A DNA stretch of 64,000 nt from Aminiphilus circumscriptus DSM 16581 (lineage in GTDB: Bacteria > Synergistota > Synergistia > Synergistales > Aminiphilaceae): contig NZ_JAFY01000007.1 in NCBI RefSeq assembly GCF_000526375.1, forward strand, positions 930,001 through 994,000. Direction: 5' to 3'. The notes beneath the pieces were generated by a model, which worked only from the letters and a program-made list of their open reading frames with translations, ran no database searches and was not told where the DNA came from. Positions 1-64,000 of the stretch are shown piece by piece. How positions within the stretch are numbered: the first letter of the stretch is position 1; each line of letters starts with the position of its first letter. Position numbers and translations under genes: made by a program.

Positions 1-58
1 GCAGAGCGAGGCAGCCTCCTTCGGGACAGCCTCTGCGGATCCGACAGTGAGACCTCCG

Positions 59-2524
59 TCATCGACCCGGCGGCGGAGCGGGCAGCGCCGCTTCGCCTCG
101 GGCGGCCATGATTCGCTCCGCCAGCAGGGAATAGCGCTTCTCCCGGCGGTCGTTCCCCACCGCGATGGCCAGAGCCTTCCGGGTGCCCACGAGGACGACG
201 AGCTTTTTCCCTCGTGTCACCGCCGTGTAGAGAAGGTTTCGCTGGAGTAACATGTAGTGCTGGGTGAGCAGCGGAATGACCACCGCGGGATACTCCGATC
301 CCTGGGATTTGTGCACCGACACAGCGTAGGCGTGCACCAGCTCGTCCATCTCGGAGAAATCGTAGGACACATCCCGCCCCTCCACGCGAACCATCACAGT
401 CTGCTCCTCCCGGTCCACCCGGACGATGCGCCCCAGGTCGCCGTTGAAGACCTCCTTGTCGTAGTTGTTCCGGATCTGCATCACCTTGTCTCCCTCGGCG
501 AAGACGCGCCCTCCCCGGAGAAACCCCGCCTCGGCGTCGAGGGAGCGGGGATTCAGTGCCTTTTGGAGCACCAGGTTGAGGTTGCCCGCCCCCACAATCC
601 CCCGGTGCATGGGCGTGAGCACCTGGACATCCTCCACGGGATCGAGGCCAAAGCGCCGGGGAATCCGATTCCGCACGAGGGCCACAATGATGTCCACCAC
701 CCGTTCGGGCTCCTCTTTTTCGATGAAATAGAAGTCCGTCAGCTCCTCCCCGGCGCTCTCCGTCCGTGGCATTTTCCCCGCGTTGATACGGTGGGCGTTC
801 AGGACGATGCGACTCTCCCGGGCCTGGCGGAAGATCTCCGTGAGGGTGGTCACGGGAAAGGCCCCGCTCCGGATGAGATCGGACAGAACGTTTCCCGCCC
901 CCACGGAGGGAAGCTGGTGAATGTCCCCCACAAGCAGCAGGGACGCCCCGGGAGGCACAGCCATGACCAGGTGGTACATGAGCACTGTGTCGATCATGGA
1001 CGCCTCGTCCACCACGAGCAGGTCACACTCCAACGGCCGGGAGGCGTTCCGGGAAAAGGCTCCCCGGGAAGGCGCGTATTCGAGGATCCGGTGGATGGTC
1101 TTCGCCGCACGCCCCGTGGCCTCGGCCATCCGCTTCGCCGCACGCCCCGTGGGGGCCGCCAGCAGGACGGTCCGCCCCCGGACGGCGAAGAGTTCGAGAA
1201 GAACCTTGAGGATGGTGGTCTTTCCCGTTCCTGGGCCTCCGGTGATAATGGAGACCCGAGAGCCGAGGGCCATCCGGAGGGCATCGCGCTGCGCCTCCGC
1301 CAGGGTGATGGGCAGACGCCGCAGCACCGCCTCCACGGCGGCGGGGGAAAACTCCCGCGCCGGCGACGCACCGCACCGACAGAGGCCGAGCAGCCCCGAG
1401 GCAATGCCCTCCTCGCAGGTATGGTACTTGGCGAGATACACCGCGGGCGCAAACTCCTCCCCGCCGTCGGCGGAAAGTTCCTGCGGAAAGGATTCCTCTT
1501 TGGAAAGAGTCCCCACCTTCGGCGTACCTCTTCCCGGAGTATGCGCGTCCACCACAAGCCGGTTCGCCGCGGTCGCGGAGGCGATGGCCCGAAGGATGTC
1601 CTCCGCCGTCGCCTCTCCGGAGACGGAGTTCGTGCCGTCCATGCCTTCCGCCCTCTTCGCGGACGCCCCTTCCGCAAACCCCGCCGCGCTCCCGTCCGGG
1701 CCGGTGCCGGACTTGGACGACTCCGGCGCTCCCGCGACGCCCTCGTCCTTGCGGCGCTTCTCTCCCAGCACGTCCAAGCAGGTCTTCACCAGCACGTCCC
1801 GGGGACAATAGACGTGTCCTTCGTCGGCGAGCGTGTGCAGCACGTGCAGCACCCCCGCCTCCAGGCGCAGCGGCGAATTCTCGAGAAACCCCAGGCGGGA
1901 GGCGATACGGTCCGCCGTGAGAAAACCGATCCCCCAGATATCCGTGGCGAGGCGATAGGGGTTCTCCCGCAGGAGTTTCAGAGCCGCGCTGCCATACTGG
2001 CGGAAGATCTTCACGGCGAACCCCGCGCTCACTCCGTGGGACTGGAGAAAGAGCATGACGTTCCGGATCTCCTTCTGCTCCGCCCAGGCCCCGGTGATGC
2101 GGGCAAGCCGCTTCTCCCCAATCCCCTCGATGTCGAGGAGCCGTTCCGGAGTTCCCTCGATGACATCCAGCGTGTCCATGCCGAAGGCGTGCACGATCCG
2201 CCCCGCCATCACCGGACCGATGCCCTTGACGAGGCCGGAACCGAGGTACTTCTCCATTCCCGTGACGGTGGCGGGAGCGGTGGTCTCCATGTGGTCCGCT
2301 CGAAACTGCTCCCCGTACTTCGCATGGGATTGCCATGTTCCAGCGAAGCGTACCGTCTCCCCCGGCTGGGGGCAGGGGAACGCTCCCACCACCGTCACCA
2401 GGTCCGAGCGGCCCTTCACGCGCACCTTGACCACCACGTAGCCACCGGCGTCGTCCGCGTAGGTAATTCGCTCCACCTGACCGTGCAGGACCGTCTGCGT
2501 CGTTCCGTCATGCCCCTTGTCCAT
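59..2524 (-). CDS. recD2: RecD2-type ATP-dependent DNA helicase
   Basis: 821-aa superfamily 1 5'-3' helicase of the RecD2/YrrC type, which acts in DNA repair without RecBC. The N-terminal OB-like segment and helix-hairpin-helix region (LVKGIGPVMAGRIV, LLDIEGIGEKRLARI) are followed by the motor. Walker A GGPGTGKTT lies near residue 430, Walker B is LLVVDEASM, and the UvrD_C_2 motif VSVHKSQGSEYPAVV is near the C-terminus. Between the HhH region and the motor there is a low-complexity insert (roughly residues 255-370, rich in Gly, Ala, Ser and Glu) not typical of the family. It is transcribed leftward and ends 58 bases from the window edge. The ATG start precedes an N-terminus matching the family (TVLHGQVERITY). 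Confidence 0.93.
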   Translation of the reverse strand: MDKGHDGTTQTVLHGQVERITYADDAGGYVVVKVRVKGRSDLVTVVGAFPCPQPGETVRFAGTWQSHAKYGEQFRADHMETTAPATVTGMEKYLGSGLVKGIGPVMAGRIVHAFGMDTLDVIEGTPERLLDIEGIGEKRLARITGAWAEQKEIRNVMLFLQSHGVSAGFAVKIFRQYGSAALKLLRENPYRLATDIWGIGFLTADRIASRLGFLENSPLRLEAGVLHVLHTLADEGHVYCPRDVLVKTCLDVLGEKRRKDEGVAGAPESSKSGTGPDGSAAGFAEGASAKRAEGMDGTNSVSGEATAEDILRAIASATAANRLVVDAHTPGRGTPKVGTLSKEESFPQELSADGGEEFAPAVYLAKYHTCEEGIASGLLGLCRCGASPAREFSPAAVEAVLRRLPITLAEAQRDALRMALGSRVSIITGGPGTGKTTILKVLLELFAVRGRTVLLAAPTGRAAKRMAEATGRAAKTIHRILEYAPSRGAFSRNASRPLECDLLVVDEASMIDTVLMYHLVMAVPPGASLLLVGDIHQLPSVGAGNVLSDLIRSGAFPVTTLTEIFRQARESRIVLNAHRINAGKMPRTESAGEELTDFYFIEKEEPERVVDIIVALVRNRIPRRFGLDPVEDVQVLTPMHRGIVGAGNLNLVLQKALNPRSLDAEAGFLRGGRVFAEGDKVMQIRNNYDKEVFNGDLGRIVRVDREEQTVMVRVEGRDVSYDFSEMDELVHAYAVSVHKSQGSEYPAVVIPLLTQHYMLLQRNLLYTAVTRGKKLVVLVGTRKALAIAVGNDRREKRYSLLAERIMAARGEAALPAPPPGR

Positions 2525-2892
2525 CGGCGTGGCCCACTTCCTTCGCTCCCACCCGGCCTCCTCGAGGGATCGGGAGATTCGGCAATCTCACCGGCGAGGA
2601 GGATGCCATCCCGTTTCTTTTGTCTATACTAGTTTCTATACTAGTTCATGAAGCCACTTCTCCGCCACCATTTCTGCTACTATGCGACATATCCGCCCCG
2701 GCGACAGTCCTTTGCATGGCACAACGAGACCACACGCCTGGTATGCCCAAAACATGCGGAGAAAGGACCCCGTGAGAGTCCTCGATCCCACGGACGGACG
2801 GCAGGCTCGAAAAGCACGGAACAGGCGGGAAACGGACGGGAAAAACATCGGAAAGACCGGAAAACGGAGACCACGTCAAGGAGGGATTCCCC
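2525..2892. other. Intergenic region between recD2 and a small rightward gene
   Basis: 368 bases between divergent genes. It holds the 12-base tandem repeat described separately and otherwise no supported gene; the short reading frames here have no ribosome binding sites and no coding character. A strong Shine-Dalgarno sequence (AAGGAGGG) at the right end belongs to the next gene. Confidence 0.6.
2623..2646. repeat. Perfect 12-base tandem repeat with -10-like boxes
   Basis: TCTATACTAGTT occurs twice head to tail (2623-2634 and 2635-2646) without mismatch. Each copy contains TATACT, the -10 form seen at other promoters in this window, and the ACTAGT palindrome. It sits about 100 bases upstream of recD2 and 250 bases upstream of the small rightward gene. 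It may be a duplicated -10 region or a regulator site; no good -35 box is evident for either strand. Confidence 0.6.
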
Positions 2893-3156
2893 GTGTGGAT
2901 GAAGCAGACAGGATGGCTGAAACAGATACAACACCCGGAGGAAACAAACCTCGGCAACACCACGCTCTCTCCGGAGGACCTGGAGAAGTTCGAGAAGGTG
3001 CGGCGCTACGTCCGGGGCGCCCGGATGCTCCTCACGGAGCTTGCCAACACGCACAACGGCCAGCCCGTGGGCGTGCTCTTCCACAATCAGTCCGTCTACG
3101 TGGGAAGCGCGGAAAAGGAACTGCGTTCCCTGGCAAGCCGCCTCGGCCTAGAGTGA
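2893..3156 (+). CDS. Small protein of unknown function
   Basis: 87-aa soluble protein that I do not recognise. GTG start chosen because AAGGAGGG ends 6 bases upstream; an ATG two codons later is possible. The N-terminal third is polar. The middle (LSPEDLEKFEKVRRYVRGARMLL) is a predicted amphipathic helix, and the C-terminal part (VGVLFHNQSVYVGSAEKELRSLAS) suggests a beta hairpin plus helix. No Cys pair, signal peptide or membrane segment. It ends 72 bases before the convergent hydrolase gene. Coding is supported by the binding site and by a residue pattern unlike that of shadow frames. Confidence 0.6.
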   Translation: MWMKQTGWLKQIQHPEETNLGNTTLSPEDLEKFEKVRRYVRGARMLLTELANTHNGQPVGVLFHNQSVYVGSAEKELRSLASRLGLE

Positions 3157-3228
3157 TCCCGGGCTATACTTTCGGTCCGCATGCTTCGAGGCGGTAGGGA
3201 AGCGACCTCAGGTCCGGCCTTCGTCCCC

Positions 3229-4041
3229 TCACCAGGGAACATTCCCGAGCAGCTCCGCGAGCCCCGCACGAAAGCCCTCCAGATAGGCGTCGCGGTGCGA
3301 CAGGTAGCTCATGTGCCCTGCTCCCTCAAGAACAACGAGTGCTTTTTTTCCGGGAAACCCCTCGAAGAGGCGCTCCCCCTCCCGAAAGGGCACCAGCCGG
3401 TCCGCCGTGCCGTGGAGGAAGAGGATGGGAACGCCCGTCCGCAAACGCCGGAGATGGTGTTCCGTGGCGAAGCGCTCTCCGCAGAGACGCTCCGTCCACG
3501 ATGCGGGCAGCCAGGGAAACCGCACCCCCGCCATGGAGGAAAGGGAGCGGAAGGCCGACTCCAGAACCAGAAAGGGCGTCTCCGGGTGATCCGCGGCGAG
3601 CTTCGCCGCGAAGGGACTTCCCAGAGAACGCCCGAAGATTCCCACCGATTTCGCGTCCACCCCCCGTTCCTCCACGAGGTGGCGCCACGCCGCCTCGGCG
3701 TCCAGGCAGGTTCCCGCCTCGGAGGGAACACCACCGCTCTTGCCGAAACCGCGGTAGTCGAAGATGAAGAAGCGCGCCCCCGCCAGAGCCAGTGTCTCCA
3801 TCAACCCGACCCGGAAGGGCGTCGAGAGGTTTCCCGAATTGCCGTGGCATACGAGAAGACACGCTCCCGAGGTGGAAGCTCCCCGGCCCCGGGGAACCAC
3901 GTGCCACCCCCACAGGGACGTTCCGTCCAGGGAGGCGAAGCGGACTTCCTCCCGGTCGAAGACACCGCCGTCAGGCACGGGAACGAGACACCGCGACGCA
4001 CGAAACAGCCTCCGCTCGAAAAACCGCACGAGCATACCCAT
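3229..4041 (-). CDS. Alpha/beta hydrolase (ABHD13/FrsA-like)
   Basis: 270-aa serine hydrolase. Visible elements are the oxyanion-hole HGNSGN, the FDYRGFGKSGG strand-turn typical of ABHD13-like hydrolases, the nucleophile elbow GRSLGS, the Asp-bearing HGTADRLVPF loop and the catalytic His in GAGHMSY. Residues 1-30 are basic and moderately hydrophobic (VRFFERRLFRASRC) with no clear cleavable signal, so it may be peripheral to the membrane. The substrate cannot be read from sequence; esterase or thioesterase activity is likely. It is a single gene, convergent with the small gene on its left. Confidence 0.85.
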   Translation of the reverse strand: MGMLVRFFERRLFRASRCLVPVPDGGVFDREEVRFASLDGTSLWGWHVVPRGRGASTSGACLLVCHGNSGNLSTPFRVGLMETLALAGARFFIFDYRGFGKSGGVPSEAGTCLDAEAAWRHLVEERGVDAKSVGIFGRSLGSPFAAKLAADHPETPFLVLESAFRSLSSMAGVRFPWLPASWTERLCGERFATEHHLRRLRTGVPILFLHGTADRLVPFREGERLFEGFPGKKALVVLEGAGHMSYLSHRDAYLEGFRAGLAELLGNVPW

Positions 4042-4244
4042 TCCACTCCCCCTCGAAACGAATCACGGATCATGCTGCCGCATCGTTTCGATGATACCAT
4101 GCATTTCGGGTAGGCGGACCGGCGGAGACCTCCGCGAGCAAACCCCGCCCGATGCGCCTGCGGCGAGGCTTCCACGCTTCATAAAGAAAACAGGTACCTC
4201 CGGATGCCCTTCGTTCGAACCGAAAACAGGTCGAGATCTCTCCG

Positions 4245-4279
4245 AAAAAAGAGAAAGCTCCCTCTTGTTCGAAAGGGAG
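4245..4279 (-). terminator. Intrinsic terminator of the leftward chemoreceptor gene
   Basis: On the minus strand CTCCCT and AGGGAG pair around a 10-base loop and are followed by a run ending in six T. It lies just beyond the stop of the methyl-accepting chemotaxis gene. Confidence 0.55.
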
Positions 4280-4306
4280 AATGCACCCTGAGCCGCTCCG
4301 TTCAGA

Positions 4307-6463
4307 TCATGCCGCTCCGGCGACGTGTCGGTTTCTTTTCGACGAAGCCGGCAGGGATGACGGAAGCGGAGCGGTCGTTTTTCGGGGCAACCAGGCGCGA
4401 CCGAGCCGGTGCAGCTCGGAAGCGGGCACTTCCGCCGCCGGGACGGAGCGCCCCTGACAGGGAACCAGTTCGGGCGCGGGGTCGTCGAGTACGTATCCTT
4501 CAAGCTGCCGCTCCGACGTCTCAAGCAGCTCGTTGAGCCCCAGGGCGGCCTGGCGGAGCCGCCGCATTCCTCCCGTGAGATCCGACAGGGTCATGGAAAT
4601 GGCCCCGGTGGTGGCGTCCGTTCCGGCGACACTCCGGGTAACCCGCTCAACCGCAAGGGCAATCTCCCGATTCCGTTCCGCCTGCAGGGAGGCGGTTTCG
4701 GCGGTATCGCCCATACGGGCGGTGACGGCCTCCACCATGTGGTGCACTTCCGTCATGCGGACCTCCATGTCTGAAAAACGCTCCAACCCGCGCACACCAA
4801 GCTCCCGACCCTCTTCCGCGGCGAGGAACACTCCTTCGGTTCCCTCCAGAATGGTCTCCGCGAGAACACCCACCCGTTCCGCCGCTTTTCGGCTTTCTCC
4901 GGCAAGCTTGCGCACCTCCTCGGCCACCACGGCGAACCCACGCCCCGCGGAACCGGCCCGGGCGGCTTCGATGGCAGCGTTCAGCGCGAGCAGGTTCGTC
5001 TGGGCCGCCACGGCGGAGATGGATTCCACCATGCCGCCGATCTGCTCCGCCTCCTGCCGGAGACGGCGCACCGCCTCGTCGATGTGCTCAAACCCCTGCG
5101 CCATGGAGCGGACAGCATCGCTGGCGACCTCCCCGATGCTCCGGGCCGCCTCTGCTTCGTCACGCAGGGCAAGGACATCTTCTCTCGAGCGCGCCGACGC
5201 CCCAGCCACGGCCTCCGCCCCCTCGGCGGCCCGGAGAGTCGTCTCCAGAGCGGATTCCAGGGCAAGCATGTTCTCCGCCATCCGCTCCTTCAGTCCCGCG
5301 CACTCCGTCTCCACCCGGAGCACCACGCCGGAGATCGTTCCGGCAACCGCCTCCAGCTCCTTCGCCTCGGCGCCGATACGGCGGCCATCACCACGCAGGC
5401 GAAGGAGCATCTCCCGACTCCGGGCAATGATGCCGTTCAGCGCGCCGCCGATCCGGGCCATCTCGTCCGCCCCGGACGCACGGGCCTCCACGAGGAGATT
5501 GCCCTCCACGACGCTCCGGGAGACTCGGAGCAGTGCCTCCACGGGTACGGTGAGACTTCTGCCCACGCCGAAGACAAGCAGTCCCACCGCGACCGCCGCG
5601 GCGAGGGCGAGCAGAAGCTGCTCCAGACCGAGACGCATCACGGGACGCAGCGTCTCCGCCTCGTCCACCACGTTCACAAGCCGGAGACCGTAGGGAAGGG
5701 CGTACCCGTAGATCCGCCACGTTCCTTCCCCGCCCGCCACCCGCAGACTCGTTCCGTCCTCGGGGATGGAAGCGATGTCCGACGTCCACGTCCCCGCCTC
5801 GTCCAGGGGACGAAGGGCGAGCGCGGAATCGGGACCGGCGAGGATGCGATTCTCCCGGTCGAGAAGAAAGACACGTCCCGTCTTTCCTTCACCGCCCGCC
5901 CGGATCCCCAGATCACCGATCCGGATATCCGCGGCGAAGACGCCGAAGAGCCTCTTGTCGTCGTAGAGGGAAGCGACGGGAACGGCAAGGGTAACCACGG
6001 TCTCGCCCGTCCTGATGTCCTCGTGAGGGGCGGTGAGGACGAATCCCTTTGCGGCGACGGCCTCCCGATACCATTCGCTCTCCCTCGGGTCGTACTCCTC
6101 CGGAGGAAACCAGGCGTTCCCGTCGAGAAGGCTTCTGTCGGGCAGGGCAAGATACAGGTCCAAAAAACCCTTCTCCCGGGACTGCTCCGTGAGGTCCCGC
6201 ACATAGTCCCCCATGGTGCCGGGAAGAATGCCCAGGTTCTCGATCATGTAAGCCATGTTGCGCGACGCGGTTCCGAGAACGTTTTCGAGCCCCCGGAACC
6301 AGTTCTCGAAGGCCTGGGCGCCGGACCGGCCGGTAGTGCTCTCGCTTTGGTCCGCCTGGCGGAGAATGATGCCCGCGCTCCGGTAATAGGCTGTTCCTGC
6401 CAGGCCCAGGGTCACCAGGAACACTGCGAGAGTACAGAGCGTCAGGCGTGTTTTGAATGTCAT
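4307..6463 (-). CDS. Methyl-accepting chemotaxis protein with dCache sensor
   Basis: 718-aa transmembrane chemoreceptor. An N-terminal membrane helix ([21 protein letters not shown]) is followed by a periplasmic double-Cache-type domain of about 260 residues ([37 protein letters not shown]), a second helix ([19 protein letters not shown]), a HAMP region and a signalling domain with the conserved hairpin tip ([17 protein letters not shown], then [13 protein letters not shown]). The ATG at 6463 was chosen over an upstream extension because GGAGGTGGAGAAA directly precedes it and the signal anchor then starts at residue 5. dCache domains often bind amino acids or organic acids; the ligand here is unknown. 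Confidence 0.92.
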
Positions 6464-6818
6464 TTTCTCCACCTCCGTGTCTGCTCGTCGCGAAATCCGC
6501 CGCGACACCATACCCCCGGGAACGCTCCATTCCAGGGTGCACATACTCCGCTTCTTCCAGCGGGCCGGATGTGCCGCCGCACTCCGGTGCCCGGCGTTTA
6601 CGACACCATCAAAGGTAGAGGAGAAATGTAACACGCCCTCCACAGACCAGGCCCAGTTCCGTAACAGGTGCTTCTCTTGCTCCCGTGCTCCGAAGACGGG
6701 ATCCGTCTCTCGTCGCAACCGTGCCGACACACACGATGCCCGGGCCGGCAAAATTGTGCCAAAACGGCGGATTCGTCCACCAGTGATTCGTGCTATACTT
6801 TATATGGTTGAAATTAAC
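6464..6818. other. Divergent intergenic region with a rightward -10 box
   Basis: 355 bases between the leftward chemoreceptor and a small rightward gene. TATACT at 6794-6799 (context TGCTATACTTTATATGG) is a good -10 for the rightward gene, though the -35 is poor (ATTCGT region at 6771). No supported gene. Confidence 0.45.
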
Positions 6819-7079
6819 ATGAGGACGGTGTCACACGTGGAAACCATGAAGAAACCTGCCATTCTCGGCATGGAGAAAATCATCCAGGCTCTTAAGAAGG
6901 AAGGTTACACGGTTCTTCTGTGCGTCTCCATCGAAGACCCGCAGACGGGGGATCCGCCGCGCATCGCCGGTACCGTAACATACCAGGGGCATCCCGAGGA
7001 TCCTCGGAACGTGGAATTCCGCACCATTGAACAGATGGCTCGGGAGCAGGGTCTCCTCGTCAATGGCGGGGAAAGCTGA
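6819..7079 (+). CDS. Small protein of unknown function
   Basis: Up to 86 aa from the ATG at 6819, or 77 aa from the ATG at 6846; neither has a strong Shine-Dalgarno sequence, so the start is uncertain. The body has an N-terminal helix (MEKIIQALKKEGYTVLLCVSI) and a beta-rich middle (IAGTVTYQGHPEDPRNVEFRTIEQMARE). No membrane segment or metal motif. It lies 21 bases before the Cys-rich DUF3795-like gene in the same direction, so the two probably share a transcript starting at the TATACT box at 6794. I do not recognise the family. Confidence 0.55.
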   Translation: MRTVSHVETMKKPAILGMEKIIQALKKEGYTVLLCVSIEDPQTGDPPRIAGTVTYQGHPEDPRNVEFRTIEQMAREQGLLVNGGES

Positions 7080-7100
7080 ACGATCGGGAGGAAGGAACGC

Positions 7101-7550
7101 ATGCCCTACGAAGAACTGCGTTGCCGCGTTGCCCCCTGTGGTCTCGACTGCGGCAAGTGCATCGCCTTCGCGGACGGGCCGGTTCGCAAGTCCGCGCAGG
7201 AACTGATTACCCTTTTGGGAGAAAATTTCCACACCTACGCCGAGCGTTTTGCCGCCGCCACCCCCGTCTTTGCCGAGTACGCGGCGTTCCGGCGCCTTCT
7301 CGACCATCTCGCGCAAGGGGAATGCCGGGGATGCCGCAGCGGAAGCTGTCTCTTCCAAGCCTGCCGCGTGCAGCACTGCGTGCGGGAACACGAAGTGGAC
7401 TACTGCTTCCAGTGCGACGCATTCCCCTGCACCACCACGGAACTGCCCCCCAGGCTGGAAAAACTGTGGCGTGAGAACAACACTCTCATGAGCACCATCG
7501 GCATTGAGGAATTCGCCCGCCACATCGAGAACAGGCCCAGGTATCCCTGA
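7101..7550 (+). CDS. Cysteine-rich DUF3795-like protein
   Basis: 149-aa soluble protein with thirteen Cys grouped as APCGLDCGKC near the N-terminus, GECRGCRSGSC in the middle, then CRVQHC, and DYCFQCDAFPC further on. This arrangement is typical of the DUF3795 family, thought to bind metal (zinc or an Fe-S cluster); no function is established. It follows the small gene by 21 bases, with GGGAGGAAGG upstream of its ATG. It is common in anaerobes, in keeping with the other redox genes in the window. Confidence 0.75.
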   Translation: MPYEELRCRVAPCGLDCGKCIAFADGPVRKSAQELITLLGENFHTYAERFAAATPVFAEYAAFRRLLDHLAQGECRGCRSGSCLFQACRVQHCVREHEVDYCFQCDAFPCTTTELPPRLEKLWRENNTLMSTIGIEEFARHIENRPRYP

Positions 7551-7650
7551 GAAAGGCTCTGGCCCTTCTCGGGCGCTTCCCTGGAACCCCTGAAAACAGG
7601 AACTCCGACGATCGGAAGCCGCGAAACACCCCCGGAAAGGACGTGTGCAC

Positions 7651-9405
7651 ATGCGCTGGATGCGTGATCTGAAAACGGCAACGAAGATCCTCGGCCTCGT
7701 CGGGATTCTCGTCGCCCTCATGATTCTCGTCAGCTGGACCGGCTACTCCTACAACACCCGGAGCGCCGCATCACTCTCCGCCATGTACCGGGACAATCTC
7801 GTTCCCCTGAGACTGGTGGAGGAATTCCGAACGAGCCAGAACGAAGTGGAGGCACTCCTCTTTCACTTGATCCTCGAGACGGAGGAAAAGGAGATCGCCG
7901 ACATCAGAAGCCGCCTCTCGGTGCTTTCTCAAACAACCGATGACCTTCTCGAAAAATTCACGAAGACGGACCTCGACGAAGAGGAACAGGAACTTTTGAA
8001 AAAACTCTCTCTCGACGTCATAAACTACCGACGGGCGTGGAAATTCATGGCGGAACTCGCGACGGGCGGCAGGAAGGAAGAGGCGTTCAAGCAGTTCAAG
8101 CAGAACGTACGCCGCCAATCCCGAGCCGTTCAGGAAAAGCTCGTCGCCCTCGCCGAATCCCGGGTGACGCGGGCGGAGCAGGCGAACGAGGAAAACGAGA
8201 TCCGGACCGGCAGGGCAAAACGCCTCCTTGTCCTCATCCCCCTCGGTTCGCTGCTTTTGGCCGCTCTCTTCGGCGTCACCATCTCCCGAGCCATCGTAAA
8301 GCCCCTCGCCTCGATTCGCGAGGGAATCCGCGCCTTCTCCGAGGGGAACCTCCAGGTCGCATTCGACACCGCAGGGCTGGACGAAATCGCCGAGATGGGA
8401 CAGGCCCTGGATGAAATGGTCAAAACGCTCCGGGACACCATTTCCGGCATTCTCGCTGCGGGTTCCCGGGTTGAGGACACCGCCAGAGTCCTCAACGAGC
8501 TGTCCCACAGGACGAACGATGCCGTGGAAGAGACGAAGAACGGCGTGGAGCGCGTGAGCGAAGCCATGGAAAGCCTTGCCGCGGCGGGACAGGAGATCAA
8601 CGCCAGCGTCGAGGAAGTCGCCGCCGGAGCTCAAACGGCGGCGCAGCGCAGCGCGGATACGGCGGAGCAGGTTCAACGCGCCGAAGAAGAGGGCCAAACG
8701 GGCATTGCCGCTGTGAAGAAAGTCGTGGAAAGCATCCGCGGCGTGGCCATCGATTCGGAGAACGCCGCCGGAGCCGTGGTGGAACTGGGAACCCGGGCAC
8801 GGAACATCCAGGGCTTTGTCGCCCAGATCTCCCAGATCGCGGACCAGACGAACCTCCTCGCGCTGAACGCAGCCATCGAGGCGGCTCGGGCGGGCGATGC
8901 GGGAAGAGGATTCGCCGTGGTCGCCGAGGAGGTGCGCAAACTCGCGGAGGAGAGCAACACCGCAGCCCGCAACATCGCGGACCTCGCGGAGACCATTACT
9001 CGGGATCTGGACGGCGTCGTCTCCGCGGTAAAGCAGAACGCCGCAAAATCGGGAGAGGCGCGGGATCTCGCCGCAGAAACGGAGGCGACCATCGCCCGCA
9101 TTCTCGAAGCCCTGCGCACCATCGGCCTCGTCGCCCAGGACATGGCAGCGGTCTCCCAGGAGCAGGCCGCCTCCAGCGAAGAAATCGCCGGAGCGGTACA
9201 GAACGTAGCGGAACGGGTGAACAACGCCTCCTCCATCGCCGCGACCGTGCGCTCCCGCGTTCTCGACGTGGCCGCCGCGACGGAAGAGGTCGCCTCTGGC
9301 GCGGAGACGCTCGCCCGCGTGTCCGAAGCACTGCAGGAAAAAGCGGCGTTTTTCCGGATGGAAAATCACGCCGCCCTCGTTTCCGGGGAAAACGGAGGCG
9401 CGTGA
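7651..9405 (+). CDS. Methyl-accepting chemotaxis protein with four-helix-bundle sensor
   Basis: 584-aa chemoreceptor. Membrane helix near residues 13-33 ([20 protein letters not shown]), a helical periplasmic domain of about 150 residues of the 4HB_MCP type, a second helix ([18 protein letters not shown]), a HAMP domain, and a long coiled signalling domain with the tip [17 protein letters not shown]. The ATG at 7651 is preferred because GGAAAGG lies 10 bases upstream; a GTG two codons earlier is possible. Unlike the receptor at 4307-6463, this one has the Tar-like bundle and so probably senses a different ligand. Confidence 0.92.
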
Positions 9406-9425
9406 GGGCACGCGGCAGCGAAAGG

Positions 9426-9454
9426 CCGCCGGGGAGCGGCTCGTTCCCCGGCGG
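9426..9454 (+). terminator. GC-rich hairpin after the chemoreceptor
   Basis: CCGCCGGGGA and TCCCCGGCGG form a perfect 10-base-pair stem with a 9-base loop, 20 bases after the stop codon. No T run follows, so termination would be inefficient or factor-assisted. The following 200 bases to the GntR promoter hold no gene. Confidence 0.5.
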
Positions 9455-9635
9455 TGACCTGTGACCGGCCTGTCGGAGCAGGACCCGGGCGAAAGCAGTG
9501 CCTCGAATCGTTTCGGCGGACACCCCGCCGGAGCGAGATCCAAAGGGGACGGAGCGTCGAAAAGGAAACACGTTTTTACGAACGGAATAGGGGAAAACCT
9601 TCGGGGAAGGAGAGAGGAAGAGAGGTTCGGGTGCT

Positions 9636-9694
9636 GTATACCATCATCATGCGTCATTCGGAGATTGACAAAAGAGCCGATCCCTTGGTATACA
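9636..9694 (+). promoter_or_regulatory. GntR-gene promoter with two GTATAC sites
   Basis: TTGACA (9665-9670), an 18-base spacer and TATACA (9689-9694) form a strong promoter for the GntR gene at 9743. The palindromic core GTATAC occurs at 9636-9641 and again at 9688-9693, overlapping the -10; the copies are 52 bases (about five helical turns) apart. FadR-family GntR proteins commonly bind palindromes of this kind, so autoregulation is likely. A third GTATAC lies inside the gene at 9788. Confidence 0.6.
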
Positions 9695-9742
9695 CAACGT
9701 GATTTCCTAGGAAGCGACACCCCAGGCGATGGAGGCCTCCCC

Positions 9743-10441
9743 ATGAACGGCGACGATGTTCTCTTCACGAAACCACTTCGGGAACAGGTATACGACTACT
9801 TGAAACGCAAGATGAACGAACGGGAGATCGTTCCCGGCGCCTCCATCAACCTCCGGAAGATGAGCAGCCAGCTCGGCATCAGCAAGACCCCCCTGCGGGA
9901 CGCCTTGCTGCAACTTGAAGGCGAAGGCTTCGTGACCATCCTTCCCCGCAGGGGCATCGTGGTGAACGAACTCTCCCAGAGGGACATCAAGGACTTCTAC
10001 GAAATCATCGGCGCCCTTGAATCCAGCACGGTCCGCATTGCGGCCTCGCTGATCACTCCGGGAGTTCTTGCGGAACTGGCCTCCATCAACGACGCCATGG
10101 ACACGGCGTGGCGCCGGGGTAACGCCGAGGAGTACAACGACCTGAACACCGAGTTCCACTGTACTCTTCCCCGTCTTTCGGGGAACCGCCATCTGTTGCG
10201 TCTGCTCTCCAACTACCGGAGGCGCCTCTACGACTTCATGCCACGCCGGGACGAACTCATCCACGACTGGGAAGTGCGCTCCATGGCGGAGCACCGGGAA
10301 TTTGTCTTCCTCCTCGAAGAAGGAAAATGCGAGGAGGCCGCCTCGTTGCTCCAGAACGTGCACTGGTCCTTCGCGCTTCAGGACCAGTTCATCCGGGTCT
10401 ACTATTTCGAGGCGGAAGAGACGAAGTCCTCGTCGGCGTAG
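9743..10441 (+). CDS. GntR/FadR-family transcriptional regulator
   Basis: 232-aa repressor-type regulator. The N-terminal winged helix-turn-helix (MSSQLGISKTPLRDALLQLEGEGFVTILPRRGIVV) is followed by an all-helical FCD effector domain with the expected polar/His positions (DLNTEFHCTL, MAEHREFV, NVHW). Start fixed by GGAGG 7 bases upstream of the ATG. FCD regulators respond to small carboxylates or acyl-CoA compounds. The convergent neighbour is a 3-hydroxyacyl-CoA dehydrogenase whose 3' end overlaps this gene by 40 bases, so a link to acyl-CoA metabolism is plausible but not shown. Confidence 0.88.
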   Translation: MNGDDVLFTKPLREQVYDYLKRKMNEREIVPGASINLRKMSSQLGISKTPLRDALLQLEGEGFVTILPRRGIVVNELSQRDIKDFYEIIGALESSTVRIAASLITPGVLAELASINDAMDTAWRRGNAEEYNDLNTEFHCTLPRLSGNRHLLRLLSNYRRRLYDFMPRRDELIHDWEVRSMAEHREFVFLLEEGKCEEAASLLQNVHWSFALQDQFIRVYYFEAEETKSSSA

Positions 10442-11331
10442 CGCGGAGCGGGATAGTCGTAGAACCCCTTTCCGTTCTTCATGCCCAGACGCCCCGCCTC
10501 CACATAACTCCGGAGCAGTTGCCCGTTACTGACGAGTCGTTTGTTTCCCGTGCGCTCCGCCCAGTATTCCGTGATGGTCATGGCCGTGTCGAGGCCCACG
10601 AAATCGAGAATCCCCAGGGGACCGATGGGGGTCTTCATTACGCCCATCCAGGCCCGGTCCACGTCGTCCACCGAGGCGACCCCGTCTGCGACGAGCCCCA
10701 GCGCGGCATCGTTGAGCGCACAGAGCATGGTATTGAAGACATACCCCACCTGTTCCTTCTTGAGCACGATGGGCACCTGTCCGATCCGCAGGGCAAACTG
10801 CCGGAGAATCTCCGCCACCTCCGGCGCCGTTCCCGGATGGGGCATGATGTCCACCACGTTGGCAACCCACACGTAGATGTGGAAATGCATGGCGCAGAAG
10901 CGGTCGGGGCGCCCCGTTCCCTCGGCTATCATGGAGGGCAGCAATGTGGAGGAATTCGTGGCAAAGAGCGTCCGCTCCGGGCACAGTCCGTCGAACATGC
11001 CGAACACCCTTGCCTTGAGTTCCGGTCGTTCCGGAATGGACTCGCTCACCAGGTCCGCCTCCGCCGCAGCCGCCGCGGCGTCCGTGGTGAACTCGATGCC
11101 ATCGATAACCTTCCGAACCGTCTCCGCCTCCCGCAAGCCCAGACCCGTGAGGGACGCGGCATACTCGCCGCTCATTCTCCCCCGGGCCTCGTCGAGTTTC
11201 GCCCGGTCCACGTCGTAGAGCGTCACACCCAGGCCACACAGCGCACACTGCAGGGCGATCTGACTTCCCATGGTTCCAGCACCCACCACCAGGACCGAAT
11301 GAATGTCCTCCGCAGATTCAATTTTCTTCAT
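10402..11331 (-). CDS. hbd: 3-hydroxyacyl-CoA (3-hydroxybutyryl-CoA) dehydrogenase
   Basis: 309-aa NAD-dependent dehydrogenase. N-terminal Rossmann motif VVGAGTMGSQIA, the catalytic His in MHFHIYVW, and a C-terminal 3HCDH domain (VGYVFNTMLCALNDAALGLV; GPLGILDFVGLDTA; GFYDYPAP) are all present. Length matches the short Hbd/BHBD class rather than FadB. It would interconvert 3-hydroxyacyl-CoA and acetoacyl-CoA in butyrate or related fermentation; a carnitine-dehydrogenase-like role is the alternative. ATG at 11331 chosen because AAGGAGG lies 8 bases upstream. Its last 40 bases overlap the end of the convergent GntR gene. Confidence 0.87.
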   Translation of the reverse strand: MKKIESAEDIHSVLVVGAGTMGSQIALQCALCGLGVTLYDVDRAKLDEARGRMSGEYAASLTGLGLREAETVRKVIDGIEFTTDAAAAAAEADLVSESIPERPELKARVFGMFDGLCPERTLFATNSSTLLPSMIAEGTGRPDRFCAMHFHIYVWVANVVDIMPHPGTAPEVAEILRQFALRIGQVPIVLKKEQVGYVFNTMLCALNDAALGLVADGVASVDDVDRAWMGVMKTPIGPLGILDFVGLDTAMTITEYWAERTGNKRLVSNGQLLRSYVEAGRLGMKNGKGFYDYPAPRYADEDFVSSASK

Positions 11332-11515
11332 GATCGCATCCTCCTTTTTTCTTCGTCTCATTTTTAATTCGGATCGATTCATTTTCAACCTGCTTTTTCT
11401 TCTCCATGTTCCGGCGCACAAAACAGCACAGCACCGGGATCACCGGGATAATGAACTTCTTTTTCTTGAAAACGCATCTCCCTCTCCAAAAGAAAGAAAA
11501 AATCCCTTTTTTCAT
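11318..11515 (-). CDS. Possible Lys-rich leader peptide upstream of hbd
   Basis: 65-codon frame in the AT-rich leader of hbd, overlapping its start by 14 bases. It encodes a basic peptide with a short hydrophobic stretch (FIIPVIPVLCCFV). The ribosome binding site is weak. A competing 30-codon frame starting at 11477 has a better site (GGAGAGGGAG). Composition differs from all neighbours. It may be untranslated leader sequence. Confidence 0.2.
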   Translation of the reverse strand: MKKGIFSFFWRGRCVFKKKKFIIPVIPVLCCFVRRNMEKKKQVENESIRIKNETKKKGGCDHEEN

Positions 11516-11544
11516 CTCAAAAAAGAATCAAAAGAATCCAAGTG

Positions 11545-11573
11545 ATTCTACATCTTTTAATTGGAAACGACAA
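11545..11573 (-). promoter_or_regulatory. Promoter of hbd
   Basis: On the minus strand TTGTCG (11573-11568), a 17-base spacer and TAGAAT (11550-11545). The transcript would have a leader of about 205 bases, rich in A and T, before the hbd ATG at 11331. Confidence 0.55.
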
Positions 11574-11610
11574 GGCTGCCTCAGGACATTCTTTTTTGCA
11601 TCCAAAATGA

Positions 11611-11651
11611 CGGAATCCCCTCGGAGAGAAACGCTCTCCGAGGGGATTCCG
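11611..11651. repeat. Perfect 18-base-pair hairpin
   Basis: CGGAATCCCCTCGGAGAG and its exact complement flank the 5-base loop AAACG. No T run follows on either strand beyond TTTT on the minus side. It sits between the IS30-like remnant and the hbd promoter and may insulate hbd from transcription entering from the right. Confidence 0.75.
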
Positions 11652-11801
11652 TGATGGTTTCGATTGTGGCGTTCTTTCGCGCCGCCTTCACCGCGAAGGC
11701 AGCCTTTTCCGAAAGGAACAAAGCGTCCTTCGGCTTCCGGGTCCGCCGGAAAACCCGGTCCGTTTTTCGAAAAACCTCTCCATATTCACGAAAAAGGGGC
11801 T

Positions 11802-12619
11802 TGGATTGTCAAGTCAAACGCAACGGAGGTGGAGCCAGCTCCCGATAGACCTCCGCCGGAGTGCGCCATCCGAGGCACTTTCGTGGCCTGTTGTTGAGGA
11901 GCGATACGTACTGATCCAACTCCTCCCGGCTCACGCTCCGGAAGTCCTTTCCTTACTCATCCGGGCATGTCGGGCGAACTCTTTGCCGTTGTCTACGGTG
12001 ATGCTGCTGCAGGGCGCTCCATCAAGAATCCATGGGACCGCTTTCGCCAGGGGGGTCGAAGCCCTGCTTCTCAGGGGGGCGGCCACAAGGGAACGAAGAC
12101 GTTCCCTTTGCGGCGAAGCAAGGGCCGAATCGCTCCCAGAAGGCCTCGGGCGGTTTCTACGGTACACCGTGGGAACCGCGAGGAAAAGCTGCTCCCGGTG
12201 AATCACCTGCGCCGGGGACCAGTGTTTCTTCATTCCCCGGCGCAGGATCTCCAGAACGAAGGGATCGGACAGTTTCAGAGACCTTCGACAGGATTCGCGA
12301 ACCTTGCCAGAGCGGTCCTGAGCTCGAACTCCGCTGTCGTCACGGGCGCCGCCGCCTGCGCGGAATCTCCCGGCGGATGGTGCTCCTGGAACGCCCGATC
12401 CGGGAAGCGATCTCCTGCGGGGATACTCCGATTCGCAGGCCGATGACGATGATCTCGCGCTCGTCTCTGGCAAGATGGTGGCGGCTCATGGCCGGTTTCT
12501 CCCGCTAGCTGGCTGTTGTAGCGACTCTATCTTAGCGAAGGCCTTGCCGTGGACCTCTCTGTTTTTTCTCGGGGTGTCTCCCTTCCCTTAGCCCTTGTTG
12601 CGTTTGAAGTGTAAATCCA
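11802..12619 (-). mobile_element. Degenerate IS30-family-like element with terminal inverted repeats
   Basis: 818-base element bounded by imperfect 23-base inverted repeats: left end 11802-11824 (TGGATTGTCAAGTCAAACG then CAAC) and right end 12597-12619 (GTTGCGTTTGAAGTG then TAAATCCA), agreeing at 19 of 23 positions including an unbroken TCAAACGCAAC block. Between them lies a frameshifted, internally deleted transposase. IS30 elements are usually 1.0-1.25 kb, so several hundred bases appear to be lost. I see no convincing target duplication. The element is immobile as it stands. Confidence 0.75.
11809..12489 (-). pseudogene. IS30-like transposase remnant
   Basis: Three frames are needed to read it. 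It opens at the ATG at 12489 with the IS30 helix-turn-helix (LARDEREIIVIGLRIGVSPQ, EIASRIGRSRSTIRREI) and then meets a TGA. A second frame carries KLSDPFVLEILRRGMKKHWSPAQVI and the catalytic-core piece TVDNGKEFARH. A third frame ends as LDQYVSLLNNRPRKCLGWRT then PAEVYRELAPPPLRLT. The central part with the first catalytic Asp is missing. Intact IS30 transposases have about 310-350 residues; 227 codons remain here. Confidence 0.8.
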
Positions 12620-12805
12620 CCCACTGGATACCACGTGCCACCGTCGTCGGTCAGGAACGTCGCCGCCGGAATAGGTTCATCCCGGCGGCGACGCGAACGG
12701 CAGTGGTACACATGCAGAGACGCACGCACGGTTCCCACGCGACGGGACCACGGGAAACCCTTTTCGACAGAGAAAGGAAAACCCCTGTCACTTCCGACGG
12801 GACGG

Positions 12806-14005
12806 TCAGAGCTTCGCCAGGGCCTCCTCCAGGTCGTTTCTGAGGTCGCTCACGTTCTCGATGCCCACGGAATAGCGGATCAGTCCCTCGGGAATGCCCA
12901 AGGCGGCGCGCTCTTCCACGGTGCACTCCACGTGGCTCGTCGTGGCGGGCGGCCCCGCGATGGTCTCCACCGCGCCGAGGTTCGCCGCGAGGTGGGCATA
13001 GCGGAGGTTTGGCAGAAGTCGCTTCACCGCATCGAAGCCACCCCGGACGAGGAAGCTCAGCATGCCCGAAAAACCCCGCATCTGGCGACAGGCCACATCG
13101 TGTCCGGGATGTTCCGGCAATCCGGGGTAGAAGACCTTCTCCACCTTGGGATGCCCCTGGAGAAATTTCGCCAGGGCAAGAGCGCTCTCATTCTGCCTGG
13201 ACACCCGAAGCTCGAGGGTCTTCATGCCCCGGAGCAGCAGGTAGGCCGACATGGGATGCAGGGTCGCTCCGGTGATCTCCCGGTAGTGATAGATGCGGTG
13301 AACCAGATCCGCCCTGCCGCAGACCACGCCGCCGAGCGCGTCCGCATGACCTCCCAGATACTTGGTGGCGCTGTGGACCACCAGGTCGGCCCCGAGGGCG
13401 AGGGGGTTCTGATTGATCGGCGTGGCGAAGGTATTGTCCACGGCCACGACGGCACCGGCCTTCTTCGCCGCCCCGGCGAGGCGGGCGATGTCCACCACCT
13501 TCATGGTGGGGTTCGTGGGGGTCTCCAGGTAGAGCAGATCGCAGCCCCGGGCGATCTCCGCCTCTATGGCGCCGAAGTCCGTGGTGTCGCAGAGCACCGC
13601 CTCCATGCCCACCCGAGGGAAGAACTCCAGGAAGACCTTGCTCGTTCCGCCGTAGGTGTCCTTCAGGGAAACCACCCGCGCACCCGAGGAGAGCAGACCG
13701 AAGAGCAGACCCGAGATGGCGCCCATGCCGGTGGAAAAGCTCGTGGCGGCCTCGGCGCCTTCGAGCAGGCGGATCTTCTCCTCGAAGGCGGCCACCGTGG
13801 GGTTGGTGTTCCGGCCGTAGATGTGCCCGGCCTTTTTCCCCAGGGCAACGTCGAGCCACTCCTCCACATCTCCGTACCCGAAGGCAACGCTGTGCACCAC
13901 GGGAACCTGCGTGGCGTTGCCCCCCTTCAGCGGCATCTCGCCTCCCCACACGGCAAGCGTCCCCCTGCCCTGTTCCCGGTCATCCTTTCCATACTGTTCC
14001 TCCAT
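12806..14005 (-). CDS. PLP-dependent trans-sulfuration enzyme (cystathionine gamma-synthase / methionine gamma-lyase family)
   Basis: 399-aa Cys/Met-metabolism PLP enzyme. Visible are the cofactor-phosphate region YGRNTNPTVAAFE, STGMGAISGLL, the pre-lysine acidic motif YLETPTNPTMKVVDI, AVDNTFATP and the PLP-lysine motif HSATKYLGGHADALGG. Members make cystathionine or homocysteine, or degrade methionine or homoserine; the motifs do not settle which. In an amino-acid-fermenting anaerobe a degradative lyase is quite possible. The ATG at 14005 has GGAGGGAGG upstream. It follows the signalling operon leftward after 237 bases with an intervening hairpin, so it is likely a separate transcript. Confidence 0.85.
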   Translation of the reverse strand: MEEQYGKDDREQGRGTLAVWGGEMPLKGGNATQVPVVHSVAFGYGDVEEWLDVALGKKAGHIYGRNTNPTVAAFEEKIRLLEGAEAATSFSTGMGAISGLLFGLLSSGARVVSLKDTYGGTSKVFLEFFPRVGMEAVLCDTTDFGAIEAEIARGCDLLYLETPTNPTMKVVDIARLAGAAKKAGAVVAVDNTFATPINQNPLALGADLVVHSATKYLGGHADALGGVVCGRADLVHRIYHYREITGATLHPMSAYLLLRGMKTLELRVSRQNESALALAKFLQGHPKVEKVFYPGLPEHPGHDVACRQMRGFSGMLSFLVRGGFDAVKRLLPNLRYAHLAANLGAVETIAGPPATTSHVECTVEERAALGIPEGLIRYSVGIENVSDLRNDLEEALAKL

Positions 14006-14197
14006 ACTGCCGCCTCCCTCCAGATTTCTCCGGCGCACCGCGATCAGGCGCGCGCCCTTCTCCGGCTGGGGCCTCATGCGTGCATGAAACAGGCTCCGCC
14101 GGCTGTTGTCGTACCGAATTCCCCCGGACAGGCAAATCCCGCCGAAGACGGCCGCTCCCGGGAGTGGCGCAGTTCCTGTACCCCTTTTCGAGAAAGC

Positions 14198-14241
14198 GTG
14201 AGGCGGAAGAGCGTCTCTTTTCCTCGGCGCATCCGCCTCAC
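14198..14241 (-). terminator. Hairpin after the three-gene signalling operon
   Basis: GTGAGGCGGA and TCCGCCTCAC (10 base pairs) begin 2 bases beyond the stop codon of the last kinase gene, with a 24-base loop and a pyrimidine-rich tail (GCTTTCTC) on the minus strand. Confidence 0.45.
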
Positions 14242-14242
14242 G

Positions 14243-15682
14243 TCATGTCGCATCGTGCAGCGCCGGGATGAGCACACGAATCCGTGCGCCGCCTTGTTGT
14301 GTTTCGTCTTCCATTCGCACGACTCCCTCGAGCTGTCGGGTCAGGGTGTCGATGATACGCATCCCCAGGGAGCGGGTTCTTCGCTGCTCCAGATCCGGGG
14401 GCAGTCCGACCCCGTTGTCCGCCACCTCCAGCAGGACATGATCGCTCTTACGCCACAGACCGATACGAATCTCCCGCTCCTCCACCGGTCGCGAACACGA
14501 TTCGGGGAAGGCGTGCTTGAGACAGTTCGTCACGATTTCGTTCAGGATCAATCCAAGGGGGATAGCCTGCTCCAGCGTCAGGGAGACCGACTCCACCTCG
14601 ATCCGCGGCGAAGGGCTCCCAGGGCGATCCTCCGTCCGGTAGACGGCGACGAGCTGGGAAACGAGGCTGGAGACATAATGGTGAAAATCCAGATGGGCAA
14701 AATCTCCCTCCCGATAGAGCTGTTCCTGGATGAGCGCCATGGCGCGGATTCGGGACTGGCTCTCCAGGAGCACATCCCGGAGGTGCGGCTCCGTCACTTC
14801 CGCGAGCTGGAGAGAGAGGAGGGAGATGATGACCTGGAGATTGTTCTTCACCCGGTGATGCACTTCCCGGAGAAGAATCTGATTCTGTTCGAGGGAGCGA
14901 CGGAGTTTTTCCTCCGTTGCCTTCTGTGCGGTGATGTCCATCACCGCACAGACGATACCTGCCACATTTCCCTCCGCGTCGGGAAAGGTGGCCTTGGTGA
15001 GAATCACATCCCGCATGGATCCCTCGGCGCCGGGGAGGTGTAATTCGTAGCGCTGCATTCCGGGGCGGAGAAAAAGCGCCTCGTCGTTCTGGCGGAGAAT
15101 TTCGTTCTGTTCTCCCGGCATGGACATGACGGTCTTGCCGATCATCTCTTCCCGGGACACTCCCGTAGCCCGCTCGAAAGCTCTGTTGCAGCCCAGATAG
15201 GCACCTCCGGCGTCCTTGTAGAAGACGGGAAGAGGCATGGCCTCCAGAAGCACGTTAAGAAAACGCCCCTGCTTGATGAGGGCCGTCTCCGCCCGCTGGC
15301 GGGCGGTGCGGCTCCGCCATTCCCGAAGCGCCCAGTCGACGATGCGCGGCATGAGGACAAAGGATTCGGGAGATTTGGTCACATAGTCGAAGGCTCCGGC
15401 CTGGAACACGTCCCGCACGAGCCGCTCGTCTCCGTGGCTGGTGAGGATCACCACGGGAACACGCCCCGCAGCGTCCTGGATGATGTCCTTTCCAACTCCG
15501 TCGGGAAGACGGTAGTCGGCGAGAATGAGATCGGGAAGCCGCTCCGCAAGGCATTCCCTCGCCCGGGCGAGGTTTTCCGCAACCACACAGCGGAACGCCC
15601 CCTCCCCCCGCTCAAGGGAGCGCAGAAGAAGTTCAACGTGGTCGGGATCGTCATCCACGAGAAGAATCAGAGGCTTCTCCAT
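14243..15682 (-). CDS. Hybrid sensor: receiver-PAS-HisKA_2 histidine kinase
   Basis: 479 aa. An N-terminal receiver domain (LLVDDDPDHVELL; phospho-acceptor Asp in LILADYRLPDG; switch residues VVILTSHGD and YVTKSPE) is followed by a PAS domain with PAC motif (VLLEAMPLPVFYKDAGGAYL), a HisKA_2-type dimerisation domain (LREVHHRVKNNLQVIISLLS, first His of the HHRVKNN box phosphorylated) and HATPase (LNEIVTNCLKHAF, VADNGVGLPPD, SLGMRIIDTL). No membrane segment, so cytoplasmic. With the receiver in front, it likely takes a phosphate from an upstream kinase. ATG at 15682 has AAAGGAAACG upstream. Third gene of the operon. Confidence 0.9.
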   Translation of the reverse strand: MEKPLILLVDDDPDHVELLLRSLERGEGAFRCVVAENLARARECLAERLPDLILADYRLPDGVGKDIIQDAAGRVPVVILTSHGDERLVRDVFQAGAFDYVTKSPESFVLMPRIVDWALREWRSRTARQRAETALIKQGRFLNVLLEAMPLPVFYKDAGGAYLGCNRAFERATGVSREEMIGKTVMSMPGEQNEILRQNDEALFLRPGMQRYELHLPGAEGSMRDVILTKATFPDAEGNVAGIVCAVMDITAQKATEEKLRRSLEQNQILLREVHHRVKNNLQVIISLLSLQLAEVTEPHLRDVLLESQSRIRAMALIQEQLYREGDFAHLDFHHYVSSLVSQLVAVYRTEDRPGSPSPRIEVESVSLTLEQAIPLGLILNEIVTNCLKHAFPESCSRPVEEREIRIGLWRKSDHVLLEVADNGVGLPPDLEQRRTRSLGMRIIDTLTRQLEGVVRMEDETQQGGARIRVLIPALHDAT

Positions 15683-15711
15683 GTCGTTTCCTTTCACCGA
15701 TCCTGCCGGCC

Positions 15712-16212
15712 CTACGGGGTGGCCGTCTTCGTGCTCCCCGGCGCGCCGCCGCGCGTGTTCCATCCCGCCTCGGTCTTGGGTCTCTTGTTCCAGGAAAGCC
15801 AGTAGAAGCCGAAATCCTTCATGAGTGCGGCGAAGTCGTCGAATCTCAAAGGTTTCACGACGTAGCTGTTGGCGTGGTACTCATAGGCTCTGGCCATGTC
15901 CCGCTCCGCCTCGGAGGTTGTGAGAATCACCACGGGGATATCCCGCAGTTCGGAATGTTCCTTCACCTGTCGCAACACCTGGAGCCCGTCCACCCTGGGA
16001 AGGCGCAGATCCAGGAGAATCACGAAGGGAACGGGAGATTCGGACGGTTCGGCATATCTTCCACGGCGGAACAGATAGTCCAGTGCGGTCTCGCCGTCCT
16101 CGAGCCACGTCACGTGGTTCGCCACTTCGTGTTCCTCCAGACTGCGGAGGATCATCTCCGCATGGGCGGGATTGTCCTCCACAAGGAGGATCGTCAGCGG
16201 AGCCTCGCTCAC
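15712..16212 (-). CDS. Stand-alone response regulator (Rcp1-like receiver)
   Basis: 166 aa, essentially one receiver domain: acidic pair in LLVEDNPAHAEMIL, phospho-acceptor Asp in VILLDLRLPRVDGLQVL, Thr in VVILTTSEAERD and Lys in SYVVKPLRF. The insert between helix 2 and strand 3 (RRGRYAEPSESPVP) is characteristic of Rcp1-type regulators that partner phytochrome-like or multi-PAS kinases. A basic, Gly/Ser-rich tail of about 25 residues follows. Its GTG start overlaps the upstream kinase stop by 4 bases (GTGA), so translation is coupled. There is no DNA-binding output. Confidence 0.92.
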   Translation of the reverse strand: MSEAPLTILLVEDNPAHAEMILRSLEEHEVANHVTWLEDGETALDYLFRRGRYAEPSESPVPFVILLDLRLPRVDGLQVLRQVKEHSELRDIPVVILTTSEAERDMARAYEYHANSYVVKPLRFDDFAALMKDFGFYWLSWNKRPKTEAGWNTRGGAPGSTKTATP

Positions 16213-18641
16213 ACGTCATCACCTCCGATACGCGGTGCGGGAGGAAAGCGCAGACAGAAGACGGAGCCTTTGCCCTTCCCCTCCGATTCAACCCAGATCT
16301 GCCCTCCGTGGACCTCGACGATGCGCTGGATCAGGGCGAGACCGATACCGGATCCCTCGCTTCGTGGATCCAGTTTATTGAAGAGCCCGAAAATCGTCTC
16401 CCGATACCGGGGTTCGATACCTATTCCGTTGTCGGCAACATAATACACTATTCCATCCTCCCGAGGCATCACGCCGATCTCGATACGGGGGTTTCCCTGT
16501 TCTCCCATGTATTTCACCGCATTCTCCAGGAGGTTCTGGAACACCTCCACCAGCCTGGGGCCATCTCCATAAACATTTCCCAGCCCAGGCAGCACCTCCA
16601 CGACCACACCACGTTCCGCGAGACGCCCCGAAACAGCCTCCAGAGCACGGTGCACCAGTTCCTCCACGGAATGCAATGCCGAGGGATTGACGACGCGCCC
16701 CACCCGGGACAGTTCCAGAAGGTCGTCCAGGAGCAGGGCCATGCGGTCCGCGGCCTCACCGATGCGCTCCATGTCCTTTCGCACCAGGTCCGGTTTCGCC
16801 GCGGCGAGGTCCTGCTCCAGAAGACCGAGAAAACCCTTGACGGTAATGAGAGGGCTCTTCAGATCGTGCGACACCGTATAGGTAAAGCGCTCCAGCTCCT
16901 CGTTCTTCCGCTCCAGTTCCGCGATGAGCCGTTCCCGCTCCTCCCGGCCCCGCTCCTGCTCGGTGACATCCGTGAAGATCGTCGCGAAGTAACCGTGACG
17001 GGGCGAGAAGGCGGAGACCTCGAACCAGCGGCCGAGCGCCCTGGAGTAGTTCCGGAACTGCAGTGTTTCCCCCGAGAGCGCCACGCGTCCGTAGGCTTCG
17101 ATCCAGTGTGGTTCCGTCCCGGGAAGGACATCCAGCACGGTCCGCCCCTGAATGTCCCCTCCCCGCAGCCCCGTGAGGCGTTCGAAGGTGGGATTCACCT
17201 CGAGAAAACGATAATCCCGCGGTTTTCCCTCTCCGTCGAGGATGATCTCGTGCAGGGCAAAACCGTCGAGCATCCTCTCGAAGAGCAGTCGGTACCGGTC
17301 ACGGGATTCGCGGAGCGCTTCCTCCATCTCCCTGCGGACCGTGACATCCCTCGCCGCTGCGTAGATCCTTCTGCCTGCGGGAAAAGATCGCCATTCGATC
17401 CAACGATAGTTGCCGTCCTTGCAACGATAGCGGTTGACGAAATTGAGAACCTCTTTCTGGTTGCCCAGCGTGGAGATCGCATCCAGCGTAGCCTGTACAT
17501 CCTCGGGATGGACGAACTCGATGAAGAAACGTCCCGCCAGCTCATCCAGGCGATACCCCAGGGTATGCTCCCATTCCGCATTCAGCCGGAGGAAACGCCC
17601 CTCCGTGTCGGTGATGCAGAGCAGATCGAGAGCGCTCAGGAAAAACTGCTCCGCCTCCTCGGTCTTCTCCTTTACGGCTTCGAGCACTTTCCAGCGTTCC
17701 GTCACATCCATGAAGGTGGTATAGACCTCGAACGGTTCCGTCGCTCCCGGCCGTGTCCTCGGGTGAGAGCTGACATCAATCCAGCGGAATGCCTCCTCCT
17801 CCGGATTGAAGACCCCCATGAGAATGTTTCGCACCACCTTTCCCGTTCGAAGCGCCACCATGGCCGGGTGCTCCTCCCCTGGAAAAGGAAGACCATCCTT
17901 CCGGACCGCACTCCAGCGGGAATCCAGAGAGGTGCGTCCCTGCAACTGAGCGAGGGAAAGACCGAGGATTCTCTGGGACGCGGCATTCGCCGCCACAATC
18001 TCTCCCGATGCATTCTGGTAGACCACTCCCTGATCCAGCGTGTCGAAAAGATCCCGATACCGCTCCTCGCTCTCCCGAAGCGCCTCCGACACCTCCATGG
18101 CCTCGATTCTGGCAAGGGAAAGGTCCACCAGTGTGGCCACCAGATCCGTGTAGTAGCGGAGCATGGCGTCCAGGCGTTCCGAGGAAAAACGCGGAACGGC
18201 CTCTATGGCTTCGAGATACTCCTTTTCCGGAAATCCGTATGCGACGGCCTGTCTCCGAAAAAAATCCATGTCCGGTTCCTCTTCGGCGAGCAGAAATTTC
18301 CCCAGAAAAAGCGTCCCCAGGTGCATCCCCCTTACGACGAGGGGAACCGCCACATTCCAGAGGCCGTTTTCGCACTTGTATCTCCGTTTCACCCGCCCAT
18401 CGGAAAGCGACGCTTCCGCGAGAAACTTTTCCGCGGCGGCATCGCTGCGCCTGCACCGCCGATACGTGTCCGGATTGCCGTGATGATAACGGAGACACGC
18501 ATCCGGTCCTCCGGACGCCACCAGGATTTCCCGGTCCCCGTCGAGGATCGTCACGGAGATCCCCCCGGCGTCATAGAGGGAATCGATCATTCGCTGCAGC
18601 CGTGCGACGTCCACCAGATCCGCGAGTCGGAACCGTTCCAT
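16209..18641 (-). CDS. PocR-PAS multidomain sensor histidine kinase
   Basis: 810 aa, cytoplasmic. The N-terminal sensory part resembles the PocR domain (RLADLVDVARLQRMIDSLYD; Cys-rich segment ACLRYHHGNPDTYRRC; YKCENGLWNVAVPLVVRG then MHLGTLFLGKF). Three or four PAS/PAC units follow (around residues 190, 320, 450 and 560), then HisKA with SHDLKSPLITVKGFLGLLEQ and an HATPase (FQNLLENAVKYMG, VADNGIGIEP, SEGSGIGLALIQRIVEVHGG). PocR domains are proposed to bind small metabolites and occur in regulators of microcompartment pathways. The ATG at 18641 has AGAGGA upstream; an in-frame TTG at 18689 is less likely. Confidence 0.9.
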   Translation of the reverse strand: MERFRLADLVDVARLQRMIDSLYDAGGISVTILDGDREILVASGGPDACLRYHHGNPDTYRRCRRSDAAAEKFLAEASLSDGRVKRRYKCENGLWNVAVPLVVRGMHLGTLFLGKFLLAEEEPDMDFFRRQAVAYGFPEKEYLEAIEAVPRFSSERLDAMLRYYTDLVATLVDLSLARIEAMEVSEALRESEERYRDLFDTLDQGVVYQNASGEIVAANAASQRILGLSLAQLQGRTSLDSRWSAVRKDGLPFPGEEHPAMVALRTGKVVRNILMGVFNPEEEAFRWIDVSSHPRTRPGATEPFEVYTTFMDVTERWKVLEAVKEKTEEAEQFFLSALDLLCITDTEGRFLRLNAEWEHTLGYRLDELAGRFFIEFVHPEDVQATLDAISTLGNQKEVLNFVNRYRCKDGNYRWIEWRSFPAGRRIYAAARDVTVRREMEEALRESRDRYRLLFERMLDGFALHEIILDGEGKPRDYRFLEVNPTFERLTGLRGGDIQGRTVLDVLPGTEPHWIEAYGRVALSGETLQFRNYSRALGRWFEVSAFSPRHGYFATIFTDVTEQERGREERERLIAELERKNEELERFTYTVSHDLKSPLITVKGFLGLLEQDLAAAKPDLVRKDMERIGEAADRMALLLDDLLELSRVGRVVNPSALHSVEELVHRALEAVSGRLAERGVVVEVLPGLGNVYGDGPRLVEVFQNLLENAVKYMGEQGNPRIEIGVMPREDGIVYYVADNGIGIEPRYRETIFGLFNKLDPRSEGSGIGLALIQRIVEVHGGQIWVESEGKGKGSVFCLRFPPAPRIGGDDV

Positions 18642-19093
18642 GGGATCCTCTCTCCATTTCGTCGCTCTCAGTTCTTCCGGCGGGCCCAAGAGTCCCGCAC
18701 CTTGTCTCTTCCAGACTCCTGCGCACTCGCCTTTCCGGCCTTTCCGCAGCGCTTGCAGAACACGCCGTTTCTCCCGAACGTCGAGAACGTGGGAGCATTT
18801 TAAAAAGCATCCTGCCTCGGTAAAATCTTAGCGCATTTTAGGAATTTGGCGAACAATTCTTGTTGTGTGCGTCACGTTGTGCAAAAGGTTTTCATGGCGC
18901 TCGACGACCGGCGACGGCGAAAAATCCCTGCAAGAGCGGTTGTGCCACTCCGGAACAGCAAAAGCATCCGGAAGACGGAGCGGTGTCCGGCGCAGCGCAA
19001 GGCGAGAAGACGGACACGTCACCTCTCCATCCCTTCCGCAGGGGAGTCCTGGAAATCCCGGGGAAATCGTCTCCGCGTTCAGACATAACGCAC
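18642..19093. other. Intergenic region upstream of the PocR kinase
   Basis: 452 bases with no supported gene. It must hold the leftward promoter of the signalling operon; the AT-richer stretch around 18800-18860 (TTGTTC near 18855 and TAAGAT near 18829 on the minus strand, spacing too long) is the best candidate. Short frames on both strands lack binding sites. Confidence 0.4.
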
Positions 19094-19126
19094 AAAAAAG
19101 CCCCCACTCCAAAAAGGAGTGAGGGC
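19094..19126 (-). terminator. Intrinsic terminator of tRNA-Arg
   Basis: On the minus strand GCCCTCACTCC, loop TTTTT, GGAGTGGGGGC (one G-T pair) and six T. It lies 17 bases downstream of the tRNA 3' end. Confidence 0.85.
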
Positions 19127-19142
19127 CGTACATCGAAAGAAC

Positions 19143-19219
<77 letters not shown>

Positions 19220-19230
19220 GCGCAGGGATT

Positions 19231-19260
19231 ATCTTATGCCGCAACCCCGGAAGCTGTCAA
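19231..19260 (-). promoter_or_regulatory. Promoter of tRNA-Arg
   Basis: On the minus strand TTGACA (19260-19255), 18-base spacer, TAAGAT (19236-19231), 12 bases before the tRNA 5' end. Confidence 0.7.
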
Positions 19261-19399
19261 GCCACAGGAGGAATCCATCTCGAAAATCCGCAAAACGACA
19301 CGGCCGCTTCACACCGTCCCCCGCCCCCGGTTCCCCTGCCGAGGGGCACGGAGGGAAGTCGAGCGCAAGCCCCACCCTCCGCCGCCTTCCGGGGAAACC

Positions 19400-19499
19400 T
19401 CACCACCGCCTCGAAAGCACCAGCGACAGAACCAGCAGCAGCGCGAACGGCGAAAATCCCGCATCGCATCCGCCGCATCCTCCACCGCCGGAAGGAGGC
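19400..19499 (-). pseudogene. Orphan Synergist-CTERM sorting-signal tail
   Basis: The minus-strand frame ending at 19400 encodes PPSGGGGCGGCDAGFSPFA then LLLVLSLVLSRRW and a stop: a Gly/Cys patch, CDAGF, a Leu/Val helix and an Arg-rich end. That is the layout of the Synergist-CTERM C-terminal signal found on exported proteins of Synergistota. Upstream in the same frame the sequence is only the complement of the permease remnant, so the rest of the exported protein is gone. It is therefore the surviving 3' end of a gene truncated at a rearrangement junction near 19500. Confidence 0.65.
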
Positions 19500-19508
19500 T
19501 GTGGCGGG

Positions 19509-20249
19509 TTGGGACTGGGAAACGCCGTCACCGTCGTGGTGGGAAGCTGGACCGCCGGAGCCGTCATGGAAGTCGATCTGTTCCGGTTCACCAGGAATAT
19601 CGCAGCGGTCTTCGCCGGGGCGGCGGCCTGCTTCATCCTCACCAACCCCCTTCTGGACGTGGTGGGCTACATCGGCGCCGTGTCGGTGGGTCAGTTCAAC
19701 TACGTGGAATGGATGCTGGACAAGAGTCCTTTCTTCGCCGTCGTCGACTGCCTCGCCTGAACGACGTCCCTTTGGACCACCAACAACGCCGAACTGTACT
19801 GCAACTCCCTCTACACCGGCTCCATCCCCACCTCCCATGGCAAGTCCGCGGACCGGAAAACACTCGTGCTCCTGGCGGGAATTCTGGGAACGTTTCTGGG
19901 ATCGCTCGGATTCCACCAAATCTTCTCCGCTGACTTCGTCACCGTCCTCGGCGCAACGGCCCCACCGCGGGCGGGACCCCTCATCGCCGACTTCTACTTC
20001 ATTCGGAAGCGACACTACGCGGCGGAACACCTGGACGACGAGCCGGACTACCGCCTGGCGGGGATCGTTTCCTTCCTGGGAGGCGCCGCACTGGGACTCT
20101 TTTCCCAGCACGTGAGCCCGCCGCCCGGGGATCTTCCCTCGGAACTGCTCGCCTTGTGCATCACGATTCCGCTCTACCTTCTCCTCCATCGTCTGACGCC
20201 GGGGGTTCGCCGCGATGGAAGCCGCTCCCGCTCTATCCCTTCTTCCTGA
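19509..20249 (+). pseudogene. Cytosine-permease-like (NCS1) transporter remnant
   Basis: One frame encodes the C-terminal half of a CodB-like permease: GNAVTVVVGSWTAGAVMEVD, LFRFTRN, the helix IAAVFAGAAACFILTNPLLD, the family-typical LWTTNNAELYCNSLYTGS, then LVLLAGILGTFLGSLGF, VLGATAPPRAGPLIADF and DYRLAGIVSFLGGAALG. The 5' half (about six helices) is absent; homology stops at the junction near 19505. An in-frame TGA at 19758-19760 interrupts it just before the TTSLWTTNN segment, with the frame otherwise continuous. Truncation plus stop make it non-functional. Its 3' end overlaps the convergent mutS2 end by 17 bases. Confidence 0.75.
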
Positions 20250-22605
20250 ACGTGACGATGGTGACGCCGTAACCACCCTCTCCAGGACCGCCAAGGCGCT
20301 GCTCCTCCACGTAGGGAAGGCGCTTGCAGATGTCCTGCACCTCTCTCCGGAGGATGCCCTCGCCCCTGCCGTGAATGATGGACACGGTCCCGTAACCGTA
20401 CCGATAGGCCTGGTCCAGGTAGTGCTCCACCATGGGGATGGCCTCGTCCATGGTCATGCCGCGGATCATGAGCGATCCGGACACCCGTTCCGAGGGCGGA
20501 GTGACCTTCACATCCACAGAGACCCTGGGGGAACTCCCGCCGGGCTGTTCCTGGACAAGGCGGAGGCGCTTCAGAGGAACGCGGATGCGCATGCCTCCGG
20601 CGAGCACGAGGGCCTGCCCCCGCTCCAGTTCCTCCACGACGCCCACGACCTTGCTTTCCAGAAGCTGCACCGTCGAACCCACTTCGAGGGTCTTCTTCTC
20701 CCCCACCACGGATTGCCGCTCCAGGCGCCGCTCCTCCCGGGCGTCGATATGTCTCTTCATGCGATCCAGCTCCTGTTTTTTCTCCTGCATCACCCGCTGC
20801 GCCGACGACTCCGCCGCATGCTCCAGCTCGCGCAGAAGGGACCGGGCGCTTTCCTCGGCATCGCTGAGGATCTTCCGGGCCCGCCGGTCTGCCCCGGCGA
20901 GAATGGCGTCGCGCTTTTCGTTCACTTCCGCGTACTTCCGCTCGAACTTCTCCCGCAGGGCGGCGATCTCCCGACGATCCGCGGCAATGCGCTCCTGCAC
21001 CCGTTCGAGATAGGCCTGTTTCTCCTGCAGTTCGCCGATGAGTTCCTCCACCGAGGCCTCGCCTCCGGCGAGCACGTCCCGAGCGCGCTGCACCACCGAG
21101 GAGGGCATGCCCAGTCGCTCGGCGATGTAGAGGGCGTTGCTCCGCCCCGGCACCCCCATGAAGAGGCGGAACGTGGGAGAGAGCGTCGCCGCGTCGAACT
21201 CGACGCTCGCCGTCTCCACCCTCGGGGTGCTGAGGGCGAACTTCTTGATCGGATTGTGGTGCGTGGTGGCGATAACGAGACTTCCCCGGTCGAGCAGCTC
21301 CTGCAGCAGAGCGATGCCGAGGGCAGCTCCCTCGTGGGGGTCGGTTCCGGCTCCGAGCTCGTCCAGGAGCACGAGGGAATTGGGTCCCGCCTCCTCCAGC
21401 ATGCCGATCACGGTGGTCATGTGAGCACTGAAAGTGGAGAGATTCTGCTCGATGCTCTGCTCGTCGCCAATGTCCGTGAGAATGCGGTCGATGTCCCCCA
21501 CCACGGCCCCTTCGGCGGCGGAAATGGGCAAGCCGCACCAGGCGAGGAAGGTGAGCACCCCCACGGTCTTCAGGGCGACGGTCTTGCCTCCCGTGTTCGG
21601 CCCGGTGATGACAAGGATTCGGAAGCGCTCGCCTCCATGGATGTTAATGGGCACCGCCCCCTCTCCCAGCAGGGGATGTACGGCGTTGCAGAAGTGAAAG
21701 TGCCCACGTTTGGAGGGCACCACTTCGGGAACATGCCAACGGTGTTTCCGCATGTACTCCGCCGTGGCGAAGAGCGCATCCGCGTAGCCAAGAGCCTCCT
21801 CCGCCTCGACGATGGCCCGCTCGCGGCGCAGCAGATCCTGGGTGAGACGCGTCAGGATGGCCCGCTCCTCCTTGCGTTCCTCGTCGCCGAGAATTCCCGT
21901 CCTGTTGTTGTGCGGAATAAGCGCCGTAGGTTCCATGTAAACGCTGTTTCCAGACCCGGAGCGCTCCAGAGCGATGCCGGGAAAGCTGTTCACGTACTCG
22001 TGACGGACGAGTAGAACGTATCGCCCCTCCCGAAGCGTGAGCACCCGCTCCTGAAGCATACTTCCCAGGGACGGCTCGTTGAGGAGAGCGTGTCCCAGGC
22101 GTCGGATGTCTGCACGAATGTGTTCGAGCCGTTTCCGGATCTCAGCCAGTTTCTGGGACGCCGTGTCGTAGAGCCACCCGTCGTCGGAGAGTACCGCAAG
22201 GGAGGTCAGTTCGGGAGAAAAATCTTTCAATCCTCTGCCGAGATCCTCGAGAGCGGGGAAGCGCTCCTTCCGCTCCACCACCGCTCCCCGCACCTCCATG
22301 GCGAGGCGGAGGAAGTTCCGCACCAGGACAAGCTCCTCCCCGGTGAGAAAGGCCGAGGCTTTCGCCTCTTCAAGAAGGGGCAGAACGGGCTTGACCCTGT
22401 TGTCCCAGGGCAGTTCTCCCTCCATGTCCCGCATTCTGCAGTAGACGCGCAGTAACTCCTGCCGGGTCTGCAACTGCTGCACCGACAACGCGGGGCGAAG
22501 GCCGGAAAAGTGCCGCACGCCCAGGGGGCTGCGGCATTGTCGTGCGAGTTTCTCCAGTATCTTGTCAATTTCCAGGGTTTCGCGAACCCGTTCGTTCACG
22601 ATCAC
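20233..22605 (-). CDS. mutS2: Endonuclease MutS2 / RqcU-like ATPase
   Basis: 790 aa, normal length. The MutS core has Walker A TGPNTGGKTVALKT near residue 332, Walker B region LVLLDELGAGTDPHEG and the helix ATTHHNPIKKFAL. A coiled-coil clamp of about 150 residues follows, then a KOW-like segment and a C-terminal Smr domain (LMIRGMTMDEAIPMVEHYLD, SIIHGRGEGILRREV). MutS2 suppresses recombination and in Bacillus rescues collided ribosomes. The GTG start at 22605 has GGAGG 7 bases upstream and overlaps the cvpA stop by 4 bases. Last gene of the long leftward operon. Confidence 0.93.
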   Translation of the reverse strand: MIVNERVRETLEIDKILEKLARQCRSPLGVRHFSGLRPALSVQQLQTRQELLRVYCRMRDMEGELPWDNRVKPVLPLLEEAKASAFLTGEELVLVRNFLRLAMEVRGAVVERKERFPALEDLGRGLKDFSPELTSLAVLSDDGWLYDTASQKLAEIRKRLEHIRADIRRLGHALLNEPSLGSMLQERVLTLREGRYVLLVRHEYVNSFPGIALERSGSGNSVYMEPTALIPHNNRTGILGDEERKEERAILTRLTQDLLRRERAIVEAEEALGYADALFATAEYMRKHRWHVPEVVPSKRGHFHFCNAVHPLLGEGAVPINIHGGERFRILVITGPNTGGKTVALKTVGVLTFLAWCGLPISAAEGAVVGDIDRILTDIGDEQSIEQNLSTFSAHMTTVIGMLEEAGPNSLVLLDELGAGTDPHEGAALGIALLQELLDRGSLVIATTHHNPIKKFALSTPRVETASVEFDAATLSPTFRLFMGVPGRSNALYIAERLGMPSSVVQRARDVLAGGEASVEELIGELQEKQAYLERVQERIAADRREIAALREKFERKYAEVNEKRDAILAGADRRARKILSDAEESARSLLRELEHAAESSAQRVMQEKKQELDRMKRHIDAREERRLERQSVVGEKKTLEVGSTVQLLESKVVGVVEELERGQALVLAGGMRIRVPLKRLRLVQEQPGGSSPRVSVDVKVTPPSERVSGSLMIRGMTMDEAIPMVEHYLDQAYRYGYGTVSIIHGRGEGILRREVQDICKRLPYVEEQRLGGPGEGGYGVTIVTFRKKG

Positions 22606-23204
22606 GGGGATACCTCCAGATCTGGTGACGTCACATCCGCCTCCACAGACGCGGGAAAAAGGTCCACGCCGCTCGCCCCGCTCCGAAGAGAGAGCGGAGA
22701 CGGCAGCGGCAATTCCCACCCTCGTTTCTCCATGGCCTCCGCCAGAAAGTCCCATGCGACGGAGGCCAGTGAAAGCGCCCGGCTCTCCTCTGCCCATTGG
22801 GGCGGCCCTCCCGGAGTGAGAAGTGACATGGCAAGAAAGGCTCCGAGGAGAAGGACTCCCACTTTGACACCCCCGGCGAGCATACCCCCGAGGCGGTCCA
22901 GCAGAGAGAGATTGGCGAACTTCAGAACCGTCTTCAAGCCGCGCTCCGCCACAGCGCTGAAGAGATTCACCGTGACGAAGATGCCGATCATGGCCACCGC
23001 CTGGGCGATTCCTGGAGAGACGGCCCAGGCTCCCTCGATCTTCAGCGCCAGCGGAGGGCCGTAGCGCCAGGCCAGAAAAATCCCCCCCACGAACCCGGCG
23101 AGGGAGAGCAGTTCCCCCGAGAGCCCGCGAAAGGCTCCCCGCAGGACGAACACGGCGGCGAGCAGCAGAAAGAGCAGATCCACTGTCTGGGCGATGTCCA
23201 TCAC
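22602..23204 (-). CDS. CvpA family membrane protein
   Basis: 200 aa with four hydrophobic helices (LLFLLLAAVFVLRGAFRG; LSLAGFVGGIFLAWRY; AVAMIGIFVTVNLFSAVA; MLAGGVKVGVLLLGAFLAMS) and a polar C-terminal tail of about 60 residues. The fold matches CvpA/colicin V production proteins, inner-membrane proteins frequently encoded beside mutS2 and zapA. Both ends overlap neighbours by 4 bases, showing tight translational coupling. GTG at 23204 or ATG at 23201 may be the start. Confidence 0.8.
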   Translation of the reverse strand: MMDIAQTVDLLFLLLAAVFVLRGAFRGLSGELLSLAGFVGGIFLAWRYGPPLALKIEGAWAVSPGIAQAVAMIGIFVTVNLFSAVAERGLKTVLKFANLSLLDRLGGMLAGGVKVGVLLLGAFLAMSLLTPGGPPQWAEESRALSLASVAWDFLAEAMEKRGWELPLPSPLSLRSGASGVDLFPASVEADVTSPDLEVSP

Positions 23205-23665
23205 AGGTTTTCAACCCCTCTTTCGGGTTCGTCCCCACCATCCTTTTCGATAGCATCGGAGGACTCCGACAAGGGCGGCGGAACACTCGGATCCCCGGAG
23301 GGCACGTCCACAGTGGGGGTGTCGCCGGAACAGATTTTCCCGGGGACGTCTCCGCCGTCACGCCGCAGGTCGGAAACGCTTTTTTCGGGGAGACTCGCCC
23401 TCCCGTCGCCTTTCGGGGCTTTCTTCGCGGCATCACTGAGAAGCTGCGCGCTGTGATGCACGGAAAGAGCCAGGCGGAGACAGGTGAGCAGAAGCTTCTC
23501 CTCCTGGGAAACGCCGAAGGGCATTTTCTCCACGATCCCCTGAACAAGAGCGACCACGGAGGAGCAGGTCTCCTCGTCCAGGCGGGTGTACACCGCGTAT
23601 TTTTTCTTGCCTACGGAAATCCGCACCGACCGTCCCGGCTGTTCATCCTTCTTTTCCTCGGGCAT
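23201..23665 (-). CDS. zapA: ZapA-like cell division protein
   Basis: 154 aa. Residues 10-95 match ZapA: SVRISVGKKKYAVYTRLDEET followed by a long amphipathic helix (VVALVQGIVEKMPF, EEKLLLTCLRLALSVHHSAQLL). ZapA binds and bundles FtsZ filaments. The remaining 60 residues are an acidic, Pro/Ser/Asp-rich tail beyond the usual length of about 90-110 residues. It lies in the position zapA often takes, beside pheT and cvpA-mutS2. Confidence 0.75.
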   Translation of the reverse strand: MPEEKKDEQPGRSVRISVGKKKYAVYTRLDEETCSSVVALVQGIVEKMPFGVSQEEKLLLTCLRLALSVHHSAQLLSDAAKKAPKGDGRASLPEKSVSDLRRDGGDVPGKICSGDTPTVDVPSGDPSVPPPLSESSDAIEKDGGDEPERGVENL

Positions 23666-23703
23666 GGGGGCCTTCTCCTATCCGGTTCCGCTTCTAGTTC
23701 CTG

Positions 23704-24009
23704 TCACCTGTTTCCGCTGTTCGCCCCGGGTTCCCCCGCACGAAAACGCTCGAAACGGGCGACCAGTTCTGTCAGCTTCTGTTCCACCTGGGCCCGCTCC
23801 TTCTTCAGCTGGATGGTCTCCCTTTCCTGCTGTTCCACCATGCGCTGCTGCTCCTTCCGAAGCCGGATCAGCTCGAGTTCCTTGGCCTGGACGAGCTTTT
23901 TCTGCTCCTCCAGGGCCGCCAAAAGCTCTTCCCGCTCTCTCTCCAGGTTCTGCAGGTGTTCCGCTGCCCGCTCGATCACTTTTTCGAGCTGTTCAAGACG
24001 TTGCATCAT
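23704..24009 (-). CDS. Coiled-coil protein, ZapB-like
   Basis: 101 aa, almost entirely heptad-repeat coiled coil (LEQLEKVIERAAEHLQNLER, then ELIRLRKEQQRMVEQQE and QKLTELVARFERF). No membrane segment or catalytic motif. Placement directly upstream of zapA suggests a ZapB-like division-ring partner, but coiled coils give little specific evidence. ATG at 24009 is followed by a second ATG; GGGAGG lies upstream. Confidence 0.6.
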   Translation of the reverse strand: MMQRLEQLEKVIERAAEHLQNLEREREELLAALEEQKKLVQAKELELIRLRKEQQRMVEQQERETIQLKKERAQVEQKLTELVARFERFRAGEPGANSGNR

Positions 24010-24086
24010 GGGAAAACCTCCCTCCCATTCCGTTGAAGCCCGCGTCGGGGGCGGCGAAAAAACGCCGCCCGGCGGTTCGTCCGATG

Positions 24087-26489
24087 CTATCGAAGCGTGT
24101 ATCCACGGGCGGCAAGACCACTCCGCAGCGCTCCGTGGCGTCCTTCGATCTCTTCGTCGCTGAGAGTACGCTCCGCGCTCCGGTAGGCCACGGAGAAGGC
24201 AAGGCTCCGGTGTCCCTCGGGAATACTCTCGCCCTCGTAGACGTCGAAGAGGCGCACATCCCAGAGGAAATCTCCGGCGAGGCGCCGTATTTCAGCCTCC
24301 ACCGCCGCCGCGGGCGTTCCTTTCGGCACGAGAAGCGACACGTCCCGGTAGATCGCGGGATAGCGCATAGGCTCGCTGAACTGGTAGGACACCTGCCCCA
24401 CAAGACTCTCCAGATTGATCTCGAAGGCGTAGAGCGGCGCGTCCAGGTCGAGAGCCCCCCCGATGAGAGGCTTAAGCGCCAGCAGATAGCCCGCATCCTT
24501 TCCATCGATGCGGATCCATGCGGTCCGTCCCTTGTGCCCGAAGGGTTCCTCTCCCTGGACGAACTCCGGACGGACGGCACAGGCCTCACACAGAGCAATC
24601 ACGTCCGCCTTCACGGAGAAGAAGTCCTCGTCGGCGGCAAAACGGCGATCTCGTCCGGGAAAGACGATCCCCCCGAGGAAGAAGGGCTCCTCATGCGCCT
24701 CTCCGGAGGAACCGGCGCCGTCGGTACGGAGAAACACCTTGCCCTGCTCAAACATGCGGATCGGGCCGCGGAAACCGCCCCGGAGATTTCGCAGCAGCGC
24801 CTTGAGCAACCCAGGCAGCAGGGAGGTACGCATCACCGACTGATCCGCCGCAATAGGATTCACCACGGCGATTGGGTTTCCACGCCGGTCTCCCTCGGGA
24901 AAGCGGAGAACCCGCAGGTCCTCGGGAGCGACGAAGCTGTAGGTGATCATTTCCACGAATCCCCGCCCCATGGCGGACTCCCGGAGGCGGCGCAACGCCG
25001 TCATGAGGGTCGTCAGGGACGCCGAGGCATACAGATGGGGCGGAATCCGCACTGGAACGGTGTCGTACCCCTCAACCCGGGCCACTTCCTCCACGAGATC
25101 CTCCTCGATGGAGACGTCGAGCCGCGAAGCGGGAACGGCGAAGGTCCGCGCCGCCTCCTCCCGGAACTCCCTGACCTCGGTAAAACCGAAGCGCTCCAGG
25201 GTGGCCGACGCCTCGTCCATGTTCGCAGACATGAGATACGTTCGGAGTGTGCTCTCCCGCAGAATCACGGTGCGGCGCGGCTCTCGGGGATCGCCTGCGA
25301 CAAGGGGCGCCCCGCAGAGTTCGCCTCCGGCGAACTCCCTCATGTAGGCCATGGCCATAGCCAGGGCGGGCAAGGCCTTGGTCCGGTCCACACCCCGGGC
25401 GTAGCGGAACGCCGCCTCGGAATGGAGCCCCATGCGACGCGAGGTTCTACCGATGCGGACCCTGTCGAAGGAGGCGGCCTCCAGAACTACCGTGGTGGTG
25501 GTGTCGGAGATCTCCGAGTTCGCGCCACCCATCACGCCCGCCAAACCGACGGCGACGCCGCCGGAGGTGATGAGCAGGTCCTCTTCTTCGAGCACTCGTT
25601 CCTTGCCGTCCAGGGTGGTGATCGTTTCACCCTTCCTCGCGGCACGGACGGCGATGTGCCGGGCGGGAAGACGGTCCAGGTCGAAGGCGTGAAGCGGCTG
25701 CCCCCAGAAGAGCATGGCCAGGTTCGTGGCGTCCACCACGTTACTGATGGGGCGCATGCCGCAGAGAGAAACCCGAACCCTGGCGCGCACCGGCGAGGGA
25801 CCGATGCGGACGTTGCGGATGAGTCCCAGGGAGTAGGCGGGGCATCCCTCGTCCTCCAGCGTGATCCCCTCGAAAGGAATCGGCCAGGGCCCCTCCGGAA
25901 GCGCCGGAACCTCCGGGGGCAGCAGTTCCGTTCCGGGGAGAATGCCGTAGAGTTCGCGGGCGATGCCCACCAGGCTGAGAAGATCTCCCCGGTTGGGAGT
26001 GATGGAAATGTCGAGGATCACGTCGTCCAGACCGAGCCAGGCGATGCAGTCCGCCCCCAGGGGCGCGTCCTCGGGAAGCGTCAGCAGGCCAAACTCCACC
26101 TCCACGTCGGGAATGCCCAGCTCCTCTGCGGAGAGGAGCATTCCCTCGGAGAGAACACCGTCGAAATCCCGCATACCGAGCACCGTGCCGTCGGCGAGCA
26201 CGCCGCCGGGGGGCGCGTAGGGGAAAAGCTTTCCCACGGCAACATTGGGCGCCGCGGTGGTACAGGTCTTCCGCCCTCTGCCGTAGTCCACGCGGGCCAC
26301 CCGAAGTCCCTCCCGGGTGGGATGGGGTTCGAGGGAGAGCACCCTGCCGATGAAGATATCCTGGAGCGCCTCCCCGGGACGCCGGATTTCCTCCACCTCG
26401 CACCCCGTCATGGTGAGACGGTGGGCGATCTCATCCACCCCGGCGGGAATCCGGATCAGTTCCTTGAGCCAATTCAGCGACACGAGCAT
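24087..26489 (-). CDS. pheT: Phenylalanine--tRNA ligase beta subunit
   Basis: 800 aa, normal for bacterial PheT. Domains in order: LVSLNWLKELIRIP start; tRNA-binding OB domain (IFIGRVLSLEPHPTREGLRV; AAPNVAVGKLFPYAPPG); B3/B4 editing region (ISITPNRGDLLSLVGIAREL); B5 domain; core (LVEEVARVEGYDTVPVRIPP; NPIAADQSVMRTSLLPGLL); ferredoxin-fold anticodon-binding domain at the C-terminus (YPAIYRDVSLLVPKGTPAAA, LAFSVAYRSAERTLSDEEI). It overlaps pheS by one base. Works with PheS as an alpha2-beta2 enzyme. Confidence 0.97.
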   Translation of the reverse strand: MLVSLNWLKELIRIPAGVDEIAHRLTMTGCEVEEIRRPGEALQDIFIGRVLSLEPHPTREGLRVARVDYGRGRKTCTTAAPNVAVGKLFPYAPPGGVLADGTVLGMRDFDGVLSEGMLLSAEELGIPDVEVEFGLLTLPEDAPLGADCIAWLGLDDVILDISITPNRGDLLSLVGIARELYGILPGTELLPPEVPALPEGPWPIPFEGITLEDEGCPAYSLGLIRNVRIGPSPVRARVRVSLCGMRPISNVVDATNLAMLFWGQPLHAFDLDRLPARHIAVRAARKGETITTLDGKERVLEEEDLLITSGGVAVGLAGVMGGANSEISDTTTTVVLEAASFDRVRIGRTSRRMGLHSEAAFRYARGVDRTKALPALAMAMAYMREFAGGELCGAPLVAGDPREPRRTVILRESTLRTYLMSANMDEASATLERFGFTEVREFREEAARTFAVPASRLDVSIEEDLVEEVARVEGYDTVPVRIPPHLYASASLTTLMTALRRLRESAMGRGFVEMITYSFVAPEDLRVLRFPEGDRRGNPIAVVNPIAADQSVMRTSLLPGLLKALLRNLRGGFRGPIRMFEQGKVFLRTDGAGSSGEAHEEPFFLGGIVFPGRDRRFAADEDFFSVKADVIALCEACAVRPEFVQGEEPFGHKGRTAWIRIDGKDAGYLLALKPLIGGALDLDAPLYAFEINLESLVGQVSYQFSEPMRYPAIYRDVSLLVPKGTPAAAVEAEIRRLAGDFLWDVRLFDVYEGESIPEGHRSLAFSVAYRSAERTLSDEEIEGRHGALRSGLAARGYTLR

Positions 26490-27529
26490 CAGCGCATACC
26501 TCCCCGGGAAAGGAACGTCACATCTCCGTCGAAGAAGAAGCGGAGATCGCGCACATCGTACTTCAGCAGCGCGATCCGATCCAACCCCATTCCCCAGGCG
26601 AATCCGTTGTACACCGTTGGGTCGATGCCACCCGCGCGCAACACGTTCGGATGGACCATGCCGAGACCGCTGATCTCGAGCCAGCCGCTCCCCTTGCAGA
26701 TGCGACAGGAAGGATTTTTCCCGCCGCAGGCGACACAGCTCACGTCCATCTCCATGGAGGGTTCGGTGAAGGGGAAGTAACTCGCCCGGTAGCGGGCCTT
26801 CACCTCCGGGCCGAACATGGCCTTGGCAAAGGCCTCGAGACTTCCCTTGAGGTCCGCGATGGAGACCTCACGGTCCACGAGGAGTCCTTCGAGCTGATGG
26901 AACATGGGCGAATGGGTAGGGTCGCTGTCCCGCCGGAAGACCTTTCCGGGACAGATGATGCGGAGCGGCGCCCCCCAGCGGAGCATGGAGCGCACCTGCA
27001 CGGGCGACGTATGGGTCCGAAGTAATCTGTTCCCCTCCACGTAGAACGTGTCCTGCATGTCCCGGGCGGGGTGATAGGAAGGAATGTTCAGTGCCTCGAA
27101 ATTGTGAAAATCATCCTCGATCTCCGGGCCAAGCGCCACGGAATAGCCGAGCCCTATAAAGACGTCGATGACCTCGTGCATGACCTGCACCACAGGATGA
27201 AAACTCCCCCATCCTCTTCCCCGGCAGGGCAAGGTCACATCGAGCCGCCCTCGCTCCTCTTCCTTCTCCGCTTCCAGCACTTCCAGGCGCATCTTAGCCG
27301 CATCGAAGGCCATCTCCATCTCGTCGCGAAGTTCATTCACGGTGCTCCCCACGAGAGGGCGCTCCTCTGGAGAAAGCGTTCCCAGCATGCGCAACAGGCG
27401 CGTGATCTCTCCTTTTTTTCCAAGAAAACGGACTCGTTCCTCCTGCAGCGCAGTCAGAGAACCGATCTTGGCGAGAGCTTCGCGGCACTGCTCGCGCAAG
27501 TCTTTAACCTGCCCGAGCACATGACTCAT
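26489..27529 (-). CDS. pheS: Phenylalanine--tRNA ligase alpha subunit
   Basis: 346 aa, class II synthetase. N-terminal coiled coil, then motif 2 region (HTSPVQVRSM, GKVFRRDSDPTHSPMFHQLE) and motif 3 (GFAWGMGLDRIALLKYDVRDLR). An internal Cys-rich insert (CVACGGKNPSCRICKGSGW), a CxxC-x6-CxxC zinc-ribbon-like loop also seen in other bacterial PheS, is intact. The start overlaps the trkA stop by 4 bases, so there is no room for its own promoter or T-box leader; expression depends on the upstream operon. Confidence 0.97.
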   Translation of the reverse strand: MSHVLGQVKDLREQCREALAKIGSLTALQEERVRFLGKKGEITRLLRMLGTLSPEERPLVGSTVNELRDEMEMAFDAAKMRLEVLEAEKEEERGRLDVTLPCRGRGWGSFHPVVQVMHEVIDVFIGLGYSVALGPEIEDDFHNFEALNIPSYHPARDMQDTFYVEGNRLLRTHTSPVQVRSMLRWGAPLRIICPGKVFRRDSDPTHSPMFHQLEGLLVDREVSIADLKGSLEAFAKAMFGPEVKARYRASYFPFTEPSMEMDVSCVACGGKNPSCRICKGSGWLEISGLGMVHPNVLRAGGIDPTVYNGFAWGMGLDRIALLKYDVRDLRFFFDGDVTFLSRGGMR

Positions 27530-28233
27530 GCTTTATCTCCTCCTTCCTCATACAGGCGATTCGCCCAGGGCTCCACATCCTTTTGGCGAGCCGCAATGAG
27601 CAACACATCCTTGACCTCGATGATTGTAGCAGCGGACGGGAGAAACTGACTCCCCTGCCGATTGATCAGCAGAACCACGGCGTTGTAGCGGTTCCTGAAA
27701 TCCAGCTCGACCAACGACTTGCCCACCATCTCCGGAAGAGGCGCAAGGGACCCCACCAGGTATTCCGAGCCAGGAAGGGGTGAAAACTGGGTCAACCAGG
27801 GGAAAACGAAGAGGTCCGCCACCCGGATGCCCATGTCCCGCTCGGGAAAGATGACGCGATGCGCGCCCACCTTCGCCAGTACCCGGGCATGAAGGGAATT
27901 CTGCGCCCGGGCTACCACCCGAGGAACGCCCATGCCACGGAGGATCGCCGTGGCGAGAACGCTCGCCTCGAGATTTTCTCCGATGGAGACCACCGCCACG
28001 TCCGCATCCTTGGCGCCCACCTTGGCCAGGGCGTCCTCATCGGTAGCGTCGAGCTGGGCCGAAAGCTCCACTAGGTCCGACACATTCTCCACCAGAGCGC
28101 GCACCTTGTCCACCGCAACCACATGCTGCCCCAAGACTGCGAGGCGCTCGCACAAGGCGAAACCGAAGCGCCCCAGCCCCACCACCAGCACGGTCTTTTT
28201 CTTCCGTCCCTTCGCCGCTTCGGGCTGTCTCAT
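27526..28233 (-). CDS. trkA: TrkA/KtrA-type potassium channel regulatory subunit
   Basis: 235 aa. RCK_N Rossmann domain (VLVVGLGRFGFALCERLAVL, acidic VDK after strand 2) and a C-terminal RCK_C domain (KSLVELDFRNRYNAVVLLIN, VLLIAARQKDVE). It gates the membrane subunit TrkH in response to nucleotides. ATG at 28233 has GGGGAGG upstream; 20 bases separate it from the trkH stop, and its end overlaps pheS. A longer upstream reading is a shadow of trkH. Confidence 0.92.
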   Translation of the reverse strand: MRQPEAAKGRKKKTVLVVGLGRFGFALCERLAVLGQHVVAVDKVRALVENVSDLVELSAQLDATDEDALAKVGAKDADVAVVSIGENLEASVLATAILRGMGVPRVVARAQNSLHARVLAKVGAHRVIFPERDMGIRVADLFVFPWLTQFSPLPGSEYLVGSLAPLPEMVGKSLVELDFRNRYNAVVLLINRQGSQFLPSAATIIEVKDVLLIAARQKDVEPWANRLYEEGGDKA

Positions 28234-28253
28234 GGCTTCCTCCCCGTTTCTTC

Positions 28254-29534
28254 CTATCCGATGGGAATCCGGGCGTCCACGTAGGAGATCCGGCCGCCTC
28301 CCGACGATTGCACGAGGCTGTACATGAAGGTCACGATTCCCACCCGGCCCCAGAACATCAGCAGTACCATCACGAGCTTCCCCGGAACGCTCAGGGACGA
28401 CGTGATGCCCATGGAAAGCCCCACCGTTCCCAGAGCGGAAACAACCTCGAAAAGGACGCTCCCGAAGGGAAGTGCCTCCGTGAAGGAGAGACAGAAGACA
28501 CCGCAGAGGATCGTTCCCAGATAGAGCAACACGAAAGTCAACGCCCGAAAGACCGTCCGCACGGGGATCTTCCGGGCAAAGGCGTGCACCTCCGTCTCGC
28601 CCTGAATATCCCGCAGGCATGCCAGAGCGAGAATTCCCACGGTAGTGGTCTTCACGCCACCCCCCGTGGAAGCCGGCGACGCCCCGATAATCATGAGCAG
28701 GATCGTCACCAGAAGCCCCAGCGGCGCGTAGAGTCCGGGCGCCACCGTGTCGAATCCCGCCGTGCGCGGTGTCACTGCCGCGAAGAGTGCGTTCCACAGT
28801 TTCCATCCAGGGGCCAGGTGTCGGAAGGCGCCGTTCCATTCCGCAGCCAGCAGGAGAACGAATCCTCCCAGAATGCAGACCCCTGTGGTGACGAGCACCA
28901 GCCGCGCCGCAACGGAGAGAGGACGTCGTTCCCGCCGAACGTTCCGGAGTTCCGAGAGGACGGGAAATCCGAGTCCCCCGAGGACGAGCAGCATCATGAC
29001 GACCCCCGGCACGGCGATGGAGGCAGCATATTCCTCCAGGCTCGTGGAAAAGAGGGAGAACCCGGCATTGCAGAAGGCACTCACACTGTGGAAGATCGCC
29101 AGGGCGGCGGCGCGTCCCGGAGGATATTCTCCCAAAAAGGCGAAAAAGAGCAACAGTGCTCCCACGCCCTCAATGGTCAGGGTGAGCCTGAGCACGTCGA
29201 GGAGAAGGCGTACCGCCCCCTGGGGTGTGTCGAGCCCCATTCCTTCCGCAAAAAGAAGCCGCTGGCGAATACCGATGCGCTGTCCCGCCACCAGGGGAAG
29301 GGCAGTCATGGCGGTCATCACGCCAAGCCCTCCGAGCTGGATGAGAAGGAGAACGACCACCTGCGAGAAGGGAGAGAGATCCCGTCCCGTGTCCACCACT
29401 ACGAGCCCCGTGACACACACCGCAGAGGTGGCGGTGAAGAGGGCATCCACGAGAGAAAGCCTCGCGGAGTGCAGGTTCCCCGCCCATACAAGTAGGGTTC
29501 CTGCGGCAATAAGCAGCAGGAACCCTAAAACCAC
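28254..29534 (-). CDS. trkH: TrkH/KtrB-type potassium uptake membrane subunit
   Basis: 426 aa from the GTG at 29534. Four pore-loop repeats are visible, with selectivity Gly in SAVCVTGLVVVDT, VSAFCNAGFSLFS, TPRTAGFDTVAPG and SALGTVGLSMGIT. About eight to ten membrane helices; works with TrkA. The GTG has a poor binding site. In-frame sequence continues upstream as PIGVRTYSNVRVERAV, which fits the family N-terminus. An ATA codon at 29576, overlapping the rplT TAG stop as ATAG and preceded by AAGGAGG, would give 440 aa; the true start is uncertain. Confidence 0.9.
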   Translation of the reverse strand: MVLGFLLLIAAGTLLVWAGNLHSARLSLVDALFTATSAVCVTGLVVVDTGRDLSPFSQVVVLLLIQLGGLGVMTAMTALPLVAGQRIGIRQRLLFAEGMGLDTPQGAVRLLLDVLRLTLTIEGVGALLLFFAFLGEYPPGRAAALAIFHSVSAFCNAGFSLFSTSLEEYAASIAVPGVVMMLLVLGGLGFPVLSELRNVRRERRPLSVAARLVLVTTGVCILGGFVLLLAAEWNGAFRHLAPGWKLWNALFAAVTPRTAGFDTVAPGLYAPLGLLVTILLMIIGASPASTGGGVKTTTVGILALACLRDIQGETEVHAFARKIPVRTVFRALTFVLLYLGTILCGVFCLSFTEALPFGSVLFEVVSALGTVGLSMGITSSLSVPGKLVMVLLMFWGRVGIVTFMYSLVQSSGGGRISYVDARIPIG

Positions 29535-29572
29535 GGCCCGCTCGACGCGGACATTGCTGTATGTCCGGACGC

Positions 29573-29932
29573 CTATTGGCCGAGCGCCTCCTTCACGGAG
29601 GAGACGACGTTCGCGAAGGCCTGAAGGTCGTTGACGGCCAGATCGGCGAGCATCTTCCTATTGATGGAGATGTTGGCCCGTTTCATGCCGTTCATGAGGG
29701 CACTGTAGGTGGTTCCGTTCAGTCTGGCCGCGGCGTTGATGCGCATGATCCAGAGCTTGCGGAACTCCCGCTTCTTCGCACGCCGGTCACGAAAGGCATT
29801 GGAAAGAGATTTGAGGAACGCTTCCCTGGCGCGGCGGTAGACGTTCTTCTTCCGTCCCCAATAACCCTTGGTGATACCGAACAATTTTTTCCTCTTACGA
29901 TCGCTGTTACTCGATGATTTCGAACGGGGCAT
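29573..29932 (-). CDS. rplT: 50S ribosomal protein L20
   Basis: 119 aa, full length. Basic N-terminal extension (RKKLFGITKGYWGRKKNVYR) and C-terminal globular part (RMNAAARLNGTTYSALMNGM-like segment, MLADLAVNDLQAF). Besides its structural role, L20 represses its own operon in other bacteria by binding the mRNA leader; a leader with three hairpins is present upstream of infC here. Confidence 0.97.
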   Translation of the reverse strand: MPRSKSSSNSDRKRKKLFGITKGYWGRKKNVYRRAREAFLKSLSNAFRDRRAKKREFRKLWIMRINAAARLNGTTYSALMNGMKRANISINRKMLADLAVNDLQAFANVVSSVKEALGQ

Positions 29933-29982
29933 ACCAATTCACCTCTTTTACGGTTTCCGAAACTCCTGCTCCGGAATTATCT

Positions 29983-30180
29983 CTACGCGTAGGGAAGAAG
30001 ACGCTTCAGATTGTCACCCTGAGCCTCGGGAAGAATTCCCGTCCTGCGCAGCGTGCGCGCCCGTTTTCCGTTCTTCGTGCGCATGATGTGACGACGCCCC
30101 GTCTTCTGGAAAGCGACTTTCCCGGAGCCCGTGACCCGAAACCGCTTCTTGGCTCCCGAATGTGTTTTCATCTTGGGCAT
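29983..30180 (-). CDS. rpmI: 50S ribosomal protein L35
   Basis: 65 aa. Start [20 protein letters not shown] and [15 protein letters not shown] are diagnostic. It sits between infC and rplT as usual, though separated from infC by an unusually long 258-base spacer. Within that spacer, CTCCGTCC and GGACGGAG (30401-30425) form a hairpin just after the infC stop. Confidence 0.97.
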
Positions 30181-30438
30181 GATCCGACCCCTCCCGCAAC
30201 AAGATTCGTCCTGATTGACCCTTTTCCGCCTGTTCGACATTTCGGCTGCGAAAATTCCAGCCCACAAAGGGACAGGATCCTACGCAACCGTTCATGGAAA
30301 ACCGACCGATGTTCTCTCTCACTTCGCTGCCGCAGAAGGTGATGAGGCCCATCGAAAACGGTGCCGCAGCAACTCCGCGTGAACGTACTTTCTTGACCCG
30401 CTCCGTCCTGGGAAAACCGGACGGAGACTCCTTCGACG

Positions 30439-30975
30439 TCAGGCTTTCTTGGCTGCCTGAGGCACGGGAACGAGCATGATGCGCATGAAACGGCCTTCCA
30501 TGCGCGGAGCCATCTCCACCGTGGCCAAATCCTGGCAATCCCGGATGACCCGCTCCAGCACCTCGCGCCCCTGGTCCAGAAAGGCCATCTCGCGACCACG
30601 GAAGAACACGGAGACCTTGACGCGATGTCCATCCTCAAGGAAGGAGCGCACGGCCTTGGTCTTAAAGTTATAGTCGTGCACGTCGATCTTGGGACGCATC
30701 TTCATTTCCTTCACGGTCTGCGTCTTCTGTTTCTTCCGTGCGTCCTTGTCGCGCTTCTGCATCTGGAAGCGGTATTTACCGTAGTCCATGATGCGACACA
30801 CGGGCGGACGCGCCTGAGGAGCGACCTCGACGAGATCCAGTCCGCGCTCCTCAGCCATCGCCAAGGCTTCGCGCACGGGAGTGACGCCGAGCTTGACACC
30901 TTCCTCGTCGATCAGGAGAACTTCGGGAATCTTGATTTCCTCATTCACGCGGGGCTCCTGTTCCTTGTTTTCTAT
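30439..30975 (-). CDS. infC: Translation initiation factor IF-3
   Basis: 178 aa if it starts at the ATA codon at 30975, which is preceded by GGAGGTG at 8-base spacing; 169 aa from a GTG at 30948, itself preceded by AGGAG. The ATA start keeps the usual residues before VNEEIKIPEVLLIDEEG, and infC is known for rare start codons (AUU in E. coli) used for autoregulation. Conserved ARPPVCRIMDYGKYRFQMQK and FFRGREMAFLDQG are present. First coding gene of the long leftward operon. Confidence 0.95.
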   Translation of the reverse strand: MENKEQEPRVNEEIKIPEVLLIDEEGVKLGVTPVREALAMAEERGLDLVEVAPQARPPVCRIMDYGKYRFQMQKRDKDARKKQKTQTVKEMKMRPKIDVHDYNFKTKAVRSFLEDGHRVKVSVFFRGREMAFLDQGREVLERVIRDCQDLATVEMAPRMEGRFMRIMLVPVPQAAKKA

Positions 30976-31129
30976 GGCACTTCACCTCCAAAAAGAAATA
31001 GGCCGGACACTCGGTCCGGCCTCAGTACACAAAAATCCGCATGGATTTTCGGGTTCCTGGCCAGTCAACAGCCGAAGCGTCGACAGGCGAGAGGTCGAAC
31101 CTCTTCTTGAAAACGACATACCCGCACAG
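30976..31129 (-). promoter_or_regulatory. Attenuator-like leader of the infC operon
   Basis: About 150 bases between the predicted transcription start and infC, with three hairpins on the minus strand: AGAGGT/ACCTCT (31104-31090), AAAATCC/GGATTTT (31049-31032), and a perfect 8-base-pair GC stem GGCCGGAC/GTCCGGCC (31021-31001) followed by TATTTCTTTTT. The last is an intrinsic-terminator shape abutting the infC ribosome binding site. Leaders of this kind let L20 or IF-3 control the operon in other bacteria; the specific ligand here is inferred. Confidence 0.65.
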
Positions 31130-31135
31130 GAGAGA

Positions 31136-31164
31136 ACATTAGCATACTCTCCTCCATCTGGCAA
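31136..31164 (-). promoter_or_regulatory. Promoter of the infC operon
   Basis: On the minus strand TTGCCA (31164-31159), 17-base spacer, TAATGT (31141-31136). Confidence 0.5.
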
Positions 31165-31198
31165 GCGGCACGAAAAAGCCGCCGTCCCGAAACACCGC

Positions 31199-33085
31199 TC
31201 AGGAGCCGGACGGCTCCGTCGGGACAGAAGGCAACATTGGACCCGACGCGGGGGCTGAAGATTCCTCCGGTGCCGGTTCGGCCATCCGGTAGGTTCCCGG
31301 CTTGAGATAGGGAAGCAGCGCATCAAGGACCTGCCGGTTTCGCAGGCGGTTCCCCCAATCAATGAGGGCCATCAGATCCTCCGCCGTGCTCTCGCTCTTG
31401 AAGGAGAACCAGAGGCGGTTCAGACCGTCCGTCAGCAGATCCATGTCCTTCGAGATCTGCGCCAGAGAGATAAGGTGCTTTCCGATCTGCCGCTCCGCGA
31501 TGTCCCGCACCATGAGCGCCTTTTTCGCCTCTTCCAGCAGAGCCCGCTGGGCCTGGGGCGTTCGTGCCTGCATGGCCTCGGCGATGGTGCGGTCCCCCTT
31601 TATACCCTGACCCAGAAAAACCAAACCGAAGAGGGCGACCCCGGCGAGCAGGGCACCCATACAGCGCTGCAGCACCGGACGCCGCAGCGCGCTCCAGGAA
31701 AGGCGCTCCGGAAGCAGCACCGACGTGGCGAAAGCGAAAGCGGCGGAGATCCACAGGGCGTTTTCGATCCTTCGGAAAGGTCTGGACCAGAGCGCGTCGA
31801 ACCAGATCAACGCGAGCATCGCCAAGGCCCAGAGCGTTTCCAGCGGAATTTTCTCCCGTCGTACCACGATACCGAGAAAGGCCCAGAGGAGCCACAAAAG
31901 AAGGGCGATCACCAGAAGCCCTCCCACGAGGCCGAACTCGGCGAAGAACTGCAGGTACTCGTTGTGGGCCCACATGGTGAACTTCCAGTCCCGGTTCGGA
32001 GAACGTTGGAACATTTCCTTCTGGGCGTCCAGGTAGTGCCATTTGTACTGCCCCAACCCGACCCCCTTCAGGGGCTGTTGAGTGATCATGGTCCACGAGG
32101 TGGCCCAGATGTCGATACGTCCTCCCACGGTTTCGGGGTTCTTCAGCACGTCCATCCATTTCGACTCCAGGGATCCAGCGCGCCCGGCGTTGAAGAGCAC
32201 CGTCGCCAAAAGACCCAGGGCGAGAAGAGAAACGATGCCCCCGAGACGGCGAAGATGTCGCGCCTCCTCGTTCCGCCAGGCAACGAGAGCCATCACGGCC
32301 ACGGCGACACCCAGGGAGAGGATCGCCGCCCGGGTGGTGGAGCCCCAGAGCCCCCAGGCGTTGACGGCAAGGAGAAGAATGTTGGCGAGACGTACCGGCA
32401 GGGAGCGACGGTAGAGCCCTTCCTCCCGGCCGTAGGCCACGTGGAGATAGATGCTGTTCAGGCAGGCCATGGCCACCCAGAGGCCGAACATCTCCTGCTG
32501 CCCCGTGTTGCCGATGTAGTTTCCCGGCGTGGGGAGGATAAAGGCGAAGGGACCGCTCAGATTGCGGATCTGCAGTTCCGCGAAGATCACGTTGCATGCG
32601 GCGTTGAGGTTCGCCCCCCAGAGAATCCACCGGAAACGGTCCCTGGGAAGAAAGTTATAGCAGAGCACGTAGGCCGCCCAGAGGGAGGCGAAGAAAAACC
32701 ACTCCCGGGCGAAGGTCGGAACGGATTTGATCTCCGTCCACAAGGGCTGGGCAGTGACATACAGGAGCAAGGCGAACCAGATCCACCCGAAGGGGTCGAT
32801 GGTGAAACGAATTTTTTCCGTTCCCTTGAACGCCACCACAAGACCGACGACGATGCAGAGCACCGCCAGAGGAACGAGCGCCACCACCCATTTCATGAAA
32901 TGGAGTGTCTGAAACCAGCTCATCCCCGAATAGACGAGGTTGGGCACCGCGAGAGAAACGCCCATGCAGACCAGACACAGCCACTGGAGCATTCCCTGGA
33001 GCGAGATGCCGCCCTTCCCGGCGATTCCAGTCTCTGTCGGAGACACCTTGCTTCCCGAGCTTTTCCTTTTCTGCGCCACGAACAT
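31199..33085 (-). CDS. O-antigen ligase / Wzy-like membrane protein
   Basis: 628 aa. After a basic Ser/Lys-rich head there are about ten to twelve membrane helices (WLCLVCMGVSLAVPNLVYSG; WVVALVPLAVLCIVVGLVVAF; ILSLGVAVAVMALVAW). The large extracytoplasmic Wzy_C loop carries GRIDIWATSWTMITQQPLKG and WAHNEYLQFFAEFGLVGGLL, typical of O-antigen ligase and polymerase proteins, with conserved Arg and His. The C-terminal 130 residues are soluble and helical. It would join or polymerise surface polysaccharide at the periplasmic face. No sugar-transferase cluster surrounds it. ATG at 33085 is preferred over 33139, which lies upstream of a TAGAAT -10 box. Confidence 0.85.
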   Translation of the reverse strand: MFVAQKRKSSGSKVSPTETGIAGKGGISLQGMLQWLCLVCMGVSLAVPNLVYSGMSWFQTLHFMKWVVALVPLAVLCIVVGLVVAFKGTEKIRFTIDPFGWIWFALLLYVTAQPLWTEIKSVPTFAREWFFFASLWAAYVLCYNFLPRDRFRWILWGANLNAACNVIFAELQIRNLSGPFAFILPTPGNYIGNTGQQEMFGLWVAMACLNSIYLHVAYGREEGLYRRSLPVRLANILLLAVNAWGLWGSTTRAAILSLGVAVAVMALVAWRNEEARHLRRLGGIVSLLALGLLATVLFNAGRAGSLESKWMDVLKNPETVGGRIDIWATSWTMITQQPLKGVGLGQYKWHYLDAQKEMFQRSPNRDWKFTMWAHNEYLQFFAEFGLVGGLLVIALLLWLLWAFLGIVVRREKIPLETLWALAMLALIWFDALWSRPFRRIENALWISAAFAFATSVLLPERLSWSALRRPVLQRCMGALLAGVALFGLVFLGQGIKGDRTIAEAMQARTPQAQRALLEEAKKALMVRDIAERQIGKHLISLAQISKDMDLLTDGLNRLWFSFKSESTAEDLMALIDWGNRLRNRQVLDALLPYLKPGTYRMAEPAPEESSAPASGPMLPSVPTEPSGS

Positions 33086-33258
33086 CACTCCCAGTTGTCC
33101 TGAAATTGCCTGTGGTATTCTACCATAAGAGACGGACATCCCGGGACCACGAAACCTTACGCCCTTCCGCTCCTTGGAGTTTGACGCTCTGCAGACGTGA
33201 AAGAGGAGTTCCGGCAAGTGCCTCTTCGACGCGCCCGCATCCCTCTCAAAACATGCGC

Positions 33259-33291
33259 AAGAGGGGCGCACTCGTTCCGCCCCTCTTTTTT
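33259..33291 (+). terminator. Rightward hairpin with T run, no rightward gene upstream
   Basis: AAGAGGGGCG and CGCCCCTCTT form a 10-base-pair stem with a 9-base loop, followed by T6. On the plus strand this is a good intrinsic terminator, yet both flanking genes run leftward. A second small hairpin (AAGAGG/CCTCTT) lies just upstream near 33202-33228. The rest of 33086-33458 shows no gene. Confidence 0.55.
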
Positions 33292-33458
33292 ACGACCGCC
33301 CTCTTTCTTTGACATCGTGCACACCCGCCGAAAAAAATCTTCTTCAAAAAACCAAGGAAGCCCCCGGCGAGATCGCTCGATCCTTCCACCACGCAGTCGT
33401 ACCACCCGCGACGACACCTCCCCACGCGACCGTCCTTTCCGGTTCCGCGGGGGAAAAT

Positions 33459-35036
33459 TCACCTCTGACGAGTTCGATAGACTGTGTCCAGAAGCGTTCC
33501 GTCCCGGTACTCCACCACGGCCACAATGTGATCCTCGTCGTACTCCACCGGGCGGGGAACCCCCGTGAGGCGCTCCACCTCTTTCTTCAGGTCGGTGATG
33601 TCCTTCACGGGAAGGTTCGCTCTCAGCGCGGCCTCCAGCAGGTCCGCCCGGGCGGGGTTGATGCAGATCCCCCGTTCGGTGACGATGGCGTCCACGGTCT
33701 CCCCGGGGGTGATCACGGTCTTGACCGAATCCTTGATGGTGGGCACACCACCACGGAACGAAGGCGCCACGACGATGGCGAGCTTCGCCCCCGCCGCCGT
33801 GTCGGCATGTCCTCCCGAGGCACCCCGGAGAACCCCATCATTCCCGGTCATGACGTTCACGTGAAACTCAGGATCCACCTCCAGGGCAGCGAGGATCACT
33901 ACATCCAGGTTGTGTGCCAGGCATCCCTTGTTCAGAGGATTCGCGTACCAAGAGGCGTCGATTTCGATATGGTTCGGGTTGCGCACCATGGAGCCCGTCA
34001 CCGCCGAATCGAAGCTCTGTACGTCAAACATGGCGTTGAAGAGCCCCTCTTCGAGCATGCCGGACATGAATCCCGAGATACCCCCCAGACCAAAACTGCC
34101 CCGGATGCCCTTCTCCCGGAGATGCTCCCGCACAAAGGCCGCCACGGCGAGGCTCGCTCCGCCCGCGCCGACCTGGAAAGAACATCCCGGTGCGAGTAAC
34201 CCCGATGCGACCACGAGGTCGAAGGCGTTCTTCGCCACGCAGAGATCCACGGGATTTCGGGTGATCCTGGCCGCCCCCGTGGCGATCTTCGTCGGGTCGC
34301 CCAGGCTGTCCACCACCACCACCTGATCGACCAGATACTGCGGCACGGAGATGCGCGGGCGGACGGGATAGTCCATCAGGTCGTCCGTCAGGGCGATGAC
34401 ATGCCTGGCGTGGCGCACATCCACCTGGGCGTACCCCAGGGCACCACAGGCGGATTTGCCGATGCACCCGGTGAAGTTTCCCAGAACATCGCAGGCGGGA
34501 GCCCCCATGAAGGCCACGTCGATGGCGATGCTCCCCTCCTCGACGGCCCGGGCCCGCCCCCCGTGCGTACGGATGACCACGGGAATCTCCAGTTCCCCCG
34601 CCGAGACAGCCTTGCCCACCTCCCCACGAAGGCCCGAGGTATGCAGACGGGTCACCACTCCCCGCCGGATGTAGTCCGCCACGAAGTCCGCCGTGTCGGG
34701 GAGGGAACTCGGCGCGAGGGTGAGACCGCGGAAGCCCATCTCGTCCAGCGTGGCGAGCACCAGCGACATGAGCGCATCGCCGTTGCGGAAATGGTGGTGA
34801 AAGGAGATGGTCATGCCGTTTTCCAGGCCGGAGCGGCGGACCGCCTCCCTAAGATCCGGCGCAACCTTGTTCCGGGAAGGTGGCGTCGCCTTCAGAGGCG
34901 CGCAAATCCTCGGCCGCTCTCGCCTCTCCGCGATTTTCGCCATGGCACCGGCGTAGGGCTCGAAAGCGCCGATTCCCGGTACATCCGTGGGCACGAAGCG
35001 CCCGATGGCGTTTCGAACCATCTTCGCCCGTCTCAT
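33459..35036 (-). CDS. citF: Citrate lyase alpha subunit (citrate:acetyl-ACP transferase)
   Basis: 525 aa. It matches CitF throughout: FHHHFRNGDALMSLVLATLD, GGRARAVEEGSIAIDVAFMG, ALGYAQVDVRHARHVIALTD, GGHADTAAGAKLAIVVAPSF and ERGICINPARADL near the C-terminus. It transfers the acyl-carrier thiol group to citrate in the citrate lyase complex, which cleaves citrate to acetate and oxaloacetate in anaerobic citrate fermentation. ATG at 35036 overlaps the citE stop by 4 bases. Last gene of citDEF. Confidence 0.95.
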   Translation of the reverse strand: MRRAKMVRNAIGRFVPTDVPGIGAFEPYAGAMAKIAERRERPRICAPLKATPPSRNKVAPDLREAVRRSGLENGMTISFHHHFRNGDALMSLVLATLDEMGFRGLTLAPSSLPDTADFVADYIRRGVVTRLHTSGLRGEVGKAVSAGELEIPVVIRTHGGRARAVEEGSIAIDVAFMGAPACDVLGNFTGCIGKSACGALGYAQVDVRHARHVIALTDDLMDYPVRPRISVPQYLVDQVVVVDSLGDPTKIATGAARITRNPVDLCVAKNAFDLVVASGLLAPGCSFQVGAGGASLAVAAFVREHLREKGIRGSFGLGGISGFMSGMLEEGLFNAMFDVQSFDSAVTGSMVRNPNHIEIDASWYANPLNKGCLAHNLDVVILAALEVDPEFHVNVMTGNDGVLRGASGGHADTAAGAKLAIVVAPSFRGGVPTIKDSVKTVITPGETVDAIVTERGICINPARADLLEAALRANLPVKDITDLKKEVERLTGVPRPVEYDEDHIVAVVEYRDGTLLDTVYRTRQR

Positions 35037-35920
35037 GCCGTTTCGTCTCCCTTCATGCCGTAGAGAACCCCCAGGTCCAGAAGCCGCCGGGCCCTGAGTA
35101 CGATAGGGCCGTCCACCATTCTGCCGTCCACGAGCAAAACGCCTTTCCCCTGCCGTTCCGCCTCTTCCGCGGCGGTGACGATGCGCCAGGCCCTCCGGAA
35201 TTCCCTGAAATCGGGGCGGAACGCCTCGTGTATGACCGGAATCTGGCTGGGATGAATCGCGGCCTTTCCGGTGAACCCCATCTCGACGATCTGCTTTGCC
35301 TCCGCCGCGAGCCCCTCGGGGTCGTCCACGTCGGTCCACACTGTGTCGAAAGCGGCGATGCCCGCGGCTCTCGCGGCCATGACCACCCGCCCCCGTGCGT
35401 AGAAGAGTTCCCACCCCTCCCGAGTCTTCTGCACCCCCAGATCGGCGGTGAGATCCTGTCCGCCGAGCGTGAGGGCCTTCACCCTCGGCGAGGCCGTGGC
35501 GATCTCGAAGGCGTGCTCCAGCCCCTTCGCCGTCTCCAGCATGGCATGAATGCCCACGGTACCGACCACCATACCGTGGCGCTCCTCAATGGCCGTCATG
35601 AGCGAGTCCGCCCGAAGGACATCCCCGGGGCTCTGACACTTGGGCAGCCGCACCGCCGAGGGTCGTGCGGGAACAATCTCCTCCAGGTCCGTCTCGAAAT
35701 AGGGTGTGTCGGCACCGTTGATTCGCACCGTCACCTCCACGCGGCCGAAATCGAGAACCCTGAGGAAGTGCGCCACCAGTCGCCTCGCCGCATCCTTTTC
35801 GGCCACCGCCACCGCGTCCTCCAGATCGAGCAGGACGCTGTCGGCGCCGAAAACCGGTGCGTGCTGGAGCATTCCCGGCGAATTGCCCGGCATGTAGAGC
35901 ATGGATCTGCGCGGTTTCAC
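35033..35920 (-). CDS. citE: Citrate lyase beta subunit (citryl-ACP lyase)
   Basis: 295 aa, HpcH/HpaI aldolase fold. RRSMLYMPGNSPGMLQHAPV, LDLEDAVAVAEKDAAR, VRINGADTPYFETDLEEIV, VRLPKCQSPGDV and the Mg-binding LGGQDLTADLG are as expected for CitE. It cleaves citryl-ACP to oxaloacetate and acetyl-ACP. The GTG start at 35920 has AAGGAG 9 bases upstream, just beyond the citD stop. Confidence 0.94.
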   Translation of the reverse strand: MKPRRSMLYMPGNSPGMLQHAPVFGADSVLLDLEDAVAVAEKDAARRLVAHFLRVLDFGRVEVTVRINGADTPYFETDLEEIVPARPSAVRLPKCQSPGDVLRADSLMTAIEERHGMVVGTVGIHAMLETAKGLEHAFEIATASPRVKALTLGGQDLTADLGVQKTREGWELFYARGRVVMAARAAGIAAFDTVWTDVDDPEGLAAEAKQIVEMGFTGKAAIHPSQIPVIHEAFRPDFREFRRAWRIVTAAEEAERQGKGVLLVDGRMVDGPIVLRARRLLDLGVLYGMKGDETA

Positions 35921-35925
35921 GAACG

Positions 35926-36189
35926 TCACTCCTTCCGCAGGGCCCGCTCGAGTGCGATTTCGAGCCTCGCCCGCAACGTCGCCTCCAGGGCGCCCTGATC
36001 CAAAATCTGCACGCGAAAACAGGGATTTCCATAGTGCTCCAGGATCCCCCGCACCATCGCCTCGGTCCGCTCCGCGAAGAGTCCTCCGTTGCCGCTCCGA
36101 TACTCGAAGGAGAATTCTCCGCTCGGCGCCAGAGTCACGAGACAATCCGAGGATTCCAGCGTTCCCGCCTGAGCCGCCTCGTAGCGCAT
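35926..36189 (-). CDS. citD: Citrate lyase acyl carrier protein (gamma subunit)
   Basis: 87 aa. AGTLESSDCLVTLAPSG is the CitD signature; the prosthetic 2'-(5''-phosphoribosyl)-3'-dephospho-CoA attaches to a Ser in GTLESSD. Length is usual (about 95). First gene of leftward citDEF. The activation genes citC, citX and citG are not in this window, so they must lie elsewhere if the enzyme is active. Confidence 0.93.
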   Translation of the reverse strand: MRYEAAQAGTLESSDCLVTLAPSGEFSFEYRSGNGGLFAERTEAMVRGILEHYGNPCFRVQILDQGALEATLRARLEIALERALRKE

Positions 36190-36216
36190 GTTCTTTCACC
36201 ATCCGTTTCGAAAATC

Positions 36217-36277
36217 TTGTCAGAACATTTCCAACGCCTTTGTTCCTATTTGACAAAAAAACGAAAGCCTCTAAAAT
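36217..36277. promoter_or_regulatory. Divergent promoters of citDEF and gntR-tct with overlapping -35 boxes
   Basis: Rightward: TTGACA (36250-36255), 16 bases, TAAAAT (36272-36277). Leftward: TTGTCA (36256-36251), 17 bases, a weak TGGAAA (36233-36228), 39 bases before citD. The two -35 boxes occupy the same bases (TTGACAA/TTGTCAA). A second TTGTCA at 36217-36222 makes an inverted repeat with TGACAA at 36251-36256, a possible operator for the adjacent GntR protein. Confidence 0.55.
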
Positions 36278-36687
36278 GGATCTCGTGAACGGTATCCCGT
36301 ATCCCGTATGCATCATAGTTCTTCCGACGGTTTTTCGCAACAAGCTCCGGAGAAGATCTTTTTTCGTCCATACCGGAGAAGTCTTCCGCCCCGCACGAAG
36401 GGGGGAAACGGTTTCCAAAAAACACAGACCTTACAAAGCAAGACAGCAGTTTTTCAGCCCTGCCGCTGCAGCACATAAAAGCGGTGCCGGTTATCACTCG
36501 TCGCTTTCCTGGGAAACGCTTCCTCAGGCAAAAAACAAAGGAATCTCTGAATAAATAAGGCTACGTCAGCCCCGCAGGGCGCCTCGCAGAGCCTGATGCA
36601 ACCCGAGTCAAGGGAAAGCGAAAGGTCTTTATTCAGGGCTTCCCAAAGACTTTTCATACTTATCCATCGTGCAGGAGGGATTGTTTC
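36278..36687 (+). other. Long leader upstream of gntR
   Basis: About 400 bases between the rightward promoter and the gntR ATG. No supported gene. A 9-base inverted repeat, CTGAATAAA (36547-36555) and TTTATTCAG (36628-36636), encloses a GC-rich stretch. A second promoter near 36650 (CATACT) is possible but lacks a -35. Confidence 0.4.
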
Positions 36688-37437
36688 ATGGCCGTGCTGG
36701 ACACCTTCGATCCGGGATCCATCAAGCCCATCCGAGATGTGATCTACGACCACCTCCGCGAAGCTGTCTTCAACGGAGAACTCAAGCCCGGGGACCGCCT
36801 CGTCGAGAGCGAACTGGGAGACCGGATGAACGTGAGCCGCACCCCCGTGCGGGAAGCCCTGCGCAAGCTCGAAATGGAGGGCATCGTCGAGTATCTTCCC
36901 CGCAAGGGCGTCGTCGTGAAAGGCTTCTCCCGGGAGGACATCATCGAAATCTACTCCATCCGGCAGGCGCTGGAGGTCATGGCAACCCTCGTCGCCGCCG
37001 AGCGCATCACCCCGAAGGAACTCGCTTTTCTCCAGGCCTGTCTGGACAGCGCGGAACACCACATGGCCTGCGGCGACGACGAAGCGGTCTTCAAGGACCA
37101 CCAGGAGTTCACCGACGCCCTCATCGCCAGCTCGAAAATGCCGAGGCTCATTCAGCTCATCGGAACCTACCGGGAATATCTCCACCGCTTTCGCAGAATC
37201 ACTCTGGGCAAAAAACCGCGCCAGGGCGACGTTCTCGTGCAACACCGGGCCATTCTCGACGCCGTCGCGGAGAAAAACCGCGCTGCGGTGGAGCACCTCG
37301 TGAAGACCCATCTCCAGACCGCCCTCGACGCCTACCTCGCTTCCCTGGAAAGCGAGGCATCCGGCAACCATGACGACAAGGGCAAAGACGAACGGGAAGC
37401 ATCCCCCAAAGAATACTCCCCGATCTCGTCGCGCTAG
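36688..37437 (+). CDS. GntR/FadR-family regulator of the citrate region
   Basis: 249 aa. Winged helix-turn-helix (LVESELGDRMNVSRTPVREA, LRKLEMEGIVEYLPRKGVVV) and FCD effector domain (IYSIRQALEVMATLVAAERI; VQHRAILDAVAEKNRAAVEH). The usual first His of the FCD metal site is replaced: DHQEFTDAL has Thr where D-x3-H is common. AGGAGGG precedes the ATG. Located between divergent citDEF and co-directional tctCBA, it very likely controls both, responding to citrate or another tricarboxylate. Confidence 0.88.
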   Translation: MAVLDTFDPGSIKPIRDVIYDHLREAVFNGELKPGDRLVESELGDRMNVSRTPVREALRKLEMEGIVEYLPRKGVVVKGFSREDIIEIYSIRQALEVMATLVAAERITPKELAFLQACLDSAEHHMACGDDEAVFKDHQEFTDALIASSKMPRLIQLIGTYREYLHRFRRITLGKKPRQGDVLVQHRAILDAVAEKNRAAVEHLVKTHLQTALDAYLASLESEASGNHDDKGKDEREASPKEYSPISSR

Positions 37438-37711
37438 CGCCGGTGACGATCCTCGCTCCCGCACGGAGCAGTATCCGTCGGCTCGGATGCGACTTCCGGA
37501 GACGAAGCAACCCCGAAGGCGGCGCTTCACTCTCCACGACACGCAGGAAATATTGTGATGCGTTCTCTCAGATCAGAGGTGAAAGGGGTTGGTGCACGGA
37601 AAAAGTTTCGCGTTACGCCATCACACCATCGCGGAGAGGATTCTCTTTTTTCGGCATCGCGGAAGGCGCTTCGCGCCGAGGCGAATGACCCTGTTCGGAG
37701 GTGACACCAGC

Positions 37712-38698
37712 ATGAAACGTTCGATTCTGCTCCTCCTGGCACTGGCGGTACTGTTTGTCGCCGGAGCCGCTTTCGCAAGCGACTATCCTTCCAAACCCTT
37801 CGAGTGCATCGCTCCCGCAGGCCCCGGCGGCGGCTGGGACACGACCATGCGCATGGCCACCAAGGTCCTTACGGAAGAGGGGCTCGTGAAATCTCCCATG
37901 CCCGTCATCAACAAACCCGGCGGCGGCGGTGGTGTGGCTCTCGCGTACATGCAGAAGAAGGCCGGCGATCCCTATTCTCTCATCGTCTACTCCCCTCCCC
38001 TTCTGCTCATCAACCTCACCGGCCAGACCGAACTGAGCTATAAGAACGTCACCCCCATCGCCATGCTCATCAACGACTACGGCGCATTCGCCGTTCCCAA
38101 GGACTCGCCCTACCAGTCCATGACCGACGTGATCGAGGCGCTGAAGAAGGATCCCAAGAGCGTCAAGATCGGCGGCGCCTCCTCTCCGGGAAGCATGGAC
38201 CATCTCCAGATCCTTCAGGCCGCCCATGCCGCGGGCGTCTCGGGCCTGAAGGAGATCGCCTATATCCCCTTCCAGGGCGGCGAGAGCCTCGCGGCACTTC
38301 TCGGCGGCCACGTGGACGTCCTCTCCACAGGCATGGCGGAAGTCGTCGGCCCCCTTGAGGCCGGTGACATACGGGTCCTCGCCGTGACGGCCCCCGAGCG
38401 CATCGCCGAGGGTCCCCTTGCGGCAGTCCCCACCCTGAAGGAACAGGGCATCGACACGGTGTTCATCAATTGGCGCGGCATCTTCGGCGCTCCCGACATG
38501 CCCCAGGCGGCGAAGGCCTTTATGGAGGACGCCCTGGGCAAGATGGTCCAGACTGCCTCGTGGGACGAAATTTGCAAGCGCAACGGCTGGACGAAGGCCT
38601 TCATGGGTTCTTCCGATTTCGCGGCCTTCCTCGACAAGACCAACGAGGAGTACAAGACACTCCTCACCGAGATCGGTCTCTACAAGCAGGCCCAATAG
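37712..38698 (+). CDS. tctC: Tripartite tricarboxylate transporter substrate-binding protein
   Basis: 328 aa with a signal peptide (KRSILLLLALAVLFVAGAAF then ASDYPSKP, cleavage likely after AFA). Mature part matches TctC/Bug proteins: IAPAGPGGGWDTTMRMATKV, NKPGGGGGVALAYM, VGGASSPGSMDHLQ-like region, YIPFQGGESLAALLGGHVDV, and WRGIFGAPDMP. Periplasmic receptor that delivers a tri- or dicarboxylate to TctAB. ATG fixed by GGAGGTG 8 bases upstream. Citrate is the likely ligand because of the neighbouring citrate lyase. Confidence 0.92.
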   Translation: MKRSILLLLALAVLFVAGAAFASDYPSKPFECIAPAGPGGGWDTTMRMATKVLTEEGLVKSPMPVINKPGGGGGVALAYMQKKAGDPYSLIVYSPPLLLINLTGQTELSYKNVTPIAMLINDYGAFAVPKDSPYQSMTDVIEALKKDPKSVKIGGASSPGSMDHLQILQAAHAAGVSGLKEIAYIPFQGGESLAALLGGHVDVLSTGMAEVVGPLEAGDIRVLAVTAPERIAEGPLAAVPTLKEQGIDTVFINWRGIFGAPDMPQAAKAFMEDALGKMVQTASWDEICKRNGWTKAFMGSSDFAAFLDKTNEEYKTLLTEIGLYKQAQ

Positions 38699-38720
38699 TC
38701 GGACAACACGATCTCCGGTC

Positions 38721-38753
38721 GTCTGCGGCCCGCCCTGCCCACGGGCCGCAGAC
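38721..38753 (+). repeat. Intercistronic hairpin between tctC and tctB
   Basis: GTCTGCGGCCCG and CGGGCCGCAGAC form a perfect 12-base-pair stem with a 9-base loop, 22 bases after the tctC stop. Such hairpins often protect the mRNA of an abundant binding protein relative to the downstream membrane genes. Confidence 0.65.
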
Positions 38754-38811
38754 CTTCGGTTCTCCGATTTTTTTCCGAAAGAGACATTCAGACAATTCAT
38801 GAGGTGATGCC

Positions 38812-39261
38812 ATGCGACGCGACACGATAGTGGGACTCGTTTCCCTCTGTTTCGGAGCGGTTTATACGATCCAGGCATTTCAATTGCCCAAGGCCTCGAT
38901 AGGCAATCCCTGGGCTCCCATTTACTTTCCCGCCACCCTGGGCGTCCTGACGATGCTCCTCGGCCTCGCGGTTCTCCTGGTGGACCGAAAGCGCGCTGCG
39001 GAGGGGCACAGAGACAAGGCGGGGAAGGCCAAAGATCCCGGCTACTGGATCCTTACGGGAGGTACGATCCTCCTCTCCGTCGCCTATGGTTTTCTCTTCG
39101 AACACATCGGCTTCATCTCCTCGACGTTGCTCTTTCTCGGAGGACTGCTCTTTCTCGTGAACGGCAAATCGGCATGGAAGCTCAACAGCATCATTACGGT
39201 CCTCTTCACCCTGGGGCTGTGGGTGGTGTTCGTGAAAGCCTTCCAGATCAATCTTCCCTAG
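38812..39261 (+). CDS. tctB: Tripartite tricarboxylate transporter small membrane subunit
   Basis: 149 aa with four predicted membrane helices (TIVGLVSLCFGAVYTIQAF; PIYFPATLGVLTMLLGLAVLL; GGTILLSVAYGFLFEHIGF; SSTLLFLGGLLFLV and IITVLFTLGLWVVFVKAF). Position between tctC and tctA and the DUF1468-like pattern identify TctB. It ends 15 bases before tctA. Confidence 0.88.
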   Translation: MRRDTIVGLVSLCFGAVYTIQAFQLPKASIGNPWAPIYFPATLGVLTMLLGLAVLLVDRKRAAEGHRDKAGKAKDPGYWILTGGTILLSVAYGFLFEHIGFISSTLLFLGGLLFLVNGKSAWKLNSIITVLFTLGLWVVFVKAFQINLP

Positions 39262-39276
39262 GCGGAGGCTGAACAC

Positions 39277-40805
39277 ATGGACATTCTGCAGAGCCTTCTT
39301 TACGGATTCTCCGTCGCCGCAACGCCGATAAACCTGGCCTACATGGCCTTCGGCAGCGTTCTCGGCACGGTTCTCGGCATGCTTCCAGGGCTGGGCCCCT
39401 CCACGGGAGTGGCGCTCTTTCTCCCTCTCACCTACGCCATGAGGCCCGAGACAGCGCTCATCACCATGTGCGCTATCTACTACGGCGCCATGTTCGGCGG
39501 CTCCCGAAGCTCCATTCTGCTTAATATCCCCGGCGACGGCGCCGCCGTGGCATCCTGCTTCGATGGCTATCCCATGGCGCAGAAGGGGCAGGCCGAGGCC
39601 GCCCTGGCAATCTCCGCCATCGCCTCCTTCATCGGCGGATTGCTTTCCGCCATAGCCTTCGTGGCCCTGGCGGTCCCCATGGCCCGTTTCGCTCTGCGGT
39701 TTGGCCCCCCGGAGTACTTCACGCTCATGGTCTTCGCTCTAGCGGCCACCGCAGCCATCTCCAAGGAGGCCCTCCTCAAAGGAATGATCTCCCTCCTGAT
39801 CGGGCTCATGATCACCACCGTGGGCATCGACCTCCAGTCGGGGGTGCAGCGCTTCACCTTCGGCCTGCCAGAACTCCAGTCGGGCATCGATTTCGTGGTG
39901 GTCATCATCGGCGTCTACGGCATCGGCGAGGTGTTCAAGAACTTCGAGACCATCAAGGCCAAGGGCACCCAGGCGATCCAGAGAAAATTCGGACGCATCT
40001 GGATCTCCATGGAGCAATGGAAGCGGAGCTGGCTCCCTATTCTCCGCCAGACGCCCGTTGGCTTCCTCATCGGCATCCTCCCCGGAGCGGGCGGGACCAT
40101 CGCCGCCATGATGGCCTACAACAACGAGAAACAGCTCTCCAAGCACCCCGAAGAGTTCGGCAAGGGCGCTGTCGAAGGGCTCGCCGCCCCCGAAGCGGCG
40201 AACAATGCCTGCTCCATCGGCGCCATGATCCCCATGATGACCCTGGGTGTGCCGGGATCGGGCACGACCGCGGTCATGCTGGGAGCCCTGCTGATCCTCG
40301 GTCTCCAACCCGGCCCCCTGCTCTTCCAGCACCATCCGGACGTGGCCTGGGGCGTCATCGCCAGCCTCTTCCTCGCGAACGTGGTCTGCGCGATCATCAA
40401 CATCCCCCTCGCGGGTGCCCTGGTGCGGGTTCTCGCGGTGCCCCCCGCATTCTCTACCCGCTGGTGATCGTCCTTGCCCTCCTCGGGGTCTACACCATCA
40501 ATTACAGCGTCATGGAGTTCCACATCCTCGTCCTCTTCGGTCTGGTGGGGTATTTCATGAAATCCTTCAAGATCCCCACGGCACCACTCATCCTGGCCGT
40601 GGTGGTGGGGCAATCCATGGAACAGTCCTTTCGCCAGTCCCTCATGCTCTCCGACGGAGCACTGTCGATCTTCGTGCGCTCCCCCATCTGCATCACGCTT
40701 CTCGCCCTGGCGGCACTCTCCGTCGCATGGCCCTTCATCTCGGACATGATCAAGAGAAAGGAGCCTCCCAAACCCGCCCACGCTCCTGCGGCACCGGAGG
40801 AATAA
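39277..40805 (+). pseudogene. tctA: Tripartite tricarboxylate transporter large membrane subunit, frameshifted
   Basis: Reads as TctA from MDILQSLLYGFSVAATP to ALVRVLAVPP, with the family motifs GMLPGLGPSTGVALFLPLTY, YYGAMFGGSRSSILLNIPGD, GILPGAGGTIAAMMAY and MTLGVPGSGTTAVMLGAL. At the C6 run at 40441-40446 the frame is lost and it stops at 40467. One extra C would give VPPRILYPLVIVLALLGVYT and continue in frame to the stop at 40805, for 509 aa, the normal length. So the last two or three helices are out of frame. This is either a one-base assembly error or a slipped-strand mutation. Confidence 0.85.
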
Positions 40806-40908
40806 TTCCGGCGGCAAAATGGACGGGACCGAACACTGGGGGGCGAAATCCGGAAAACGGGCAAAACCCCCGGACAGCCACAAAAAAGGCCCCGGGACAT
40901 TACAAAGC

Positions 40909-40953
40909 AAGGGGCGACGGAACGAGGATCTCTTCCTCGTTCCGTCGCCCCTT
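40909..40953 (+). terminator. Terminator-like perfect 20-base-pair hairpin after tctA
   Basis: AAGGGGCGACGGAACGAGGA and its exact complement flank the loop TCTCT; TTTGT follows. It lies about 100 bases beyond the tctA stop, between convergent tct and arcC transcripts, so it may terminate from both sides. Confidence 0.75.
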
Positions 40954-41313
40954 TGTCATGCCTTCGCCGCCAAGCGGAGCCGGCTCCGCCATCCGCCACA
41001 GCCCCGCTCCCCCTTTGGAGTAGTCCGGGCGAACGTTCGCCCACAACGTACACAACCCGAGAGCGGCATGTTTTGTGGGTTGTGTGCGATCACGTCACCC
41101 ACTTCCGCACACAAAAGAACCCCCGAAAAAAGCCGGAGATGCGCCACCGAACACCATGAAAACCCTTTTGCGCAACCTGACGCAGACAACTACAATGTGA
41201 TGCATGCGACTGCACACGCCTGACGCACACACCGGGGAAGGACCTTGCCGCACCATCCTCCGCCAACCGCGCACAACACCGATCCCGGAAAACGCCGCGA
41301 GTCCGGAACCGGC
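40954..41313. other. Intergenic region between tctA and arcC
   Basis: 360 bases between convergent transcripts beyond the hairpin. No supported gene, repeat or promoter. Confidence 0.5.
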
Positions 41314-42261
41314 TCACCCCTTGACGATTCTGGTCCCCGCCTTACCCTCCAGAGCCTCCACGGCCTGTTCGAGGTTGGCGATGAGCGCGAAGGCGCCGCC
41401 GTTCTCCACGAAGCGAAGTGCCGCCTCGACCTTGGGGCCCATGCTTCCCGAACGAAAATGTCCCTCCGCCGCGAGCCTTCTCAGCTCTCCCGCCGTAATC
41501 TCCCCGAGCTTTTGTTCATCGGGTTTTCCGTAGTGCACGCACACGTTGGGCACATCGGTGAGGATGACGAAGGCCTGGGCGTTCACCTGCTGCGCCAGCC
41601 GTTCTCCCGCGAGGTCCTTGTCGATCACCGCCTCCACGCCCTGAAGGAGGCCATCGTCCCTTCGGACGACCGGAATGCCTCCGCCTCCTGAGGCGATCAC
41701 CACCGCACCGCGATCCACGAGCCCCCGAATGACATCGCTTTCCACAATCCCCTTCGGATCCGGCGAAGGGACCACTCGGCGCCAGCCTCGTCCCGCATCC
41801 TCGATCCAGCTCTCCCCGGACAGCTCCATGCGCCTTCGGGCCTCTTCCTCGGTGAAGAAGGGCCCCACGGGTTTTGCGGGGTGAAAGAACGCTGGATCGC
41901 GGGGATCCACTTCGACCTGAGTCACGACACACACCGGAGGATGCCCGGAGATACCGCGCTCCGCCATGATGTTTCGCAGGCTCTGACAAAACATGTACCC
42001 GATAAACCCTTGAGTTTCGGCCCCGCAGACATCCATCGGCATGGGCGGCACCTGCCGGCTCCCGAGTTCGTTCTGAATGAGCACCGCTCCCACCTGCGGT
42101 CCGTTTCCGTGGGTGAGAACCACTTCATATCCGGCTCGGAGCATTCCCGTCACCTGCTCGCAGGTGGCGTGGACATTCCGCATCTGTTCCTCCGCCGTCC
42201 CCTTCTGTCCCCGCTGCAGAATCGCGTTTCCTCCAAGCGCCACGACGATCCTCTGCGACAC
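41314..42261 (-). CDS. arcC: Carbamate kinase
   Basis: 315 aa from the GTG at 42261, chosen because GGAGGGATGAGT places the binding site 7 bases upstream; the ATG two codons earlier would abut it. Motifs: RIVVALGGNAILQRGQKGT, VLTHGNGPQVGAVLIQNEL, VVIASGGGGIPVV and the Asp/Lys-bearing AVIDKDLAGERLAQQV. It makes ATP from carbamoyl phosphate, the last step of arginine or citrulline (or purine/allantoin) fermentation. No other arc genes are adjacent. Confidence 0.95.
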   Translation of the reverse strand: MSQRIVVALGGNAILQRGQKGTAEEQMRNVHATCEQVTGMLRAGYEVVLTHGNGPQVGAVLIQNELGSRQVPPMPMDVCGAETQGFIGYMFCQSLRNIMAERGISGHPPVCVVTQVEVDPRDPAFFHPAKPVGPFFTEEEARRRMELSGESWIEDAGRGWRRVVPSPDPKGIVESDVIRGLVDRGAVVIASGGGGIPVVRRDDGLLQGVEAVIDKDLAGERLAQQVNAQAFVILTDVPNVCVHYGKPDEQKLGEITAGELRRLAAEGHFRSGSMGPKVEAALRFVENGGAFALIANLEQAVEALEGKAGTRIVKG

Positions 42262-42802
42262 ACTCATCCCTCCAGAAATCCGCAAATGGAAGTACTCTTT
42301 CTTATTCTATACCCTGGGACTTCAACAGAACACATGGCCTTCCACTGGAAATAAACTCTCCGGCGCTCTCGTTACAATGAGAACGCGTGCCCCCCGAACC
42401 GGACCGGCATCCTCTCCTCACACTCGCTTTTGCGCACGCTCTTCAAAGCATGCTTCCGGAACATTTCCGGCGCGTTTCCTTCTTCACGCGGAGGTGCCTC
42501 AAGAGAAAATGTGACACTCCCGGAAAAGCTGGACAAGCATCGGCAACCACAGAACACCGCGACGGAGATTTTCCAACCCTGCGCACGCAACTCGGCACGG
42601 CCGCAGAGAGACACGGAATGGCACAACGCAAAAGAGCGGATCCATCGCGGACCCGCTCTTGCACCATGCTTCCAAAAAGAGGCACAACAACTTCCACAAC
42701 ACTAGAGACCGGAGACGACATCGCAGGTAGAACCGCATCGTCCGCACGGCCGCGACCACGACATCGCTTCCGCCAAAAACACGCGAAAACGACGGGGAGG
42801 AT
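42262..42802. other. Intergenic region between frr and arcC
   Basis: 541 bases. The left end holds a possible leftward arcC promoter (TAGAAT near 42307 on the minus strand, weak -35). The frr terminator is at 42630-42660. Frames in between have no binding sites and look non-coding. Confidence 0.45.
42630..42660 (-). terminator. Terminator of the pyrH-frr transcript
   Basis: On the minus strand AAGAGCGG and CCGCTCTT pair, with an inner TCC/GGA pairing, followed by TTTT-rich sequence (stem end plus TTGCG). Confidence 0.55.
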
Positions 42803-43360
42803 CTACTGTTCCATGATCTCCTTTTCCTTTTCCTCCAGAATCTGATCGATCTTCTTGATGAACTCGTCGGTCATCACTTGAATCTCCTTGAGGAATTTGT
42901 CCCGGGCATCCTCGGTGATGAGCGTGTCCTTCTCCATTTTCTTGAAGGTTTCGTTGCCCTCCCTGCGCAGGTTGCGGATGACCACCCGGGCTTCCTCGGC
43001 ATATTTCCGGACGAGCTTGGTGAGGTCCACACGCCGTTCCCGGGTAAGCTCGGGTAGGTTGATGCGGATGTTCTCTCCGTCGTTCTGAGGAGTGACCCCC
43101 AAGGGGGAAGCGAGGATCGCCTTCTCGATGGCCTTGAGGGCCGTCTTGTCCCAGGGGGCGATGAGAATCTGACGGGGTTCTGGAGTTGTCACGGTTCCCA
43201 TCTGCTTGATCGGGGTGGTAGCTCCATAATAATCCACCTTGATTTCCTCAACAAGGGCCGGATGCGCTCGACCAGTACGCACTCCCAGTAGTTCATTCCG
43301 AAAGAAATCAATGGCCTTTTCCATGCGTCCACGCAGATCTTTCATCGCAGCGTTCGGCAT
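42803..43360 (-). CDS. frr: Ribosome recycling factor
   Basis: 185 aa. MKDLRGRMEKAIDFFRNELL, VRTGRAHPALVEEIKVDYYG, TPIKQMGTVTTPEPRQILIA and LPELTRERRVDLTKLVRKYA are diagnostic. With EF-G it splits ribosomes after termination. ATG at 43360 has AGGAG 8 bases upstream; 16 bases separate it from pyrH. Confidence 0.97.
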   Translation of the reverse strand: MPNAAMKDLRGRMEKAIDFFRNELLGVRTGRAHPALVEEIKVDYYGATTPIKQMGTVTTPEPRQILIAPWDKTALKAIEKAILASPLGVTPQNDGENIRINLPELTRERRVDLTKLVRKYAEEARVVIRNLRREGNETFKKMEKDTLITEDARDKFLKEIQVMTDEFIKKIDQILEEKEKEIMEQ

Positions 43361-43376
43361 TCCCGTCACTCCTCTC

Positions 43377-44087
43377 CTACGATACCAGCGTGCCCGTCCG
43401 TTCACCCTCTACGAGCAGTTTCCTGAGATTGCCCTTCCGAAGGATGTTGAAAACGATGATGGGAATCTTGTTCTCCATACACAGGGAAAACGCCGCGGCG
43501 TCCATAACCCGGAGTTGCATCCGTAACGCGTCCAGATAGGTGAGGTGCGACAGAAGACGTGCCTCCGGATGCGTCTCAGGGTCACTCTCATATATACCAT
43601 CCACCTTGGTGGCCTTCAACAGGCAATCCGCATTGATCTCCGCAGCCCGGAGCGCCGCTGCCGTATCCGTGGAGAAATAGGGGGAACCCGTTCCGGCGGC
43701 AAAGATGACGATTCGTCCCTTTTCGAGGTGGCGAAGAGCTCTGCGCCGAATGAACGGTTCGGCGAGCTGGCGCATTTCCACCGCCGTCTGCACCCTGGTG
43801 GGCGTGCCTATCTGTTCCAGGGAATCCTGAAGGGCAAGCGCGTTGATGATCGTCGCCAACATACCCATGTTGTCCGCCTGGGCACGCTCGACGCCTTTCC
43901 GTTCCGCCTCGGCACCGCGGAAAATGTTGCCGCCCCCAACCACGAGGGCGACCTCGATGCCCGCCCGGCCAATCTCGGCAATCTCCTCCGCCATTGCCGC
44001 GACGGTGTCGAAATCCAGGCCGAACTTCTGATCACCCGCAAGCACTTCTCCGGAGAGCTTCAACAGAACACGCTTGAAAGAGGCCAT
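43377..44087 (-). CDS. pyrH: UMP kinase
   Basis: 236 aa, amino-acid-kinase fold. [71 protein letters not shown] and [10 protein letters not shown] match bacterial PyrH. It phosphorylates UMP for pyrimidine nucleotide synthesis. Strong site AAGGAGG upstream of the ATG at 44087. Confidence 0.97.
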
Positions 44088-44137
44088 CGCACATCCTCCT
44101 TGCCTTCGCGATATTCCCGCCATCACGAGAAACCCAT

Positions 44138-44170
44138 GAAAAAGGGGCGGAGAAAAAGATCTCCGCCCCT
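44138..44170 (-). terminator. Terminator between tsf and pyrH
   Basis: Minus strand AGGGGCGGAGA, loop TCTTTT, TCTCCGCCCCT, then a run of five T (the last stem base plus the tail). It separates rpsB-tsf from pyrH-frr, so the latter probably has its own start or depends on read-through. Confidence 0.85.
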
Positions 44171-44186
44171 CGTCTCTCCTCTGCCG

Positions 44187-44780
44187 CTATTCCCCGATGG
44201 AGAATCGGGAAAAACGACGGACGACGATATTCTCTCCCAGCTTGGCAATGTTCTCGATCACGAGATCCTTGATCTTCCGGTCCGGATCGCGGATGTAGTT
44301 CTGCTCGAGAAGGCACGTGTCCTCGTAAAACTTCTTGACGCGCCCCTCGGCGATCTTCTCCACGATGTGCGCGGGCTTTCCCTCTTCGAGAGCCTGGTTC
44401 TTGTAGATCTCCCTCTCTCTCTGGAGGTCCTCCGCAGGCACGTCCTCGGGAAGGACGTACTGGGGATTCGCCGCAGCGATATGCATGGCGATTTCGTGTC
44501 CGAGGGTGAGGAATTCGTCGGTGCGGGCCACGAAATCGGTCTCGCAGTTCAATTCCACCAAGGTGCCGATCTTTCCCGTGGTGTGGATGTAGCTGAAGAT
44601 CCTTCCTTCGGAAGCGGTACGACCGGCCTTTTTCGCCGCCTTGGCCAGTCCCTTTTCCCTGAGATAGTCCACAGCCTTTTCGACATTGTTGTTACACTCC
44701 GCAAGAGCCTTCTTGCAGTCCAGAACTCCTGCACCAGTCCGAACGCGGAGTTCCTTCACCTGTTCCATGTCAAGAGCCAT
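44187..44780 (-). CDS. tsf: Elongation factor Ts
   Basis: 197 aa, the short form lacking the second core domain of E. coli Ts. QVKELRVRTGAGVLDCKKAL, GRIFSYIHTTGKIGTLVELN, CETDFVARTDEFLTLGHEIA and MHIAAANPQY are diagnostic. GDP/GTP exchange factor for EF-Tu. GGAGG lies 10 bases upstream of the ATG at 44780, immediately after rpsB. Confidence 0.96.
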   Translation of the reverse strand: MALDMEQVKELRVRTGAGVLDCKKALAECNNNVEKAVDYLREKGLAKAAKKAGRTASEGRIFSYIHTTGKIGTLVELNCETDFVARTDEFLTLGHEIAMHIAAANPQYVLPEDVPAEDLQREREIYKNQALEEGKPAHIVEKIAEGRVKKFYEDTCLLEQNYIRDPDRKIKDLVIENIAKLGENIVVRRFSRFSIGE

Positions 44781-44785
44781 GTTGC

Positions 44786-45625
44786 CTAGGCCTCCTTCCA
44801 ACCTTTGCGTTCCTCGATACCCTCCACGGCCAGCTTTTCTCCGACTTCGCCGTAGGCGTCGTGAAGCTTCTCCCGAACCTCGATGATGTCGCTCTCCCCA
44901 AGGGGACGCCCGTCCTCGTCGAGCGCTCCCGCTTCTCCGTCGACACCCTGGCGTCCCTCGATGACGGCGTTGGCGATGACACCCACCATGAGCTTGATAG
45001 CCCGGATGGCGTCGTCGTTACCGGGGATGGGAAAGTCGATGAGTTCGGGATCGCAGTTCGTATCGACGATGGAGATGACGGGAATGCCGAGCTTCCGCGC
45101 CTCCAGGACGGCGATGTTCTCCCTCCGGGGATCGACGACAAACAATGCCTCGGGAAGATCCTTCATGTCCTTGATGCCCATGAGATACTTCTCGAGCTTC
45201 GCCTTTTCCTTGCGAAGGACAATAGCTTCCTTCTTCGGATAGGTGTCGAGGGTTCCGTCGCTCTCAAGTTTCATGAGTTCCTGCATGCGGTTGACCCGCC
45301 GGCGGATGGTCTGGAAGTTCGTGAGAAGCCCTCCGAGCCAGCGCTGGTTGATGTAGTACCCGCCGCAGCGAGCGGACTCGTCGCGAATGGTGTCCTGGGC
45401 CTGCCGCTTCGTACCGACGAAGAGGACACTTCCACCGTTCTTCGAGACTTCCCGAAGAAAATCGTAGGCCTGTTCGAGCCCCTTCACGGTCTTCTGCAAG
45501 TCGATGATGTAGACGCCGTTTCGTTCCGTGAAGATGTACGGCTTCATCTTCGGGTTCCATCTTCTCGTCTGGTGCCCGAAATGCACGCCGCATTCAAGAA
45601 GCTGTTTCATTGAGACAATTGCCAC
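44786..45625 (-). CDS. rpsB: 30S ribosomal protein S2
   Basis: 279 aa. [75 protein letters not shown] and [20 protein letters not shown] match S2. A C-terminal tail ([20 protein letters not shown] onward) extends it beyond the usual 230-260 residues. GTG start at 45625 with GGAGGAGG upstream; an ATG five codons later is less well placed. Confidence 0.96.
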
Positions 45626-45749
45626 GCGAATTCCTCCTCCTATGGGTGGTTTTCGATCCTCTGCCCAGGTCATCCTTCCGTGAAACCCGATTTCATCAAC
45701 CGGGCACCATCACAGTTGTCCCTGAACATGTGTGATCAGAGCCGAAGGA

Positions 45750-45798
45750 AGTATAGCATACCTCTTTGTTGACCCGCAAGCTTCCCTGCGCGTACAAT
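45750..45798. promoter_or_regulatory. Divergent promoters of rpsB and the CsoR-family gene
   Basis: Rightward: TTGACC (45769-45774), 18 bases, TACAAT (45793-45798). Leftward: TTGCGG (45779-45774), 18 bases, TATACT (45755-45750). The -35 regions interlock, so polymerase binding at one would exclude the other. Confidence 0.6.
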
Positions 45799-45866
45799 GG
45801 TTTGGTTGTCTGTAGGGATCACGCGAAGGCAAGGATGTGCACTCTCATGCAAGGAGGCAAATCCCC

Positions 45867-46190
45867 ATGGCCAAGAAATCCTTGATCGACCAGCTCGACA
45901 CCCTTCCACCGCAACGGAAAGCCATGCTGAACCGCCTGAAGCGCGTGGAAGGCCAGCTGCGCGGCATCCAGCGCATGATCATCGAGGAACAGCCGTGCCA
46001 CACCATCCTCATCCAACTCTCCGCCGCACGGAAAGCCATGCAGCAGGCATGCATCGAGATCCTGAAGAATTACGTGATCGGCTGCGTCGAGACCCAGGGA
46101 GCGCCGGACATGGCGGAACTCGAGAAACTCATCGGCGCCCTCATCGACCTCGCGCCTCCGAAGGGCGACAGCGACTCCTGCAGCCCCTAG
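45867..46190 (+). CDS. CsoR/FrmR-family regulator, CstR-like
   Basis: 107 aa, all-helical DUF156 repressor: RKAMLNRLKRVEGQLRGIQR, then CHTILIQLSAARKAMQQACI and ILKNYVIGCVETQ. The copper site of CsoR is Cys-His-Cys with spacings 25 and 4; here the aligned positions are Cys44, Tyr69 and Cys73, so the His is missing. Two Cys without the His is the CstR pattern, which senses persulfide rather than copper. An extra Cys62 is present. AAGGAGG is 9 bases upstream of the ATG. No target gene is adjacent. Confidence 0.8.
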   Translation: MAKKSLIDQLDTLPPQRKAMLNRLKRVEGQLRGIQRMIIEEQPCHTILIQLSAARKAMQQACIEILKNYVIGCVETQGAPDMAELEKLIGALIDLAPPKGDSDSCSP

Positions 46191-46397
46191 GTTTCCATCC
46201 TCCGCCTCACGGCGGGGAACCAAAAAACGGACACGTACGTTCACCGAGCACGAGGGAAGCGGCAATCCCCTGCGAAATAGCTCAATCGTTTCCCGGGGGT
46301 GTTTTCTCTCCTCACCCGGCTGTTTGTCCCTTCCCGGAGTTTTCGGTCTTCGACGCATTTCTTGTCCTCGGCGGTGGATCGACGTTGTTTCAGGCGC

Positions 46398-46922
46398 TTA
46401 TGGCATCCCGTCTTTCCGAACGGAAGCGAACGGGCCATTCAAAAACAAGGACATCAGATCTCCTTCCCCGATCCGATCCCCCGAAAAAGCATCGATCACC
46501 CCACGTTCCTCGTCCTGGAACCAGACTTTCCAGACGAGCCGGATGTCCTCTTCCCTGACATGCACGGAGGAAACCCTGGAAAAACGGAACAAGCCTCCGG
46601 ATCCGTCGCGATCCTCCGCCGCACGCTGCGCGACGACCTCCGCCTCCCGGGTAGACAGGCGCGGGGATAGCCACTCCGCACGAAGACAGCGCGCCTCCAG
46701 GGAGAGCGCACCATCCAGCAACGTGGCGACGGTGGAAAGGCCGTCCACGAGGACAACGCCCCGCACATAGGAGGGCCGAATAAACATACCTCTTGTAAAG
46801 ATCTCCACAGGGACCACATAGAAGGGGAGCGCGAAGACGCGGGCGGACGGAGGAGGAAAAACGCGAAGAGAAAGGCAGGACACGGTCGCTTCACGGAGGC
46901 GATCCTCGTCCGACACGGTCAT
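46398..46922 (-). CDS. Protein of unknown function
   Basis: 174 aa from the ATG at 46922 (a GTG two codons later, with AAGGAG 8 bases upstream, is equally possible). I do not recognise it. A Pro/Val/Phe-rich N-terminal third (VFPPPSARVFALPFYVVPVE, IFTRGMFIRPSYVRGVVLVD) suggests beta structure; the rest is charged and soluble. No signal peptide, Cys cluster or nucleotide-binding motif. It follows the SRP RNA gene on the same strand and may be co-transcribed with it. Frames extending it upstream run through the SRP RNA and are not real. Confidence 0.55.
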   Translation of the reverse strand: MTVSDEDRLREATVSCLSLRVFPPPSARVFALPFYVVPVEIFTRGMFIRPSYVRGVVLVDGLSTVATLLDGALSLEARCLRAEWLSPRLSTREAEVVAQRAAEDRDGSGGLFRFSRVSSVHVREEDIRLVWKVWFQDEERGVIDAFSGDRIGEGDLMSLFLNGPFASVRKDGMP

Positions 46923-46948
46923 CACTCCTTCACGACACATCGACCCCC

Positions 46949-47059
46949 TGAGGAGGCTCCAGCACCCCCGTGGCACCCGAAGAATTCCGCTTACCGTTGC
47001 TTCCTTCCGGACCTGGCGGGGTTCACGGGTCTTCGCCGCACGGGACTGAAGCCCCCTCC
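46949..47059 (-). ncRNA. ffs: Signal recognition particle RNA (small bacterial type)
   Basis: About 111 nt. The apical domain-IV core CCAGGTCCGGAAGGAAGCAAC with its flanking helix strands is the SRP signature bound by Ffh. The ends pair: 5' GGAGGGGGCTTCAG with 3' CTGGAGCCTCCTC. It lies downstream of two tRNA-Ser genes on the same strand. End positions are set by the terminal helix and may be off by a few bases. Confidence 0.9.
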
Positions 47060-47082
47060 GGGGGCCGAAACCAGACAAAAAA

Positions 47083-47176
47083 TGGCGGAGAGGGCGGGAT
47101 TTGAACCCGCGAGGCACTTTTGTGAGCGCCTACTCGCTCTCCAGGCGAGCGCCTTCGACCACTCAGCCACCTCTCC
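47083..47176 (-). tRNA. tRNA-Ser (anticodon GGA)
   Basis: 94 nt class II tRNA with encoded CCA. Acceptor GGAGAGG/CCTCTCC, anticodon arm CTCGC-CTGGAGA-GCGAG (GGA, reads UCC/UCU), long variable arm (AGGCGCTCACAAAAGTGCCT) and T-arm GCGGGTTCAAATCCCGC. Confidence 0.95.
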
Positions 47177-47234
47177 GCACAAAACGGCTCGACGGATATT
47201 CCTTTGTTGAAACTGCGCACAAGCAGGCAGTCGA

Positions 47235-47327
47235 TGGCGGAGAGAGTGGGATTTGAACCCACGAGACGGCTCAGCACCGCCTAGACGATTTCGAGTCGCC
47301 CGCCTTCGACCACTCGGCCACCTCTCC
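47235..47327 (-). tRNA. tRNA-Ser (anticodon CGA)
   Basis: 93 nt class II tRNA with encoded CCA. Acceptor GGAGAGG/CCTCTCC, anticodon loop CTCGAAA (CGA, reads UCG), long variable arm (GCGGTGCTGAGCCGT) and T-arm GTGGGTTCAAATCCCAC. First gene after the promoter at 47381-47409. Confidence 0.95.
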
Positions 47328-47380
47328 GGATTTCGATTCCGCAGTTCCCAAACCAGTTCCTTCACCGTCGAACGAAGGGC

Positions 47381-47409
47381 ATTATACACAAGTCCGGGGT
47401 CACCTTCAA
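47381..47409 (-). promoter_or_regulatory. Promoter of the tRNA-Ser/SRP RNA cluster
   Basis: On the minus strand TTGAAG (47409-47404), 17-base spacer, perfect TATAAT (47386-47381), 53 bases before tRNA-Ser(CGA). Confidence 0.75.
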
Positions 47410-47466
47410 GCCCCGTCTGCCGAAATGCGGCGAATCGCATCCACACGAGAAGAGCGAACCGATATT

Positions 47467-47991
47467 TCAGCACCCGCGCCGGGAACGGAAAAACCGGGAA
47501 AGAAGGGCCGCGCACTCCTCTTTTAAAACGCCCTTCCGCACCCGACACTTCCAAGGAAATCGCATGTCCCGGGAGAAATCGTAGAGGGATCCCACGGCCC
47601 CCCCCCGGGGATCGTCCGCGCCGAACACCAGTTCCCCCACTCGTGTCTGCAGGAGGGCTCCAGCGCACATGGGACAGGGCTCCAGAGTGACATAGAGGGT
47701 ACATCCGTCCAGGCGCCACGTATCGAGGGCCGACGCGGCCCGCCGAAGCGCCACCAGCTCCGCGTGCCCGAGGGGATCGGACTCGGCCACGCGACAATTT
47801 CGTCCTTCCGCGACGACATCTCCGCCCAGAACGACCACGGCACCCACCGGAACATCTCCCCGGGCGAAAGCCCGATGGGCCTCCTTCAGGGCAAGAGCCA
47901 TGAAGCGCTCGTCGTCGCACCGTTGCCGCAAAAGTTCGCCGGAAGCGGACAGGAGCGTTCTCCCCTTCCATGCACAAGCGTCGCTCGCCAC
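47467..47991 (-). CDS. tadA: tRNA-specific adenosine deaminase
   Basis: 174 aa cytidine-deaminase-fold enzyme. Zinc site and proton shuttle in HAELVAL and TLEPCPMCAGALLQTRVGEL; PVGAVVVLGG and DDPRGGAVGSLYDF are typical of TadA. It makes inosine at position 34 of tRNA-Arg(ACG). The GTG start at 47991 gives about 25 residues before the conserved domain and has a weak binding site; an ATG at 47901 would be closer to usual. It lies 4 bases after speD, with the same direction. Confidence 0.92.
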   Translation of the reverse strand: MASDACAWKGRTLLSASGELLRQRCDDERFMALALKEAHRAFARGDVPVGAVVVLGGDVVAEGRNCRVAESDPLGHAELVALRRAASALDTWRLDGCTLYVTLEPCPMCAGALLQTRVGELVFGADDPRGGAVGSLYDFSRDMRFPWKCRVRKGVLKEECAALLSRFFRSRRGC

Positions 47992-47995
47992 GCCG

Positions 47996-48829
47996 TCACA
48001 CGTTGGCGATGTTCCGCCCGGAGAAGATCTCGTACATCTCCTTCTTCAAAGCCTGTTTGATGCGCTTCTTCTCCCGGGGAAGCAGGTCCTTCTTCCCCGT
48101 TCCGAAGAGATAGTTGTCGAGGTCGAACTCCTTGAGGATCATCTTCGTGTGGAAAAAATTCTCCTGGTACACGTTGATGTCGATCATCTGGTACAGGTCG
48201 CGGGTGTCGCTGGCGATGTAGTTCTGGATGGAATTTATCTTGTGATCGATGAAGAGTTTTTCTCCGTCGAGCGCCCTGGTGAATCCACGAACCCGATAGT
48301 CCAGAACGGCAATGTCCGGGCCGAAAGAGCCGATGAGAAAATTGAGTGCCTTCAGCGGCGAGATTCGCCCGCAGGTGGAAACGTCAATGTCCGCCCGGAA
48401 TGTGCTGATTCCCTGATAGGGGTGACTCTCAGGATAAGTGTGCACAGTGATGTGGCTTTTGTCCAGGTGGGCCACCACCGCGTCGGGAAGCGGTCCGGAC
48501 ACTTCTCCCTCTTCGTCGTGAACACCTTCCACGCCTGGGGCCTCCACCTTTTCCTCGGAGATGAGCATGGTCACGCTCGCGCCCTGGGGGTCGTAATCCT
48601 GGCTGGCGATATTGAGAATGTTCGCGCCGATGATGTTGGCCACTTCCGTGAGGATATCGGTAAGACGCTGTGCGTTGTACTCTTCGTCGATGTAGGCGAT
48701 GTAGTCTCTTCGATGCTGAGGGGTCTTTGCATAACAGATGTCATAGAAGTTGAAGCTCAGGGTCTTCGTGAGATTGTTGAACCCGAAGAGCTTCATTTTT
48801 TTTACCTTCTTGACGGGTTTGATTTCCAA
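47996..48829 (-). CDS. speD: S-adenosylmethionine decarboxylase proenzyme (E. coli type)
   Basis: 277 aa. Near-complete match to the E. coli SpeD class: [75 protein letters not shown] and [20 protein letters not shown]. Self-cleavage before Ser125 in LDKSHITVH generates the pyruvoyl group. It supplies aminopropyl groups for spermidine. TTG start at 48829 chosen for GGGAGG 7 bases upstream. No spermidine synthase is adjacent. Confidence 0.95.
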
Positions 48830-48893
48830 CTTTCTACCTCCCTTTCGGACACAAAAATAGAGAAGAGGAAGAACGCTCCCTCTCCGTGGGGAT

Positions 48894-48921
48894 ATTGTAC
48901 ATGTTCCGAAATTCTTCGCAA
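48894..48921 (-). promoter_or_regulatory. Promoter of speD
   Basis: On the minus strand TTGCGA (48921-48916), 16-base spacer, TACAAT (48899-48894). Confidence 0.6.
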
Positions 48922-48941
48922 GGAAATTCCCCGAAGACGCT

Positions 48942-48970
48942 CGGGCAATGTCATGTGCGACATTGCCCGG
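48942..48970. repeat. Perfect 11-base inverted repeat upstream of the speD promoter
   Basis: CGGGCAATGTC and GACATTGCCCG separated by ATGTGC. It lies 20 bases upstream of the speD -35 box, so it may be a regulator site or a hairpin. The surrounding 48830-49241 interval has no other supported gene. Confidence 0.6.
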
Positions 48971-49241
48971 TGCACGATACCGGCGGAAACGGTAGAATAC
49001 GAAGACAATGCAGCGGCCCGGACGTCCTACGCCGAACACGACACCGCGCATTTTTCCTGCACGTTCCGGTTCGTCACCGCGGAAATTCCGGAGATAAAGT
49101 GTACGAGACGACGGTACGTCGCGCAAACTGCCGGAGTTCGTCGCTATTCGGCTCCGACATTCCCTCCGATGCTGATGCGGAGGCATTGCAAGACGGCTCT
49201 ATACGGCTTCGGAGAGGAACTATTTCGAGGAGGGACCTTTC

Positions 49242-49937
49242 ATGGGGGAACAACGTGGGAAATGGTACGGACAATGGATTGCCGGGCTGCTCGCCTTTGT
49301 ACTCTGGAGCGTTCCCGGTGTGGCCAGGGCAGACATGTACCTCCGCAACCTCAAGGACTACGTGGATTTCTTCTCCGGAACAGGGGTGATCACCATAGGC
49401 GTCATGCCTGAAACCTACTCCAGGCTCATTGAGGACTCGGCCATGGTCGAAGACCTTCGTTACGCCTACCTCCTCGCCGACACGAACTACGACGCCTACG
49501 TGGATCCAAGATACCAGTGGTTCCTCATCAAGGGATACACCCCCTTCACCATAGGCATCGAGGACGGCCGGGGATGGACCACATTCTTCACGGACCACAT
49601 GCTCGGGGCGATCCGCATCTACGATAGGACACTTCAGCGCTTCGTGCGCTTCCGCACCTTCGCGAGCAGCCGTGGCGTCTCGGACATCCGCATGATCTGC
49701 GACATCGAGGACGGCGGCCCCTACGACCTGGACGGCTATAAAGGAAACGGCATCGTTGAAGTGGCGGTGGTCATCGGGGCGGGCATCACCGAGGACTACG
49801 ATTTCACGGATTCCCTCCTTGGCGGATGTGCCATTTCGGGCGAAAAAACGGACAGGAGCATGCCACTCCTGCTCCTGTTCTCCGGGCTGCCACTCCTGGC
49901 AGCAACCTGCGCCCTCCGGCGGAAGAGGGCGAACTGA
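49242..49937 (+). CDS. Exported protein of unknown function with C-terminal membrane anchor
   Basis: 231 aa. Signal peptide WIAGLLAFVLWSVPGVARA, cleavage likely after ARA. The mature domain of about 165 residues is beta-rich and aromatic (TGVITIGVMPETYSRLIEDS; DPRYQWFLIKGYTPFTIGIE). The C-terminus has GGC, a short linker, a helix (PLLLLFSGLPLLAATCAL) and RRKR, resembling a CTERM sorting signal, possibly a variant of Synergist-CTERM. AGGAGGG precedes the ATG. I do not recognise the mature domain. Likely anchored at or processed through the cell envelope. Confidence 0.65.
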   Translation: MGEQRGKWYGQWIAGLLAFVLWSVPGVARADMYLRNLKDYVDFFSGTGVITIGVMPETYSRLIEDSAMVEDLRYAYLLADTNYDAYVDPRYQWFLIKGYTPFTIGIEDGRGWTTFFTDHMLGAIRIYDRTLQRFVRFRTFASSRGVSDIRMICDIEDGGPYDLDGYKGNGIVEVAVVIGAGITEDYDFTDSLLGGCAISGEKTDRSMPLLLLFSGLPLLAATCALRRKRAN

Positions 49938-50009
49938 GGAGACCCGCAAGAACACCTGCGGAAAAAGGAAGAGCGGAGGGAGGCACGTCCTGTGGGCTTG
50001 AAGATGTAC

Positions 50010-50059
50010 TCCGAAAACGCAGGAGGAGCGTCTGAGAACGCTCCTCCTGCGTTTTCGGA
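50010..50059. terminator. Terminator-like perfect 22-base-pair hairpin
   Basis: Arms 50010-50031 and 50038-50059 (TCCGAAAACGCAGGAGGAGC plus GT, and the exact complement) with loop CTGAGA, between the convergent exported-protein gene and mrfB. AAAA/TTTT inside the arms and GGAAAAA after allow termination in either direction. Confidence 0.75.
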
Positions 50060-50109
50060 AAAACACGCCCAAGAGGGGAAAGACTGCGTCAGAAAACCTT
50101 CGAGGAGAC

Positions 50110-51405
50110 TCAGCGCTCCTGTTGCAGCCCTTGTTGCGCCACCCGGCGCCGAAGACGCTCCACGCGCTTGCGTAGATCCATCCGCTGCCTCTCCCAAAGC
50201 GGCCCTGGAAGATAAGCCCGATGGCCGAGGAAAAGTCGCAGCGCCTCTTCCGCGAAGACGAGCGCCTTGTCCACGTCCCGAAGCCGATGTTCCCAGATCT
50301 TCGACAGCTCGACGAGCGGCACCAGAGAAAGACCGCCGCCCGACAGCGACGCCCTCCAGAATTCCTCCGCAGCGGGCCATTCCTTGCGGCGCGCCGCCGC
50401 CTGGGCAAGACAGCGAAATGCCTCGCTCCGCTGCGTCGGATCCTCCCCGGCCTTCCTCCAGAAGTGCGACGCCTTTCCCATCTCTCCCGCCAGGGCCCAG
50501 AGTCTGCCCGCACGCAGACAGTCCCTCGCCTCCGCTCCTCCTCCGGAGACAATGCGACCAAGCAGAGACTGGAGCGCCGCAAGAGAGAGGATGTCCCAGC
50601 GGTTGTGCAGAAACACCCCGTCGAGCATCGCCGCATTTCCACTGCGGAGGTAGGTCCCATAGAGTTCCGGAACGAGAGCCCCCGGCACGTCCTTCTCTCC
50701 CCGGACAAACCGGAGAACATGTTTCTCCACCTCGACGAGGCGGAAGGACTCCAGATCACCCTTCCAGACGCCCCGGGAAAGACGCAGGAGATCGAGATGG
50801 GGCAGCTCTTCGAGAAACGAGGTGCGCCGCGCGAGGGCAAAGCGCGTCTGCAGCAGGGGCACGTCATAGGCGCGGCCATTGTAGGAGACGAGGGATGTTC
50901 CCTCCGCAAGCAGTTCCTCGAGCATCTCCAGCCACTCCGACTCGAAGGCGGGAGACGCGAGAAAAAGTTGGCGCACCACGAAATCGTCCTCTTCGAGGCG
51001 TCCCACTCCCGCGAGAAACGCGTACGTTCCCGTTCCGCCCGCGAGCCCGGTGGTCTCCAGGTCGAAGAAGACCGGAGCGCTTCCTCCACCCCAGCAGGAA
51101 AGAGCGACGCCGCTCTCCCCGAGGCCCCTCAGGAGAACCGTCCCATGGGGCTCTTCGAGAGAGTGACGGGATTCCACCAGATAGACACCGCGGCGGAGCC
51201 ACTTCCCCTCGGGCAATCCCCGCACCCCGAGGAACTCTCCGACCGCAGCCCCCTTCTCCCGGCGATGCGGGGAAACGGCGTCGGGCGTCCCGTTTTGCCC
51301 CCGCTCTTCCCCTGGCTCTCCGTATGCCCGGTCCTGTCGCTGCTCCCTCTTCCGTTCCGGAGCGGGACCGAAAAACCGCTCCAGGCGGTTCCGGAGGTCG
51401 CTCAT
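50110..51405 (-). CDS. mrfB: RNase H-like exonuclease with TPR-like tail, MrfB/YprB family
   Basis: 431 aa. The RNase H-like (DnaQ-fold) domain has VFFDLETTGLAGGTGTYAFL with the DxE pair near residue 113, SLVSYNGRAYDVPLLQTRFA, HLDLLRLSRGVW and a final Asp in HNRWDILSLAAL. The C-terminal 150 residues are helical repeats (GRLWALAGEMGKASHFWRKA). This is the YprB architecture; in Bacillus subtilis MrfB works with helicase MrfA on mitomycin C damage. Its ATG overlaps the mrfA stop by 4 bases. Confidence 0.87.
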   Translation of the reverse strand: MSDLRNRLERFFGPAPERKREQRQDRAYGEPGEERGQNGTPDAVSPHRREKGAAVGEFLGVRGLPEGKWLRRGVYLVESRHSLEEPHGTVLLRGLGESGVALSCWGGGSAPVFFDLETTGLAGGTGTYAFLAGVGRLEEDDFVVRQLFLASPAFESEWLEMLEELLAEGTSLVSYNGRAYDVPLLQTRFALARRTSFLEELPHLDLLRLSRGVWKGDLESFRLVEVEKHVLRFVRGEKDVPGALVPELYGTYLRSGNAAMLDGVFLHNRWDILSLAALQSLLGRIVSGGGAEARDCLRAGRLWALAGEMGKASHFWRKAGEDPTQRSEAFRCLAQAAARRKEWPAAEEFWRASLSGGGLSLVPLVELSKIWEHRLRDVDKALVFAEEALRLFLGHRAYLPGPLWERQRMDLRKRVERLRRRVAQQGLQQER

Positions 51406-53675
51406 GCGGAGGAACGCCCCAGCATTCCCAGAAGCTCCCGCACCGACGCCTTCACATTTTCCGATTCTCCGGAAAAGATGCCGATGCATCCGGGGCATCC
51501 CCTCTCGCAGGGACATCCCGCGAGAGCCTCCTTCGCGGCGCGGATCAGATGCCCCCGCATGGTGAAGGCCGTCTCGGCGAGACCAACGCCCCCGGGAACG
51601 TTATCCACCAGATAGATCGCTCCCCGTTCCCAGTGGGGATCCCGCACGTGGCTGTGCACGGAGATGTCCGTGCGGTCGCACATGAGAAAGAGCGGCGCCG
51701 TGCTCCGCAAGAGATGAGCCGTTCCCGCCAGGACACTGCTGCGGAGATCGTCGCTCCATCCCGAGGGCAGTACGTCCTCTCCGAAAAGAAGCCACATGCC
51801 CGTGGTGTGCATCTGCTCCTCCCCCAGGTGCACATATCCGTAACCCACGTTCTCGTGGGTGCCGAGGCGGATTTTCTTATAGACCGTCGGGCGGGAGGCG
51901 AGGAGCACCTCTCCCCATCCCCAGCTCCCCGCAGAATCGAACACGTCGAGCAGCTGCAGGCGCACCGCCATGTCCGCATCGGTGTAGTAGTCCGCATCCA
52001 CGCGTTTCACGAGGCAGCGCATTCCCTCCTGGTCGAGTTCCATCACCTGATAGGGCTGACCGGCGTGGAAATAGACCGCCTCGGGATGGATGAGCATGGG
52101 TGCGCTCGGGCGATCCACCTCTCCCAGGACCACCGGACGTTCCGGATGCGTCACGTCAAGGATGACGTAGTTTTCACTGGTGGCGCTCCGGAGCGACACG
52201 TTCTCCGCGGGAAAGGAGGCCTCCTGCCAGAAATAGCGCCCCTCCGCAGAATGGAGCACTCCCTGTTCCTCCAGGTAGTTCAGCACATCCCCCGTCTCGG
52301 CGGTGCCCAGGTTCTCCCCTTGGGCGAAGGGTTTCTCGAAGGCGGCGCACTTCACGTGGTTCACCAGGATGTAGAGATTGTCCGGGTTGATGCGGGCATG
52401 TTCTGGTGACGCGTTGAAAAGATAGTCCGGCTGGTTCGCCAGAAACTGATCCAGCGGAAAGGAGGACGCCACAAGGATCGCCGCGGAGAGCCCGCTCCGC
52501 CGCCCGGCCCTGCCCATCTGCTGCCATGCCGCAGCGATACCTCCGGGGTAACCGTGCAGAAGCGCCAGTGACAGAGAGCCAATATCGACGCCCAGTTCCA
52601 ACGCGTTGGTGCTCACCACACCAAGGATGGTGCCGTCCCGGAGTCCCTTCTCGATGGTCCGCCGCTCCGAGGGAAGATAGCCGCCGCGGTATCCCGCCAC
52701 GATATCGGGAGATCCGCCGCACGCGACGAGACCCTGTCTGATGTAGGTGAGCAGAAGCTCCACGTTGATGCGGCTCCGGGTGAAGACAATGGTGGGAATG
52801 TGGCTCGCGAGGGCCTCCGCGGCGATGCGGGACGCCTCGAGGAGCGCCGAGCGGCGGATGCCCAACTGACGGTTCACGAGCGGAGGGTTGTAGACCAGAA
52901 CATGCTTTTCTCCCCGGGGCGCCCCGTTCTCCGCAACGAGCGTCACGGGCTCTTCAAGGAGCGCCTCAGCGAGCTCGCCGGGGTTGCGGATCGTGGCGGA
53001 ACAGCAGATGAACACCGGCTTCGAGCCGTAGAAGGCGCAAATCCGCTTCAGGCGCCGCAGGATGTTCGCCAGATGAGATCCGAAGACGCCCCGATAGGTA
53101 TGAAGCTCGTCGAGCACCACGTACCGGAGGTTCTCGAAGAGCTTCACCCATTTCGTATGGTGAGGAAGGATACCCGTGTGAAGCATGTCGGGATTGGTGA
53201 TCACCACGTGTCCCGCTGTGCGGATCTTCTGCCGCGCCGCCGAGGGCGTGTCCCCGTCGTAGGTGAAGGTGCGGATGTCCGCACCGGTCTTCTCGATCAG
53301 GGCATAGAGCTCCGCCATCTGATCCTGACTCAGGGCCTTGGTGGGAAAGAGATAGAGCGCCCTTGCGGCGGGATCCTCGAGAATGCCCTGCACAACCGGA
53401 ATGGTGTAGCACAGGCTCTTTCCCGAGGCGGTAGGCGTCACCACCGCCACGTTCCTTCCGGAACGGGCGAGCTCCACCGCCCTCTGTTGATGGGTGAAAA
53501 GCGACGTCACGCCGCGCTCCGCGAGCGCCGCCACGAGACGCGGGTCCAGGGAATCGAACGGAGCCGTCACGGCCTGCCGGGGAGGAAGCACCCGATGGAC
53601 CGCCACCTCCCCCGGAAGCTCCTTCTCCACCCAGCGCAACAGTTCTTCCAAGGTCTTCTTCCGTCGGGAAAGCAT
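51402..53675 (-). CDS. mrfA: DEAD/DEAH-type helicase MrfA/YprA
   Basis: 757 aa superfamily 2 helicase. Q-motif region VTSLFTHQQRAVELARSG, motif I TPTASGKSLCY, motif II LDELHTYRG, motif III CCSATIRNPGE, motif IV/V (IVFTRSRINVELLLTYIRQG; STNALELGVDIG) and motif VI QQMGRAGRRSG. C-terminal DUF1998 zinc site CPCERGCPGC (four Cys). This is the MrfA layout, including the terminal Cys cluster. ATG at 53675 has GAGGAG 7 bases upstream. Forms an operon with mrfB. Confidence 0.92.
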   Translation of the reverse strand: MLSRRKKTLEELLRWVEKELPGEVAVHRVLPPRQAVTAPFDSLDPRLVAALAERGVTSLFTHQQRAVELARSGRNVAVVTPTASGKSLCYTIPVVQGILEDPAARALYLFPTKALSQDQMAELYALIEKTGADIRTFTYDGDTPSAARQKIRTAGHVVITNPDMLHTGILPHHTKWVKLFENLRYVVLDELHTYRGVFGSHLANILRRLKRICAFYGSKPVFICCSATIRNPGELAEALLEEPVTLVAENGAPRGEKHVLVYNPPLVNRQLGIRRSALLEASRIAAEALASHIPTIVFTRSRINVELLLTYIRQGLVACGGSPDIVAGYRGGYLPSERRTIEKGLRDGTILGVVSTNALELGVDIGSLSLALLHGYPGGIAAAWQQMGRAGRRSGLSAAILVASSFPLDQFLANQPDYLFNASPEHARINPDNLYILVNHVKCAAFEKPFAQGENLGTAETGDVLNYLEEQGVLHSAEGRYFWQEASFPAENVSLRSATSENYVILDVTHPERPVVLGEVDRPSAPMLIHPEAVYFHAGQPYQVMELDQEGMRCLVKRVDADYYTDADMAVRLQLLDVFDSAGSWGWGEVLLASRPTVYKKIRLGTHENVGYGYVHLGEEQMHTTGMWLLFGEDVLPSGWSDDLRSSVLAGTAHLLRSTAPLFLMCDRTDISVHSHVRDPHWERGAIYLVDNVPGGVGLAETAFTMRGHLIRAAKEALAGCPCERGCPGCIGIFSGESENVKASVRELLGMLGRSSA

Positions 53676-53737
53676 ACGTTTCTCCTCGATCTTGATCGCG
53701 TCCCTGAAACCGAAAGTCAACTGTCGTACCGCCCGGT

Positions 53738-54751
53738 TCAGCGGCTCGGCAAAAAGTCCGCCGGATCCTTGACCTTTCCGTTCACAATGACGCGGAAATG
53801 CAGATGGAAACCCGTCGTACGCCCCGTCCGCCCCACGGTGGCGATCTTCTGCCCCTGACGGACCGTATCGCCCTTGCGGACGAGAATCTCCTGACAGTGG
53901 CTGTACGACGTGAGCACACCGCCTCCATGGTCGACGGTGACGGTTTTTCCATAACCGCCATGGCTCCCCGTGCGAATGACCGTCCCGTCCCGTGCAGCGA
54001 AGATGGGCGTCCCTCGGGGAGAGCGGATGTCCATGCCGTCGTGGAAATATTTCTTTCCGTTGCGCCCCCGGCGCCAGCCGAAGGGCGAACTGACCTCGCC
54101 GCCGTCAAGGGGCCAGGCATAGGTCGTCCTCCGGCGCCGCTCCAGTTCCAGGCCGTCGCGATCCACACCCCAACTCGGAGCGAGAGGGCGCAGCACCGAC
54201 GGTGAAGGAAGCGCCGCCTCCCGGGGCAACCGAGAGGAGATTGCTCTCGCGGAAATGAGCCGTCCCTCCTCGTCCCGGTCGCCCCGGCCCTCGGCGCTGA
54301 CAGACGTTTCTTCGCCGTCCGGGGCTTTGCGCCGCGAGCGAACCTCCGCCAAGGTCGCTGGAATGTCCACCTGTGTTTTCGGAACGAGCACCAGATCCCC
54401 CTCGCCGAGGGAGACACCGTCCGTCAGCTCGTTGGCGCGGAGAATCGCCCGAGCATCCACACCATACCGGGCACCCAGGCTCTCAAGGCTGTCGCCGGAA
54501 CAGACCTCGTGCTCAATCCAAGGAAACTCCGCCGCCTCCGCCGTCTCGACAACGCGGAGCACATCACCTCGGAAGAAAGAAACGGAACCATCGAGAAAGT
54601 TCAGAGGAGAAAAGAAAACGCTTCCCAGCAGAACGCAGAGAAAAAGAGTACCTCGAAAAGGCCGTGCACGGCGTTCGTCAGCGGAATCCCCGCCTCCGAC
54701 ACCTCTGGTGCTTTTTCCGAAAGAGTGCATTTCCCGGCTTCGCATTTTCAC
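53738..54751 (-). CDS. LysM and M23 peptidase domain protein
   Basis: 337 aa. N-terminal membrane or signal segment (GTLFLCVLLGSVFFSPLNFL), a LysM peptidoglycan-binding motif (EHEVCSGDSLESLGARYGVD then ARAILRANEL), a charged linker, and a C-terminal M23/LytM domain with zinc ligands HDGMDIRSPRGTP, GGGVLTSYSHCQ and HLHFRVIVNG. All three metal-ligand motifs are present, so it is probably an active cell-wall endopeptidase rather than an EnvC-like activator. GTG start at 54751 has GGGAGG 9 bases upstream. Confidence 0.88.
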   Translation of the reverse strand: MKMRSREMHSFGKSTRGVGGGDSADERRARPFRGTLFLCVLLGSVFFSPLNFLDGSVSFFRGDVLRVVETAEAAEFPWIEHEVCSGDSLESLGARYGVDARAILRANELTDGVSLGEGDLVLVPKTQVDIPATLAEVRSRRKAPDGEETSVSAEGRGDRDEEGRLISARAISSRLPREAALPSPSVLRPLAPSWGVDRDGLELERRRRTTYAWPLDGGEVSSPFGWRRGRNGKKYFHDGMDIRSPRGTPIFAARDGTVIRTGSHGGYGKTVTVDHGGGVLTSYSHCQEILVRKGDTVRQGQKIATVGRTGRTTGFHLHFRVIVNGKVKDPADFLPSR

Positions 54752-55054
54752 ACAGTACCGCCTCCCTCGCAGAAGAGTCCAAGAACTGTCGAACCATTGT
54801 CGAAAACCCGACGAAAAACACGCCTCGCCCAAAAGCTCCGCGAAAAATGTCACACCGCGTCACCAACCATCCACAACGGTCGTTTCATCTTCGTGGACAC
54901 CGGGGAAGCCGTGAGGACAGCGCACATCCGCCCCCGGACCGGCACGTTTCGGTCTCCTTCCGTGGGCGAAAAAGGCGAATTCCTTTCTATTTTCTCCGGG
55001 GGCCGGCGCCTCGATGTCCCGGCGGCACCCTCTCACCCTGGGGCTCGGGTTTTC
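54752..55054. other. Intergenic region between the DUF2993-like gene and the M23 gene
   Basis: 303 bases between two leftward genes. No supported gene, no clear terminator and no promoter matching the consensus; the two may be separate transcripts with weak signals. Confidence 0.4.
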
Positions 55055-55858
55055 CTATTCCCCGTAGGTGTAAACGACGCCCTCGAAGCGCTGGGGCAAC
55101 ACCCTTCCGGCGAGGTGTACCTTCTCGTCGTCCATGACAAGCGTATCCAGACGCACGGGAAAGAGAAAGCGCCCCAGGTCGAGAATGGGTTGAAGCTGTG
55201 CCACCGCCCTGTCGGCAAGGAAATCCGGTACATCCACCCGATTGAGCTTGAAACTGTACTCCTCGAGCCAGATCTGCTTCCCCTCGCGGATGCCCAGCTT
55301 TCCCCGAAGTTCGATGAGAATGTCCAGGGAGAAGAGAAACTTCACGTGGTAATATCCCCTCGCATAGAGCCCTTCAGGGCTGAAATCGAGGGACAGTTTC
55401 TTCCAGTTCGCGTCGTCCTCGCCGATCTGCTTTCTGATAAGATCGTCGTTGATGTCTTTTTCCGTGATGGCCGCTTCCGTGTAGGCCCTCAGGACACTCC
55501 GCACCTCGATGGGCGTCTCCGTCTCCCGGGTCCATTCCTCCACGGGGTTGCACTGCACATCCAGAGCCTCCACCCGCATGTACTCCACCCGCACACCACC
55601 GATCCGAGGCCCCTGCATGTCGAGATAGAGGCGGCGGATTCTTCCCGTCGCATCCGGCTCCTCATCGACGATCATGGTGAGCTTTTCCGGAGTGAGTTCT
55701 CTGAGAAAATTCTCGAAGAGAATCCTGGAGGCGGGGCGGACTTCCTCCGCGGCGGAGATCCGGGAGACTTCTTCGGCAAAGACGGCTGCGGCACCCGCGA
55801 GACCCAGGGCTGCCAGAACGAACAGCATGACGACGGTACGGCTTCGTCCTCGGAACAC
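55055..55858 (-). CDS. Exported protein resembling DUF2993/LmeA
   Basis: 267 aa. Signal peptide (VVMLFVLAALGLAGAAAVFA), then a mature domain of about 230 residues alternating long strands and a helix (RRLYLDMQGPRIGGVRVEYM; YARGYYHVKFLFSLDILIEL; KIHLAGRVLP-like end). The pattern of IGGVRVEYMRVEALDVQ and a final strand resembles the lipid-cradle DUF2993 family. GTG start at 55858 with AAGGAGG 7 bases upstream. TATAAT on the minus strand at 55915-55910 is a likely -10, but it lies upstream with a poor -35. Confidence 0.6.
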   Translation of the reverse strand: MFRGRSRTVVMLFVLAALGLAGAAAVFAEEVSRISAAEEVRPASRILFENFLRELTPEKLTMIVDEEPDATGRIRRLYLDMQGPRIGGVRVEYMRVEALDVQCNPVEEWTRETETPIEVRSVLRAYTEAAITEKDINDDLIRKQIGEDDANWKKLSLDFSPEGLYARGYYHVKFLFSLDILIELRGKLGIREGKQIWLEEYSFKLNRVDVPDFLADRAVAQLQPILDLGRFLFPVRLDTLVMDDEKVHLAGRVLPQRFEGVVYTYGE

Positions 55859-56037
55859 GGACACTCCTCCTTCTCCACACGACACTGGGGGTGAGGAAAC
55901 CTTTGTCATTATACATGACGGAGACACCCCTTCCTCCGCCAAGATACCCACCTCGCTCCGAAATGACGTAGAATGGTTCCACCGTCTTTTCACCGGAACA
56001 AACCGGCGGAAGCGGACCCCGAGGGAGGTGTGTCTCC

Positions 56038-57396
56038 ATGGCAAGGCAGCGGCTCGTCGTGGTAGGAGGCAATGCGGCGGGGATGTCCGCGGCATCGCAG
56101 GTACGGCGCCTGCGCAAGGATATGGATATTGTGGTCTTCGAACGGGGACCGCACACGTCCTATGCCGCATGCGGCATTCCCTCCTACATCGGAGGCCTCG
56201 TCGCCGACGACCGGCGTCTCATCGCGAGATCCCCCAGGGAATTCCAGGAAGAGCACGACATCGACGCAAGAGTCCTGACGGAGGTGGAAGCCCTTGACCT
56301 CGACCGCCGCACGGTGCGGTTTCGTTCCGTCCCCACCGGCGAGCCGGGCGAGCTCGCCTTCGACGCCCTTCTCCTCGCCACGGGAACAGAACCGATCCTC
56401 CCCGATGTCCCCGGAAAAGAGAATCGGGGGATCTTCATCGTCAACACCCTCGAAAACGCCTTGCGCCTCAAGCGTTTTCTCGAGGAGACGCGTCCGCGGC
56501 GGGCGGTCGTCGTCGGAAGCGGCTACATCGGCCTGGAAATGGCCGAGGCGCTCCGATGTCACCTCGGGATGGAGGTGACCGTGGTGGAACGGGCCCCCCA
56601 GGTCATGAAGACCCTGGATCCGGACATGGCGGATTCCGTGGCGAAAGCGTTGGGAAAAACGGGAATACGTCTTTTTCTCGGAGAATCACTGACGGGGTTT
56701 GAATCGGAGGGAACCCGCGTCGGCGCGGTGGTCACGGACCGCCGGCTCCTTCAGACCGACCTGGTGATCCTCGCCCTAGGAGTCCGCCCCAACTCGAAAC
56801 TGGCGGCGGAAGCGGGCATCCCCCTCGGGGTGCGAAACGCCATCCGCGCCGACGAGCGGATGCGCACTCTCCTTCCGGGTGTCTGGGCCGCGGGGGACTG
56901 CGCGGAGGTGCGGCATCTCGTGAGCGGCAGGCCCACCCACATCGCCCTGGGGACCATCGCGAACAAGACGGGCCGCGTGGCGGGCATCTCCATCGCCGGA
57001 GGCGACGCCACCTTCCCCGGCACGGTAGGCACCGCCGTCTGCCGCATCTGCTCCTGCGAGATCGGGCGCACGGGACTTTCCGAAGAGGAGGCGACCTCAC
57101 TGAAGCTCCCCGTCGCGACAGCCACCATCTCGGCGGAGACGAAGGCCTCCTATTATCCGGACGCGGAGCCCGTAACGGTGAAACTCCTCGCGGAGAAGGG
57201 AACGGGAAAACTACTCGGAGGACAGATCACGGGAGGAGCCGGCGCGGCAAAACGCATCGACGTCGTGGCCACGGCACTCTCCGCGGGATTGACCGTACAG
57301 GCCATGGTCGATCTCGACCTTGCCTACTCGCCTCCCTTCTCCCCCGTCTGGGATCCAGTCCAGGTGGCGGCACGACAGCTCGAAAAACTCGTGTGA
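56038..57396 (+). CDS. CoA-disulfide reductase-like FAD/NAD(P)-dependent oxidoreductase
   Basis: 452 aa flavoprotein of the single-cysteine disulfide reductase group. FAD site VVVGGNAAGMSAASQVRRL; redox Cys45 in TSYAACGIPSYIGG; NAD(P) site VVVGSGYIGLEMAEAL; second FAD motif GVWAAGDCAEV; dimerisation domain with VGTAVCRICSCEIGRTGLSE. This matches CoADR and NADH oxidase/polysulfide reductase relatives, which reduce CoA disulfide, persulfide or polysulfide. A good binding site (GGGAGG) precedes the ATG. It stands alone, about 0.9 kb upstream of the ferredoxin-AOR operon on the same strand. Confidence 0.9.
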   Translation: MARQRLVVVGGNAAGMSAASQVRRLRKDMDIVVFERGPHTSYAACGIPSYIGGLVADDRRLIARSPREFQEEHDIDARVLTEVEALDLDRRTVRFRSVPTGEPGELAFDALLLATGTEPILPDVPGKENRGIFIVNTLENALRLKRFLEETRPRRAVVVGSGYIGLEMAEALRCHLGMEVTVVERAPQVMKTLDPDMADSVAKALGKTGIRLFLGESLTGFESEGTRVGAVVTDRRLLQTDLVILALGVRPNSKLAAEAGIPLGVRNAIRADERMRTLLPGVWAAGDCAEVRHLVSGRPTHIALGTIANKTGRVAGISIAGGDATFPGTVGTAVCRICSCEIGRTGLSEEEATSLKLPVATATISAETKASYYPDAEPVTVKLLAEKGTGKLLGGQITGGAGAAKRIDVVATALSAGLTVQAMVDLDLAYSPPFSPVWDPVQVAARQLEKLV

Positions 57397-57802
57397 TCCT
57401 TTCGCTTTCTCCTGGAGTCTCCTCCGGCGCCTGGAAAACACTGCTTCGGAGCGAGGAGACAAGACATTTCTGCTTCTATGAAGAGAAGAGGAAGAGGCGA
57501 AAAACAACGGAATGAAGTGGGGGTAAAGAAGAGCCTTCGCGGCGTCGAGCGAGACGGTGCAGGCGAACGGGAAGGAGCGAACGAATACGAAGCGCCATGT
57601 CCCCGGGAGCGTTTTCCCACGCACAACCCCCGAGACATTCCGAACACAAAGCGCCGTTGCGGCGAAGAGCCCAAGAAAGGCGGAACAAGGACCGCACGAA
57701 ACACACCGAACGGGGAGAATTCCAACCGCTTCGCGGTGAAAATCCTCCCCGTTCGAAACCTCTTCGAGGCGGGCAAGCCGCTCTCGTTTCGCCATCTCAA
57801 GT
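57397..57802. other. Gene-free structured region
   Basis: 406 bases with no supported gene. The right half contains a nested hairpin (listed separately) and a small CCTC/GAGG hairpin at 57760-57770. Long frames crossing it have no binding sites and read as shadows. Confidence 0.5.
57707..57755. repeat. Nested hairpin downstream of tRNA-Pro
   Basis: An outer perfect 11-base stem (CGAACGGGGAG at 57707-57717 with CTCCCCGTTCG at 57745-57755) encloses an inner ACCGC/GCGGT stem-loop (57724-57736). It lies 48 bases beyond the tRNA-Pro 3' end on the minus strand. No long T run follows. Confidence 0.6.
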
Positions 57803-57880
57803 TGGTCGGGGCGAGAGGATTTGAACCTCCGGCCTCCTAGTCCCGAACCAGGCGCGCTAGCCAGGCTGCGCTACGCCCCG
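57803..57880 (-). tRNA. tRNA-Pro (anticodon CGG)
   Basis: 78 nt with encoded CCA. Acceptor CGGGGCG/CGCCCCG, D-arm GCGCAGCCTGGCTAGCGC, anticodon arm CCTGG-TTCGGGA-CTAGG (CGG, reads CCG), T-arm GGAGGTTCAAATCCTC. Confidence 0.95.
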
Positions 57881-57890
57881 AGCCGGAGGC

Positions 57891-57920
57891 ATTGTAACAC
57901 CGAAGAACGCGGAGCGTCAA
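57891..57920 (-). promoter_or_regulatory. Promoter of tRNA-Pro
   Basis: On the minus strand TTGACG (57920-57915), 18-base spacer, TACAAT (57896-57891), 10 bases before the tRNA 5' end. Confidence 0.7.
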
Positions 57921-58174
57921 TGATCCTCTGCGGGAGCACCGCCCCAAGACAGCGAGACATTCCCTGTTCCGACACAACCTCTTCCCTCGTGGTTTTTCTT
58001 TCTGTGCGTCCGTCCTTTTATCCCGGGGAAAAGAGCGCAAGCCTCCCCTGTTGTGATGGACTCTTTCTTCCGAAACCAGCCGCCGCATGGACACCACAAA
58101 AAATCCGAACTACACAAGAATACCGCTCCTTTTCTCGCAACGTTCACATATGCGCGGACGATTCCCCTTGTCTC

Positions 58175-58203
58175 TTGCACCACGGCATGCAATCTTGTAC
58201 TAT
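58175..58203 (+). promoter_or_regulatory. Promoter of the ferredoxin-AOR-MoaD operon
   Basis: TTGCAC (58175-58180), 17-base spacer, TACTAT (58198-58203). The leader of about 100 bases contains an imperfect hairpin (GTATG..CATAC, about 58222-58250). No known metal-cofactor riboswitch pattern is recognisable. The rest of 57921-58174 shows no gene. Confidence 0.6.
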
Positions 58204-58313
58204 GTAGGGAAGATTTTGCGGAGAAGTATGTTGCACACAGTGCGCATACGAGAGCAAAAGCAGGTGGAAGACGAGTAGAAGAGGCATTGCCATGTCTCAA
58301 AGGGGGGTTTCTT

Positions 58314-58700
58314 TTGCGGTGGCTGAAGACGTATGCGGAGAAATGCGTCAATTGCGGAGAGTGCATAAAGGTCTGTTCCACCACGTATTTCAAGAAGGAT
58401 GATCCAAAGCTCGCCCGGATCAAAGTGACGGAGAAGGACGGGAAACAGCACCTTAACGTCTGCAACCAGTGCGGCACGTGCATGGCTGTCTGCCCCACGG
58501 AAGCGCTCTATCGCGACAAGAACGGCGTGGTTCAGGTGGACAAGAAGAAATGCACATCCTGTCTTATGTGCGTCGGTTTCTGCCCGACCCTGAGCATGTT
58601 CTTCGAGGCATCCGTCCAGACGGAACCGTTCAAGTGCATCGCCTGCGGTCTCTGCGCGAAGAAATGCCCCGCCGGAGCCCTCGAACTGGTGAACGAGTGA
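58314..58700 (+). CDS. Four-cluster ferredoxin subunit of aldehyde oxidoreductase (AorA-like)
   Basis: 128 aa with sixteen Cys in four [4Fe-4S] motifs: CVNCGECIKVC, CNQCGTCMAVC, CTSCLMCVGFC and CIACGLCAKKC. The length and four-cluster plan match the small electron-transfer subunit of AOR complexes (AorA of Aromatoleum type). TTG start at 58314 chosen because AAGGGGGG lies 7 bases upstream and the protein then begins MRWLKTYAEKC; longer in-frame extensions read as non-coding. It is 35 bases before the AOR gene, same strand. Confidence 0.87.
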   Translation: MRWLKTYAEKCVNCGECIKVCSTTYFKKDDPKLARIKVTEKDGKQHLNVCNQCGTCMAVCPTEALYRDKNGVVQVDKKKCTSCLMCVGFCPTLSMFFEASVQTEPFKCIACGLCAKKCPAGALELVNE

Positions 58701-58735
58701 TCGCTCGGGGATTGAAGAAGGAGGGACACGGAAAT

Positions 58736-60916
58736 ATGGAAAAGATGAACCTTCTCAAGGAATGGTCCTACACCCCGACGCGAATCGATCGGGGATATAC
58801 GCGCAAGACACTCTACCTCAACGTTGGAACGCCGGAAATGCGCATCAAGGACGTTTCCGACGAGATGATCGCCAAATTCACGGGCGGACGCGGCTTCGAC
58901 CTAAAACTCCTCTGGGACGCCGTCACGGAGGACACCAAGTGGAACGATCCTGAGAACGAATGGGTTGTGGCGGGTGGCCCCCTCTGCGGTATCACTCAGT
59001 ATCCCGGGTCTGGCAAGTCCTATTCGGCCTTCATCTCGCCCCTTTCGGAGCAGAGCTACGACAGCAATTCCGGCGGCTATTTCGGCCCCCTGCTCAAGTT
59101 CTCCGGCTTCGACGCACTCGAAATTCAGGGCAAGGCCGACCGGGACATCATCGTCTACATCGACGGCGACGAGGGAAAAATCCAGATCTTCGAATCCCCC
59201 CTCAGGGACGTCAACGCCTACACCGTCAGTGAGACACTCCACGACTACTTCGCCAAGGACGAGGCGGACAAGCGGAATATCTCCGTCATCTGCATGGGCA
59301 AGGCCGCGGAGACAACCTTCCTCGGCTGCGTCAACGCCAGTTTCTACGACGTGCGGCGAAAGGCTCCCCGCCTGAAGCAGTACGGGCGCGGCGGCGGCGG
59401 CACGGTTCTCCGGGACAAGAAGATTGTCGCTCTGGTCGTAAAGTACAGCAACGTCAAGGGGACGGAGAATAACCCCGTGGACATGGACGTTCTACAGAAA
59501 GTAGGCGTAAAGCTCCACAAAGAAATCCACGATTTCGACGACGTACAGTGCAAGATGCGCAGCATCGGCACCGCCCACCTGAACGAGATCATGGACGAAT
59601 ACAACATCCTCCCCACACACAACTTCAAGTTCGGTCAGCATCCCGTCGACCCCGAGGGGAACCGCGCCCGCATCCATTCCGAGAAATACAAAGCCCTCTT
59701 CACCCAGAACATGCCCGACGGATGCTGGTATGGCTGTTCCCTGGCCTGCGCAAAAGCCGTGGACGGTTTCGAACTCAAGACCGGCCCCCTGAAGGGACAA
59801 AAGGTCATCGTGGACGGTCCTGAGTACGAGACTGCCGCGGGACTTGGCAGCAACGTGGGTGTCTACGATCCGGAGTGGACTGTCGAGGCGAATTTCTACG
59901 CCGACCATTACGCCATGGACACCATCTCCCTGGGGACCTCCCTCGCCTTCGTCTGCGAGTGCTTCGAACTGGGGTTCCTGGACACGAAGAAGACCAACGG
60001 ACTCGATCTTCACTTCGGCAACAAGGACGCCTTGATGGAACTCATTCATCGCATGGCCGAAGGCAAGGACGATTTCGCCCTCGCCGTGGGCAAGGGAAGC
60101 CGCAAGATGAAGTCCATCTTCGCCGAGAAGTACGGCGCACCCAGAGAGATCATGGAGAAAATCGCCATGGAAGGGCAGGGCATCGAGACCTCCCAGTACA
60201 TGTGCAAGGAATCCATCGCCCAGTGGGGCGGCTATTTCCTCACCCTCAAAGGACCGCAGCACGACGAGGCGTGGCTCATCTTCATGGACATGGTGAACAA
60301 GCAGATCCCTTCCTTCGAGGACAAGGCCGAGGCGCTCCACTACTTCCCCAACTTTCGCACCTGGTTCTCCCTGGCAGGACTCTGCAAGCTCCCCTGGAAC
60401 GACATCGAGCCCGAGGATAACCATACCAGGTACAAGCCTCAGGAAGCGGCCCGTGTTCCCGAACACGTGCAGAACTACGTGGACATCTTCAACGCCGTCA
60501 CAGGGCAGAGCATCACGAAGGAAGACCTCATCTCCATGTCCGAGCGGGTCTACAACTTCCAGCGCCTCTTCCAGGTTCGCATGCAGAAAGGGAATGCCGT
60601 GCACAATATTCCCGATCGCGCTCTCGCTCCGGTTTTCCCGGACGAATGGGACGCCCGGAAGGAGTATCATGACGCCAAGCTCCTCGAGGAGACGGGCATC
60701 GATCCGGAGGGACTCTCCACGGAAGAGAAGATCAAGAAACTCCAGGAACACCGCCGCGGTGTGTGGCAGGTGCTGAAGGACACGGTTTACAAACGGCGCG
60801 GCTGGAACAAGAAGGGCATTCCCACGCTGGCGAAACTCAAGGAACTCGGCATGGATCTGCCCGAGCTCGTTGCCATCGTGGAGAAATACAGCACACCCGA
60901 GGACGACTACTGTTAG
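58736..60916 (+). CDS. Aldehyde ferredoxin oxidoreductase, large YdhV-like type
   Basis: 726 aa, tungsto/molybdo-bispyranopterin enzyme of the AOR family. N-terminal domain (LYLNVGTPEMRIKDVSDEMI, FTGGRGFDLKLLWD, GGPLCGITQYPGSGKSYSAF, YGRGGGGTVLRDKKIVALVV), then the cluster-binding Cys C330-x3-C334-x3-C338 in DGCWYGCSLACAKA and C550 in LAGLCKLPW. Usual AOR spacing is Cx2Cx3C, so one extra residue is present. About 100 residues longer than Pyrococcus AOR. It would oxidise aldehydes to acids (or reduce acids) with ferredoxin. AAGGAGGG upstream of the ATG. Confidence 0.93.
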   Translation: MEKMNLLKEWSYTPTRIDRGYTRKTLYLNVGTPEMRIKDVSDEMIAKFTGGRGFDLKLLWDAVTEDTKWNDPENEWVVAGGPLCGITQYPGSGKSYSAFISPLSEQSYDSNSGGYFGPLLKFSGFDALEIQGKADRDIIVYIDGDEGKIQIFESPLRDVNAYTVSETLHDYFAKDEADKRNISVICMGKAAETTFLGCVNASFYDVRRKAPRLKQYGRGGGGTVLRDKKIVALVVKYSNVKGTENNPVDMDVLQKVGVKLHKEIHDFDDVQCKMRSIGTAHLNEIMDEYNILPTHNFKFGQHPVDPEGNRARIHSEKYKALFTQNMPDGCWYGCSLACAKAVDGFELKTGPLKGQKVIVDGPEYETAAGLGSNVGVYDPEWTVEANFYADHYAMDTISLGTSLAFVCECFELGFLDTKKTNGLDLHFGNKDALMELIHRMAEGKDDFALAVGKGSRKMKSIFAEKYGAPREIMEKIAMEGQGIETSQYMCKESIAQWGGYFLTLKGPQHDEAWLIFMDMVNKQIPSFEDKAEALHYFPNFRTWFSLAGLCKLPWNDIEPEDNHTRYKPQEAARVPEHVQNYVDIFNAVTGQSITKEDLISMSERVYNFQRLFQVRMQKGNAVHNIPDRALAPVFPDEWDARKEYHDAKLLEETGIDPEGLSTEEKIKKLQEHRRGVWQVLKDTVYKRRGWNKKGIPTLAKLKELGMDLPELVAIVEKYSTPEDDYC

Positions 60917-60958
60917 ACCAGTATTTTCCACGGAAAAAGCGAGGAGAGTGAACCCCCG

Positions 60959-61156
60959 ATGATCACCGTGAACGGAGACACTTTCCCCTGGCGCCCGCAT
61001 CTGACGGTACAGGATGTCATTGCGGAAAAGCGGTTTACGTTCCCCATGCTCGCCGTGTGGATCGACGACGTACCGATCCCGAGGGATCGCTTCGCCGAGA
61101 CGCTTATCCAGGACGGCTCCAGAGTACAGATCATTCACATGATCAGCGGCGGGTGA
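60959..61156 (+). CDS. MoaD/ThiS-like small sulfur-carrier protein
   Basis: 65 aa beta-grasp protein: MITVNGDTFPWRPHLTVQDV at the N-terminus and the obligatory di-Gly end MISGG, which is adenylated and thiocarboxylated. Such proteins donate sulfur for pyranopterin (MoaD) or thiazole (ThiS). Directly downstream of the AOR gene (42-base gap, GAGGAG site), it probably serves the tungsten or molybdenum cofactor of that enzyme. No MoaE or ThiG is adjacent. Confidence 0.85.
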   Translation: MITVNGDTFPWRPHLTVQDVIAEKRFTFPMLAVWIDDVPIPRDRFAETLIQDGSRVQIIHMISGG

Positions 61157-62022
61157 TTTCGTCCGCGTAGAAACTCTGCGGTGACTGAGGTTCCCTTCGG
61201 GGAACCTCTTTTTTGCATTCCCGCAGCGCTCTCTGAACCGCTGCGAAGATTTCCGCCACCTCAGAACAAACGTAAAGAGTGAAGGGGGCCTCACGGCCCC
61301 CTTCTTTTGTCTCCACTCCGGTCTTTCTCAACGACGCTTCCACAAAAACGGGAGGCTCCGCCGCAGCATCGCTTCCGGGCGAAACCGCTCTCCCGTCAGG
61401 AACCCGCGTCCTCGCCGGTCGTCCCTCGGGAATGATTCTGCGGAGAGCGTCCTTCTCCTCGCCAGGGGAAATATCCTTTTTCCCGGACCGTACCACCCAA
61501 GGGAATTTCGGTCCACCCCCAGGGCGTCACCAGGAGGAAACGGACGTGAATGCCCATCTCGTACAGCACCGTCACGTGCTGAAGATAGCGAAGCGCATCT
61601 CCGACAATCCAGTTGTCGCAGACTACCCAGACACGTTTGCAGGCATCCCTGGCGAAAAGAGCCGCGTGATCGACGGCGATGCGAAGCCCCTCGTCCACGT
61701 CAATCGGTCCGATGGCGATCACTACCGCCTCGGACCGCTTCTTGTGCGCCGGTGCGGGAAGCAGATCCGCATAGGCACTCACCCATTCGAGCTGCCCCAT
61801 GAGATTCTCCGGATCCCCCTGAAAACGTCGTTCCCCGAGTCCCGTAAAGTCGTCCTCGTTAGGAACGATCTCCTGACTGGACAGGACGGCGACCATCCAG
61901 TCCTGTACCTGATCCAGCATTGTGGCAATGTATTCGGGATGCCCCTCCTCCATGGCACGGAGCACATCACCGACAGTCATTCTCTCCCTTTCTTCTTCCT
62001 TTTCGGAACGATTGCGAAGCAT
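61143..62022 (-). pseudogene. Unknown protein, frameshifted near 61480
   Basis: From the ATG at 62022 (GGGAGGTGAGG upstream) the frame runs to 61396 (208 aa), but its last 28 residues look like a shadow frame. Removing one base from the A5 run (minus strand, 61481-61477) joins it to a downstream frame as GTVREKDISPGEEKDALRR and gives 292 aa ending at 61143. The first 170 residues (VVIAIGPIDVDEGLRIAVDH, RVWVVCDNWIVGDALRYLQH) are soluble alpha/beta; then a Pro/Ser linker and a short C-terminal piece (FTLYVCSEVAEIFAAVQRAL). I do not recognise the family. Its end overlaps the MoaD-like gene and the AOR terminator. Confidence 0.55.
61187..61214 (+). terminator. Terminator of the AOR operon
   Basis: GAGGTTCCC, loop TTCG, GGGAACCTC and six T. 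A classic tetraloop terminator 30 bases past the MoaD-like stop. Confidence 0.9.
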
Positions 62023-62243
62023 ATTCCTCACCTCCCACCACTGAGCCGATAACAGCCCGAAAGAGCATAACACAGGAATTCGGACAGCGCCACCGCGCCG
62101 GAAATTCGTACATTTTCGGATTTCTTTGGGCAAAACAACGCGGTCGAATCTATACTATAATGGAACGCATTCTCGGAGGAAGACGACACCCCAAGTATTC
62201 GGGGGGGGACACTCCCCCTCGCCGCCAAGGAGGGATTTCAGCC

Positions 62244-62804
62244 GTGAAACCATGCGTGTTCACTCCCGAAAAAACCATGTTCCTTCTCATAGACGTGCAG
62301 GAGAAGCTCTTTCCTGCCATTGCAAACGGCGAAACGCTCCGAGGGAGCCTTCATCGCCTCGCCGAGGCGATGAAGCACCTGTCCATTCCCACACTCCTCA
62401 CCGAACAATACCCCAAAGGATTGGGAGACACTCTTCCGACGCTGAAGGCCATCGTCACCTCCGCCACCTCTCACCGCACCTTCGAGAAAACCAGTTTCTC
62501 CTGCTGCGGCGAAGAAGGATTTCTGGAGCTGCTGGACTCGATGAACCGCCCCCAAATCGTCCTCTGCGGCATCGAGACCCATATTTGCGTTCTTTCCACC
62601 ACCATGGAACTCCTGGAGCGGGGGTTCGATGTGGCCGTCGCCGCGGACGCGACGGGGAGCAGAAATCCCGAACATCACCAGCTCGCGCTCGACGCGATGC
62701 GCCAGTGCGGCGCCCTCGTCGTTCCCGTGGAGACCATCGTCTACCAACTCGTGGGTAAATCCGGAACAGACCTGTTCAAGCGGATCCTGCCTCTGTTCAA
62801 GTAA
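62244..62804 (+). CDS. Isochorismatase-family cysteine hydrolase
   Basis: 186 aa. Catalytic triad positions visible: Asp in FLLIDVQEKLFPAI, Lys in TEQYPKGLGDTLP and Cys in VLCGIETHICVLST, in the family order, with the cis-peptide segment CGIETHICV. Related to nicotinamidase-like and YcaC-like hydrolases; the substrate is unknown. GTG start at 62244 with AAGGAGGG 9 bases upstream. The leader contains TATACTATAAT near 62151-62161 as a -10 and a G8 tract (62201-62208) able to pair with CCCCC at 62214-62218 just ahead of the binding site. Confidence 0.87.
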   Translation: MKPCVFTPEKTMFLLIDVQEKLFPAIANGETLRGSLHRLAEAMKHLSIPTLLTEQYPKGLGDTLPTLKAIVTSATSHRTFEKTSFSCCGEEGFLELLDSMNRPQIVLCGIETHICVLSTTMELLERGFDVAVAADATGSRNPEHHQLALDAMRQCGALVVPVETIVYQLVGKSGTDLFKRILPLFK

Positions 62805-62912
62805 TCTCCTCCGTGTGGAGAACCGCCACACCGCACGAACACTCAGACACGACAAAAAACGCCTCAACACAACAAAGTCAAAGTCACGAAAAAAGAAAGT
62901 GAGAGAACGGAA

Positions 62913-64000
62913 ATGACCTACATCGCCCAACGAGCCAGGCAAGGGAACGAAGGCATCTTCAGCATGATCAACAGATGCTGCTCGGAAAAAAGAGCGCGGA
63001 ACGAAACGGTAATCAATCTCGGCGAGGGCAGTCCGAACAGAACACCGGCTCCGCCGATCCTTCAGGAGATCGTGGCCGCCTGCCGGCAGGATGAAGCCTA
63101 CCGCTATCCTTTCATTCTCGCCGACCTTCCGAAAGCCATCAGCGATTGGTACGCCGAACGGTTCGGCGTGGACGCGGACCCCTGCCGGGAGATTCTTCCC
63201 CTTTGGGGAACCCAGGAGGGGCTCGCCCATCTGCCGCTTGCCCTCATGGAGCACGGTGACTCCTGTATTCTTCCGGACCCGGGATACCCCATCTACCACT
63301 ATCTGCCCACTCTCGTGGATGGAACGGGACACGCTCTTCCTCTCCGGAAAGAGCGGGGATTTCTTCCCGACTTTTCCGACGTCACCTCCGATGTCGCCCG
63401 GAATGCGCGATTTCTGCTGCTCAATTTTCCGAACAACCCTCTCGGCGTCGTCGCTTCTCTGGAGGTTCTGGAAGAGGCCGTGGCGTTCTGCAGAGCCCAT
63501 GACATCGTCCTGGTCTACGACAATGCCTACAGCGAACTCACCTTCGACGGCGAGAGCGCACCGAGCATCCTGCAAGTCCCCGGGGCGAAGGACGTGGCCG
63601 TGGAATTCAACTCCGTATCCAAAACGTTCAACCTCGCAGGCATCCGCCTCGGCTATATTCTCGGCAACGCCGACGTGGTCGGTGCGCTGACCAGACTCAA
63701 GGGCAACATGGACTTCGGCCTTTTCCATCCTACCCAGCGCGCGGCCATCTGCGCCCTCACCCACCCCGACAGGGACACCATCATCGCCGGTGTCCGGACC
63801 ATGTATCAGGAGCGAAGAAATGCCTTCGTGGAGGGTGCCGCTTCCCTGGGGTGGAACGTGACCCCTCCCCGGGGGAGTATGTTCATCTGGACGAACGTTC
63901 CCGGAGGAGGCGACGATGTGGCATTCGCTCGTTTCTGCATCGAGCGGGCGAGCGTCGCAGTCGTTCCCGGCAGCGCTTTCGGCTTCAACGGAAAAGGGTT
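62913..64000 (+). CDS. Class I/II aminotransferase (LL-DAP aminotransferase-like), cut by window end
   Basis: 362 codons present, no stop before the edge. PLP fold-type I: NLGEGSPNRTPAPPILQEIV, GTQEGLAHLPLALM, DPGYPIYHYLP, LLLNFPNNPLGVVASLEVLE, YDNAYSELTFDG, the PLP-lysine motif FNSVSKTFNLAGIRLGY and PRGSMFIWTNVP. Closest in style to alanine/LL-diaminopimelate-type aminotransferases. The C-terminal 20-40 residues lie outside. The ATG at 62913 has only a weak site (GAGAG). It follows the isochorismatase gene by 108 bases and may be co-transcribed. Confidence 0.9.
   Translation, partial: MTYIAQRARQGNEGIFSMINRCCSEKRARNETVINLGEGSPNRTPAPPILQEIVAACRQDEAYRYPFILADLPKAISDWYAERFGVDADPCREILPLWGTQEGLAHLPLALMEHGDSCILPDPGYPIYHYLPTLVDGTGHALPLRKERGFLPDFSDVTSDVARNARFLLLNFPNNPLGVVASLEVLEEAVAFCRAHDIVLVYDNAYSELTFDGESAPSILQVPGAKDVAVEFNSVSKTFNLAGIRLGYILGNADVVGALTRLKGNMDFGLFHPTQRAAICALTHPDRDTIIAGVRTMYQERRNAFVEGAASLGWNVTPPRGSMFIWTNVPGGGDDVAFARFCIERASVAVVPGSAFGFNGKG

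Follow-up and report, generated by a model that had tools for sequence, protein, structure and literature searches.

How two gene fragments on opposite strands come to lie end to end, each lacking its 5' part at the same point, is the question raised by positions 19,400 to 20,249 of the window, a stretch of 64,000 nucleotides from Aminiphilus circumscriptus DSM 16581. Here the 3' end of a Synergist-CTERM protein gene, on the minus strand and reaching up to 19,501, abuts the tail of a CodB-like permease gene on the plus strand (beginning at 19,503). The original prediction read this arrangement as an inversion or a deletion between two loci next to a tRNA-Arg gene. The evidence discussed below favors, with a probability of roughly 95%, a single interstitial deletion in the window's lineage, which removed about 3.48 kb and left the two 3' tails as pseudogenes.

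The breakpoint and the lost segment

The genome from which the window derives measures 3.22 Mb, is 99.9% complete, and is assembled in seven contigs, with the junction on a contig of 1.02 Mb. It was compared with a single same-genus relative (n=1), Synergistaceae bacterium UBA5560 (hereafter G001), a metagenome-assembled genome (MAG) that is 81% complete. In the alignment, homology to G001 on the left side stops at 19,501, or at 19,507 if imperfect overlap is counted, and homology on the right side begins at 19,503. The junction thereby falls at 19,501 to 19,508, with position 19,502 unmatched on either side, and the predicted loss of both 5' portions at one point is confirmed. From 19,503 onward, the right flank is 92% identical to G001 over 17 kb, and from 19,501 the left flank is 88-93% identical over ~6.9 kb, down to ~12.6 kb. 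These matches are far beyond chance, and the order and orientation of both flanks are the same in the window and in G001. The right flank carries an intact mutS2 gene (20,233 to 22,584, minus strand; Pfam MutS_V and Smr), which is convergent with the permease tail, slightly overlaps it, and encodes a C-terminal half with 98.7% amino acid identity between the window and G001. To the left, an intact gene for tRNA-Arg (CCG) lies away from the breakpoint (19,143 to 19,219, minus strand), followed by a PocR/PAS sensor histidine kinase gene identified by Pfam (16,209 to 18,641, minus strand). All three flanking genes are collinear in G001.

The window lacks 3,480 bp that correspond to C129:41559-45038 of G001. 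Read in the window's orientation, the order in G001 is kinase, tRNA-Arg, CTERM gene (535 aa), GNAT gene, permease (482 aa), and mutS2, and the comparison with a relative that had been proposed thus recovered both the permease and the CTERM gene intact. The segment absent from the window comprises the 5' 502 codons of the CTERM gene (minus strand), the GNAT acetyltransferase gene (minus strand), and codons 1-234 of the permease gene (plus strand). Because the two end genes are divergently oriented in G001, a lone deletion spanning the interval takes away their 5' ends and brings their 3' tails together at a single point, as observed, and an inversion is unnecessary. The predicted deletion is thus supported, and what had been taken for two loci is more aptly regarded as a single contiguous stretch.

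An inversion or translocation that moved the missing 5' parts elsewhere in the chromosome could, in principle, bring the tails of opposite-strand genes together at one point. It is nevertheless very improbable, because both flanks are collinear with G001 in the same orientation and the window's genome, 99.9% complete, contains no orthologous copy of the 3,480 bp. When the segment was searched against the rest of the window's own genome, the matches obtained were paralogous beta-helix genes with 66-81% identity, chiefly on contig C1, together with many dispersed repeats of ~120 bp. Contig C1 of this genome (G000) holds, at ~83.7-95 kb, a cluster of several beta-helix paralogues related to the truncated CTERM gene. 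A search of the same genome for a second permease of the CodB-like NCS1 type found none. Of the two events originally offered, deletion is therefore the one that stands.

The integrity of the genes in G001 suggests that the direction of change was loss rather than gain. An insertion in G001, in place of a deletion in the window, was considered and rejected, since it would need two reading frames to have been completed by chance. Full-length permeases of the same type, with 54-77% identity, are present in other Synergistota MAGs, in Bacillaceae/Planococcaceae (Firmicutes), in Morganella, and in Campylobacter, which argues that the intact form is ancestral. The deletion most probably occurred after the split from the sister species, with endpoints inside the CTERM gene and the permease gene, and took with it the promoters and 5' coding parts of both genes as well as the intervening GNAT acetyltransferase gene. 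The two leftover 3' ends are pseudogenes, and the permease remnant has since acquired a nonsense codon together with an excess of amino acid-changing substitutions.

Decay of the two remnants

The plus-strand remnant (19,503 to 20,249) spans codons 235-482 and the stop codon of the permease gene and is 88% identical to the intact G001 permease. As anticipated, a CodB-like permease is represented here by its C-terminal half, with matches to the NCBIfam cytosine permease family NF008241 (E=1.6e-26, under the curated cut-off) and to Pfam PF02133 (E=9e-5). The in-frame TGA described earlier lies at 19,758 to 19,760, where G001 has a sense codon. Relative to G001, dN/dS is 0.37 for the permease remnant and 0.064 for its neighbor mutS2, from nonsynonymous/synonymous counts of 32/31 and 6/31, respectively (Fisher p=6e-4). 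Most other clear genes of the window have values of about 0.02-0.25, in a comparison that leaves out the kinase, whose reading frame is interrupted in the MAG, and overlapping shadow frames. The test of relaxed constraint covers the permease remnant alone, the CTERM tail being too short. Together, the nonsense codon and the raised dN/dS indicate a genuine loss that did not happen recently, and the permease remnant would appear to have evolved under relaxed constraint for a considerable share of the period since the lineages split.

These signs of decay also bear on whether the join at 19,502 could be a chimeric assembly artefact, with the genes of the living strain intact. Two families of dispersed repeats are present elsewhere in the window and might encourage such a join. 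The junction, however, sits in unique coding sequence of the 1.02-Mb contig rather than in a repeat, and the permease remnant, with its nonsense codon and relaxed-constraint substitutions, is unlike an intact functional gene. Because this decay must postdate the loss, a chimeric assembly is most unlikely.

The minus-strand remnant (19,400 to 19,501) consists of 33 codons and a stop codon, in good agreement with the last ~30 codons of a Synergist-CTERM protein that had been recognized near 19,500. It is collinear with G001, where the protein of 535 aa is intact and residues 503-535 are the counterpart of this tail. The tail scores 27.0 bits against the Synerg-CTERM sorting domain TIGR04564, passing the curated cut-off of 22.5, and the G001 orthologue scores 32.9 bits. 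In addition to this domain, the G001 protein contains a PF13229 beta-helix, a choice-of-anchor Q region (NF041518), and a hydrophobic N-terminus that, judged by eye, resembles a signal peptide. The gene encoded a beta-helix surface protein, of which the window, in contrast to the intact orthologue, retains the sorting tail alone; the N-terminal signal peptide was removed with the deletion. A literature search returned no paper text containing the term "Synergist-CTERM" and none on this region of the genome.

A minus-strand frame of 81 aa, with a TTG start at 19,645, begins in sequence antisense to the permease, continues without a stop into the CTERM tail, and could be taken for a new, expressed short CTERM protein. 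There is little reason to expect one. The frame has no signal peptide recognizable by eye, so that the CTERM sorting machinery should be out of its reach; the original promoter lay within the deleted segment; and chance open frames are common in GC-rich antisense sequence. Genome annotation should accordingly treat with caution both this 81-aa "CTERM protein" and a 127-aa "permease" frame, which are most likely not genes.

Formation of the junction

Unique coding sequence surrounds the junction, which lies outside repeats and has no insertion sequence at it. The two ends of the segment in G001 share five of six bases at 19,502 to 19,507, a weak microhomology that ~4% of random position pairs would equal in score and that is at most suggestive of microhomology-assisted recombination. 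Since neither a repeat, an insertion sequence, nor a tRNA gene lies at the junction, we infer that the deletion arose by illegitimate recombination, which may have been microhomology-mediated or may have involved blunt end-joining or slippage.

Deletion mediated by an insertion sequence was also considered. Repeats of ~120 bp occur at 18,864 to 18,925 and inside the missing segment, and neither is at a breakpoint, so this route was rejected. The sequence at 18,864 to 18,925 is an end relic of a Mutator-type (PF00872) insertion sequence, full copies of which are dispersed in the genome, where the end has >25 matches. Another Mutator-type (PF00872) end relic lies inside the 3.48-kb segment. Elsewhere in the window, a miniature element of ~100 bp at 36,540 to 36,645, with apparent inverted ends CTGAATAAA...TTTATTCAG, falls in an alignment gap relative to G001 and has 45 matches in the window's genome and seven in G001. 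A second large difference from G001 is found at 11,781 to 12,622, where 0.84 kb in the window stands opposite 9.3 kb. The window's sequence there resembles, by eye, an IS30-type transposase broken over several frames, with no Pfam match. The 9.3 kb of G001, which lack an orthologous counterpart in the rest of the window's genome, include, again by eye, a trehalose-phosphate-synthase-like gene.

A role of the tRNA-Arg gene as the recombination site, for instance as an integration or excision site from which a mobile element departed imprecisely and took the gene starts along, draws on the ~280 bp that separate the tRNA gene from the breakpoint. It is extremely improbable. The tRNA gene and the stretch between it and the breakpoint are collinear and undamaged in the window and in G001, and nothing is inserted beside the tRNA gene relative to G001. 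Neither an integrase nor an attachment-site repeat nor the remnant of an element was observed, and in G001 the lost genes are ordinary genes of the chromosome.

The suspected rearrangement is thus resolved into a precisely bounded deletion of 3.48 kb. With a contiguous loss, collinear flanks, two truncated genes, a later nonsense mutation, and relaxed constraint, the locus is an ordinary deletion scar of the kind known from bacterial pseudogenization by illegitimate recombination. It departs from such cases in nothing unusual, and its junction is free of repeats, insertion sequences, and tRNA genes.

The permease and its creatininase partner

The function that was lost with the permease can be approached through its intact relatives. 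The G001 protein, an intact 482-aa open reading frame, belongs to the NCS1 family, passing the Pfam PF02133 threshold with a score of 69.6 against 23.5. It differs from cytosine permease CodB in two respects. First, it reaches 162.8 bits against NF008241, short of the equivalog cut-off of 326. Second, the permease gene adjoins a creatininase-family gene in other organisms: at the loci L062, L063, L065, L066, and L070, a gene encoding 256-259 aa lies directly 3' of the permease gene, and the three of these genes tested by Pfam belong to the creatininase family PF02633 (E ~1e-56 to 1e-63). Given the missed cut-off and this neighbor, the permease probably transports something other than cytosine.

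The window's genome contains one creatininase gene, on another contig (L085, 1373-2142; contig C5, ~406.23-407.00 kb). Over its first 198 residues, the product is 82% identical to the permease-linked enzyme of L062, from a related MAG, and an apparent frameshift follows near residue 199. No creatininase gene was seen in G001, a genome that is only 81% complete. We tentatively raise the possibility, for which the odds are somewhat below even, that this lineage is losing the permease along with its usual partner, the creatininase-family amidohydrolase. If so, a whole small uptake-and-hydrolysis pathway would have become dispensable, and the locus may offer a small example of pathway decay, in which neither the NCS1 permease nor the creatininase, neighbors in other bacteria, seems to have stayed intact.
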